Shown here one piece after another: positions 1-40,811 of a DNA stretch of 40,811 nucleotides. How positions within the stretch are numbered: position 1 is the first letter of the stretch; each line of letters begins with the position of its first letter. The notes under the pieces are model-generated. The model was not told the origin of the DNA, did not search any database, and saw only the letters and a list, made by a program, of their open reading frames with translations. The position numbers and the translations under genes were made by a program. Source of the stretch: Lachnospiraceae bacterium (lineage in GTDB: Bacteria > Bacillota > Clostridia > Lachnospirales > Lachnospiraceae). The stretch covers positions 1 to 40,811 of the forward strand of contig JAFXGP010000091.1 in assembly GCA_017521195.1 (NCBI GenBank), given 5' to 3'.

Positions 1-78
1 TATCAGGTAACTATTGATTTTGACAAAGCAGGACAAAAGATAATGTATGCGGCTTTCGCAAAATTAAAGAAGATTTAA
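1..78 (+). CDS. pcrA: C-terminal end of PcrA/UvrD-type DNA helicase (partial)
   Basis: An open frame enters from the left edge and stops at a TAA at 76-78. It encodes 25 residues ending in DKAGQKIMYAAFAKLKKI. This resembles the last strand of the small C-terminal Tudor-like domain of PcrA/UvrD helicases, which in Gram-positives typically ends in a VDF-x-AG-x-K-x(3)-A-x-FAKL-K pattern. PcrA is a 3'-5' superfamily 1 helicase that unwinds DNA in repair and removes RecA or stalled polymerase. Only the tail is visible, so neither motor domains nor promoter can be checked. The assignment rests on this short tail and could be wrong. Confidence 0.65.
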   Translation, partial: YQVTIDFDKAGQKIMYAAFAKLKKI

Positions 79-121
79 AATAACAGTTGTATGAAAATAC
101 AGGTGTTTTGATGGAATTTTT

Positions 122-150
122 TTGAAAAATCTTTTTTAAATGTGTAGTAA
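122..150 (+). promoter_or_regulatory. possible sigma-A promoter for the small membrane protein gene
   Basis: TTGAAA at 122-127 is followed after 17 bases by TAGTAA at 145-150, with a T-rich tract upstream. The -10 is a weak match and the whole stretch is AT-rich, so chance occurrence is possible. It sits about 57 bases before the next start codon. Confidence 0.35.
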
Positions 151-206
151 AATAAAATGAAAAGTGGTATCATAAACTTAGAGTTTTTAGGAAAGAAGGT
201 ACAAGT

Positions 207-506
207 ATGAATAAGATTGATGAAATTTTAGAAATTGTAAAAGGCAATGAAGCGAAAAAAGATAAGAAATCTTGTCCTGTTGTATGGATTTTAGCTATCG
301 TTGGTGCAATCGTAGCAATTGCTGCCATTGCTTATGCTGTGTATCGTTACTTTAATGCAGAAGTAGAAGAAGAATTGGAAGATGATTTTGATGAAGATTT
401 TGATGATGATTTCTTTGAAGATGAAGAATCTGATCCAATTATTATTCCAAAACAGGAAGTTGTTACAATGGATGAAGAACCTGTGGAAGAAGCTACAGAA
501 GAATAA
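207..506 (+). CDS. small acidic single-pass membrane protein, function unknown
   Basis: This 99-residue protein has a short charged N-terminus, one clear transmembrane helix at about residues 24-47 (CPVVWILAIVGAIVAIAAIA) and a very acidic cytosolic or exterior tail dominated by Asp and Glu from residue 52 onward. Start ATG 207 is preceded by a GAAAGAAGG-type ribosome binding site. The overall plan (charged head, Ala/Ile-rich helix, Asp/Glu-rich tail) resembles short hypothetical proteins I recall from Lachnospiraceae, but I know of no function. It lies alone between the helicase gene and rlmD and has its own terminator, so it is probably monocistronic. No enzymatic motif is visible. Confidence 0.75.
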   Translation: MNKIDEILEIVKGNEAKKDKKSCPVVWILAIVGAIVAIAAIAYAVYRYFNAEVEEELEDDFDEDFDDDFFEDEESDPIIIPKQEVVTMDEEPVEEATEE

Positions 507-549
507 GGTTGTTATTATACTGATAGCAGAATATTTGAAGAATTATTTT

Positions 550-585
550 AAAGACTGTTGTAAATGCACAACAGTCTTTTTTTTT
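550..585 (+). terminator. intrinsic terminator
   Basis: A perfect 12-base stem (AAAGACTGTTGT pairing with ACAACAGTCTTT, loop 562-567) runs directly into a T tract ending at 585. It closes the transcript of the small membrane protein and insulates rlmD. Confidence 0.93.
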
Positions 586-658
586 GAAAAGAAATAAGGT
601 ACAATAAGATACATTGTAAGAATGACAGATATTATCTGTGAAAGATTGGAGAAGGAAA

Positions 659-2155
659 ATGAAAAAAGGACAAACATATACAGGAATTGTAGAACGGGTG
701 GATTTTCCTAACAAGGGAATTGTTATTATAGAAACAAAGACGGAAGATGGTACAGTAATAAAAGAACAGTGTGTAGTAAAGAATACCCTCCCCGGACAGA
801 AAGTAACCTTTATGGTGAATAAGCTTAGAAAGGGAAAAGCAGAAGGTAGATTGATTGCCATAGAGGAATGCTCTGCTTTAGAGACAGGCAGTCCATGTCC
901 ACACTTTGGAGTTTGTGGAGGATGTACCTATATTTCGCTTCCTTATGAAGAACAGTTAAAAATTAAAGAGGCACAGATTAAGAAATTACTCAGCAACTGT
1001 CTGGATGGAAAACAAAAAGATTATGTTCTTGAAGATATTAAAGGAAGTCCGGCAGTTTATGAATACCGAAATAAGATGGAATTTTCCTTTGGAGATGAAG
1101 TAAAAGATGGTCCTCTTTCTCTGGGAATGCACAAACGAGGAAGTTTCTATGATGTGGTTTCGGTAGGAGATTGTCAGATTGTGGACGAAGACTATAGAAC
1201 AATTTTAAAGACCACGCTGGAGTTTTTTAAAGAGAAAGATTTAAGCTTTTACCACAGACTCCGACATGAGGGTTATTTGAGACATTTATTAGTAAGAAAA
1301 GCTGCAAAAACGGGAGAAATTTTGATAGCTTTGGTAACTACAACACAAAGAGTATCCTGGGCAGAAAAAGCAGGTATTAATATAGAAGAAACAGATATTA
1401 ATGCATTGGCAAGACAGTTTATGGAGGCAGAAAAAGTTCTTCTGCAGATGTGGAAAGAAAAGATTCTGGCGGCTGATTTAACGGGAACAGTAGCAGGTAT
1501 TCTTCATATCCAGAATGATTCCCTGGCAGATGTGGTGAAAAGTGACCGCACGGATATTTTGTACGGTCAGGACTTTTTCTATGAAGAGTTATTGGGATTA
1601 AAATTTAAAATTTCCACGTTCTCTTTCTTCCAGACGAATTCCCTGGGGGCAGAAGTACTTTATCAGACAGTGAGAGATTATATAGGAGACCTGGGTACTT
1701 CAAATGAGGATGGAACACCGGACAAAGTAGTATACGATTTGTATAGCGGAACAGGAACAATTTCCCAGTTGATGGCACCTGTGGCTAAGAAGGTTATTGG
1801 TGTTGAAATTGTGGAAGAAGCGGTAGAAGCAGCAAGGAAAAATGCAGAATTGAATAATCTTACAAACTGTGAATTTATCGCAGGTGATGTATTGAAAGTA
1901 TTAGATGACATTGAAGAAAAACCTGATTTTATTATTCTGGACCCACCGAGAGATGGAATTCATCCGAAAGCATTGGAAAAAATCATTGATTACGGTGTAG
2001 ACAGACTGATTTATGTCAGCTGTAAACCTACAAGTTTGGTGCGCGATTTGGAAGTTTTTTTGGAAAGAGGATATCAGGTAGACAGGGTCGTAGCGGTAGA
2101 TCAGTTCCCTTGGACGGCCAATTGTGAGACTATTGCCCTTTTGTCGAAAAAATAA
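659..2155 (+). CDS. rlmD: 23S rRNA (uracil-5-)-methyltransferase RlmD (RumA/TrmA family)
   Basis: This enzyme transfers a methyl group from S-adenosylmethionine to a uridine C5 in 23S rRNA in the cytoplasm. The 498-residue protein has an N-terminal TRAM-type RNA-binding region (about 1-65). A cysteine cluster follows (C71, C80, C86, C89, in SPCPHFGVCGGC), as expected for the [4Fe-4S] site of this family. The C-terminal Rossmann methyltransferase shows FFQTNS, DLYSGTGTIS, DPPRDG, the nucleophile motif VSCKP (Cys about 455) and the base in NCETI (Glu about 490). The frame opens earlier at GTG 638, but GGAG at 648-651 sits 7 bases before ATG 659, so I take 659 as the start. Gram-positive homologues may modify both U747 and U1939 (RlmCD); sequence alone does not decide this. 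Confidence 0.9.
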   Translation: MKKGQTYTGIVERVDFPNKGIVIIETKTEDGTVIKEQCVVKNTLPGQKVTFMVNKLRKGKAEGRLIAIEECSALETGSPCPHFGVCGGCTYISLPYEEQLKIKEAQIKKLLSNCLDGKQKDYVLEDIKGSPAVYEYRNKMEFSFGDEVKDGPLSLGMHKRGSFYDVVSVGDCQIVDEDYRTILKTTLEFFKEKDLSFYHRLRHEGYLRHLLVRKAAKTGEILIALVTTTQRVSWAEKAGINIEETDINALARQFMEAEKVLLQMWKEKILAADLTGTVAGILHIQNDSLADVVKSDRTDILYGQDFFYEELLGLKFKISTFSFFQTNSLGAEVLYQTVRDYIGDLGTSNEDGTPDKVVYDLYSGTGTISQLMAPVAKKVIGVEIVEEAVEAARKNAELNNLTNCEFIAGDVLKVLDDIEEKPDFIILDPPRDGIHPKALEKIIDYGVDRLIYVSCKPTSLVRDLEVFLERGYQVDRVVAVDQFPWTANCETIALLSKK

Positions 2156-2172
2156 TATAGGAATATTTGTAC

Positions 2173-2201
2173 TTGCACATAGATAGAATTTAGTGTATAA
2201 G
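2173..2201 (+). promoter_or_regulatory. sigma-A promoter for topA
   Basis: TTGCAC at 2173-2178 and TATAAG at 2196-2201 are separated by 17 bases. The expected start near 2208 would give a short leader carrying a small hairpin (TGACG 2213-2217 with CGTCA 2223-2227) before the GGGG-containing ribosome binding site of topA. Confidence 0.6.
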
Positions 2202-2248
2202 TGTAAATAGTCTGACGATTACCGTCACAAAGCTAAGGGGAAAATAAA

Positions 2249-4315
2249 ATGGCAAAATATTTAGTGATTGTGGAATCACCCGCAAAGGTAAAAACCATTA
2301 AGAAATTTTTAGGCTCCAACTATGAAGTTATGGCAAGTAACGGTCATGTCCGTGATTTGCCAAAGAGTAGTTTGGGAATTGATGTGGACAATGGTTATGA
2401 GCCAAAATATATTACAATTCGGGGAAAAGGTGATATTCTTGCAGGTCTTCGTAAAGAAGTAAAGAAAGCAGATAAAATATACCTTGCAACTGACCCGGAC
2501 CGGGAAGGAGAGGCAATTTCCTGGCATTTACATGAGGCTTTAAAACTTGCTGATAAAAAGGTGTATCGTATTACATTTAATGAGATTACAAAAACTGCAG
2601 TGAAAGAATCCTTAAAAAATGCCAAAGAAATAGATATGAAATTAGTAGATGCCCAGCAGGCAAGAAGATGTCTGGATAGAATGGTGGGATACCGTATTTC
2701 GCCATTGTTATGGGCAAAGGTGAAACGAGGTTTAAGTGCAGGACGAGTTCAGTCCGTAGCTCTTCGCATTATCTGTGACAGAGAAGATGAAATCAATGCA
2801 TTTATTCCGGAAGAATATTGGACTTTGGATGCTTTGGTAAAAGCAAACGGAGAAAAGAAGACTGTGACCGCAAGATATCATGGCAGTCATGGAAAAAAAG
2901 TGACACTTAAAAACCAAGAAGAAGTTGATGCACTGAAAGCACAGGTGGAGAAAGCATCTCTTATAGTGGAAGAGGTGAAAAAGGGGGAAAGAATTAAAAA
3001 AGCTCCGTTACCGTTTACTACTTCTACCTTGCAGCAGGAAGCAAGTAAAGTATTAAACTTCTCAACACAGAAAACCATGCGTCTGGCACAGCAGTTATAT
3101 GAAGGTGTGGACATTAAGGGAAATGGTACCGTAGGTATTATCACTTATCTTCGTACTGATTCTACCCGTGTTTCCGATGAAGCTGTAGCACAGGCAAAGG
3201 ATTATATTACAAAACAATATGGTGAAAAATATGCGGCAGCAGAGGAAGAGGGCAAACAGAGCAAGAAAAAGATTCAGGATGCCCATGAAGCTATCCGCCC
3301 TACAGACATTACCAGAACACCACAGGCAATTAAGGAATCACTTTCCAGGGATCAGTTCCGTTTGTATCAGTTAATCTGGAAAAGATTTGCAGCGAGCCGT
3401 ATGGCAGATGCAGTATATGAAACCGTATCTGTAAAAATAGCAGCAGAGGAACATAGATTTACTATGTCAACAGGTAAAATTAAATTCGAAGGTTTCAGAA
3501 GTGTATACATTCAGGAAGAAGAGGAGAAAGAACAGTCCAATGTATTGCTTAAGAATCTGGAAAAAGGTGATGTGTTAAGTTTGGAAAACCTGGATGCAAA
3601 ACAGCATTTTACCCAGGCACCGGCCCGTTATACAGAAGCTTCTCTGGTAAGAGCTTTGGAAGAATTGGGAATCGGACGTCCAAGTACTTATGCTCCAACC
3701 ATTACTACAATCCTGGCAAGAAGATATATTGTTAAAGAAAATAAAAATCTTTACGTAACAGAACTTGGAGAAGTAGTAAATCAGATGATGAAAGAAGCAT
3801 TTCCAACCATTGTGGATGTGAATTTTACCGCGAATATGGAAACTTTACTGGATGGAGTAGAAGATGGTGTTGTAAAATGGAAAACCATTATAGCCAATTT
3901 CTATCCGGATTTGGAAGAGGCCGTACAAAAAGCAGAAAAGGAACTGGAAGAAGTTAAGGTAAAAGAAGAATTTTCCGGTGAAGAGTGTGAATTATGCGGT
4001 CGCCCCATGTATATCAAATATGGACCTCACGGAAGATTCCAGGCCTGTTCAGGTTTTCCGGAATGCCGTAATACCAAACCATATTTTGAAAAGATTGGTA
4101 TTTCCTGTCCAAAGTGTGGAAAAGACATTGTCTTAAAGAAAACCAAAAAGGGAAGAAAATACTTTGGCTGTATTGATAATCCGGAATGTGATTATATGGT
4201 ATGGCAGAAACCTTCTCAGATAAAATGTGACAAATGCGGAGACCTTCTTTTGGAGAAAGGAAACAAGCTGGTTTGTCCAAATGAAGAATGTGGAAATATT
4301 ATTGAAAAAAAATAA
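2249..4315 (+). CDS. topA: DNA topoisomerase I (type IA)
   Basis: TopA relaxes negative supercoils by transient single-strand cleavage behind transcribing polymerase. The 688-residue protein starts with the Toprim domain (KYLVIVESPAKVKTI with Glu9; metal-binding TDPDREGE at 81-88). It continues with LDRMVGYRISPLLW and GLSAGRVQSVALR, and carries the active-site tyrosine in GIITYLRTDSTR (Tyr about 300). The C-terminus has three four-cysteine zinc-ribbon modules starting near CELCG, CPKCG and CDKCG. Length matches the Bacillus enzyme (about 690). It has its own promoter and terminator. The topA-codY order is common in Firmicutes. Confidence 0.97.
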   Translation: MAKYLVIVESPAKVKTIKKFLGSNYEVMASNGHVRDLPKSSLGIDVDNGYEPKYITIRGKGDILAGLRKEVKKADKIYLATDPDREGEAISWHLHEALKLADKKVYRITFNEITKTAVKESLKNAKEIDMKLVDAQQARRCLDRMVGYRISPLLWAKVKRGLSAGRVQSVALRIICDREDEINAFIPEEYWTLDALVKANGEKKTVTARYHGSHGKKVTLKNQEEVDALKAQVEKASLIVEEVKKGERIKKAPLPFTTSTLQQEASKVLNFSTQKTMRLAQQLYEGVDIKGNGTVGIITYLRTDSTRVSDEAVAQAKDYITKQYGEKYAAAEEEGKQSKKKIQDAHEAIRPTDITRTPQAIKESLSRDQFRLYQLIWKRFAASRMADAVYETVSVKIAAEEHRFTMSTGKIKFEGFRSVYIQEEEEKEQSNVLLKNLEKGDVLSLENLDAKQHFTQAPARYTEASLVRALEELGIGRPSTYAPTITTILARRYIVKENKNLYVTELGEVVNQMMKEAFPTIVDVNFTANMETLLDGVEDGVVKWKTIIANFYPDLEEAVQKAEKELEEVKVKEEFSGEECELCGRPMYIKYGPHGRFQACSGFPECRNTKPYFEKIGISCPKCGKDIVLKKTKKGRKYFGCIDNPECDYMVWQKPSQIKCDKCGDLLLEKGNKLVCPNEECGNIIEKK

Positions 4316-4324
4316 TCAGAGTTT

Positions 4325-4357
4325 ACAAGCTGTTGTATATTTCAACAGCTTGTTTTT
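4325..4357 (+). terminator. intrinsic terminator after topA
   Basis: An 11-base perfect stem (ACAAGCTGTTG with CAACAGCTTGT, 7-base loop) is followed by a run of T residues to 4357. It begins 10 bases after the topA stop codon. Confidence 0.93.
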
Positions 4358-4383
4358 ATCCGAAAGAATAGTTAAATTTTCCA

Positions 4384-4398
4384 AATTAACAGAAAATT
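4384..4398 (+). promoter_or_regulatory. CodY operator-like site upstream of codY
   Basis: AATTAACAGAAAATT matches the published CodY box AATTTTCWGAAAATT at 13 of 15 positions. It lies 11 bases upstream of the -35 element of the codY promoter. A second, poorer half-match (AATTTTC) abuts it upstream at 4375-4381. Placement next to the gene for its own regulator suggests autoregulation. The region is AT-rich, so some similarity is expected by chance, but 13/15 is a strong match. Confidence 0.6.
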
Positions 4399-4409
4399 TA
4401 TCCAAATGA

Positions 4410-4438
4410 TTGAAGTTTTGCAAAAAGTATGCTACAAT
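4410..4438 (+). promoter_or_regulatory. sigma-A promoter for codY
   Basis: TTGAAG at 4410-4415 and TACAAT at 4433-4438 are spaced by 17 bases, about 50 bases upstream of the codY start and directly downstream of the CodY box-like site. Confidence 0.65.
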
Positions 4439-4488
4439 CACTCTATGAAGATGGACGTTTTTGGAGATAAAGATGGAGGAAAGACTGT

Positions 4489-5277
4489 ATGAGTAGTATA
4501 CAACTCTTGGATAAAACCAGAAAAATAGGAGAACTGTTACACAATAATAATTCCAGCAAGGTGGTATTTAATGATATCTGCCGTGTTATGAAGGAAATTT
4601 TAGGTTCTAATGTTATGGTTATCAGTCGCAAAGGAAAAGTGTTAGGATTGGATTTTGCATCTACAGTAGAGCCTATTCGGGAAATGCTGTGTGAACAAGT
4701 AGGAGAATTTATTGATAATCAGTTAAACGATAGAATGTTGGCAGTACTTTCTACTAAAGAAAATGTGAATTTGGCAACTTTGGGTTTTGAAAATATTGAC
4801 TTTGGTAAATATTCCGCGGTTATTGCTCCAATAGAGACTGCCGGAGAACGTCTGGGAACTCTTTTCCTGTACAAATCAGGACAGTTTTATGATATCGATG
4901 ACATTATTCTCTGTGAGTATGGAACTACAGTAGTTGGTTTGGAAATGCTTCGTGCAGTGAATGAAGAGAGTGCAGAAGAAAATCGTAAGGTATCGGTTAT
5001 TAATTCCGCTATAGGAACCTTATCTTATTCAGAAATGGAAGCGATTGTTCATATTTTTGAAGAACTGGATGGTATGGAAGGAATTCTGGTAGCCAGCAAA
5101 ATTGCAGACAGAGTGGGAATTACCAGATCTGTAATTGTAAATGCATTACGTAAGTTTGAAAGTGCCGGAGTTATTGAATCAAGATCTTCAGGGATGAAGG
5201 GAACCTATATTAAAGTCCTGAATGATTCTGTATATGAAGAAATTGATAAATTAAAAGAAAAAATTAAAAAAGGGTAA
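4489..5277 (+). CDS. codY: GTP- and branched-chain amino acid-sensing global regulator CodY
   Basis: CodY is a cytosolic DNA-binding protein that senses GTP and branched-chain amino acids and represses nutrient-scavenging, and in several Firmicutes motility, genes. The 262 residues comprise an N-terminal GAF-type ligand-binding domain (about 1-155) and a C-terminal winged helix-turn-helix. The recognition region ASKIADRVGITRSVIVNALR (202-221) and the wing SRSSGMKGTYIKVLN are almost invariant in the family. Start ATG 4489 follows TGGAGGAAAG. It is flanked by its own promoter, an operator-like site and a terminator. Unlike in Bacillus, it is not in an operon with clpQY; its downstream neighbour is the flagellar operon. 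Confidence 0.97.
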   Translation: MSSIQLLDKTRKIGELLHNNNSSKVVFNDICRVMKEILGSNVMVISRKGKVLGLDFASTVEPIREMLCEQVGEFIDNQLNDRMLAVLSTKENVNLATLGFENIDFGKYSAVIAPIETAGERLGTLFLYKSGQFYDIDDIILCEYGTTVVGLEMLRAVNEESAEENRKVSVINSAIGTLSYSEMEAIVHIFEELDGMEGILVASKIADRVGITRSVIVNALRKFESAGVIESRSSGMKGTYIKVLNDSVYEEIDKLKEKIKKG

Positions 5278-5299
5278 TGGATTACCTTGAATAAAATTG

Positions 5300-5345
5300 A
5301 CACCCCATGGATGGAACTAAAGTTTCGTAAATGGGGTGTTTTTTT
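5300..5345 (+). terminator. intrinsic terminator after codY
   Basis: A 9-base stem (ACACCCCAT with ATGGGGTGT) encloses a 22-base loop that can fold further and ends in a T run to 5345. It separates codY from the flagellar transcript. Confidence 0.88.
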
Positions 5346-5355
5346 ATGAAAAGAC

Positions 5356-5383
5356 TTGTTATTTTGGTTAAATAGACTATAAT
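5356..5383 (+). promoter_or_regulatory. sigma-A promoter of the flgB motility operon
   Basis: TTGTTA at 5356-5361 and a perfect TATAAT at 5378-5383 are spaced by 16 bases, giving a leader of about 60 bases before flgB. No convincing sigma-28 site is seen, so the operon appears to be read by the housekeeping polymerase. This agrees with fliA itself being downstream in the locus. Confidence 0.7.
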
Positions 5384-5449
5384 AAATGATAATGCATAAA
5401 ATAGGTATACTATCGAGATAATGTACTTGGGAGAAAATGGAGGTAAATT

Positions 5450-5839
5450 ATGTTTGATACAGGAGCATTTAATTATATTAATGTGTTAGACAAGGCTGCA
5501 GACGCGTCTTGGATCAGAAACGAAGCGATTTCAAACAATATTGCAAATGTTGATACACCGGGATATAAGAGACAGGATGTTAATTTTGAAGAGCAGTTAC
5601 GTAAAGCAATGAAGAATTCACGTTATACTTCCATTGATGAGCGGGTAGCCAATGTAGATTTGGAAAGACTTAATCCGATTACATATAGAGATCATTCTAC
5701 ATTGTCTTATCGTTTAGACGGTAATAACGTAGATATTGATACGGAAAATGTGGAATTAGCATCTAACCAGATTCGTTATCAGGGATTGACAGACAGTATA
5801 ACGAAACATTTTCAGGGACTACAGAGTGTAATGAAATAA
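5450..5839 (+). CDS. flgB: flagellar proximal rod protein FlgB
   Basis: FlgB is a proximal rod subunit exported by the flagellar type III system and assembled on the MS ring and FliE. The 129-residue product has the rod/hook signature RNEAISNNIANVDTPGYKRQ near residue 25, followed by the expected DVNFEEQL. Its C-terminal helix (NQIRYQGLTDSITKHFQGLQ) is of the type that packs in the rod core. Length equals that of the Bacillus protein. ATG 5450 follows TGGAGGT. It is the first gene of the motility operon and is followed after 14 bases by flgC. Confidence 0.96.
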   Translation: MFDTGAFNYINVLDKAADASWIRNEAISNNIANVDTPGYKRQDVNFEEQLRKAMKNSRYTSIDERVANVDLERLNPITYRDHSTLSYRLDGNNVDIDTENVELASNQIRYQGLTDSITKHFQGLQSVMK

Positions 5840-5853
5840 GGAGGAATTAGAAT

Positions 5854-6297
5854 ATGGGTATGTTTACATCTTTTGATATTAATGCCAGCGGTATGACAGC
5901 GCAAAGATTTCGTATGGATATTATTTCTGAGAACGTTGCCAATGCCAATACAACCAGAACAAGTGATGGTTCTCCTTATGTCAGAAAAGTAGTTACTTTT
6001 ACAGAAAAGGATACACAGACACCGTTTCATCATGTGTTAAATAAGGCCACTGACCGGTATTCCGGAAAAGGGGTAAAGATAGATGGTGTTTATGAAGACA
6101 AAGAAACAGAAATGAATATGGTTTATGACCCATCACACCCGGATGCGGATGAAAATGGATATGTAACCTATCCAAATGTGAATATTATTACGGAAATGAC
6201 GAACCTGATTGATGCAAGCCGTAGTTATGAGGCAAATGCTACAGCATTTAATGCGAGTAAATCCATTGCAATGCAGGGATTGAATTTAGGAAAATAG
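5854..6297 (+). CDS. flgC: flagellar proximal rod protein FlgC
   Basis: FlgC is a rod subunit that joins FlgB and FlgF/G in the drive shaft. The 147-residue protein has the N-terminal helix with MTAQRFRMDIISENVANANT, the family variant of the NNIAN motif. Its C-terminus (NVNIITEMTNLIDASRSYEA, then NASKSIAMQGLNLGK) is characteristic of rod proteins. A strong AAGGAGG ribosome binding site precedes ATG 5854. It lies between flgB and fliE as in Bacillus and clostridia. Confidence 0.96.
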   Translation: MGMFTSFDINASGMTAQRFRMDIISENVANANTTRTSDGSPYVRKVVTFTEKDTQTPFHHVLNKATDRYSGKGVKIDGVYEDKETEMNMVYDPSHPDADENGYVTYPNVNIITEMTNLIDASRSYEANATAFNASKSIAMQGLNLGK

Positions 6298-6319
6298 TAA
6301 TATAAAGGAGTACATATAA

Positions 6320-6649
6320 ATGGATATCACATCATTGTATAATGTTAATTCCGGTATGGTGGCTGAGACTTTACGCCAGCAAAAAGCTGCGGGTATGACC
6401 AGCACAACTGTGGGAGATAACGAAGGGTTTGCCGGAATTTTGAATGTAGCAATGGAAAATATTAAGACTACCAATGCTTATATTTCTGAAAAAGAAAATC
6501 AGGAATTGAAATTTGCCTTGGGAGAAACGGATAATACGCATGATTTGTTGATTGCACAACAGAAAGCTGCTACAGCATTACAATATACAGTAGCATTAAG
6601 AGATAAGTTCTTGGAAAGCTACAAAGAACTTATGAATATGCAAATTTAA
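6320..6649 (+). CDS. fliE: flagellar hook-basal body adaptor FliE
   Basis: FliE links the MS ring to the rod and is the first protein exported through the gate. The 109-residue product has the family C-terminus HDLLIAQQKAATALQYTVAL followed by RDKFLESYKELMNMQI. Length fits the family (about 105). ATG 6320 follows AAAGGAG. It lies between flgC and fliF in the conserved order. Confidence 0.94.
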   Translation: MDITSLYNVNSGMVAETLRQQKAAGMTSTTVGDNEGFAGILNVAMENIKTTNAYISEKENQELKFALGETDNTHDLLIAQQKAATALQYTVALRDKFLESYKELMNMQI

Positions 6650-6666
6650 AAGACAGGTAAAAGACT

Positions 6667-8277
6667 ATGGTAGAGAAATTAAAAGAGATTCCGGCCAAGC
6701 TTTTAGCCTGGTGGAATAAGTATAATTCAAAACAAAAGACGATTATTATATCAATAGCTGCAGGGGTAGTTTTAGCTCTGGCAATTCTGATCACCGTATT
6801 GACCAGACCGCAGTATGAAACTTTGGTGGTTTGTGAATCTACCAAAGAGTCAGCGGCGATCATTGAATTGTTGGAAGGTGCTTCGCCTGCTATTGATTAT
6901 GTTTATTCGGAAGACGGATATCAGATTAAAGTAGAAAAAAGTCAGGTAGGACAGGCAAATGTATTGTTGGGGGCCAACAACATTCCTACAGTTAGAATGA
7001 CCATCGGTGATGTTACCAGTGGTGGTTTGACAACTACAGAATCTGATAAAATAAAATTGTATGTGGCATACCAGGAAGAAATGCTGGAAAGTGATTTGGA
7101 AAGCATGGGAAACATTGTTTCCGCAAAGGTAGATTTACATATTCCGGAAGATAACGGTACCATGATTGCCCAGAATGAAGATGCATCTGCAGCGATTATG
7201 TTGGAACTTAATGATGCACTGACAAATGAACAGGCTGCAAATATTGCGCAGTTTGTAAAAACATCCTTGGGAAATAAAAAGATTCAGACTATTACCATTA
7301 TTGATAATGAAGGAAATCTTTTGTTTTCCGGTGATGACACCAGTTCACTTCAGGGAGCGGCCAATAGTCAGTTTACGGTAAAACAGCAGACAGAAACCAT
7401 ATTACAAAGCAACATTAAGAAGGTGTTGTTAGGAACTAATGAATTTAATTTGATTGAAGTATCCAGCAATCTGGATTTGGATTTCTCCAGTGTGGAAGAA
7501 ACAGAGCATTTATTCTATGCTCCGGACGGTCAGACACAGGGGGTTCTTAGTCATGAAGATATTTATGAGGCAGAATCCACAGGCGGAGTTAGTGGTGTTC
7601 CGGGAACAGACTCCAATAACGAAGATAATACAGATTATGTAATTCCGGATTATGAAAGCAGTAGTTCAAATACTTCCGAAATTTCCAGAGATTATCTTCC
7701 AAATGAAAAAGTAACTTTGACTAAGATTCCAGCAGGATTGATTAAGTATAATAATTCATCTGTATCGGTAGCAGCTATTAAGTATAAAGTTTTAAAAGAA
7801 GAAGATGCAAAGAACCAGGGGCTTTTAGATGGTATTACATGGGATGAATATAAAGCCATGAATCAGGAAAGAACCAAGCTGGAAGTGGATGAAGACTTAG
7901 TTGATTTGGTAGCAAAGGCATCAGGTATTGAAGCAGAAAATATTTCTTTTATTGCTTATGAAGAACCTATGTACATTGACGCAGAAGGACTTCCGGTTAC
8001 AGGTACAGATATTTTACAAATTGTTCTGATTGTATTGATCTTAGGATTATTGGTATTTGTAATCTTTAGAAGCATGAGAAGTGAAAAAACAGTAGTTGAG
8101 GAAGAAGAAGTATCCGTTGAAAAATTATTAGATTCTATTCCGGAAACTCCTTTGGAAGAATTGGAAGTTGAAACTAAATCTGAGACCAGAAAACTGATTG
8201 AAAAATTCGTGGATGAAAATCCGGAAGCAGCTGCGAATCTGCTTCGTAACTGGTTAAATGAAGATTGGGGAATGTAA
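6667..8277 (+). CDS. fliF: flagellar MS-ring protein FliF
   Basis: FliF forms the membrane-embedded MS ring on which the basal body is built. The 536-residue protein has a first transmembrane helix at about 24-46 and ring-building motifs in the periplasm-facing part (VSAKVDLHIPEDNG, ASAAIMLELNDALTNEQ, ITIIDNEGNLLFSGDD). An acidic, Ser-rich linker lies around 300-345 and a second transmembrane helix at about 441-463. The short cytoplasmic tail (LIEKFVDENPEAAANLLRNW) is the part that binds FliG. The ribosome binding site is weak (AGG at 6655), so translational coupling to fliE is plausible. Confidence 0.97.
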   Translation: MVEKLKEIPAKLLAWWNKYNSKQKTIIISIAAGVVLALAILITVLTRPQYETLVVCESTKESAAIIELLEGASPAIDYVYSEDGYQIKVEKSQVGQANVLLGANNIPTVRMTIGDVTSGGLTTTESDKIKLYVAYQEEMLESDLESMGNIVSAKVDLHIPEDNGTMIAQNEDASAAIMLELNDALTNEQAANIAQFVKTSLGNKKIQTITIIDNEGNLLFSGDDTSSLQGAANSQFTVKQQTETILQSNIKKVLLGTNEFNLIEVSSNLDLDFSSVEETEHLFYAPDGQTQGVLSHEDIYEAESTGGVSGVPGTDSNNEDNTDYVIPDYESSSSNTSEISRDYLPNEKVTLTKIPAGLIKYNNSSVSVAAIKYKVLKEEDAKNQGLLDGITWDEYKAMNQERTKLEVDEDLVDLVAKASGIEAENISFIAYEEPMYIDAEGLPVTGTDILQIVLIVLILGLLVFVIFRSMRSEKTVVEEEEVSVEKLLDSIPETPLEELEVETKSETRKLIEKFVDENPEAAANLLRNWLNEDWGM

Positions 8278-8295
8278 CATATAGGAGGATAAAAC

Positions 8296-9312
8296 ATGGC
8301 GCGTTCAGGCGAAGATAAAATGTCAGGACTCCAGAAATCAGCAGTTTTACTGATTGCATTAGGGCCGGAAAAATCCGCTCGTATTTTTAAACATTTAAAA
8401 GAAGAAGAAATAGAAGAATTGACTTTGGAAATTGCCAATACAAGAAGCATTACTCCCCAGATAAAGGAAGGTATTATTGAAGAATTTTACCAGCTTTGTC
8501 TGGCGCAGCAGTATATTGCCGAAGGTGGTATCGGTTATGCCAAAGAACTTTTGGAGAAGGCTCTTGGTACAGAAAAGGCGATGTCTGTTATTGGAAAACT
8601 TACGGCTTCTTTACAGGTAAAACCATTCGAGTTTGTACGTAAGACAGATGCATCACAGTTGTTAAACTTTATTCAGGATGAACATCCGCAGACGATTGCT
8701 CTTATTTTATCGTACCTTTCACCATTCCAGGCTTCTATGATTATTTCAGCCCTGCCTCCGGAAAGACAGGCGGACGTTGCAAAACGTGTGGCTATGATGG
8801 ATAGAACAAGTCCGGATATTATCAAGGAAGTGGAAAAGATTTTGGAATCAAAACTTGCAAACCTGGTAAATCAGGATTACACCATTATCGGTGGTGTGGA
8901 TGCAGTTGTTGAAATCTTAAATGCTGTAGACCGTGGTACCGAAAAACATATTATGGAAACTCTTGAAATTGAAGAACCTGAATTGGCGGATGAAATCCGT
9001 AAGAAGATGTTCGTATTTGAAGATATTCTGTTATTGGATGACAGATCTATTCAGCGTGTACTTCGTGATGTAGATAATAACGACCTGGCAGTGGCACTTA
9101 AAGGTGCTAATGAAAATGTTCAGGCTGCAATTTTCAACAACCTGTCAAAACGTCTTGCAGCAATGATTCGGGAAGACATGGAATTCATGGGTCCGGTTCG
9201 TATGAAAGACGTAGAAGAAGCACAGCAGAAGATTGTAAATATCATCAGAAAACTGGAAGATTCTGCAGAAATTGTTATTTCCAGAGGTGGAGGAGACGAA
9301 ATTGTTGTCTAA
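8296..9312 (+). CDS. fliG: flagellar motor switch protein FliG
   Basis: FliG is the rotor protein that contacts the stator and transmits torque. The 338-residue protein shows the N-terminal FliF-binding domain (KSAVLLIALGPEKSARIFKH), the middle-domain EHPQ motif near residue 130 that binds FliM, and a C-terminal torque domain with charged residues (VFEDILLLDDRSIQRVLRDV). A strong AGGAGG ribosome binding site precedes ATG 8296. The final codons carry the ribosome binding site and start of fliH, giving an 11-base overlap. Confidence 0.97.
   Translation: MARSGEDKMSGLQKSAVLLIALGPEKSARIFKHLKEEEIEELTLEIANTRSITPQIKEGIIEEFYQLCLAQQYIAEGGIGYAKELLEKALGTEKAMSVIGKLTASLQVKPFEFVRKTDASQLLNFIQDEHPQTIALILSYLSPFQASMIISALPPERQADVAKRVAMMDRTSPDIIKEVEKILESKLANLVNQDYTIIGGVDAVVEILNAVDRGTEKHIMETLEIEEPELADEIRKKMFVFEDILLLDDRSIQRVLRDVDNNDLAVALKGANENVQAAIFNNLSKRLAAMIREDMEFMGPVRMKDVEEAQQKIVNIIRKLEDSAEIVISRGGGDEIVV
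9289..9304 (+). promoter_or_regulatory. ribosome binding site and TTG start of fliH inside fliG
   Basis: GGAGGAG at 9289-9295, within the Gly-Gly-Asp-Glu codons near the end of fliG, lies 6 bases before TTG 9302 and 9 before TTG 9305. These are the only plausible fliH starts near a good ribosome binding site. The arrangement implies translational coupling of fliH to fliG. Confidence 0.7.
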
Positions 9313-10141
9313 GAATCTGATTAAAGCAAATCAGTTTGTATTAAAAGAAAAAGATCCTGTTGTGGTAGATACCAATGAACTGGTAGCGAAGAAACTGGCC
9401 ACTGTTTTTCCTGCTTTTAAGGAAAGTGTACCGGTTGGTTTTCAATCGGGATTAAATGCACCGGAGATAGATCCTTTGTTTGTGGATATGGGTATGGATG
9501 AATATGCGGATGCTGAGGGAATGGTAGAGCCGGAAGAACCGGTTTACACAGGTCCAAGCCCAGAAGAACTGATTGCGGAAGCTCAGGCTGAAATCGATGA
9601 GATGCGTAAAGAAGCGGAAAAGAATATTTCTTTCTTGAAAAAACGCTCTATGGAGGAAGGCAGACAGGCAGGATATGAAGAAGGTAAGAAGCAGGCAATG
9701 GCTGAATTGGATGCAGCGAAGAAAGAGCTGGAAATGCAGGCAATGGCTATGGAACAGGAATACCAAAAGCTGATTGATGAATTGGAACCTAAATTTATTC
9801 AGACATTAACAGGAATCTATGAAGAAATTTTTAATGTAGATTTAAAAGATTATAAAGGAATTTTATTGCATGTTATCAGTAACACCATACGCAATACGGA
9901 GGGAGCAAAAGAATTCCTGGTTCATATCAGCAAGGCAGATTACGAAAAAGTGTTGGAACAAAGAGATGTTCTGATGGAAGAACTTCCTTCCAAGTCTATT
10001 ACGGTTGAATTTATTCAGGATACTATTTTGCATGAAAATGAATGTATGATTGAAACAAGTAGTGGGATTTATGACTGTGGTGTAGGACTTCAGGTGGAGG
10101 AACTTACAAGAAAACTTAGGCTTTTATCCTACGAAGGGTAG
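9302..10141 (+). CDS. fliH: flagellar assembly protein FliH
   Basis: FliH binds and restrains the export ATPase FliI and tethers it to the C ring. With the TTG start at 9302 the protein is 279 residues. An N-terminal part (MLSKNLIKANQFVLKEKDPV) is followed by a long charged helical stalk (about 90-175, rich in Glu, Lys and Ala, with SMEEGRQAGYEEGKKQAMAE). The C-terminal FliI-binding domain contains LKDYKGILLHVISNTIRNTE. The frame also opens at TTG 9272, but that lies upstream of the GGAGGAG site and is unlikely. Family sequence conservation is low, so the call leans on position between fliG and fliI as well as the stalk. Confidence 0.9.
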   Translation: MLSKNLIKANQFVLKEKDPVVVDTNELVAKKLATVFPAFKESVPVGFQSGLNAPEIDPLFVDMGMDEYADAEGMVEPEEPVYTGPSPEELIAEAQAEIDEMRKEAEKNISFLKKRSMEEGRQAGYEEGKKQAMAELDAAKKELEMQAMAMEQEYQKLIDELEPKFIQTLTGIYEEIFNVDLKDYKGILLHVISNTIRNTEGAKEFLVHISKADYEKVLEQRDVLMEELPSKSITVEFIQDTILHENECMIETSSGIYDCGVGLQVEELTRKLRLLSYEG

Positions 10142-10178
10142 AGGAACTTACAGAAAATTATATTAAGGAAAGAAAATA

Positions 10179-11495
10179 ATGGAACTGACCATTAATTTTG
10201 AAAAATATAATAAAATACTGGACCAATCATTGATTAAGAAAAAAGGAAAAATTGTAAATGTGGTTGGATTGACTTTAGAATCTGCAGGACCGGATGCTAA
10301 ATTAGGAGATGTTTGCTATATCTATCCTGAAGGGGAAGATGCAAAACCGATTTTGGCGGAAGTCGTAGGTTTTAAAGAAGGAAAAACCCAGTTGATGCCT
10401 TATGATGTAACCGATGGCATCGGCTTGGGAAATGTGGTGGAAAATACAGGTGAAAATCTGAAAGTATGGGTAGGACCGGAACTTTTGGGAAAATGTCTGG
10501 ATGGTCTTGGAAGACCTACGGACGGAAGTGTGCTGACCAATGGACAGGCATATCCGGTGGAAGCACCGCCGCCGGATCCTATGAGTAGAGTGATAATTAA
10601 TCAGGTTCTTTCCTTGGGAGTGAAGGCTGTAGACGGTCTTCTAACTGTAGGGAAGGGGCAGCGAATTGGGATATTTGCCGGTTCCGGTGTTGGAAAATCC
10701 ACATTAATGGGGATGTTTGCCCGTAATACCAAAGCAGATATTAATGTCATTGCTTTGATAGGTGAACGTGGCCGAGAAGTAAGAGAATTTGTGGAACGGG
10801 ATTTGGGAGAAGAAGGAATGAAACGTTCGGTGGTTGTAGTGGCTACTTCGGACCGCCCTGCGTTAGAGCGAAATAAGGCTGCCAAAACCGCAACAGCCAT
10901 TGCGGAGTATTTTAGAGATCAGGGAAAAGATGTACTTTTGATGATGGACTCTTTAACACGTTTCTCGATGGCGCAAAGAGAAATTGGACTGGCTAACGGG
11001 GAACCACCGGTATCCAGAGGATATCCGCCAAGTGTATATGCGGAAATGCCTAAATTGTTGGAAAGAGCCGGTAATGGAGCTTGTGGGTCTATTACCGGAT
11101 TATACACGGTTTTGGTAGATGGTGATGATTTCAATGAGCCAATTACCGATACGGCCAGAAGTATTTTAGATGGGCATATTATGCTCAGTAGAAAATTAGG
11201 ACATAAAAATCATTATCCGGCAATTGACGTACTTCAGAGCATTTCCAGATGTATGAGTCAGATCGCAACCGGTGAACATAAAAAACTGGCAGGTAAATTA
11301 AAGAATGTAATGGCCACATACAATGAGGCAGAAGACTTGATTAATATAGGAGCCTACAAACGAGGCAGTAATCCTTCGATTGACTATGCCATTGAAAAAA
11401 TTAATGATGTAAATCAGTTTTTGTGTCAGGATGTGTATGAAAAAGTTGCATTTGAAGATAGTGTTGGTCGGTTAAAAGCATTATTTGAGGATTAA
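10179..11495 (+). CDS. fliI: flagellum-specific ATP synthase-like export ATPase FliI
   Basis: FliI is the hexameric ATPase that powers and releases substrates at the flagellar type III export gate. The 438-residue protein has the Walker A loop AGSGVGKST (167-175), the Walker B strand LLMMDSLTRFSMAQREIGLA, and the GEPPVSRGYPPSVYAEMPKL segment typical of FliI/YscN enzymes. Length matches family members (about 440). It is preceded by AAGGAAAG and followed by fliJ 50 bases downstream (fliJ start at 11546). Confidence 0.97.
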   Translation: MELTINFEKYNKILDQSLIKKKGKIVNVVGLTLESAGPDAKLGDVCYIYPEGEDAKPILAEVVGFKEGKTQLMPYDVTDGIGLGNVVENTGENLKVWVGPELLGKCLDGLGRPTDGSVLTNGQAYPVEAPPPDPMSRVIINQVLSLGVKAVDGLLTVGKGQRIGIFAGSGVGKSTLMGMFARNTKADINVIALIGERGREVREFVERDLGEEGMKRSVVVVATSDRPALERNKAAKTATAIAEYFRDQGKDVLLMMDSLTRFSMAQREIGLANGEPPVSRGYPPSVYAEMPKLLERAGNGACGSITGLYTVLVDGDDFNEPITDTARSILDGHIMLSRKLGHKNHYPAIDVLQSISRCMSQIATGEHKKLAGKLKNVMATYNEAEDLINIGAYKRGSNPSIDYAIEKINDVNQFLCQDVYEKVAFEDSVGRLKALFED

Positions 11496-11545
11496 CAAGC
11501 ATCTGTTTGTATGTAAGTGCAAAGAGTGTTTGTATGGAGTTGCTT

Positions 11546-11998
11546 ATGTCAAAATTCATATATCGGATGCAAAATATTTTAAATATTAAATATAAGTTAG
11601 AAGATCAGGCGAAAACAGAATTTATGCTTGCGAATCAGGAGTTGCGCGAAGAAGAAGAAAAGTTGCAAAAGCTAAAAGATAGAAAAGCCGATTATGAGGC
11701 AGAAGTACGCAAGCTTTTGCAAAATAATCTTCAGGTGGAACGTATCAAAGAAAATCAGGAAGCTATTGTACGTATGGGCGAGTTTATAATAGCGCAGACG
11801 ACTTGTGTAGAGAAAGCACAGCATCAGGTGGATATAAAGGCAGCAAAATTAACTGAGGTCATGCAAGAAAGAAAAGCTCAAGAAAAATTGAAAGAAAAAG
11901 CTTTTGAAAACTTTCTGCAGGAAGAAAATGCAAGAGAAAGTAAAGAGATAGATGAGCTTGTCAGCTTCACCTATGGAAGAAGACAGCGGGAAGAATAG
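11546..11998 (+). CDS. fliJ: flagellar export coiled-coil protein FliJ
   Basis: FliJ is the central stalk of the export ATPase and escorts chaperones. The 150-residue protein is almost entirely charged alpha-helical coiled coil and opens with MSKFIYRMQNILNIKYKLED, the typical FliJ N-terminus. The frame extends upstream to TTG 11507, but GGAG at 11536-11539 sits 6 bases before ATG 11546 and the family signature begins there. It lies between fliI and a MotE-like gene, as in Bacillus. Confidence 0.9.
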   Translation: MSKFIYRMQNILNIKYKLEDQAKTEFMLANQELREEEEKLQKLKDRKADYEAEVRKLLQNNLQVERIKENQEAIVRMGEFIIAQTTCVEKAQHQVDIKAAKLTEVMQERKAQEKLKEKAFENFLQEENARESKEIDELVSFTYGRRQREE

Positions 11999-12003
11999 AA
12001 ATT

Positions 12004-12873
12004 ATGGCAGAAGAGAATTATATGGAATCCGGAATGGATGCAAAATCAATTAAAGAAGAGCGCAAACGTTTGAAGGCAGAACAGAAGGCACAGCGTAAAG
12101 AAGCGAAGAAACGTGCAAAAGAATTGGCGGATCAGGAAGCGGAACTGGAAGAAGAAGGAAGTAATATTCCAATCATTCTGACTACAATGGCCATTGTAGG
12201 TATCTGGCTTCTGATTTTGTGTGTCTTAATTAAATTAGATGTAGGTGGATTTGGAAGCAGTGTTTTAACACCTCTTTTAAAAGATGTACCTGTAGTAAAC
12301 CAGATTCTTCCAAGTGAAACTCCATTGGGAATGGAGGGCGAAGTGGTAGAAGATGAATATGCAGGCTATACCAATCTGAAAGAAGCTGTGGAACAGATTA
12401 AGCTGTTGGAATTACAGCTGGAACAGGAAGACATTAAATCATCCACTTTGGAAGAAGAAAACGCAAAATTAAAAGAAGAAATAACACGTTTAAAAACATT
12501 TGAAGCAGGACAGGTAGAATTTGAAAGAATTAAAACAGAATTTTTCGAGGAAGTAATTTATGCGGAAAAAGGTCCGGGAGTGGAAGAATATCAAAAGTAT
12601 TATGAAAGCATAGATCCTGCTACGGCGGAATTTTTATATAAACAGGTTGTGACACAATTAGAAGAAAGTAAAGAGATTCAGGATTATGCACAGGCATATT
12701 CTGAGATGAAACCGAAGCAGGCAGCGGCAATTTTTGAAGAAATGACTAATAATCTGGAACTTGCAGCCAGAATTTTAAAAGAAATGTCAGCGGAAGACAG
12801 AGGAAAAATTCTGGGAGCTATGGATGCAGAAATTGCGGCGAAATTGACGAAAATCATGGAACCTGACTCTTAA
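12004..12873 (+). CDS. MotE/YlxF-like membrane protein of the flagellar operon
   Basis: The 289-residue protein starts with a basic coiled-coil stretch (KEERKRLKAEQKAQRKEAKK). One transmembrane helix follows at about residues 57-78 (IILTTMAIVGIWLLILCVLI), then an extracytoplasmic coiled coil at about 120-170. The C-terminus resembles the MgtE intracellular N-like fold (MKPKQAAAIFEEMTNNLELA, ILKEMSAEDRGKILGAMD). This matches the YlxF/MotE class found between fliJ and fliK in Bacillus. In some bacteria MotE is a chaperone for MotC, but no MotC is expected here. Its role in Firmicutes is not settled; an export- or stator-related function is inference. Confidence 0.85.
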   Translation: MAEENYMESGMDAKSIKEERKRLKAEQKAQRKEAKKRAKELADQEAELEEEGSNIPIILTTMAIVGIWLLILCVLIKLDVGGFGSSVLTPLLKDVPVVNQILPSETPLGMEGEVVEDEYAGYTNLKEAVEQIKLLELQLEQEDIKSSTLEEENAKLKEEITRLKTFEAGQVEFERIKTEFFEEVIYAEKGPGVEEYQKYYESIDPATAEFLYKQVVTQLEESKEIQDYAQAYSEMKPKQAAAIFEEMTNNLELAARILKEMSAEDRGKILGAMDAEIAAKLTKIMEPDS

Positions 12874-12922
12874 GCTTTTGCCCTTCTTTGCCGATATACA
12901 GAAAGAAGAAAGGAGGGAGAAG

Positions 12923-14356
12923 ATGACCAGTACAATAATTTCAGATGTGAAATCGAAACCTGTGTTTCCGGGAAATGTTAACAATACGGAAAAAAACCAG
13001 AACGTACAAGGTAAGGGTTGTTTTTCGGAAGTGTTTGATAAAACACAAAATCCGGAAGAAAATTCAAAAGAATTTGCATCTGCCAAAACAGAAGAAGTAG
13101 AAAAACTGCAGAGCCATACTAACATCAGGGAAAATAAAACGTCACGTCAGTTGAAAGAACAGACAGAAGAAGTTAAAGCTGTGAAAACAGAAGAAGACGT
13201 TGAAACAGAAGTTGTTGAAGCGGCAGATAAAATGGTGGAAGAAATTGCTAGGATTTTTGATGTAACCGTAGAAGATGTCGAACTTGTGTTGGAAACATTA
13301 GGATTAACGCCGGTTGAGTTGTTGAATCCGGAAAATCTGACAGATGTGGTTATGGCTTTAAATCCGGAATGTGATGCTTTATCATTAATGACTAATGAAG
13401 AATTGTTTGCAGATTTAAAAACATTAATGAATATGGCACAGGAAATGAAAACACAGATGGTACAGGATTACAATCTGACAGAAGGTGAGATGGATGCAAT
13501 CTTAAGTGCTGTGGCGGAAAAAGCAAAAGTACCGGAAATGGAGAATGAAACTGTGTCAGAAGATGCAGAACTGCCGGAAGTGACAGTGAAGGTTGCACAA
13601 AACGCAGTAGCTATAGAAACAGAAGCTACAGAAATCACAGAAGTTGTGACAGATATAATAAAAGAAGTTTCTTATGAAAGAAATGACGTCAAGGCAGTAG
13701 AAAATGCTGATGTTTCAAAAGAAGGTACAGTAATCCCGCAAACAGGAACTAATCAGAATGTAAAGAATGATTCCACGGGAACGAAAGAAGAATTCAATCA
13801 GCCACAACAGTTTACACAGAGTTTTGTAAATCAGTTGGCAGAGGCAGTGGAAAATGCCGGTAGTTCTACAACTTCATACGGAGTTAGCGGACAGGAAATT
13901 ATCAACCAAATTACAGAACAGATTAGAGTACATGTAAAAGAAGATACCACAGAAATGGAACTTCAGTTACATCCTGCATCTTTGGGTAATGTGAAAGTGC
14001 AGCTAACCAGTACAGGAGGAGTTCTTACAGCAGTATTTACAACAGAAAATGAGGCTGTAAAAGCAGCATTGGAAGCTCAGTTGGTTCAGTTGAAAGAAAA
14101 CTTTACAGAACAGGGATTGAAAGTGGAATCTGTAGAAGTTAACGTATCTGCCCAAGGATTTGAAAGAAGTCTGGACCAGCAGGAACAGGAACAGAAACGT
14201 TTTGAAGATGGCAGAAGTAAAAATGGAAACCGAAGAATCCGTTTGAATGGATTAGAAGATTCGGAAGAATTCTTATCAGAAGAGATGTCTGCAGATGACA
14301 GAATCGTAGCAGATATGATGATTAGAAACGGAAATACTGTAGATTATACAGTATAG
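12923..14356 (+). CDS. fliK: flagellar hook-length control protein FliK
   Basis: FliK is an exported molecular ruler that measures the hook and switches FlhB from hook to filament substrates. The 477-residue protein has a long, low-complexity, Glu/Thr/Val-rich ruler region (about 1-310). The C-terminal Flg_hook domain contains MELQLHPASLGNVKVQLTST and AALEAQLVQLKENFTEQGLK. The frame opens at TTG 12878, but a strong AAAGGAGGG ends 6 bases before ATG 12923, the preferred start. The tail after the domain is Gln/Arg-rich. It is followed by flgD. Confidence 0.92.
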   Translation: MTSTIISDVKSKPVFPGNVNNTEKNQNVQGKGCFSEVFDKTQNPEENSKEFASAKTEEVEKLQSHTNIRENKTSRQLKEQTEEVKAVKTEEDVETEVVEAADKMVEEIARIFDVTVEDVELVLETLGLTPVELLNPENLTDVVMALNPECDALSLMTNEELFADLKTLMNMAQEMKTQMVQDYNLTEGEMDAILSAVAEKAKVPEMENETVSEDAELPEVTVKVAQNAVAIETEATEITEVVTDIIKEVSYERNDVKAVENADVSKEGTVIPQTGTNQNVKNDSTGTKEEFNQPQQFTQSFVNQLAEAVENAGSSTTSYGVSGQEIINQITEQIRVHVKEDTTEMELQLHPASLGNVKVQLTSTGGVLTAVFTTENEAVKAALEAQLVQLKENFTEQGLKVESVEVNVSAQGFERSLDQQEQEQKRFEDGRSKNGNRRIRLNGLEDSEEFLSEEMSADDRIVADMMIRNGNTVDYTV

Positions 14357-14439
14357 TAAAGAATTTAAAGTGAGATGAGTAACGACTTATTTCAAAGAAT
14401 TATGAAAAAGCTTAATGAAATAAGCAGAAAGGAGAAAAG

Positions 14440-15291
14440 ATGAGTACTATAGCACAAGTAAAAGACGGACAGATTTTAGAATCCATATCCAGTCTTAACA
14501 AAGAAGCTAAAACATCTAATTCCAGTCTGGATAAAGATGCATTTTTACAGTTGCTTGTAGCACAGATGAAATATCAGGATCCTTTGGAACCGACATCTAA
14601 TACGGAATATATTTCCCAGTTGGCAACTTTCTCAGAATTAGAAGAAATGCAGAACTTAACCAGCGGAATGACACTGCAGAGAGCATCTTCTTTGGTAGGA
14701 CAGTATGTTTTTATGAAAGTAACTGACAGTTCAGGAAATACTACATTCCCGGAAGGTACAGTAGATTATGTTGTATATGAAAACAATAAGGCATACCTTT
14801 CTATCGATGAAACACTTTATTCCATTGATGATTTGGATACCGTTGCAGACAGTACATATATGCAGGCAAGCAAAGTTGTGGAAGCATTTGTAAAAGAAAT
14901 GAACAAACTTCCTGCGGCGGCAAAAATAACACAGGATAATTTACAATCTATTGAAAATCTGATTATGGTATACGAGAATATGACCAGCTATCAGAAAGAT
15001 TTCTTGGGCAAAGAGAATACGGCTGTTTATGAAGCTTATGTAGAAAAGTTCCAGGAATTAGCGGTGGCACCGATTCAGGATTTCATGCAAGAATTAAGCA
15101 ATCTTCCTGAACTTGATGAAATTACTGCAGACCATACAGGAACCATTTACGCAGTAATGTCTAAGTATGAAAACTTCAGTTCTTATCAAAAAGGACTGAT
15201 AAATGAAGAAACCATGGAAACATATAATGCGTATGCTGACAAATACAAAGAATTAACAGCAGATAAAACAGAAGAAACACCGGCAGAATAG
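14440..15291 (+). CDS. flgD: flagellar hook cap/scaffold protein FlgD with duplicated C-terminal extension
   Basis: FlgD caps the growing hook and is needed for FlgE polymerisation. Residues 30-140 are ordinary Firmicutes FlgD (FLQLLVAQMKYQDPLEPTSN, TEYISQLATFSELEEM, then a small beta domain starting at SSLVGQYVFMKV). Bacillus FlgD ends at about this point (roughly 140 residues), but this protein is 283 long. The extra part is two tandem copies of a helical module of about 62 residues (147-208 and 210-273), each with LP, IT, YEN and SYQK landmarks. This module type is familiar from large Firmicutes surface proteins. Start ATG 14440 follows AAAGGAG. Confidence 0.93.
   Translation: MSTIAQVKDGQILESISSLNKEAKTSNSSLDKDAFLQLLVAQMKYQDPLEPTSNTEYISQLATFSELEEMQNLTSGMTLQRASSLVGQYVFMKVTDSSGNTTFPEGTVDYVVYENNKAYLSIDETLYSIDDLDTVADSTYMQASKVVEAFVKEMNKLPAAAKITQDNLQSIENLIMVYENMTSYQKDFLGKENTAVYEAYVEKFQELAVAPIQDFMQELSNLPELDEITADHTGTIYAVMSKYENFSSYQKGLINEETMETYNAYADKYKELTADKTEETPAE
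14878..15258 (+). repeat. two tandem ~62-residue modules encoded in flgD
   Basis: The translated modules at 14878-15063 and 15067-15258 align with shared landmarks: LP near the start, IT a few residues later, a central YEN, then SYQK, and a Y-x-AY-x-(E/D)-K-(F/Y)-x-EL end. DNA similarity is low, so the duplication is old or the modules were acquired separately. Confidence 0.8.
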
Positions 15292-15313
15292 TACATAGAA
15301 AGGAAATGAGGAA

Positions 15314-15712
15314 ATGAAACTTCAGCAAAGTCAATTCCTTTCTATGAATGAACTGCAGGAGCAATACCTGAAGAAATCGCCCAAAGCTTCGCAGACGACG
15401 AATTCACAGGGGTTAAGCTTTGAGGAAATCTGGAAGCAGAAAACAGGAGAAGTAAACAGTGAAATCCGTTTTTCCAAACATGCATCCAACCGGTTGGCAG
15501 ACAGAAACCTTACCTTATCGGAGAATCAGTTAAACCGTTTAAGTGAAGGGTTAAAAAAGGCCGGAGAGAAAGGAATCAGAGAATCGTTGGTCATGGTTGA
15601 CCAGTTGGCATTTATTGTAAATGTGCCAAGCAATACAGTTATTACTGCCATGGATCAAACCCAGGCAAGAGAAAATGTTTTTACTAATATCGATGGAGCT
15701 GTAATCGTATAG
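15314..15712 (+). CDS. small flagellar operon protein (TIGR02530-like)
   Basis: The 132-residue protein has a variable N-terminus and a conserved core, SEIRFSKHASNRLADRNLTL, then KAGEKGIRESLVMVDQLAFI and NTVITAMDQ. This is the pattern of the 'flagellar operon protein' family (TIGR02530) found between flgD and flgE in Bacillus and clostridia. Its function is not established; location suggests a role in hook assembly. ATG 15314 follows AAAGGAAATGAGG. It is followed by a 79-base gap containing a small hairpin. Confidence 0.88.
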   Translation: MKLQQSQFLSMNELQEQYLKKSPKASQTTNSQGLSFEEIWKQKTGEVNSEIRFSKHASNRLADRNLTLSENQLNRLSEGLKKAGEKGIRESLVMVDQLAFIVNVPSNTVITAMDQTQARENVFTNIDGAVIV

Positions 15713-15733
15713 CCGGACCTTACAGGAGGCTTA

Positions 15734-15757
15734 AGTTCCTGAACGACAGAAGGAACT
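15734..15757 (+). other. small intercistronic hairpin before flgE
   Basis: AGTTCCT (15734-15740) pairs with AGGAACT (15751-15757) across a 10-base loop. No T run follows, so it is not a terminator. It lies just upstream of the flgE ribosome binding site and could mark a processing or stability element. Confidence 0.4.
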
Positions 15758-15791
15758 CATACAGCAAAAAAATAAAGGAGGTCATTTCATT

Positions 15792-17573
15792 ATGATGAGA
15801 TCAATGTATTCTGGTGTGGCAGGTTTAAAAACTCACCAGACAAAGATGGACGTAATCGGTAACAATATTGCCAATGTTAATACCGTAGCATATAAGGCTC
15901 AGAGTGTTACTTTTTCAGAATTAATGTATCAGACAACACAGAGCGCATCCGGACCGAATGCAACTACCGGAACCGGTGGTGTTAATGCAAGACAGATTGG
16001 TCTTGGTGTTAAATCCGGTGCTATCAATACAAATATTAGCTCTCAGGGAGCTTCCCAGACAACTAACAACCCATTCGACATTATGATTACCGGAGATGCA
16101 TTCTTCGTAGTTAGCAACGGTCAGGACAATTTCTTTACCAGAGATGGTTCTTTCTATGTAGACGGAGTTGGTAACCTTGCTATGACAAGTAATGGTTACA
16201 ATGTTATGGGATGGGGTGTAGATCCGGAAACTATGGACATAAAGAAAGATACGGTTCAGCCACTTCGTATTATGTCTCCTGAAAATCTTACATATCCACC
16301 GGAAGCAACCAGTAAAGGATACCTTTCCGGTATTTTGGATAAGAACGATACAGATGTAACAAGTTCTTCAGGAAAGAATGTTAACTTACAGATTTATGAT
16401 GATTTAGGATATAGCTACACAGTTAGATTAAATATCAAAGCTACAGATACAGAAGGCGAATATGCTCTTCAGTTAAATAGTATCTTGGATCAGAATAACG
16501 AGGAAATTAAGCTTCCATCCGGTGTTACTTTTCAGAGTTTGTTGGGAGATGGAAATACGACTCCTGTCAATAGAACAGGTTCCGTTCAATTAAAAGAGGG
16601 TTATGAATTGGATAACACGGATAAAACGAAGATTATGAACGGAACGGAACAGGTTGCAACTCTTAACAAAGATGACTTGGGAATAACAGTTGATACTACA
16701 AAGAAGACTGTAACCATTAATCCTAATCCTTCGGATGAAGTATTGAAGAATAGAAAAGATTTGGCAGAGGCTTATGGTGCAAATAGTTTTGAAGAATTAG
16801 CTAATCAATTTGTTACGGGAGAAATTCCGGCTACAACTCAAGGAGGTACAGCTACCGAATTTAGTTACTCTGTATTATATTTATTGACAGCTCAAGATGC
16901 TGATGCGTTAAATGCAGCAAAAGTAACTGATGTAACAGAAAAAATTTCTTACAATGAAGAACAGATTCAGGGATGTAAGATTACTTATAATCCAACTACC
17001 GGTGTTTTCAGCGGTGTAAATGGTCAGAGTAATAAGCAGAATATAATGTTGAATCTTGCGGGAATTACTACAGAAGTGGATGATAACCAGGTAAGCAGAT
17101 TTTCAAATATTGATGTTGACCTCTCCACTACCACCATGTACAACAACAGTGGTTCTTCTACCATTGCAGCAACCAGTGGTGACAAGGATGGCCTGGGAAC
17201 CGGTAGAAAACTGGGAGAAATGTCCGGTGTTTCCATTCAGCAGAATGGTATGATTTATGCTTCTTATGACAATGGACAGACCAAATTATTGGGACAGATT
17301 GCAGTGGCAGAATTTGCCAATGCATCCGGTTTGGAAAAAGAAGGGGATAATCTCTACTCTGCAACTTTAAACTCCGGAGAATTTGATGGTATCGGTGTAG
17401 ACATTACCTCCGGTGGCGGATACATGAATACAGGTGTTTTAGAAATGAGTAACGTTGACCTTTCCGCAGAATTCACGGAAATGATTACTACCCAAAGAGG
17501 TTTCCAGGCAAACAGCCGTATCATTACAGTATCAGATACTTTGTTAGAAGAATTGGTTAATTTGAAGAGATAA
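15792..17573 (+). CDS. flgE: flagellar hook protein FlgE (long form)
   Basis: FlgE is the hook subunit that forms the flexible universal joint. The N-terminus (MMRSMYSGVAGLKTHQTKMD, then VIGNNIANVNTVAYK) and C-terminus (NTGVLEMSNVDLSAEFTEMI, TTQRGFQANSRIITVSD) are highly conserved coiled-coil parts of the D0/D1 core. At 593 residues it is over twice the Bacillus FlgE (264). The extra length is a central exposed region at about 200-470, with no recognisable catalytic motif. AAAGGAGGT precedes ATG 15792, and a second ATG follows immediately at 15795. An intrinsic terminator follows the gene. Confidence 0.96.
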   Translation: MMRSMYSGVAGLKTHQTKMDVIGNNIANVNTVAYKAQSVTFSELMYQTTQSASGPNATTGTGGVNARQIGLGVKSGAINTNISSQGASQTTNNPFDIMITGDAFFVVSNGQDNFFTRDGSFYVDGVGNLAMTSNGYNVMGWGVDPETMDIKKDTVQPLRIMSPENLTYPPEATSKGYLSGILDKNDTDVTSSSGKNVNLQIYDDLGYSYTVRLNIKATDTEGEYALQLNSILDQNNEEIKLPSGVTFQSLLGDGNTTPVNRTGSVQLKEGYELDNTDKTKIMNGTEQVATLNKDDLGITVDTTKKTVTINPNPSDEVLKNRKDLAEAYGANSFEELANQFVTGEIPATTQGGTATEFSYSVLYLLTAQDADALNAAKVTDVTEKISYNEEQIQGCKITYNPTTGVFSGVNGQSNKQNIMLNLAGITTEVDDNQVSRFSNIDVDLSTTTMYNNSGSSTIAATSGDKDGLGTGRKLGEMSGVSIQQNGMIYASYDNGQTKLLGQIAVAEFANASGLEKEGDNLYSATLNSGEFDGIGVDITSGGGYMNTGVLEMSNVDLSAEFTEMITTQRGFQANSRIITVSDTLLEELVNLKR

Positions 17574-17589
17574 TAATATAGAATAAACA

Positions 17590-17629
17590 AAAGGCACTGG
17601 GATATCTTTCAGGTTTCTGGTGCCTTTTT
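17590..17629 (+). terminator. intrinsic terminator between flgE and motA
   Basis: AAAGGCAC (17590-17597) pairs with GTGCCTTT (17620-17627), extended inward by wobble pairs, and ends in five T residues. It is 17 bases beyond the flgE stop and would end or attenuate transcription from the flgB promoter. Confidence 0.8.
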
Positions 17630-17642
17630 ACAAAAAATGAAG

Positions 17643-17671
17643 TAGACAATACTTGTTTTTTTTAGTAGAAT
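17643..17671 (+). promoter_or_regulatory. sigma-A promoter upstream of motA
   Basis: TAGACA at 17643-17648 and TAGAAT at 17666-17671 are each 5/6 matches to consensus and spaced by exactly 17 bases. A T-rich spacer lies between them. The site follows directly after the flgE terminator, so the second half of the motility locus can be transcribed separately. Confidence 0.6.
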
Positions 17672-17734
17672 TATGAAGAGGGTGGGCTAAGTATGTCCAT
17701 TCGTTGATATTACATATAAAAGAGGGTGTGACTT

Positions 17735-18529
17735 GTGGATATAGCATCATTAGTTGGTATAGTTGTTTGTTTTGGTTTAGTTATTTTTGGTATTCTTTGG
17801 GGAAACAGCCTTTCTACGTTACTAAACTTCGTTAACGTACCATCTATTTTGATTACATTCGGTGGGGCGTTTTGTGCTACCTTGGCAGCAAAGACCATGC
17901 AGGAATTTATGAATGGTATTAAGAGTATTGGTCTCGTGTTTAAAGTGCCAAAATTTAATTTGCCGGAGATTATTCGTAAGATTATAGAATTGTCCAATAT
18001 TGCCCGTAAGGAAGGTTTGCTGGCACTGGAAGAAGCGTCAGCGGAATTAGACGATGCTTTTTTGAGAAAGGGTGTATTGTTAATCGTTGACGGTACGGAT
18101 CCTGAGCTGGTTCGTGGTATTCTGGAAACAGAAATGAGCAGTATTGATGACAGACATAAAAAGAATATTGCATTTTGGAATGACCTTGGAGGTATGGGGC
18201 CTGCTTGGGGTATGATTGGTACTTTGATTGGTCTGGTTAACATGCTTCAGCAGATGGATGACCCATCTACCATCGGTCCGTCTATGGCGGTTGCGTTGCT
18301 TACAACTTTATATGGTTCCTTACTTGCTAACTGGATTTGTACGCCGGTTGCACAGAAGTTAAATGTTAACAACAATGCCGAGATGACAATTAAAGAAGTA
18401 ATGATAGAGGGACTTTTGTCAATTCAGGCAGGAGAAAATCCTCGAGTTATTGAAGAAAAATTAAAATCATTCTTATCACCGGCAGAAAAAGAAGCAATGG
18501 AAGCCGGCGGAGGTGACTTAGATGGCTAA
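17735..18529 (+). CDS. motA: flagellar stator protein MotA
   Basis: MotA forms the pentameric part of the ion-driven stator that turns the rotor through FliG. The 264-residue protein has two N-terminal membrane segments (about 4-22 and 32-52), a cytoplasmic loop at about 60-145, and two C-terminal segments with the conserved GGMGPAWGMIGTLIGLVNML and AVALLTTLYGSLLANW. The start is GTG 17735 after AGAGGGTG. It overlaps motB by 8 bases, which indicates translational coupling. Ion specificity (proton or sodium) cannot be told from what I see. Confidence 0.96.
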   Translation: MDIASLVGIVVCFGLVIFGILWGNSLSTLLNFVNVPSILITFGGAFCATLAAKTMQEFMNGIKSIGLVFKVPKFNLPEIIRKIIELSNIARKEGLLALEEASAELDDAFLRKGVLLIVDGTDPELVRGILETEMSSIDDRHKKNIAFWNDLGGMGPAWGMIGTLIGLVNMLQQMDDPSTIGPSMAVALLTTLYGSLLANWICTPVAQKLNVNNNAEMTIKEVMIEGLLSIQAGENPRVIEEKLKSFLSPAEKEAMEAGGGDLDG

Positions 18530-19328
18530 GAGAAAAAAGGAAGAACCGCAAAAGCCTTCGAAGGCCTGGATGGACACATTTTCCGACCTGATGAACCTGT
18601 TGCTTTGTTTCTTCGTTTTGCTTTTCTCTATGTCAACGGTAGATGCTCAGAAATTCGAGGCTATCGCAGCTTCTTTTTCCCAGACATTCAGCATTTTTAA
18701 TGGTGGACAAATTTCCGTTGGAGAAGGGATGTTATTGGGAAATGGTGTCAGTCAGTTGAATGAACTGGATCAGTACATGGATACCATGGGTAAGGAAGCC
18801 GAAAGCGAGCAGGAAACAGAAAAAATTGATGAATTGCAGCAAAAATTAGAAGAAGCAAAATTGGAAGAATCTGAAAAACTGGCAGAACGGATAGAAGAAG
18901 CTATTGAGGAAAGCCAGATGGAAGATATGATTCAGTTGGATTTCACTTCTCAATATGTGCAATTAACTTTAAAAGGAGCAATTCTTTTTGATTCCGGTAG
19001 TGCACAGTTAAAAGAAGAGGCATTGCCGATTATTGAAAGAGTGGCTTTGATTCTGGAAAGATATGCGGAAAGTGAGATTGAAATCGAAGGGCATACGGAT
19101 AACATCCCAATCCATACAAGCCGTTATGCTAATAATAATGAACTCAGCAGTTCCAGAGCGCTTTCCATGTTTGATTATTTGGTTGAGCACACAACATTGG
19201 AACCGGCACAGATAAAACATTCCGGACGGGGAGAGTATATGCCTATTGCAGACAATTCTACACCGGAAGGAAGAGCGAAGAATCGTCGTATAGAAATTAA
19301 GATTTATAATGAATTAAGTGGTGAATAA
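18522..19328 (+). CDS. motB: flagellar stator protein MotB
   Basis: MotB is the peptidoglycan-anchored half of the stator. The 268-residue protein has a single transmembrane helix with the ion-binding aspartate in FSDLMNLLLCFF (Asp about 22) and a Glu-rich helical linker (about 90-145). The C-terminal OmpA-like domain contains GHTDNIPIHTSRYANNNELS and AKNRRIEIKI, which bind peptidoglycan. It starts inside the end of motA and is followed by fliL. Confidence 0.96.
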   Translation: MAKRKKEEPQKPSKAWMDTFSDLMNLLLCFFVLLFSMSTVDAQKFEAIAASFSQTFSIFNGGQISVGEGMLLGNGVSQLNELDQYMDTMGKEAESEQETEKIDELQQKLEEAKLEESEKLAERIEEAIEESQMEDMIQLDFTSQYVQLTLKGAILFDSGSAQLKEEALPIIERVALILERYAESEIEIEGHTDNIPIHTSRYANNNELSSSRALSMFDYLVEHTTLEPAQIKHSGRGEYMPIADNSTPEGRAKNRRIEIKIYNELSGE

Positions 19329-19342
19329 AAGGAGATGCACTG

Positions 19343-19867
19343 ATGAAAAAGAATATGTTATCTATTCTTATATTAGCATTGTTGATTGTGAATATTGTTT
19401 TGACTGCAATTATGATGTTTTCAGTTACCGGAACAGCCAAGAAGACATCGGCTTTGATAGATGATATCTCAGCAGCAATTAATTTGGATTTAAGAAATCA
19501 GAGTACAACATCTACAGCGGCGCCGGTAGTGGATGTGCCGATTGCAGACATTGATGTTATTCCTCTTGGAGAAGAGTTGACTATTCCATTGACGATAGGT
19601 GCAGACGGAAACCAGCATTACTATTTGGTTGCAGTTTCTCTTTCTCTTAATATGAAGCATGCGGATTACAAGAAATTACAGCCTACCGTTACAACACAGG
19701 CGGATTTAATTAAAGGTGAGATCATCAGTGTAATCGGAAGTTATACATTAGAAGAAATTCAGCAGGGAACTGATGGTATCAGAATGGAAATTTTACAGAG
19801 ACTTCAGAAATTATTTGATTCTCAGTTTATTTTCAACGTTACTTTTACCAAGGGATTGACTCAGTAA
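19343..19867 (+). CDS. fliL: flagellar basal body-associated protein FliL
   Basis: FliL is a single-pass membrane protein that surrounds or stabilises stator units. The 174-residue product has an N-terminal transmembrane helix (about 4-28, MLSILILALLIVNIVLTAIM) and a periplasm-facing domain with the FliL-like pattern HYYLVAVSLSLNMKHADYKK and the C-terminal ILQRLQKLFDSQFIFNVTFT. AAAGGAGATG precedes ATG 19343. It sits between motB and fliM in the usual order. Confidence 0.88.
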   Translation: MKKNMLSILILALLIVNIVLTAIMMFSVTGTAKKTSALIDDISAAINLDLRNQSTTSTAAPVVDVPIADIDVIPLGEELTIPLTIGADGNQHYYLVAVSLSLNMKHADYKKLQPTVTTQADLIKGEIISVIGSYTLEEIQQGTDGIRMEILQRLQKLFDSQFIFNVTFTKGLTQ

Positions 19868-19905
19868 AAGAAGACAGAAGAAGTTACGACGGGAGGTGAG
19901 CCTGC

Positions 19906-20886
19906 TTGGGAGAAGTATTATCTCAAAATGAGATAGACAGTTTGCTTGCAGCATTAAGTACAGGTGAACTGAATGCAGATGAAATAGCACAAAAGGACGA
20001 AAAGCAGGTCAAAAATTATGATTTTGCCCGTCCATCCAAATTCTCTAAGGAAAATCTTAGAACTTTGGAATTTATATATGAACATTATGCAAGATTGTTA
20101 TCTACGACGTTGCCGGTATATTTAAGAAAGAACGTACAGGTTACGGTGGCCAGTTCGGAAACCGTAGTATTTTCAGAATTTTCCAATGCCCTTTCTAATC
20201 CAGTAATTTTAGGAGTTATTAATTTTAATCCTTTGCCCGGTTCTATCATAATTGACTTTGCAACGAATTTGGGATTTGCAGTTATTGACAGAATGTTGGG
20301 TGGTCAGGGAGAAGCGCTGAAGAAGACTCGTGATTTTTCAGAAATAGAGATGACCATTATTGAAAAGATTTTAATTTTGTGCATGCAGCTCATGAAGGAG
20401 CCATGGAGAAACGTGGTGGAGATTAATCCGTTTTTGGAGAGAATTGAAACGAACCCTCAGTTTGCACAGATTATTTCACCTACAGATATGATTGCTATTA
20501 TTACGTTGAATATTAAAGTAGGTGACGTAGAAGGTCTCGTAAATATATGCTTACCATTTTTTACAGTGGAAGGTATTATAGATAAGCTGAATACTAAGTC
20601 TTGGTTCTCAAGTATTCAGGAATCTTCAGATGAAGATTACATGCAGTATGTGGAAATGATGCTTAGAAAGGTAGAGGTACCTGTAAAAGTGCAATTGGGA
20701 ACTAACCAGATTACGGTTAGTGATTTTACAAATCTGCAATGTGGGGATATTATCAGATTGAATACAAAGACAGACTCGGATTTAGAGGTCTATGTGGGAA
20801 ATATAAGAAAATTCACAGCATTACCGGGAACTAACAATGAAAAATATGCTGTCCGTGTAACATCTGTGATTAGAGAGGAGGAATAA
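19906..20886 (+). CDS. fliM: flagellar motor switch protein FliM
   Basis: FliM is the C-ring switch protein that receives phosphorylated CheY. The 326-residue protein begins MGEVLSQNEIDSLLAAL, the CheY-binding peptide of the family. A CheC-like middle domain follows (LGFAVIDRMLGGQGE, EKILILCMQLMKEPWRNVVE), then a C-terminal FliN-like domain (VQLGTNQITVSDFTNLQCGD). The start is a TTG at 19906 that immediately follows a strong GGGAGGTGAG; no ATG is available at the family's expected N-terminus. Confidence 0.96.
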   Translation: MGEVLSQNEIDSLLAALSTGELNADEIAQKDEKQVKNYDFARPSKFSKENLRTLEFIYEHYARLLSTTLPVYLRKNVQVTVASSETVVFSEFSNALSNPVILGVINFNPLPGSIIIDFATNLGFAVIDRMLGGQGEALKKTRDFSEIEMTIIEKILILCMQLMKEPWRNVVEINPFLERIETNPQFAQIISPTDMIAIITLNIKVGDVEGLVNICLPFFTVEGIIDKLNTKSWFSSIQESSDEDYMQYVEMMLRKVEVPVKVQLGTNQITVSDFTNLQCGDIIRLNTKTDSDLEVYVGNIRKFTALPGTNNEKYAVRVTSVIREEE

Positions 20887-20890
20887 AGAA

Positions 20891-22168
20891 ATGGATGGAA
20901 TGTTATCTCAAGATGAGATTAATGCCCTTTTAAGTGGTATGGCTGCTGATTCAGAATTTGAAGCAACTACAGAAGCCAGCTCTATTGTGGGAAGCCAGAT
21001 AGATGAAAACTTATTAACAGAGACAGAAAAAGATGCTATCGGTGAAGTTGCTAATATTAGCATGGGTACATCCGCAACCACACTTTATTCGTTGGTAAAC
21101 CGTAAGGTAGATATTACAACACCGGTTGTAAGTCTTGCTACATGGGAAAATGTATTGGAGTATTATGAAAAACCTTGTGTGTTTATTCAGATTAAGTATA
21201 CTACAGGATTAGACGGACATAATATTTTAATTTTAAAAGAGCATGACGTTAAAGTTATCACAGATTTAATGATGGGTGGTGACGGAACCAATACAGACGG
21301 AGAGTTAGGGGAATTGCATTTAAGTGCTATTTCGGAAGCTATGAACCAGATGATGGGTTCGGCAGCAACCTCTCTTTCACAAATGCTTGGCTCTATGATT
21401 GATATCAGCCCCCCGGAAGCAAGCTTAGTAGATTTACAAGATTTCAGAATGGGAGAAGAAATTGCTAATTTCCTGGCCGGAACTTTTGTAAAAATTGCTT
21501 TTAAAATGCAGATAGGAGATTTGGTAGACAGTACCATTTTACAGTTATATCCGGTAGATTTTGCAAAAGAATTAGTAGCTACCTTTTTGGGAGAGGCTAT
21601 GGGTGATTCTTCTGCTGAACCTGCACCGGTTGCAACACCTGAACCTACACCAATGGCATCACCAATGCCTGATGCGGCACCACAGATGATGCCGGGAATG
21701 GATCCTGCAATGGGACAGATGCCAAATATGGGAATGCCGGGAATGGATCCTGCAATGGGACAGATGCCAAATATGGGAATGCCGTATTACGGATATCCCG
21801 GAATGCCAAATATGGGAATGCCGGGGATGATGCCGTATCCTGGAATGCCAAATATGGGAATGCCGGCGGAGGCAGTGAATTATCAACCCGCACAATTCCA
21901 GAGTTTTTCAACCAATGTAAATCCGGTTGCAGGTAATGAGAATATTAATTTGATTATGGATGTTCCGTTGCAGGTAACGGTTGAATTGGGTAGAACAACC
22001 AAGTCTATAGCAGAAATTTTAGATTTCTCACCGGGAACAATTATTGAACTTGAGAAATTAGCAGGAGAACCGGTTGACGTTTTGGTTAACGGTAAGTTTG
22101 TTGCTAAAGGTGAAGTTGTAGTAATTGAAGAGAGTTTTGGTATACGTGTAACTGAGATTATTAAATAA
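20891..22168 (+). CDS. fliY: FliY: switch protein with CheC-like phosphatase core and FliN domain
   Basis: FliY is the Gram-positive FliN variant that forms the C-ring base and dephosphorylates CheY. The 425 residues begin with a CheY-binding peptide (MLSQDEINALLSGM). A CheC-like domain follows with both phosphatase half-sites: D-x3-E-x2-N in EKDAIGEVANIS and S-x3-E-x2-N in LSAISEAMNQMMG, each followed downstream by Pro. A Met/Pro/Gly-rich linker runs from about 250 to 330, and a FliN/SpoA domain completes the protein (VTVELGRTTKSIAEILDFSP, VLVNGKFVAKGEVVVIEESF). At 425 residues it is longer than Bacillus FliY (about 378), mostly because of the linker. Confidence 0.95.
   Translation: MDGMLSQDEINALLSGMAADSEFEATTEASSIVGSQIDENLLTETEKDAIGEVANISMGTSATTLYSLVNRKVDITTPVVSLATWENVLEYYEKPCVFIQIKYTTGLDGHNILILKEHDVKVITDLMMGGDGTNTDGELGELHLSAISEAMNQMMGSAATSLSQMLGSMIDISPPEASLVDLQDFRMGEEIANFLAGTFVKIAFKMQIGDLVDSTILQLYPVDFAKELVATFLGEAMGDSSAEPAPVATPEPTPMASPMPDAAPQMMPGMDPAMGQMPNMGMPGMDPAMGQMPNMGMPYYGYPGMPNMGMPGMMPYPGMPNMGMPAEAVNYQPAQFQSFSTNVNPVAGNENINLIMDVPLQVTVELGRTTKSIAEILDFSPGTIIELEKLAGEPVDVLVNGKFVAKGEVVVIEESFGIRVTEIIK
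21692..21781 (+). repeat. perfect 45-base tandem duplication in the fliY linker
   Basis: Two identical 45-base units (21692-21736 and 21737-21781) each encode 15 residues, PGMDPAMGQMPNMGM. Shorter degenerate relatives built on PGMPNMGMP continue to about 21865. The in-frame unit length lets copy number change without breaking the gene. Confidence 0.95.
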
Positions 22169-22190
22169 GGATAAAATAAGGAGCTAAAAA

Positions 22191-22553
22191 ATGGCAAAAA
22201 ATATTTTAATTTGTGATGATGCAGCATTTATGAGAATGATGATTAAAGATATTCTTACTAAAAACGGATATAATGTTGTTGGTGAAGCTGAAAACGGAGC
22301 AAAGGGTATTGAGAAATATAACGAATTAAAACCAGACCTTGTATTAATGGATATCACTATGCCGGAGATGGATGGTATCGCTGCTTTAAAAGGTATTAAA
22401 GCGGCAGATCCAAAAGCAAGTGTAATTATGTGTTCTGCTATGGGACAGCAGGCTATGGTTATCGAATCTATTCAGGCCGGAGCAAAGGATTTTATTGTAA
22501 AACCTTTCCAGGCAGATCGTGTTCTTGAGGCAGTTAAGAAGGTAGTAGGTTAA
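22191..22553 (+). CDS. cheY: chemotaxis response regulator CheY
   Basis: CheY carries the chemotaxis signal from CheA to FliM/FliY at the motor. The 120-residue single receiver domain has the acidic pair Asp9/Asp10 (LICDDAAFMR), the phosphorylation site Asp54 (LVLMDITMP), Ser82 at the Ser/Thr switch position and Lys104 in DFIVKPF. No output domain follows, as expected. It lies between fliY and fliO, as in Bacillus. Confidence 0.97.
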   Translation: MAKNILICDDAAFMRMMIKDILTKNGYNVVGEAENGAKGIEKYNELKPDLVLMDITMPEMDGIAALKGIKAADPKASVIMCSAMGQQAMVIESIQAGAKDFIVKPFQADRVLEAVKKVVG

Positions 22554-22554
22554 T

Positions 22555-22947
22555 ATGCTATTATCAATGACTACGGGTCTTGAGTCAGTGATTCAATTAA
22601 TAACCGTACTTTTTATATTTGTTTTTGTACTGGCAATTACATGGATTTCAACAAGATATATTGCCGGAATACAAAAAGACAAGTATAAAACCGGAAATAT
22701 GGAACTGATAGAGACTTTAAGAATTTCCAATAACAAGTATATGCAGATTGTCAGGGTAGGAAGTAAATATTATTGCATGGCAGTGTGCAAGGATACTGTT
22801 ACTATGTTGGGAGAAGTCCGTAAGGAAGATATGGTTTTTAGTGAGAACAATGTAAATGTGAATATGGATTTCCATAAAATTTTGGAAAAAGTAAAGCAGA
22901 AACAATTGGGAAATAAAACTGATACCAACGAGGAAAATAGACATTAA
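22555..22947 (+). CDS. fliO: flagellar export gate assembly protein FliO
   Basis: FliO is a small membrane chaperone for FliP pore assembly. The 130-residue protein has one N-terminal transmembrane helix (about 9-30, SVIQLITVLFIFVFVLAITW). A short cytoplasmic domain follows with IETLRISNNKYMQIVRVGSK, the conserved FliO pattern. It starts one base after the cheY stop; a second ATG at 22567 is an alternative start. Low sequence conservation in this family means position directly before fliP carries weight. Confidence 0.82.
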   Translation: MLLSMTTGLESVIQLITVLFIFVFVLAITWISTRYIAGIQKDKYKTGNMELIETLRISNNKYMQIVRVGSKYYCMAVCKDTVTMLGEVRKEDMVFSENNVNVNMDFHKILEKVKQKQLGNKTDTNEENRH

Positions 22948-22948
22948 G

Positions 22949-23821
22949 ATGAAAAATTTACATAGCTTTAACATTAAATTTATAAAAACGATATGCCTGC
23001 TGATTATGGCGGGCATATTCTTTATCTGTCCATCAGTTACTGCACAGGCGGTAGGTTCTTTGGATAGTAATCTTACCGGAACAGACAGAAATGAAACTGT
23101 TTTAAGACAGCCGGGGACGGCTGAAACACCGGAAGAGTTACAGGAATTGAATATTGCAAACGGGTTAACCGTAACGGTAAATGGAGATAATGGAGAGCTA
23201 AGTTCTACATTACGGATTTTAATTACGTTAACGTTAATTGCTTTAGCACCTACGTTAATAATTATGTTGACTTCGTTTACTCGTATTATTATTGTATTAC
23301 ATTTTACCCGTAATGCGTTGAATACTCAGACGGCCCCCTCTAACCAGATTTTGATTGGCTTGGCATTGTTTTTAACATTTTTTATTATGAGTCCGGTCAT
23401 TAATCAGATTAATACAGAGGCTATTAAACCCTTAGATGCGGGACAGATTACTCAGGAAGAAGCATTGGAGAGGGGAATGGAACCACTCAGACAATTTATG
23501 TATAAACAAACACAGGTAAAAGATGTTAAGTTGTTTATGGATATAGCCGGCGAAGAATGGACAGATGATTTGGATGAAATCCCGAATTCAGTTCTGATCC
23601 CCAGTTTTATTATTTCAGAACTGCGGACAGCATTTATTATAGGATTCATCATATATATACCATTTATTGTAATAGACATGGTCGTTGCTTCGACTTTAAT
23701 GAGTATGGGTATGATGATGCTTCCGCCAACTACGATTTCCATGCCTTTTAAAATTCTTTTGTTTGTATTGGCAGATGGTTGGAATCTGGTAATAGGAAGT
23801 CTGATAAAGACCTTTTATTAA
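22949..23821 (+). CDS. fliP: flagellar type III export gate protein FliP
   Basis: FliP is the main pore subunit of the export gate. The 290-residue protein starts with a Sec signal peptide (about 1-33, hydrophobic core TICLLIMAGIFFICPSVTAQ). Family signatures follow: PTLIIMLTSFTRIIIVLHF, then QILIGLALFLTFFIMSPV, and the C-terminal MSMGMMMLPPTTISMPFKIL with LFVLADGWNLVIGSL. It begins one base after the fliO stop and is followed by fliQ. Confidence 0.97.
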   Translation: MKNLHSFNIKFIKTICLLIMAGIFFICPSVTAQAVGSLDSNLTGTDRNETVLRQPGTAETPEELQELNIANGLTVTVNGDNGELSSTLRILITLTLIALAPTLIIMLTSFTRIIIVLHFTRNALNTQTAPSNQILIGLALFLTFFIMSPVINQINTEAIKPLDAGQITQEEALERGMEPLRQFMYKQTQVKDVKLFMDIAGEEWTDDLDEIPNSVLIPSFIISELRTAFIIGFIIYIPFIVIDMVVASTLMSMGMMMLPPTTISMPFKILLFVLADGWNLVIGSLIKTFY

Positions 23822-23849
23822 AAACAGATATTAGAAGGAGAAATGGAAT

Positions 23850-24119
23850 ATGACCATAGACAATGTTGTACAAATCTGTAGCCGGGCTCTGTATATTATA
23901 TGTATTACGGCGGCACCTGTGTTGCTTGTTTCATTGGTGGTTGGTTTGATTGTAAGTATTTTTCAGACGGTCACCAGTATTCAGGAACAGACATTGACAT
24001 TTGTACCTAAAATACTGGCTATTTTTGCGGCTATCATTATTTTGGGACATTGGATGTTAAATAACATGGTTGAATATATGGTTGGTTTGTGGACAGATTT
24101 TTCAGTATACATAAGGTAA
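23850..24119 (+). CDS. fliQ: flagellar type III export gate protein FliQ
   Basis: FliQ is a small two-helix subunit of the FliPQR export pore. The 89-residue protein has transmembrane helices at about 16-40 and 50-72, with the family loop FQTVTSIQEQTLTFVPKI between them. Length and order between fliP and fliR are typical. GAAGGAG precedes the start region. Confidence 0.96.
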   Translation: MTIDNVVQICSRALYIICITAAPVLLVSLVVGLIVSIFQTVTSIQEQTLTFVPKILAIFAAIIILGHWMLNNMVEYMVGLWTDFSVYIR

Positions 24120-24125
24120 AGACAT

Positions 24126-24908
24126 ATGATTAATTATTCATTTTCAATGGATGAGCTGGAATATTTTATGCTGATTTTTTGCAGAGTTTCCTGTCTGATA
24201 TATGCAGTACCTTTTTTTAGCATGAACAATACCCCCAGAAGAGTCCGTGTAGGATTATCTTTTGTGGTAACCTTGTTACTGTATTATGCCATGTGGGAAA
24301 AACCTATTCTGATATATAATACCCTTTGGGAATATGCTGTTTTGGTTTTAAAAGAAGCAATTGTAGGGCTGTTGATGGGATTTGCCTGTAATATATGTAC
24401 TACGATAGTGGGATTTGCAGGAAGAATTATAGATATGGAAGCAGGATTATCCATGGCAAGTTTGATGGATCCGACAACAAAAGAAAATATGAGTATCACC
24501 GGTATGATTTATAATTATGCTATTATATTGATTCTGATTATTACCGGTATTTATGAATATATATTGAAAGCATTGAATGAAAGTTTTCATCTGATTCCTA
24601 TAGGCGGTGCTGTTTTGAATTCCGATAAATTATTGGATGCAATGCTTAAATTTATGGCAGATTATGTACTGATTGCTTTACGTATTTGTCTGCCTATGTT
24701 TGCTGTAATGATTTTATTAAATGCTTTACTTGGTATTTTGGCTAAGGTTGCACCACAGATGAATATGTTTGCTGTAGGTATGCAGATGAAAGTGTTAATA
24801 GGATTATTATTGTTATTTTTAACGATGACTATGCTTCCGGGAATCTCAGATTTTATTTACACTGAAATTAAGACCATGGTGGTTGCATTTGTGGAGGCAA
24901 TGATGTGA
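24126..24908 (+). CDS. fliR: flagellar type III export gate protein FliR
   Basis: FliR completes the FliPQR pore and forms its plug and closing subunit. The 260-residue protein has six predicted membrane segments, the FCRVSCLIYAVPFFSMNNTP N-terminal pattern, GFAGRIIDMEAGLSMASLMD in the middle and ILAKVAPQMNMFAVGMQMKV near the C-terminus. It overlaps the GTG start of flhB by 4 bases. Confidence 0.96.
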   Translation: MINYSFSMDELEYFMLIFCRVSCLIYAVPFFSMNNTPRRVRVGLSFVVTLLLYYAMWEKPILIYNTLWEYAVLVLKEAIVGLLMGFACNICTTIVGFAGRIIDMEAGLSMASLMDPTTKENMSITGMIYNYAIILILIITGIYEYILKALNESFHLIPIGGAVLNSDKLLDAMLKFMADYVLIALRICLPMFAVMILLNALLGILAKVAPQMNMFAVGMQMKVLIGLLLLFLTMTMLPGISDFIYTEIKTMVVAFVEAMM

Positions 24909-26017
24909 TATTAGAATATAATCTTCAGTTTTTTGCAAAAGATGGTCCCGGAGGAGAAAAGACAGAACCGGCCACTGCGAAAAAATTATCAGATGCCAGA
25001 AAAGAAGGGCAGGTAGCCAAATCCAAAGAAATGGCCAACGGGATGGGGCTAATGACTCTGTTTTTGGTGTTGAAAATTTGGACCGGTAAGATGGGGATTA
25101 ATTTTTTAGAAACTTTTGAGACTACTTATAACCGGATTCCGCAGGTGGTAAATCTTATTGGTGGTACTGCACCGCAAAGGGAATTGATATTATTACTTCG
25201 ACAGGGTGGCGTTCAGATATTATTAATTGTGTTGCCGATTTTACTGATAGGATTTTTGGTAGCTTTTGTCAGTGATTTGTGGCAGGTAAAATGGCAGCCG
25301 ACAGCTAAGACCTTGCAACCTAAGTTATCCAAATTGAATCCGATTAATGGATTTAAAAAAATTTTTTCGGCTAATTCCATTGTTGAATTAGTAAAATCGA
25401 TTATTAAAATTGCAATTATAGTGTGGATGGCATATGGATACATAAAAGATAGGACGAATTATTTGTTTTTACTCTATGATATGGATATTATGCCTGCGTT
25501 GCAGCTTATTTTACAGGTAGTTACGGATTTGGGAATCCGGATTGCAGCCGTTTATCTTATTTTTTCTTTTGCTGATTATGCATACCAGAAATGGAAATTT
25601 TCAGAAGATATGAAAATGACGAAGCAGGAAGTAAAAGAAGAATATAAAAACCAGGAAGGGGATCCTCAGATTAAAGGAAAGATTCGTCAAAAAATGATGG
25701 AAGTATCAAGGCGAAGAATGATGCAGGCTCTTCCACAGGCTGATGTTGTTATTACTAACCCGACTCATTATGCGGTAGCAATTAAGTATGATCCGGCAGT
25801 TAGTGATGCTCCGGTTGTAATAGCCAAAGGACAAGATTATCTGGCACAGAAAATCAAAGAAATTGCCAGAGAAAATAAAATAGAAATTGTAGAAAATAAA
25901 CCCTTGGCACGTATGTTATTTGCTAATGTAGAGGTGGGAGAAGCAGTTCCGCCGGAAATGTACCAGGCAGTAGCAGAAGTGTTGGCATTTGTATATCATT
26001 TACAGGGACGTGTATAG
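24905..26017 (+). CDS. flhB: flagellar export specificity switch protein FlhB
   Basis: FlhB is the membrane export component whose self-cleavage changes secretion from hook to filament substrates. The 370-residue protein starts with GTG at 24905, overlapping fliR. Its N-terminal motif LQFFAKDGPGGEKTEPATAK is followed by KLSDARKEGQVAKSKEM. Four membrane helices lie at about 45-210. The C-terminal cytoplasmic domain carries the autocleavage site NPTH at Asn285-His288, with cleavage between Asn and Pro. Confidence 0.97.
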   Translation: MILEYNLQFFAKDGPGGEKTEPATAKKLSDARKEGQVAKSKEMANGMGLMTLFLVLKIWTGKMGINFLETFETTYNRIPQVVNLIGGTAPQRELILLLRQGGVQILLIVLPILLIGFLVAFVSDLWQVKWQPTAKTLQPKLSKLNPINGFKKIFSANSIVELVKSIIKIAIIVWMAYGYIKDRTNYLFLLYDMDIMPALQLILQVVTDLGIRIAAVYLIFSFADYAYQKWKFSEDMKMTKQEVKEEYKNQEGDPQIKGKIRQKMMEVSRRRMMQALPQADVVITNPTHYAVAIKYDPAVSDAPVVIAKGQDYLAQKIKEIARENKIEIVENKPLARMLFANVEVGEAVPPEMYQAVAEVLAFVYHLQGRV

Positions 26018-26020
26018 AAA

Positions 26021-26041
26021 AATAAAGAATAAAGAATAAAG
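26021..26041 (+). repeat. three tandem 7-base units between flhB and flhA
   Basis: AATAAAG occurs three times in succession (26021-26027, 26028-26034, 26035-26041), ending just before the flhA ribosome binding site GGAAGGTG (26045-26052). This is a short non-coding tandem repeat. Confidence 0.75.
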
Positions 26042-26059
26042 AAAGGAAGGTGAACATAG

Positions 26060-28093
26060 ATGAAAAAAGCGGATTTAGGTGTAGCATTATATTTATTGAC
26101 GGCTATTGCTATGTTCATCGTTACAATTCCTTCCGGATTATTAGATGTCTTTTTGGCGATTAATATATCCATTTCTTTTACTATTTTATTTGGTTGTATG
26201 TTTACAAAAGAAGTGTTGGATATGTCTTTTTATCCTACTATGCTTTTGTTTACAACTATTTTTAGAATTGCATTAAATGTATCTTCCACCAAACTGATTT
26301 TGGGAACAGGAGATCCGGGTAACGTAGTTACTACTTTCGGAGAATTTGTTGGTGGCGGAGATTTAATTATCGGAACCATTGTATTTATTATCTTGATTTT
26401 AATTCAGTTTATGGTTATCAACAAAGGTTCCGAACGTGTGGCAGAAGTAACTGCCAGATTTACTTTGGATGCCATGCCCGGTAAACAGATGGCGATTGAT
26501 GCGGATTTAAATACCGGCGCCATTACTGATGCAGAAGCAAAAAAGAGAAGAGATAAGATTCAGCAGGAAGCAAGCTTCTTTGGTTCTATGGATGGTGCGG
26601 TGAAATATGTAAAGGGAGATGCCATTGCAGGTCTTATTATTACCGTAGTTAATATTGTTGGCGGTATTGCTATGGGAGTTTTGCGTCAGGGAATGGATAT
26701 CGGTGGTGCATTGGAAAAATACACTATTCTTACCATTGGCGATGGTCTGGTTTCTCAGATACCTTCCCTTTTGATTTCTTTGGCAACCGGTATTTTGGTA
26801 ACCAAAGGAAGTAAGGATGCTGACTTTAGTAATGTTCTAATCGGACAGCTTTTCGGCATTCCAAAAGTACTTTATATTGTAGGAATTTCCATGGCAGTAA
26901 TTGGATTAGTTACTCCATTGAATGATATTGTGTTTGTGGGGCTTGGCATGGCATTTGTTGTGGCAGCCAGAATGATTGAAAGCACTATTGAAACAGCTAA
27001 TATAGAGGCAGAAGCAGATATGGATGAAGTGGCTGCGGATGAAATCCGTCAGCCGGAAAATGTCAACAGTTTACTACAGGTAGACCCTATCGAATTGGAG
27101 TTCGGTTATGGTATTATTCCGTTGGCAGATGTAAACCAGGGCGGAGATTTGTTAGATCGAGTAGTTATGATACGTCGCCAGGTAGCATTGGAACTTGGTA
27201 TGGTAGTACCGATTATCCGTCTTAGAGACAATATCCAGTTGAATCCAAACCAATATATTATTAAAATAAAAGGAATACAGGTTAGTGAAGGAGAAATTCT
27301 TTTCGACCATTATATGGCAATGAATCCGGGATTTGTAGAAGAGGAAATTGCCGGTATTCCTACCTTTGAACCATCCTTCCATTTGCCGGCAATCTGGATT
27401 ACAGAGGGACAGAGAGAAAGAGCGGAAAGTTTGGGATATACGGTAGTAGATCCGCCATCTATTATTGCGACTCATTTAACAGAGGTAATCCGTCAGCATG
27501 TGGCAGAATTATTATCACGACAGGATGTCCAGAATTTGATAAACAATTTAAAAGAAACAAATCCTGCATTGGTAGAAGAATTAATTCCAAAAACTCTTGG
27601 TATTGGCGAAGTACAAAAAGTTCTTCAAAACCTGTTAAGAGAAGGAATTTCTATTCGAGACTTGCTTACTATTTTTGAAACGTTGGCAGATTATGCATCT
27701 ACCAGCAGGGATACAGATATTCTCACGGAATATGCAAGACAAAGTTTAAAGAGAGCTATCTCAAGTAAATATTTTCCACCAAGAGAGGTCACCAGTGTAG
27801 TAACATTAGATCCTGCTGTGGAACAGGAAATTATGAAGAGTGTAAAACAGACGGAACAGGGAGCATATCTTTCCCTGGATCCGGAAAGAACAAGAGCTAT
27901 TTTAAAATCTGTAGAAGCAGAAATTAAAAAAATGGAAAATATGGGGAAAAATCCGATTGTGATTACATCCCCCATTGTACGTATTTATTTCAAACGATTG
28001 ACAGAAGAGTATTATAAAGATTTGATTGTAGTTTCTTATAATGAAATCGGATCGGATGCGGAATTACAGTCAGTTGGTATGATTACTGCATAA
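26060..28093 (+). CDS. flhA: flagellar type III export gate protein FlhA
   Basis: FlhA forms the nonameric export gate ring that converts proton-motive force into protein export and docks chaperones. The 677-residue protein has eight predicted membrane helices in the N-terminal half (about 1-310). The conserved cytoplasmic loop VAEVTARFTLDAMPGKQMAI, then DADLNTGAITDAEAKKRRDK, is followed by a large C-terminal cytoplasmic domain (LPAIWITEGQRERAESLGYT, VVDPPSIIATHLTEVIRQH). It is followed by an 89-base gap, then flhF. Confidence 0.97.
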   Translation: MKKADLGVALYLLTAIAMFIVTIPSGLLDVFLAINISISFTILFGCMFTKEVLDMSFYPTMLLFTTIFRIALNVSSTKLILGTGDPGNVVTTFGEFVGGGDLIIGTIVFIILILIQFMVINKGSERVAEVTARFTLDAMPGKQMAIDADLNTGAITDAEAKKRRDKIQQEASFFGSMDGAVKYVKGDAIAGLIITVVNIVGGIAMGVLRQGMDIGGALEKYTILTIGDGLVSQIPSLLISLATGILVTKGSKDADFSNVLIGQLFGIPKVLYIVGISMAVIGLVTPLNDIVFVGLGMAFVVAARMIESTIETANIEAEADMDEVAADEIRQPENVNSLLQVDPIELEFGYGIIPLADVNQGGDLLDRVVMIRRQVALELGMVVPIIRLRDNIQLNPNQYIIKIKGIQVSEGEILFDHYMAMNPGFVEEEIAGIPTFEPSFHLPAIWITEGQRERAESLGYTVVDPPSIIATHLTEVIRQHVAELLSRQDVQNLINNLKETNPALVEELIPKTLGIGEVQKVLQNLLREGISIRDLLTIFETLADYASTSRDTDILTEYARQSLKRAISSKYFPPREVTSVVTLDPAVEQEIMKSVKQTEQGAYLSLDPERTRAILKSVEAEIKKMENMGKNPIVITSPIVRIYFKRLTEEYYKDLIVVSYNEIGSDAELQSVGMITA

Positions 28094-28182
28094 ATAATTA
28101 AAAAGTGTAGTAAAAACCTGCGTTGAAAAATGTGTTATGCTTATTGGTTTTAAAAAGACAGTAGCGTAAGAGGAGTTAGGTT

Positions 28183-29424
28183 ATGATAATAAAAAAATTT
28201 ACAGCAAAAACAGAAGCAGAAGCCATAGAAACAGCCAAAAAAGAGCTGGGTGAAAATCTTGTTGTAATGAATGTGAAGAGTGTTAAAAAGAAAGGTTTTT
28301 TGGGTCTTTTTAAATCCTCATTATCAGAAGTAACAGTGGCACTGGAAGAAGAACGTGAACAAGACAGAACATCTCAGTTGTTTGGGGCGAAGAAGGAGAC
28401 AACAGGGCCATTAGTTCCGGATTCTGTGTGGGAGAAAAAAGAAAAAGTTGTGAGACAGGAAACAACGAAAGATTCGATTAATGTCATAACTTCAAGTGAA
28501 GAAACCGGTAAAGCAATTGTAGAAAAGCTGGATGGATTACAGAATTTACTGCAAAAGCAATTAAGTAAATCTGAAGAAGAAAAAAGGGAAGATATAAAAG
28601 AAGAAGTAAAAAATCAGTTCATATCAGATGAAACTATGACATTTATTAAACTTTTATATAATACCATGATTGAAAATGAAGTGAAAGATTCTTATGCCAA
28701 TGAGTTGATTGGAGAGATTCAGAGCAAAGGCAAGCCGGATATGCAGATGGATTTTGTTCTTTCTAATGTGTATCAGAAAATGATTCTAAAATTTGGGCAG
28801 GCGAAGTTAATCGGACCGGCAGAAAAGAAACCTAAGGTGTTATATTTTATTGGACCTACAGGTGTAGGAAAAACTACTACCATAGCTAAAATTGCTTCCA
28901 AATTTTGTGTGGAAGAAAAGAAAAAAATTGCGTTATTAACGGCGGATACCTACCGTATTGCAGCAGCGGAACAGTTAAGAACTTATGCTAATATTTTAGA
29001 AGTTCCTTTTAGGGTTATTTATACTCCGGAAGAAATTTTACAATCAGTAGAAGAATTTAGAGATGTAGATTACATATTGGTAGATACTGCCGGTCATGCG
29101 CATCAAAATGAAGAACAGAAGCAGGCAATTCTCGGATTTATCCATTCGACAGATGATAGTATCGATAAAGAGGTATACTTAGTTGTAAGTGCAACTACCA
29201 AATATAGGGATTTGGTGGGAATAGCAGATGCGTATAAGGAAGTAGATAATTACAAACTTATTTTTACAAAATTAGATGAAACAACTGCATTAGGAAATAT
29301 GTATAATCTTCGTTTATATACTGGGGCATCATTGTCCTATGTTACTTGTGGACAAAATGTACCTGATGATATTTCTCCTTTTAATCCACAGTCTACAGTG
29401 AAACAGATTCTAAGCAGTAATTAA
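28183..29424 (+). CDS. flhF: flagellar placement SRP-type GTPase FlhF
   Basis: FlhF is an SRP-family GTPase that sets the position of new flagella. The 413-residue protein has a variable N-terminal B domain (about 1-140, opening MIIKKFTAKTEAEAIETAKK). NG domains follow with the P-loop FIGPTGVGKTTTIAKIASKF, then TADTYRIAAAEQLRTYA, DTAGHAHQN and the guanine-recognition TKLD. AAGAGGAG precedes ATG 28183. It is followed by its partner flhG. Confidence 0.95.
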   Translation: MIIKKFTAKTEAEAIETAKKELGENLVVMNVKSVKKKGFLGLFKSSLSEVTVALEEEREQDRTSQLFGAKKETTGPLVPDSVWEKKEKVVRQETTKDSINVITSSEETGKAIVEKLDGLQNLLQKQLSKSEEEKREDIKEEVKNQFISDETMTFIKLLYNTMIENEVKDSYANELIGEIQSKGKPDMQMDFVLSNVYQKMILKFGQAKLIGPAEKKPKVLYFIGPTGVGKTTTIAKIASKFCVEEKKKIALLTADTYRIAAAEQLRTYANILEVPFRVIYTPEEILQSVEEFRDVDYILVDTAGHAHQNEEQKQAILGFIHSTDDSIDKEVYLVVSATTKYRDLVGIADAYKEVDNYKLIFTKLDETTALGNMYNLRLYTGASLSYVTCGQNVPDDISPFNPQSTVKQILSSN

Positions 29425-29451
29425 TGGATTTATTTACGAAGGAGAAAAATC

Positions 29452-30330
29452 ATGGATCAGGCAGAACAATTGCGGAATATTATAAAAGCCAATCAGAGTC
29501 CTCAGAGACCCTTGGCACGGGTTATTACCGTGACCAGTGGTAAGGGAGGCGTTGGGAAGTCAAATGTTTCTATAAATTTAGCATTACAGTTTCGAAAAAT
29601 GGGACAACGTGTTATAATATTAGATGCGGACTTTGGTTTGGCCAATATTGAAATTATGTTTGGTACAGTACCAAAGCATAATTTGTGTGATTTGATATAT
29701 AAAGGCAAAAATATCAAAGATATTATAACCTGGGGAGCCGGGGATGTAGGGTTTATTTCCGGTGGCTCGGGAATTGTAGGAATGTCGAATCTAAGTAAGA
29801 ATTATCTGGTATATATTATACAGAATCTGGCACAACTGGATGCCATTGCGGATGTAATTATCATTGATACAGGAGCCGGTATCTCAGATGCAGTATTAGA
29901 ATTCCTGGTTGCCAGCGGAGAGATTATTTTAGTAACAACACCGGAACCTACATCTATAACAGATTCGTATTCTTTATTGAAAGCTTTAAACCGACATCCG
30001 AGATTTTCGAAAGAAGCATCTAAGATAAAGGTGGTTGCTAATAGAGTAAACAGAATAGCAGAAGGAACTTCCTTGTTTGAAAAATTAGAATTGGTAGTAA
30101 ATAAGTATTTAAAAATACCGATTTCCTATTTGGGTGCAATTCCTTTGGATAATCAATTAGCGGAGGCTGTAATGCAGCAAAAACCGGTATCACTGAGCAA
30201 TCCAAATGCAAAATCAACCATAGCTTTTGAAAATATTGCAGCAAAGCTGATGGGAGATGATAAATTGATAAAAAAACGAGGAATGGCAGCCTTTTTTTCA
30301 CATATTATTACAGGGAAAAAATTAAATTAA
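29452..30330 (+). CDS. flhG: MinD-like ATPase FlhG (YlxH), regulator of flagellar number and placement
   Basis: FlhG is a ParA/MinD-type ATPase that activates FlhF GTPase and controls flagellar number. The 292-residue protein starts MDQAEQLRNI, containing the DQAxxLR motif by which FlhG stimulates FlhF. The deviant Walker A TSGKGGVGKSN follows (about 29-39), with the switch regions LDADFGLANIEIMFG and IIDTGAGISDAVLEF. The C-terminal region may carry a membrane-targeting helix. GAAGGAG precedes ATG 29452. Confidence 0.95.
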   Translation: MDQAEQLRNIIKANQSPQRPLARVITVTSGKGGVGKSNVSINLALQFRKMGQRVIILDADFGLANIEIMFGTVPKHNLCDLIYKGKNIKDIITWGAGDVGFISGGSGIVGMSNLSKNYLVYIIQNLAQLDAIADVIIIDTGAGISDAVLEFLVASGEIILVTTPEPTSITDSYSLLKALNRHPRFSKEASKIKVVANRVNRIAEGTSLFEKLELVVNKYLKIPISYLGAIPLDNQLAEAVMQQKPVSLSNPNAKSTIAFENIAAKLMGDDKLIKKRGMAAFFSHIITGKKLN

Positions 30331-30352
30331 TTATGAAAAGTGGGAGACGATT

Positions 30353-31066
30353 ATGATTGAAAAGTATTTAAGCCCGGGGGACAAGGTTGAAATACGTTTT
30401 GCTCAAAGGATGGCGATAACAGAAGAAAATACAGAACGAAAATACAATATTTATCTTAGTAAAATCAGTCAGATGCTGGATGAAGATCAAATCGAAATCC
30501 TGATGCCTATAGAACAGTCAAGAATAGTTTTATTGCCAAGAAATGTAATAGGTTCATTGGTGGTTTACACTTCTAACGGATTGTATCAATGCGATGTAAA
30601 AGTCGGAGAACGTTATAAAAAGGATAATATTTATTTACAGGTATTGGAATTAGTTTCAGGAATTAAAAAATACCAGAGAAGAGAATTTTACAGATATAAT
30701 TGCACCATACCTGTATTCAGCAGAGTCTTAACGGAAGAAGAGCTAAAGAGTATGGTTTGGGATGAAACCCAAAAGGGGATAGAAGGATCTACCTTGGATA
30801 TCGGAGGCGGCGGAATCCGTTATATGGTATCGGAGCAAATGACATCAGGGGAACATGTTATTTGTTTTTTGAAATTGGAAATTAAGAATTCAATTAAGGA
30901 AATACAGGCTTTAGGAAAGATTCTTAGTGTCAGACTTGTAAAAGATTCAAACCTGTTTGAAGTACGCGTTCAGTTTGAAAAAATATCTAATGCAGCGAGA
31001 GAACAGATTATTCAATATATTTTTGAAGATGAACGTAAGAGAAGAAAGAAAAATAGCGGTCTTTAG
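30353..31066 (+). CDS. YcgR/YpfA-like PilZ domain flagellar brake protein
   Basis: The 237-residue protein has an N-terminal YcgR-like beta domain (about 1-100) and a C-terminal PilZ domain. PilZ proteins bind cyclic di-GMP, and YcgR-type members slow flagellar motors at the stator or rotor. The arginine motif is present as R-x3-R (Arg110, Arg114 in RREFYR). The second motif, normally D/N-x-S-x-x-G, reads DIGGGG (Asp149-Gly154), with Gly in place of Ser. Gene position between flhG and cheB supports a motility role. Whether it still binds cyclic di-GMP is uncertain. Confidence 0.85.
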   Translation: MIEKYLSPGDKVEIRFAQRMAITEENTERKYNIYLSKISQMLDEDQIEILMPIEQSRIVLLPRNVIGSLVVYTSNGLYQCDVKVGERYKKDNIYLQVLELVSGIKKYQRREFYRYNCTIPVFSRVLTEEELKSMVWDETQKGIEGSTLDIGGGGIRYMVSEQMTSGEHVICFLKLEIKNSIKEIQALGKILSVRLVKDSNLFEVRVQFEKISNAAREQIIQYIFEDERKRRKKNSGL

Positions 31067-31078
31067 GAGGGGGTAAAT

Positions 31079-32149
31079 ATGAAAAAAATCTTAGTTGTTG
31101 ATGACTCTGCACTCATGAGAAGGGTTCTTTGTGATATAATAGAGCAAGATAAGAACCTGAAAGTAGTTGATAAAGCTACTAACGGATTAGAAGCTTTAGA
31201 GTTGATTAAAAAGAACAGTTATGATGCCGTGGTACTGGATGTAAATATGCCTGTGATGAATGGTCTTGAATTGCTGAAAGCATTACGCAAAGAAAAAATT
31301 GCTGTTCGTATCATGATGGCAAGTACAGATACCAGAGAAGGGGCACAGACAACATTAGATGCTTTGGAATTGGGAGCATTGGATTTTGTTCATAAACCGG
31401 ATCGTGCATTAGATTGTAGAGGAGAAGAGTTTACCAAAAACTTTCTTCGTACATTAAGTGCAGTAGTGAATTCTAATCCACCGGTATTTACTAAGGTTTT
31501 CAGTAGAGAAGATAGTCAGAATACGAAAAAAATTGTGGAATTAGTGAAGAAAAAAGGTGTAGCTAATGCCGGCAAGCAGATTGTAGCCATTGCCAGTTCA
31601 ACAGGCGGACCGAAGTCTTTACAGTCCGTAATTCCGCGTCTTCCTGAAAATTTGGATGCACCGGTAGTTCTTGTACAACATATGCCAACCGGATTCACTA
31701 AATCCATGGCAGAAAGATTAGATTCTTTAAGTTCCATGCACGTAAAAGAAGCTGAAGAGGGTGAAGAACTTAAAAAAGGCTGGGTATACGTGGCACGAGG
31801 AGGAAAACATCTTAACGTAGTAGAGAAACAGGGGAGATCTATTATCCGTTATACAGATGAACCATCCAGAGAAGGTGTAAAACCATGTGCGAATTATATG
31901 TATGAATCTCTTGTTAACAGTAAATACGAAGAGATTGTGTGTGTAGTTCTTACAGGAATGGGTTCAGATGGGACAGAAGGAATTACAAATCTTAAGAGTA
32001 AGAAAAAAGTGCATGTTATATCTCAGGATGAACAAAGCTGTATCGTATACGGAATGCCAAGAAGTGTAAAAAGAGCAGGATTATCCGATCAGGTTGTGGC
32101 ACTGGATCAGGTTGCACAGGAAATTATTTTACGCGTGGGGGTAAATTAA
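31079..32149 (+). CDS. cheB: chemotaxis protein-glutamate methylesterase CheB
   Basis: CheB demethylates and deamidates chemoreceptors for adaptation when phosphorylated by CheA. The 356-residue protein has an N-terminal receiver domain (Asp8/Asp9, phosphoacceptor Asp54 in VVLDVNMP, Lys106 in VHKPD) and a C-terminal esterase domain. The catalytic triad is Ser174 (SSTGGP), His201 (VQHMP) and Asp297 (GMGSDGTEG). A strong AGGAGGGGG precedes ATG 31079, and cheA begins one base after the stop. No cheR methyltransferase gene accompanies it in the window. Confidence 0.97.
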   Translation: MKKILVVDDSALMRRVLCDIIEQDKNLKVVDKATNGLEALELIKKNSYDAVVLDVNMPVMNGLELLKALRKEKIAVRIMMASTDTREGAQTTLDALELGALDFVHKPDRALDCRGEEFTKNFLRTLSAVVNSNPPVFTKVFSREDSQNTKKIVELVKKKGVANAGKQIVAIASSTGGPKSLQSVIPRLPENLDAPVVLVQHMPTGFTKSMAERLDSLSSMHVKEAEEGEELKKGWVYVARGGKHLNVVEKQGRSIIRYTDEPSREGVKPCANYMYESLVNSKYEEIVCVVLTGMGSDGTEGITNLKSKKKVHVISQDEQSCIVYGMPRSVKRAGLSDQVVALDQVAQEIILRVGVN

Positions 32150-32150
32150 A

Positions 32151-34226
32151 ATGGATGTAAGTCAGTATCTCGAGATTTTTATTGATGAAACAAAAGAACA
32201 TTTACAGAGTTTAAACACACAGATTCTGGAATTGGAACAGAATCCGGAAAACATGGATACTATTAATGAAGTATTCCGTGCTGCACATTCTTTAAAAGGT
32301 ATGGCAGGAACCATGGGTTACAAAAGAATGCAGAATTTAACCCATGATATGGAGAATGTTTTTTCAGAAGTAAGAAATGGACACATTAAAGTAAATGCTT
32401 CCATGATCGATTGTTTGTTCCAGTGCTTGGATGCTTTGGATGAATATCTTGGTAATATTCAGGAAAGCGGTGATGAAGGAACAAACGATAACGAACTCCT
32501 TATTAAAGATTTAAATGCTATGCTTGACGGCGGTGCACAAAAAGCAGAAGATAAAAAAGAAGAAGTAAAAGCAGAAGCACCTGTTTCTGATATTTCTAAA
32601 GAAAAATGGAAAAATATTCCTTTGGGAGATGCTGAAAATCATGTTTTGGCAGAAGCTGCAAAACAGGGTAAGAATATTATCGGTCTTACCGTATATGTAC
32701 AGGAAAGCTGTATTTTAAAAGCAGCAAGAGCATTCTTAGTATTTAAAGCATTGGAAGATTTAGGAGAGATTATTGTTTCTAATCCATCTGCACAGGATAT
32801 TGAAGATGAAAAATTTGATTTTGAATTCAGTATTATTATGATTGCAGATTGCGATGCGAAAAAAGCTATTGATGCGGCAAGTTATGTATCTGAAATTCAT
32901 GAAGTAGTTGGAAGCATTATGACACCTCCTACATATGAAGAAACAGAAGAAGTGAAAGAAGAGGCAAAAGAAGAAACTGTAGCAACACAAACAGTTCAGG
33001 AAGCACCTGCTGCTAAGAAAGAAGCAAAAGCACCTGCGGCAACAGCAGTAGCTGAAAAGAAAGGAAAACCTGTTGTTAACAGAACAGTTCGTGTTGATAT
33101 TGAAAAATTAGATGTTTTAATGAACCTTGTAAGTGAGTTGATTATTGCAAAGAACTCTCTTGTATCTGCAACTAATGCAGAAGGTGCAGTTAATGTAGGT
33201 GTTAACGAACATATTGAATATCTGGAAAGTGTTACAACTAATCTTCATGAATCCGTTATGAAAGTTCGAATGGTTCCGATTGAAAGTGTTGTAAACAAAT
33301 TCCCACGTATGATTCGTGACTTACAGAAAAAATTAGGCAAGAAGATGGAATTATATATGTCCGGTGAAGAAACAGAACTTGACCGTACTGTAGTAGATGA
33401 AATCGGTGATCCTTTGATGCACTTGCTTCGTAATTCCGCCGACCATGGTTTGGAATCAGCGGCAGTGAGAAAAGAAAGAGGAAAACCTGAAGTTGGTTCT
33501 ATTTTCTTAAATGCTTATCAGGAAGGTAACAACGTAGTTATCGAAGTTAGAGATGATGGTAATGGTATTGATGTGGATGCTGTAAGAGCGAAAGCAATCG
33601 AGAGAGGCACCATAACAGAAGAACAGGCTGAGTCTATGAGTGAAAAAGAAATCATTAATTTACTGTTCCTTCCAAGTTTCTCTACAGCAAAACAGGTATC
33701 AGATGTATCCGGTAGAGGTGTAGGTCTTGACGTAGTTAGATCTAAGATTGAATCCTTAAGTGGTGAAGTAGAAGTTAAGAGTAAGTTGGGTGTTGGAAGT
33801 ACATGGATTATCCGTCTTCCATTGACATTAGCCATTATTCAGGCACTTATGGTGGTTGTTGGCGGCGAAAAATATGCGATTTCTTTAGGAAGCATCCAGA
33901 CAATCGAAGATATTTCTCCGGCGGATATTAAGTTTGTACAGTCCAAAGAGGTAATTACTCTTCGTGGAAATGTTATTCCGTTAGTTAGATTAAACAAAGT
34001 TCTTGGTATTGAATCAACTAAGAAAGAAGATGAAAACTTAATTGCTGTTATTGTTAAGAAAGGTGATAAACAGGCAGGTCTTATTATTGATGAATTAATG
34101 GGACAGCAGGAAATTGTTATCAAATCCTTAGGAAAATATATCAATAAGAGTAAAGAAATCAGCGGAGCAACCATTCTTGGTGATGGTGAAGTGGCATTGA
34201 TTTTAGATACCAATGCATTGCTCTAA
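32151..34226 (+). CDS. cheA: chemotaxis histidine kinase CheA
   Basis: CheA is the receptor-coupled kinase that phosphorylates CheY and CheB. The 691-residue protein has the HPt domain with phosphorylated His46 (RAAHSLKGMAGTMGY) and a P2-type response-regulator-binding domain (about 155-262). An acidic then Ala/Lys-rich linker (263-310) leads to the dimerisation helices (VRVDIEKLDVLMNLVSELII). The ATPase follows (N-box LLRNSADHGLE, then VRDDGNGID, FSTAKQVSDVSGRGVGLD), and a CheW-like P5 domain ends the protein. Its full domain set indicates an active kinase. Confidence 0.97.
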   Translation: MDVSQYLEIFIDETKEHLQSLNTQILELEQNPENMDTINEVFRAAHSLKGMAGTMGYKRMQNLTHDMENVFSEVRNGHIKVNASMIDCLFQCLDALDEYLGNIQESGDEGTNDNELLIKDLNAMLDGGAQKAEDKKEEVKAEAPVSDISKEKWKNIPLGDAENHVLAEAAKQGKNIIGLTVYVQESCILKAARAFLVFKALEDLGEIIVSNPSAQDIEDEKFDFEFSIIMIADCDAKKAIDAASYVSEIHEVVGSIMTPPTYEETEEVKEEAKEETVATQTVQEAPAAKKEAKAPAATAVAEKKGKPVVNRTVRVDIEKLDVLMNLVSELIIAKNSLVSATNAEGAVNVGVNEHIEYLESVTTNLHESVMKVRMVPIESVVNKFPRMIRDLQKKLGKKMELYMSGEETELDRTVVDEIGDPLMHLLRNSADHGLESAAVRKERGKPEVGSIFLNAYQEGNNVVIEVRDDGNGIDVDAVRAKAIERGTITEEQAESMSEKEIINLLFLPSFSTAKQVSDVSGRGVGLDVVRSKIESLSGEVEVKSKLGVGSTWIIRLPLTLAIIQALMVVVGGEKYAISLGSIQTIEDISPADIKFVQSKEVITLRGNVIPLVRLNKVLGIESTKKEDENLIAVIVKKGDKQAGLIIDELMGQQEIVIKSLGKYINKSKEISGATILGDGEVALILDTNALL

Positions 34227-34244
34227 AAAGGGGGGAATAACAGA

Positions 34245-34697
34245 ATGGAAAATACAAAGAAATTTGCAGATACAGCACAGTACATCGTTATTTCAATGGG
34301 CGATGAACAGTTTGGTATTGATATTAAATACATAGATAATATTGTAAAAATGCAGCATATTACAAGAGTTCCAAATGTGGCATCTTATATTAAAGGTGTA
34401 ATTAACCTTCGTGGTGAAGTTCTTCCTGTAATGAGTTTACGTTTGAAAATGGGATTAGAAGCAGATGTAACCACAAAAAATACCCGTATTATTATTTTAA
34501 GATTAGAACAGTATGGTATGATTGGTATTATTGTAGATGAAGTTAAAGAGGTTCTTACATTAGAAGAAACTTGTATTGAAAAAGTTGCAAGTGATAGTAA
34601 AGAGGATAGAGATGGATTCGTATTTGCAGTAGGTAAATGTGAAGATGGATTAGTTTCTTTATTGGATTTGAATGCAGTTGCATTAGAAAAAGAATAG
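34245..34697 (+). CDS. cheW: chemotaxis coupling protein CheW
   Basis: CheW links CheA to chemoreceptors. The 150-residue protein consists of a single CheW/SH3-like double barrel with YIVISMGDEQFGIDIKYIDN, the conserved VPNVASYIKGVINLRGEVLP and a GIIVDEVKEVLTL segment. A very purine-rich AAAAAGGGGGG ribosome binding site precedes ATG 34245. It is followed by cheC and cheD. Confidence 0.97.
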   Translation: MENTKKFADTAQYIVISMGDEQFGIDIKYIDNIVKMQHITRVPNVASYIKGVINLRGEVLPVMSLRLKMGLEADVTTKNTRIIILRLEQYGMIGIIVDEVKEVLTLEETCIEKVASDSKEDRDGFVFAVGKCEDGLVSLLDLNAVALEKE

Positions 34698-34714
34698 TTG
34701 CTTGGGGGTAGCAC

Positions 34715-35329
34715 ATGAGTGGAATGACAGTTGGGGACATGTCTGCACAGTACATGGACGTATTAAAAGAGTTAGGTAATATTGGTGCGGGAAATGCTAC
34801 TACAGCTTTGGCAGAGCTTTTACAATGTAAAGTAGACATGAATGTTCCGCAGGTAAAATTAATTAATTTCTCTGAAATTGGAGAATTAATCGGCGGCGAA
34901 GATCAGGTTATGGCAGGAGTATATCTTGCAATTCAAAAAGATATTACCGGTAGTATTCTTTTTCTTGTGAAAGAAGAAGTTGCTTTACATCTTGTGAAGA
35001 AACTTATGGGAGATTATGCGCAGGACATTTATGGTGAAATGGAACAATCTGCGCTGAAAGAGATTTCTAATATTATTACGGGTGCTTATTTGAATGCTTT
35101 AAGTACTATGACAGGTTTGAGAATTGAACCTTCAGTTCCGGATTTAACAATTGATATGGCAGGAGCAATTTTAAGTGTACCTGCTATAGAGTTCGGAATT
35201 ATGGGGGATGAGATGTTACTTATCCAGTCTCAGATATATGATGAAATAGCTATAGATGGTTTCTTTATTATGGTTCCGGATGTGGATTCCTATGTGAAGA
35301 TACTTAACTCACTGGGAATTACAGTATAG
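34715..35329 (+). CDS. cheC: CheY-phosphate phosphatase CheC
   Basis: CheC removes phosphate from CheY and interacts with CheD in Gram-positive chemotaxis. The 204-residue protein has both phosphatase half-sites, D-x3-E-x2-N in MDVLKELGNIGAGNATTAL and S-x3-E-x2-N in QSALKEISNIITGAYLNAL, each followed by a Pro-containing strand. A CTTGGGGGTAG ribosome binding site precedes ATG 34715. It adds to the related phosphatase core of FliY at the motor. Confidence 0.96.
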   Translation: MSGMTVGDMSAQYMDVLKELGNIGAGNATTALAELLQCKVDMNVPQVKLINFSEIGELIGGEDQVMAGVYLAIQKDITGSILFLVKEEVALHLVKKLMGDYAQDIYGEMEQSALKEISNIITGAYLNALSTMTGLRIEPSVPDLTIDMAGAILSVPAIEFGIMGDEMLLIQSQIYDEIAIDGFFIMVPDVDSYVKILNSLGITV

Positions 35330-35366
35330 GAAATTATAAAACGGAATATAGTTGAAGGTAATGAGT

Positions 35367-35846
35367 ATGGAAATTAAAGTTGGAATGGCTGATTTAAATG
35401 TATGCAGCGGTACTGATTCCATAACAACATTAGGTTTGGGATCCTGTGTGGGGGTTGTATTATGGGATCCTCAAACCAAAATATGCGGGATGGTGCATGT
35501 TATGCTGCCGGATAGTACCAGTATACGTAATAATACGAATGTGGCTAAGTTTGCAGACAGTGGTATTGAGGAGTTATTAAAACGTGTACTTGCCAAAGGT
35601 GCAAAACGCCAGAATTTGGTTTCTAAAATTGCCGGCGGAGCTAAAATGTTCTCTGTAAATAATAAGTCAGAAATGCTTAGTATTGGAGATCGTAATGTTG
35701 AGGCTAGTATAAAGAAACTAAAAGAATTGAAGATTCCTTTAAAAGCTCAGGATACAGGGGATACTTATGGTCGTACGGTTACATTTTATCCTGAGACAGG
35801 GCAATATCATATTAAAAGAGTAGGAAAAGAAAATAAGATTATTTAA
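35367..35846 (+). CDS. cheD: chemoreceptor glutamine deamidase CheD
   Basis: CheD deamidates receptor glutamines and stimulates or is controlled by CheC. With the preferred start at ATG 35367 the protein is 159 residues. The catalytic Cys is in GLGSCVGVVLWDP and the His in GMVHVMLPDS; AGGAKMFS follows. The frame opens at TTG 35352 and has another ATG at 35361, but GAAGG (35354-35358) is best placed, 8 bases before 35367. The family N-terminus (MEIKVGMADLNVCSGTDSIT) begins there. Confidence 0.95.
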   Translation: MEIKVGMADLNVCSGTDSITTLGLGSCVGVVLWDPQTKICGMVHVMLPDSTSIRNNTNVAKFADSGIEELLKRVLAKGAKRQNLVSKIAGGAKMFSVNNKSEMLSIGDRNVEASIKKLKELKIPLKAQDTGDTYGRTVTFYPETGQYHIKRVGKENKII

Positions 35847-35857
35847 GGGTAACAGTA

Positions 35858-36133
35858 ATGAAAAGCAAAAGAATGAAAATGTTTCCGTTGATACTTATGT
35901 TGGTGGCAGGAAGTTTTACCAGTATTATGACCTACTATTTTCAATATGAAATTAAGACAGCATTACTTGTATTGCTGTCTGTTTTGCTTGTTTTTTATTT
36001 ATTAGGTTTGCTTTTGGTAAATGTAATCGTCTCATTTGATAAGAAAAATGAAGAGGAACGTAAGGCGAAAGAGAAGGAAGAAGGAATTGTATTAGAGAAA
36101 GATAATGCTCAGGAAGAAGTGGTAGAAAAGTAG
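35858..36133 (+). CDS. small two-helix membrane protein of the motility operon, unknown function
   Basis: The 91-residue protein has two transmembrane helices at about 7-28 (KMFPLILMLVAGSFTSIMTY) and 33-58 (TALLVLLSVLLVFYLLGLLL), then a charged Lys/Glu-rich tail. It lies 11 bases after cheD and 32 before fliA, so it is surely cotranscribed. I do not recognise a family. Position between the chemotaxis genes and sigma-28 is the only hint of function. Confidence 0.82.
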   Translation: MKSKRMKMFPLILMLVAGSFTSIMTYYFQYEIKTALLVLLSVLLVFYLLGLLLVNVIVSFDKKNEEERKAKEKEEGIVLEKDNAQEEVVEK

Positions 36134-36165
36134 TATACCATCCTGATTAAGGGGTTGTCATTTGA

Positions 36166-36936
36166 ATGGATGAAGCAGGAAGAAACAGGTTGTGGATTGA
36201 ATATGCGAAAAGCAATCAGAATTCTGCAATCAGAGAAAAAATAATTTTAGAATATGCTCCATTGGTAAAATTAGTTGCCGGTAGATTGAGTATGTATCTG
36301 GGATACAATGTTGAGTATGAAGATTTGGTCAGTTATGGTATTTTTGGCTTAATAGATGCTATTGATAAATATGATTATACCAAGGCTGTCAAATTTGAAA
36401 CATATGCGTCTCTGCGTATTCGTGGTGCAATTTTAGATCAAATTCGAAAAATGGATTGGATTCCCAGAACCATTCGACAAAGACAGAAACAGATAGATGC
36501 GATAATGCGTCAGATTGAAAGTACCAAAGGTCGGGTTGCAACAGATGAGGAAATAGCTCTGGGTTTGGGAATTTCTAATGATGAATATCTGGAATGGCAA
36601 TCTAAAATGAAAATTACTAATGTAATTTCCCTAAATGAATTTTTAGAACAGGGAAGCGAGGTGCCTAATACACCGAACGGTAGCAGACATTTTATAATGC
36701 CGGAGGAAGCCATTGAACAGGAAGAGTTAAAAGTAATGTTGGTGGAAGCCTTGAAGATGCTTACGGAAAAAGAGCGAAGAGTAATAGAGTTGTATTACTA
36801 TGAAGAGTTAACACTGAAAGAAATTAGTCATGTGTTAGAAGTGACGGAATCCCGAGTTTCGCAGCTTCATACAAAGGCTTTGCAGAAGATGAAGGGCAAA
36901 CTTGGTAAATATATGGGTATATTAGAGCAAGTGTAG
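36166..36936 (+). CDS. fliA: flagellar sigma factor FliA (sigma-28/SigD)
   Basis: FliA directs RNA polymerase to late flagellar genes such as flagellin and receptors. The 256-residue protein has sigma region 2 (YEDLVSYGIFGLIDAIDKYD, FETYASLRIRGAILDQIRKM, DWIPRTIRQRQKQI), region 3 (VATDEEIALGLGISNDEYLE) and region 4 (LTEKERRVIELYYYEELTLK, SQLHTKALQKMK). AAGGGG lies 11 bases upstream of ATG 36166, a loose spacing. As in Bacillus it is near the end of the motility locus, so late genes wait for read-through of the whole operon. No flgM anti-sigma gene is nearby. Confidence 0.97.
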   Translation: MDEAGRNRLWIEYAKSNQNSAIREKIILEYAPLVKLVAGRLSMYLGYNVEYEDLVSYGIFGLIDAIDKYDYTKAVKFETYASLRIRGAILDQIRKMDWIPRTIRQRQKQIDAIMRQIESTKGRVATDEEIALGLGISNDEYLEWQSKMKITNVISLNEFLEQGSEVPNTPNGSRHFIMPEEAIEQEELKVMLVEALKMLTEKERRVIELYYYEELTLKEISHVLEVTESRVSQLHTKALQKMKGKLGKYMGILEQV

Positions 36937-36961
36937 TGCTTTAAACATGGAGGAAAGAACA

Positions 36962-38557
36962 TTGGAGATTAATAAAAAGTACTCCTATTTTCAAGTAATT
37001 AATGAAGAAACAAAAACCAACCTTAAGCTGGTGCGTGGAGAAACTCCGTTAGTTGTTACGGAAGTTGCTGATTATTTAACCCAACATAAGATTTCTTTTA
37101 ATCTTACAGAATTAAATAAGGCAGTTATATCGGTTAGAGACGAGTTGATAATTGAATTGTGCAAACAGAAATCTTTCCCTATTCGTGAGGAATTTATTTT
37201 AAATGTCAGTGAAAATAAAATGCAGGCAATAGGTAGATTTTATCCTCCGTCTAATGATGGCGGATATATGGATAAAAAGGAAATTCTGGCAGATTTAAGA
37301 TATAAAGGCATTGTTTTTGGGGTTGATGAGCAGATTGTAGATGACTTTTTAAGCGAAAGAAGTTATTGTAATAATATTATTCTTGCCTCCGGACAGGAGC
37401 CGAGACACGGAAGTGATGCCTGGATTGAATATTTGTTTAATACAGATGTAAAAGCAAGACCTACTTTGCAGGAAGATGGTAGTGTGGATTTCTTTCATTT
37501 AAATATTATTAACCATGTAAAAAAAGGAGATTGTCTTGCAGTTTTACATCCGGAAGATTTGGGAGATGACGGTCGTGACGTATATGGTAATGTAATTAAA
37601 CCAAGAAGTGTTAAACGTGAATTGTTAAAATTTGGACGTAACATTGATTTGGCAGAAAATAGACGTGAAATATATTCGCAAGTAGACGGACATGTTAACC
37701 TTGTAGAAGGAAAAGTTTTTGTAAGTGATGTTATGGTAGTGGAAAATGTGGATATTTCTACCGGTGACATCGATTATGAAGGTAATGTACAGGTTAATGG
37801 TAATGTATGTTCTAATTACAAAGTCAGTGCCCGTGGAAATGTGGAAGTCAGAGGTGTCGTTGAAGGTGCTGAGATTACAGCAGGTGGTAATGTAACTATA
37901 GCAAGAGGTGTAAATGGTATGTCCAAAGGGGTGATTAAAGCCGGAGGAAATATCATAGCACAATTTGTAGAAAATGCTAAAATAGAAGCTCAAGGATATG
38001 TAGAAACAGGATCTATCCTGCATAGTAATGTTTCGGCCGGAACTGAAATAAGAGTAGGTGGGAAAAAAGGCTTCATTACAGGTGGTTATGTATGTGCCAC
38101 AAACTTAATAGAAGTTAAAACACTGGGTGCTGAATTGGGAGCTAATACCATTGTTGAAATTGGTATTAATCCGGATACGAAACGTAGATATCATGCATTG
38201 GAAGAACAGATAAAAGCGGATACCAAAACGATTAATACAGCACAGCCTGTTTTAGATGCTGCGAAAGCAAAAATTCTTTCCGGAATAAAATTACCACCGG
38301 AACAGGTAAAGAATATTCAGGATTTATCAAATGTGGTTACTTTGAAGAAAAAAGGAATTGAAGCAGCTGTGAAAGAAATGGAGCAGTTAGAAGAAATTAT
38401 GAATATCAGCAATGAGGCACAGATTATTGTAAAAGATAGAGTGTATCCGGGAACAAAGATTGTAATTTCTGATGTATCCAGAATTATGAAAACACAGGCT
38501 CAGTACTGCCGGTTTATTAAATCAAAAGGTGATGTAGCAATTGTAGGTATGATATAA
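36962..38557 (+). CDS. fapA: FapA/DUF342 flagellar assembly protein A
   Basis: The 531-residue protein is a DUF342 member. An N-terminal domain (about 1-170) is followed by a right-handed beta-helix type core with repeated short strands (GNVQVNGNVCSNYKVSARGN, VEVRGVVEGAEITAGGNVTI, KGVIKAGGNIIAQFVENAKI). A C-terminal coiled coil follows at about 405-490. DUF342 proteins often lie next to sigma-28 genes, where they are annotated FapA, but their molecular role is poorly known. The frame also has ATG 36947, but the clear GGAGG (36949-36953) lies inside that start and 8 bases before TTG 36962, so I prefer 36962. Confidence 0.85.
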   Translation: MEINKKYSYFQVINEETKTNLKLVRGETPLVVTEVADYLTQHKISFNLTELNKAVISVRDELIIELCKQKSFPIREEFILNVSENKMQAIGRFYPPSNDGGYMDKKEILADLRYKGIVFGVDEQIVDDFLSERSYCNNIILASGQEPRHGSDAWIEYLFNTDVKARPTLQEDGSVDFFHLNIINHVKKGDCLAVLHPEDLGDDGRDVYGNVIKPRSVKRELLKFGRNIDLAENRREIYSQVDGHVNLVEGKVFVSDVMVVENVDISTGDIDYEGNVQVNGNVCSNYKVSARGNVEVRGVVEGAEITAGGNVTIARGVNGMSKGVIKAGGNIIAQFVENAKIEAQGYVETGSILHSNVSAGTEIRVGGKKGFITGGYVCATNLIEVKTLGAELGANTIVEIGINPDTKRRYHALEEQIKADTKTINTAQPVLDAAKAKILSGIKLPPEQVKNIQDLSNVVTLKKKGIEAAVKEMEQLEEIMNISNEAQIIVKDRVYPGTKIVISDVSRIMKTQAQYCRFIKSKGDVAIVGMI

Positions 38558-38615
38558 ATGAATTTGATTTTCTTAATGTGCTTTGAATGAAGTGGTGGAA
38601 GAATGGAGGAAACAA

Positions 38616-38948
38616 ATGGCAATAGGACAGGTAGAACTAAATCAGGCTATGACCAGAATCCAGGATTATACAACTCAAAAGCATAATGAAGATCAGCGGG
38701 GAACTTTGCAGCAAACTCAGGCACAAGATAAATTCAATAAAGATTTGAACCAAGATATCCATAGAGTACTTAAGATTAGTCAGGAAGAGTACCAGAATAG
38801 GACAGAATATCAGAATAAAAAATTTGATGCCAGAGATAAAGGTAGCAATCAGTACACCGGTGATGGAGGAAAGCAGAGGAAGATGAACGCGAAATCTGAG
38901 GATAAGGTGACACCTAAGAAAACTTCAGGTTTTGACATTAGGATATAA
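38616..38948 (+). CDS. conserved-looking Gln/Asn-rich small protein, unknown function
   Basis: The 110-residue soluble protein is highly charged and Gln/Asn-rich. A helical N-terminal half starts MAIGQVELNQAMTRIQDYTT, a Gly-containing ARDKGSNQY-x-GDGGKQRK motif lies near residue 75-90, and the C-terminus is SGFDIRI. I recall similarly arranged proteins ending in GFDIRI/GFDIKI behind fapA in Lachnospiraceae, but know no function. The frame opens at TTG 38583; GGAGG (38605-38609) lies 6 bases before ATG 38616, the preferred start. No membrane segment or signal peptide is visible. Confidence 0.8.
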   Translation: MAIGQVELNQAMTRIQDYTTQKHNEDQRGTLQQTQAQDKFNKDLNQDIHRVLKISQEEYQNRTEYQNKKFDARDKGSNQYTGDGGKQRKMNAKSEDKVTPKKTSGFDIRI

Positions 38949-38952
38949 AAGT

Positions 38953-38989
38953 GGAGGCAGCCGGAGAATATCCGGCTGAAATTAATATG
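38953..38989 (+). promoter_or_regulatory. ribosome binding site separated from its start codon by a hairpin
   Basis: GGAGG at 38953-38957 is followed at once by a perfect 8-base stem (CAGCCGGA 38958-38965, TCCGGCTG 38971-38978, loop 38966-38970), then 8 bases (38979-38986) and ATG 38987. The linear gap is 29 bases, far too long, but folding the hairpin removes 21 and leaves an ideal 8. A competing GTG start lies at 38951, with AGGA at 38940-38943 upstream. Confidence 0.6.
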
Positions 38990-39778
38990 GGACTTACAGA
39001 AATTTTATTAATTGTATTAGGTGTTTTAGCATTTGTGGGAAGTTTTGTAATACCGGAAAGTTTAACAAAAGATAAAGCAAAAGAAATGGAAATACCTGAG
39101 GAAAAAATTAAAGAATTAGTAGAACAGGAAGTGAAGCAGGCTGCATTTCAAATTGAAGAAAAAACGGATGAAACTATATCTGCTGCAGCTGAAAAAACAG
39201 AACGTTATATGGAACGACTCAGCAATGAAAAAATCATGGCAATTCAGGAATATTCAGACACTGTGTTGAGTCAGATTAATAAGAACCATGAAGAGGCTGT
39301 ATTTTTATATGATATGTTGAATAACAAACATATACAGGTAAAAAATACGGCTGCTGAAATTAATACTAAAGTGCAGGATGTAAAGGCTGATATTGACCAG
39401 ACGATTCAGGAACAAATGCTTGAATTGCCTCAGGAAAATAATGTAGAGAACATAGATGTTGGAAATGTAGAAGTAAATTTTGATAAAACTGTTAAAAAAG
39501 ATATAAAAGCAGAGGATGTAAAAGAAGAAAAAACGAAACGAGTTGCTACAAAACGGAAGGCACCGGTTAAGAAAACAATTGCAAAGAAAAAAAGTAACAG
39601 TGAAAAAACTCCGGAAATAGAGATTCAATTTGAACCGGATTCAGATATTGGAAGTAACAAAAGTAAAATTTTAAAGCTTCACGAAGAAGGTAAATCCAAC
39701 ATGGCAATAGCAAAAAGTCTGGGATTAGGAATTGGTGAAGTAAAATTGATTATCGATTTATTTGAAAGCGGAGAATAA
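38987..39778 (+). CDS. membrane-anchored coiled-coil protein with C-terminal helix-turn-helix-like motif (DUF6115-like)
   Basis: With ATG 38987 the 263-residue protein begins directly with a transmembrane helix (GLTEILLIVLGVLAFVGSFV). A long coiled coil (about 30-150) follows, then an acidic to Lys-rich linker (about 155-215, RVATKRKAPVKKTIAKKKS). The C-terminal helical motif (ILKLHEEGKSNMAIAKSLGL, GIGEVKLIIDLF) resembles a small helix-turn-helix. This plan resembles proteins labelled DUF6115, as I recall them behind fapA in Lachnospiraceae. A GTG at 38951 would add 12 residues (MEAAGEYPAEIN) before the helix; starting with the helix fits the family better. Function is unknown; tethered regulatory or scaffolding roles are only inference. 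Confidence 0.75.
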   Translation: MGLTEILLIVLGVLAFVGSFVIPESLTKDKAKEMEIPEEKIKELVEQEVKQAAFQIEEKTDETISAAAEKTERYMERLSNEKIMAIQEYSDTVLSQINKNHEEAVFLYDMLNNKHIQVKNTAAEINTKVQDVKADIDQTIQEQMLELPQENNVENIDVGNVEVNFDKTVKKDIKAEDVKEEKTKRVATKRKAPVKKTIAKKKSNSEKTPEIEIQFEPDSDIGSNKSKILKLHEEGKSNMAIAKSLGLGIGEVKLIIDLFESGE

Positions 39779-39843
39779 TTCGAAAAACTGTTTTCAAGAG
39801 AAATGTATGATAGCTGCAGAGATAGGAAAGGCGTAAAATACAA

Positions 39844-40491
39844 ATGAAATTGAAATATTATATGCGTGGACTGGGAATTGGAATTATAGTTACCGCAATT
39901 ATTATGTCTTTTACCCGACAGCCACAGGAATTGACAGAGGCTCAGATAAAAGCAAAGGCACGCGAACTGGGTATGGTAGAGGAAAATGTTCTGGCGGATT
40001 TAAAAAAAGATGATGTAATTATTCAAGAGGAAACGGAAAAGAAAGATAATGAAAATGCGGAAACATCTGAAGAGATTACGGAAACAGAAGTAACGTTTGA
40101 AGGTGTTACGGAAGAAAATACCATTGATGAAGAGGTTGTATCAGAAAATACTGTCAATGAAGAGACTATGTCAGAAACTACAGATGTTGAAAATAATAGT
40201 GATGAAAACACTGGTGAAATCATCCCGGAAGAAGAAAATAATCAGGAAAATGTAATAGAAGAAGCAGAAGAACTTTCTGAAAAATATGTTGTAATCTCCA
40301 TAAATGGAGGAAATGGTTCTGAAATCGTTAGTAAAAGATTGTATGAAGCAGGATTGGTTTCTTCGGAAGAAGAATATAATAAGTTTCTGGTTAAGAATGG
40401 ATATGATAGAAAACTAAGAGTCGGAAATCATGAAATTCCGGTGGGTGCTACAGAGGAAGAGATAGCAAAAATTCTCTGTGGCAAGAATTAG
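39844..40491 (+). CDS. membrane-anchored protein with MltG-type N-terminal (LysM-like) domain, no catalytic domain
   Basis: The 215-residue protein has an N-terminal transmembrane helix (about 9-25, GLGIGIIVTAIIMSFTRQ). A very acidic Glu/Thr/Val-rich linker (about 50-140) leads to a C-terminal module with VVISINGGNGSEIVSKRLYE, then AGLVSSEEEYNKFLVKNGYD and RVGNHEIPVGATEEEIAKIL. That module resembles the small domain preceding the lytic transglycosylase domain in MltG/YceG proteins, but the catalytic part with its Glu is missing. In Lachnospiraceae such short forms are often labelled endolytic transglycosylase; here enzymatic activity is not supported. It could bind peptidoglycan near flagella. 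Confidence 0.7.
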   Translation: MKLKYYMRGLGIGIIVTAIIMSFTRQPQELTEAQIKAKARELGMVEENVLADLKKDDVIIQEETEKKDNENAETSEEITETEVTFEGVTEENTIDEEVVSENTVNEETMSETTDVENNSDENTGEIIPEEENNQENVIEEAEELSEKYVVISINGGNGSEIVSKRLYEAGLVSSEEEYNKFLVKNGYDRKLRVGNHEIPVGATEEEIAKILCGKN

Positions 40492-40552
40492 AATATACAG
40501 ATGGAAGTTGTGAAGAATTTGTATATAATATAGAAAAAGAAGAAGGAAAAGG

Positions 40553-40585
40553 GAATGGCATTGTTAACAATGCCATTCTTTATAT
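40553..40585 (+). terminator. palindromic terminator ending the motility locus
   Basis: A 26-base perfect palindrome (40553-40578, arms GAATGGCATTGTT and its complement) is followed by CTTTATATA. The T tract is weak, so efficiency is uncertain, but the position after the last gene fits a terminator. Confidence 0.7.
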
Positions 40586-40602
40586 ATAACAGAAAAAAGT
40601 AC

Positions 40603-40631
40603 TTGATAAAAGTAAAAGTGTCTGATAAGAT
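40603..40631 (+). promoter_or_regulatory. first of two tandem promoter-like sites
   Basis: TTGATA at 40603-40608 and TAAGAT at 40626-40631 are spaced by 17 bases. They point right, toward the same downstream unit as the stronger promoter at 40762. Confidence 0.5.
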
Positions 40632-40761
40632 AGCAAAGTCGTGAAACGACAGGAAACAACAAAAGAAACGAGGAAAAACCACAGACTGTAGTAAGACTCA
40701 GGGGAGCCGCAGAGGTTGAAAAGAGTTTCGAAAAAAGTTTCAAAATAAAATAAAAAAGATG

Positions 40762-40791
40762 TTGACAAGAAACGACAAGCTGTGTTAGTAT
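40762..40791 (+). promoter_or_regulatory. strong sigma-A promoter, likely for a stable RNA operon
   Basis: A perfect TTGACA at 40762-40767 is followed after 18 bases by TAGTAT at 40786-40791, with A-rich UP-element-like sequence upstream (40734-40760). The downstream AAAGCTGTCGC resembles the initial region of Lachnospiraceae rRNA operons as I recall them. An imperfect inverted repeat (CGACA-A-GCT at 40773-40781, AGCTGTCG at 40797-40804) brackets the -10. The product is outside the window, so rRNA is inference. Confidence 0.65.
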
Positions 40792-40811
40792 AACAAAGCT
40801 GTCGCAAACAA

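Follow-up and report, generated by a model that had tools for sequence, protein, structure and literature searches.

A distant Shine-Dalgarno sequence and a conserved intervening hairpin before a flagellar-operon DUF6115 gene: a probable accommodated ribosome binding site in one genus of Lachnospiraceae

Spacer-shortening RNA structures have already been described for two genes of bacteriophage T4, where genes 25 and 38 have spacers of 27 and 22 nt between the Shine-Dalgarno (SD) sequence and the AUG, of which RNA structure leaves 11 and 5 nt, respectively (PMC3014915, in the passages that describe these genes). According to the same passages, only close T-even phages have the arrangement seen at gene 25. 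Another example of structure within a ribosome binding site (RBS) has been described in Escherichia coli thrS, where a split RBS is interrupted by a hairpin that the ribosome accommodates in its folded state; this hairpin, known as domain 2, spans -48 to -14 and lies between two single-stranded parts (PMC3936740, in its account of thrS), and it is essential for autoregulation according to the title of a 1998 paper cited there. The same source describes 5' UTRs with standby sites, in which structure adjoining the SD is tolerated (PMC3936740), and the portion of PMC11087576 that bears on the question places its structure upstream of the SD. In the open-licence literature, none of the titles and abstract openings among the matches listed announced a hairpin between SD and AUG for a bacterial chromosomal gene. 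A conserved case on a bacterial chromosome would suggest that cells, too, use spacer-shortening structures.

Here, a putative case of this kind is described at the end of a 40,811-nt stretch of DNA (the window), which carries a flagellar/chemotaxis operon of a Lachnospiraceae genome. The operon contains ORFs that we take, by eye from their translations, to encode CheA, CheW, CheC, CheD and FliA, and its gene order towards the end is the FliA-like ORF, fapA (FapA being a Pfam match), a small ORF and a gene for a DUF6115 protein (Pfam PF19610, E 1.1e-31). The DUF6115 protein begins with MGLTEILLIVLGVLAFVGSF, which is hydrophobic by eye, and the small ORF, which ends in FDIRI-stop 4 nt ahead of the GGAGG discussed below, has no Pfam match at E 0.01 and no NCBIfam match above the cut-off. 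The initial annotation had spoken of a membrane protein and a "tail gene", and the latter term holds in the sense of the tail of the operon and not in that of a phage tail, the gene being a DUF6115 gene (PF19610). By description, this putative membrane protein at the end of a flagellar/chemotaxis operon resembles SwrB, a membrane protein with a single pass whose gene stands at the end of such an operon (PMC4526659, as characterised there), whereas unlike swrB, DUF6115 is separated from the FliA ORF by fapA and the small ORF. The features of the leader and its flanking genes are as follows, in window coordinates.

38616..38948, + strand: small upstream ORF, 110 aa, with its own GGAGG and then ATG
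38946-38948, + strand: TAA, stop codon of the upstream ORF, read directly from the sequence
38951-38953, + strand: GTG, another possible DUF6115 start in the same frame, not accepted as the conserved one
38953-38957, + strand: Shine-Dalgarno GGAGG, common to all six element-bearing genomes
38958-38965, + strand: 5' arm of the hairpin, CAGCCGGA, the first 7 nt invariant in six genomes
38966-38970, + strand: hairpin loop GAATA, which varies among relatives
38971-38978, + strand: 3' arm of the hairpin, TCCGGCTG, the last 7 nt invariant in six genomes
38979-38986, + strand: unpaired 8-nt spacer AAATTAAT from stem to start codon (8-10 nt in relatives)
38987-38989, + strand: start codon ATG of DUF6115
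38987..39778, + strand: DUF6115 gene, 263 aa, a hydrophobic N-terminal stretch (by eye) followed by a charged region

The distance from GGAGG to ATG, read directly, is 29 nt, and a perfect 8-bp hairpin (38958-38978) abuts the GGAGG with zero gap; the anatomy first reported for this leader, namely GGAGG, a perfect 8-bp stem, a 5-base loop, eight unpaired bases and the ATG at 38987, was exact. The 43-nt leader folds at -15.8 kcal/mol (z -4.25), with none of 200 dinucleotide shuffles as good, and in an 81-nt context z is -2.70, with 2 of 200 shuffles as good. To place this arrangement in its own genome, the window and 20 further stretches (289,477 bases, including 5,630 N in three of the stretches) were scanned for GGAGG or AGGAG followed by 0-3 nt, a perfect stem of at least 7 bp (at least 5 G/C per arm) with a loop of 3-8, then 4-12 nt and a start codon. 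The DUF6115 leader was the only match, and no second site was found in these 289,477 bases with a stem of at least 6 bp and an open frame of at least 60 codons either. Shuffled sets, for which the G/C minimum was relaxed to 4 and no frame filter applied, gave 0.2 matches per set for stems of at least 6 bp and 0.1 for stems of at least 7 bp.

The arrangement is conserved within the genus. Among seven genus genomes, all incomplete (72-89%), DUF6115 is encoded in every one and the hairpin arrangement is kept at the same place in six (G000, which is the genome of the window, G002, G003, G004, G005 and G006). The shared pattern is (A or G)TGGAGG, an optional A, CAGCCGG-N7-CCGGCTG, 8 or 10 nt and ATG. 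The raw spacing from GGAGG to ATG is 29, 29, 29, 30, 31 and 32 nt, and with the hairpin folded out it becomes 8, 8, 8, 9, 10 and 11 nt; the stem lies 0 or 1 nt from the GGAGG and ends 8, 8, 8, 8, 10 and 10 nt from the ATG. The initial annotation had asked for a constant GGAGG and 7-9 unpaired bases in relatives; GGAGG is present in six of six, with 8-10 nt from stem to ATG. All 14 bases of the basal stem are invariant across the six genomes. By contrast, of 185 fourfold-degenerate codons (from fliA, fapA, the small ORF and DUF6115) that share their first two bases in all six, just 4 keep the same third base, so that neutral divergence among these genomes is near saturation. The DUF6115 proteins of the five element-bearing relatives are 39-65% identical to that of the window. 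In a FapA tree of 33 of 35 rows (two were dropped for want of a usable match), the six element-bearing genomes group together (98/93), nested within the genus (98/91), with G001 as sister to the six and G106, which is without the element, next outside (99/95). The element is absent from G001, the seventh genus member, whose leader (L018) instead has an unrelated 11-bp hairpin with G-U pairs that follows AAGGAG, ends 16 nt before the ATG and is of ordinary stability (z -0.94, with 33 of 200 shuffles as good).

The need for such a hairpin can be read from pairing with the anti-SD. For the region from -20 to -4 of ATG 38987, the anti-SD duplex is worth -3.8 kcal/mol, close to what random 17-mers from the window give (median -3.3), which supports the earlier statement that GGAGG is the only strong SD of this gene. 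Across the six genomes the corresponding values are -3.8 to -5.2 kcal/mol and no near SD motif precedes the ATG, whereas G001 has a better local match (-8.0). When the hairpin is removed, the energy reaches -9.3 in the window and -9.3 to -10.2 across the six. These values compare with -9.15, the median across a sample of 214 ORFs from the window's genome, a figure that takes the best in-frame ATG of several in each ORF and favours strong values. A near SD as weak as that of DUF6115 or weaker was seen in 33 of the 214, so a good SD is not compulsory.

On the basis of the sequence comparison and predicted folds, we consider it probable that the DUF6115 leader is a clade-specific accommodated or split RBS like those of T4 genes 25 and 38, here serving a cellular gene. 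In the proposed mechanism, the hairpin at 38958-38978 would take 21 nt out of the 29-nt gap from GGAGG to ATG, giving an effective SD-ATG spacing of 8 nt in the window and 8-11 nt in the relatives; a 30S subunit paired to GGAGG would carry the folded stem beside it, and the ATG could reach the P site. Initiation would then happen with the hairpin folded, and melting the hairpin would be expected to lower translation. Since the stem starts 0-1 nt past the GGAGG, stacking of the hairpin on the SD helix would be possible. The core idea of the initial annotation, a hairpin that shortens the spacer, is supported by the presence of the arrangement in six of seven genomes, by the spacing register and by the failure of the GTG alternative in three of six, while the suggestion of a thermosensor is not supported. 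Gene finders may pick GTG 38951 at loci of this type, or miss the RBS, and the element would offer a compact natural system for studying how a 30S subunit accommodates structure that lies between its SD helix and its P site.

This is like T4 genes 25 and 38, as they are presented in PMC3014915, in that a distant SD is followed by a stable hairpin lying wholly in the spacer, with an effective spacing of about 5-11 nt; the precedent of gene 38, which had been invoked for this locus from the outset, is described in that source, with RNA structure shortening its spacer from 22 to 5 nt. As described there for gene 25, the arrangement is limited to close relatives, in this case six of seven genus genomes. 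Unlike the T4 genes, DUF6115 is a cellular gene of a flagellar operon, its stem begins 0-1 nt after the GGAGG and its basal stem is fixed in sequence, and the comparison sets the T4 accounts beside a case known from sequence and predicted fold alone. The DUF6115 hairpin lies between SD and AUG, as opposed to that of thrS, which in the account of PMC3936740 lies upstream of the usual SD position, and to the standby structures treated there, which sit upstream of the SD.

Predicted folding argues for a fixed spacer. The 43-nt leaders of the six genomes fold at -15.6 to -20.6 kcal/mol, and for each of them none of 200 shuffles did as well. With 140 nt of context, the probability predicted at 37 C for the weakest basal pair is 0.55 in G005, 0.88 in G004 and at least 0.96 in the other four, the lower values presumably reflecting competing predicted folds, and at 70 C it lies at 0.89-0.91 in all six, with that of G005 rising from 0.55 to 0.90. 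It had been proposed that translation might depend on temperature; the predicted basal stem does not melt from 37 to 70 C in any of the six genomes, which argues for a fixed spacer and not a thermosensor, and an RNA thermometer is also disfavoured by the SD and AUG lying outside the hairpin. Sequestration of the SD was considered and set aside, as it is seen in some genomes or longer contexts only and is not conserved: the mean unpaired probability of GGAGG is 0.33 in G000, 0.46 in G005 and 0.03 in G003 in an 80/60-nt context and 0.99, 0.91 and 1.0, respectively, in a 40/30-nt context, and in G002 the first G of GGAGG is predicted to join an outer helix with the spacer.

Variation within the stem is limited to its apex. 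The seven basal pairs never vary in the six genomes, and two-sided changes occur at apical pairs 8 and 9 in G002 only, where A-U is replaced by C-G and the G-C of G004 and G005 by C-G; no pair forms at position 9 in the window, G006 or G003 (two of five distinct rows). Compensatory changes had been named as the sign to look for, and those seen are limited to these two apical pairs. Covariation is weak: seven of nine pairs never vary and both two-sided changes fall in one genome, the two-sided count is equalled or exceeded in 49 of 500 shuffles, and partner shifts of -1 or -2 yield as many such changes. Pure selection on structure at such divergence should have swapped more pairs, and the invariance of base identity exceeds what simple bridging requires.

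This invariance leaves room for a different reading, in which the RBS is overlaid by a hairpin that a protein or another ligand recognises by its sequence, bridging being secondary or under the control of the ligand. Fixed base identity in seven basal pairs at near-saturated divergence speaks for it, and the setting in a flagellar operon would make control of dosage plausible; but no candidate ligand presents itself, no Rfam family matched at the element in a search of 38400-39400 (the one match, elsewhere in that region, was below the gathering threshold with E 0.71), the stem pattern occurs at one place in its own genome, and G+C-rich stems also stay fixed because double changes have to cross a weak intermediate. 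The CsrA motif is a GGA within a hairpin loop; a CsrA site was rejected here, with the GGA of the window sitting in the stem, and CsrA is unsupported as the ligand because the hairpin of G002 has no GGA. We judge a ligand site of this kind unlikely, with a small but appreciable chance of being right. Rather less probable still is a combination, in which the invariant CAGCCGG/CCGGCTG stem would be both a bridge and a receptor for an RNA-binding factor that stabilises or opens it, the factor possibly being one of flagellar assembly or the product of DUF6115 itself. If this were true, synthesis of the DUF6115 protein would be confined to the proper stage of flagellum assembly, by an on-switch that sets the distance from SD to AUG as opposed to hiding the SD. 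Fixed arms in a 7-7-7 palindrome would also suit an inverted repeat that a transcription factor binds as DNA, but the repeat lies inside an operon, a scan of the + strand of 38500-39300 with the sigma-70 consensus, the promoter type covered, found no promoter-like site, and the pattern again occurs at a single place in the genome, keeping its register with GGAGG and ATG within 1-2 nt; we hold this to be very improbable.

The remaining alternatives turn on the reading frame and on the upstream gene. The hairpin could be part of a coding stretch that starts at GTG 38951 (ATG in relatives) and adds a 12-residue N-terminal extension, since the GTG is in frame with an AGGA 7 nt upstream and the frame is open from the ATG in G004 and G005. 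The frame is open into DUF6115 only in G000, G004 and G005, though: a TGA at the end of the stem closes it three codons before the ATG in G002 and G003, the upstream ATG of G006 is out of frame owing to one extra A, and the AGGA is missing from G005. Among the three open-frame genomes, all four variable codons (E/D/V, Y/S, E/D and I/V, by eye), which fall in the loop and tail, differ non-synonymously, and the third bases of the five fourfold codons GCA, GCC, GGA, CCG and GCT are fixed (by eye), against a background of 57 of 259 fourfold sites (22%) fixed in the same genomes. Such a combination of non-synonymous changes and fixed third bases points to a constrained RNA (or DNA) element and not to coding, and the anti-SD energy for the GTG, at -4.0, is near background. 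Homologues in which coding runs in frame through the stem and synonymous changes disrupt the pairing had been named beforehand as evidence against the hairpin; the extension fails in three of six genomes and no synonymous change is seen in the other three, so we regard a coding stretch as very unlikely. Equally hard to credit is an mRNA processing or stability hairpin between cistrons, its place incidental and the ATG reached by coupling or without an SD. The upstream stop does end 37-38 nt before the ATG in four genomes (38 nt in G000, G004 and G005, 37 nt in G002), near enough to allow coupling, but it is 53 nt away in G003 and 131 nt away in G006 with the element intact, so that a nearby upstream stop codon is not conserved and the element is independent of a nearby terminating ribosome. 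The conserved unit, moreover, takes in the GGAGG and stops 8-10 nt short of the ATG, and no T-run follows the stem, so the hairpin is not a terminator; none was found on the + strand of 38500-39300.

The putative accommodated RBS appears to be specific to this clade. The DUF6115 protein was matched in 175 of 397 sampled genomes, 173 of them outside the genus, and leaders were taken from the best-scoring 42 of these 173, of which 40 gave one (L105 and L106 were dropped, having no N-terminal match). In 33 of the 40 an SD motif of at least 4 bases lies 3-14 nt from the start, by a motif list that misses G-run SDs such as GGGGG, which suggests that the starting point was probably an ordinary SD close to the start codon. 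A single origin of the hairpin, within such an ordinary SD-ATG spacer in the common ancestor of the six, is probable. A perfect stem of at least 6 bp between an SD-like motif and the start was found in only one of the 40 outside leaders, L026.

In L026 (2281-2318, minus strand; genome G043, of another genus), DUF6115 is preceded by AAGGAAGG and then a perfect 7-bp hairpin, ATTCTGC-ATAG-GCAGAAT, with 9 nt from there to the ATG. By its sequence, this is possibly an independent case of the same arrangement, in a genus that, like that of G106, is represented by one genome. In another leader, L044 (G296), a very stable hairpin (50-nt leader, -21.7 kcal/mol) lies upstream of a close GGAGGT at the start of DUF6115.

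A repeat family or mobile element was also considered as the source of the stem. A search of the seven genus genomes for AGCCGG-N3..12-CCGGCT gave 19 places, six of which are the DUF6115 element; the genome of the window has a single one, which argues against a repeat family. Eleven of the 13 other places, inspected with 25-nt flanks, did not have the order of GGAGG, stem and start (4-12 nt), the nearest to it being L055, with GGAGG a few nt before the stem and AAGGAG after it. The pattern GGAGG-N0..2-CAGCCGG-N3..8-CCGGCTG was found in 4 of the 397 sampled genomes, and a reversed-pattern control in 1. Two of the four are the DUF6115 leaders of G000 and G002, the other four element-bearing genomes being outside that sample; L065 and L066 were rejected as the same element, as they apparently lie inside reading frames and have no start codon 4-12 nt downstream.

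Some further observations concern the translation signals of the operon. The fapA start given by the ORF caller, ATG 36947, overlaps a GGAGG (36949-36953), and a TTG at 36962 lies 8 nt further on. FapA ORFs in three relatives are 531 aa counted from the first possible start, which fits a start at TTG 36962; this is probably the true fapA start, with ATGGAGG as its SD context, likewise before the small ORF. The ORFs read as cheA, cheW and cheC have a G-run RBS (GGGGG) as opposed to GGAGG (32137-32151, 34230-34245 and 34704-34715). At the end of the operon, past the last ORF, GAATGGCATTGTTAACAATGCCATTC at 40553-40589 is followed by a T/A-rich tail and is, by eye, likely the operon terminator.
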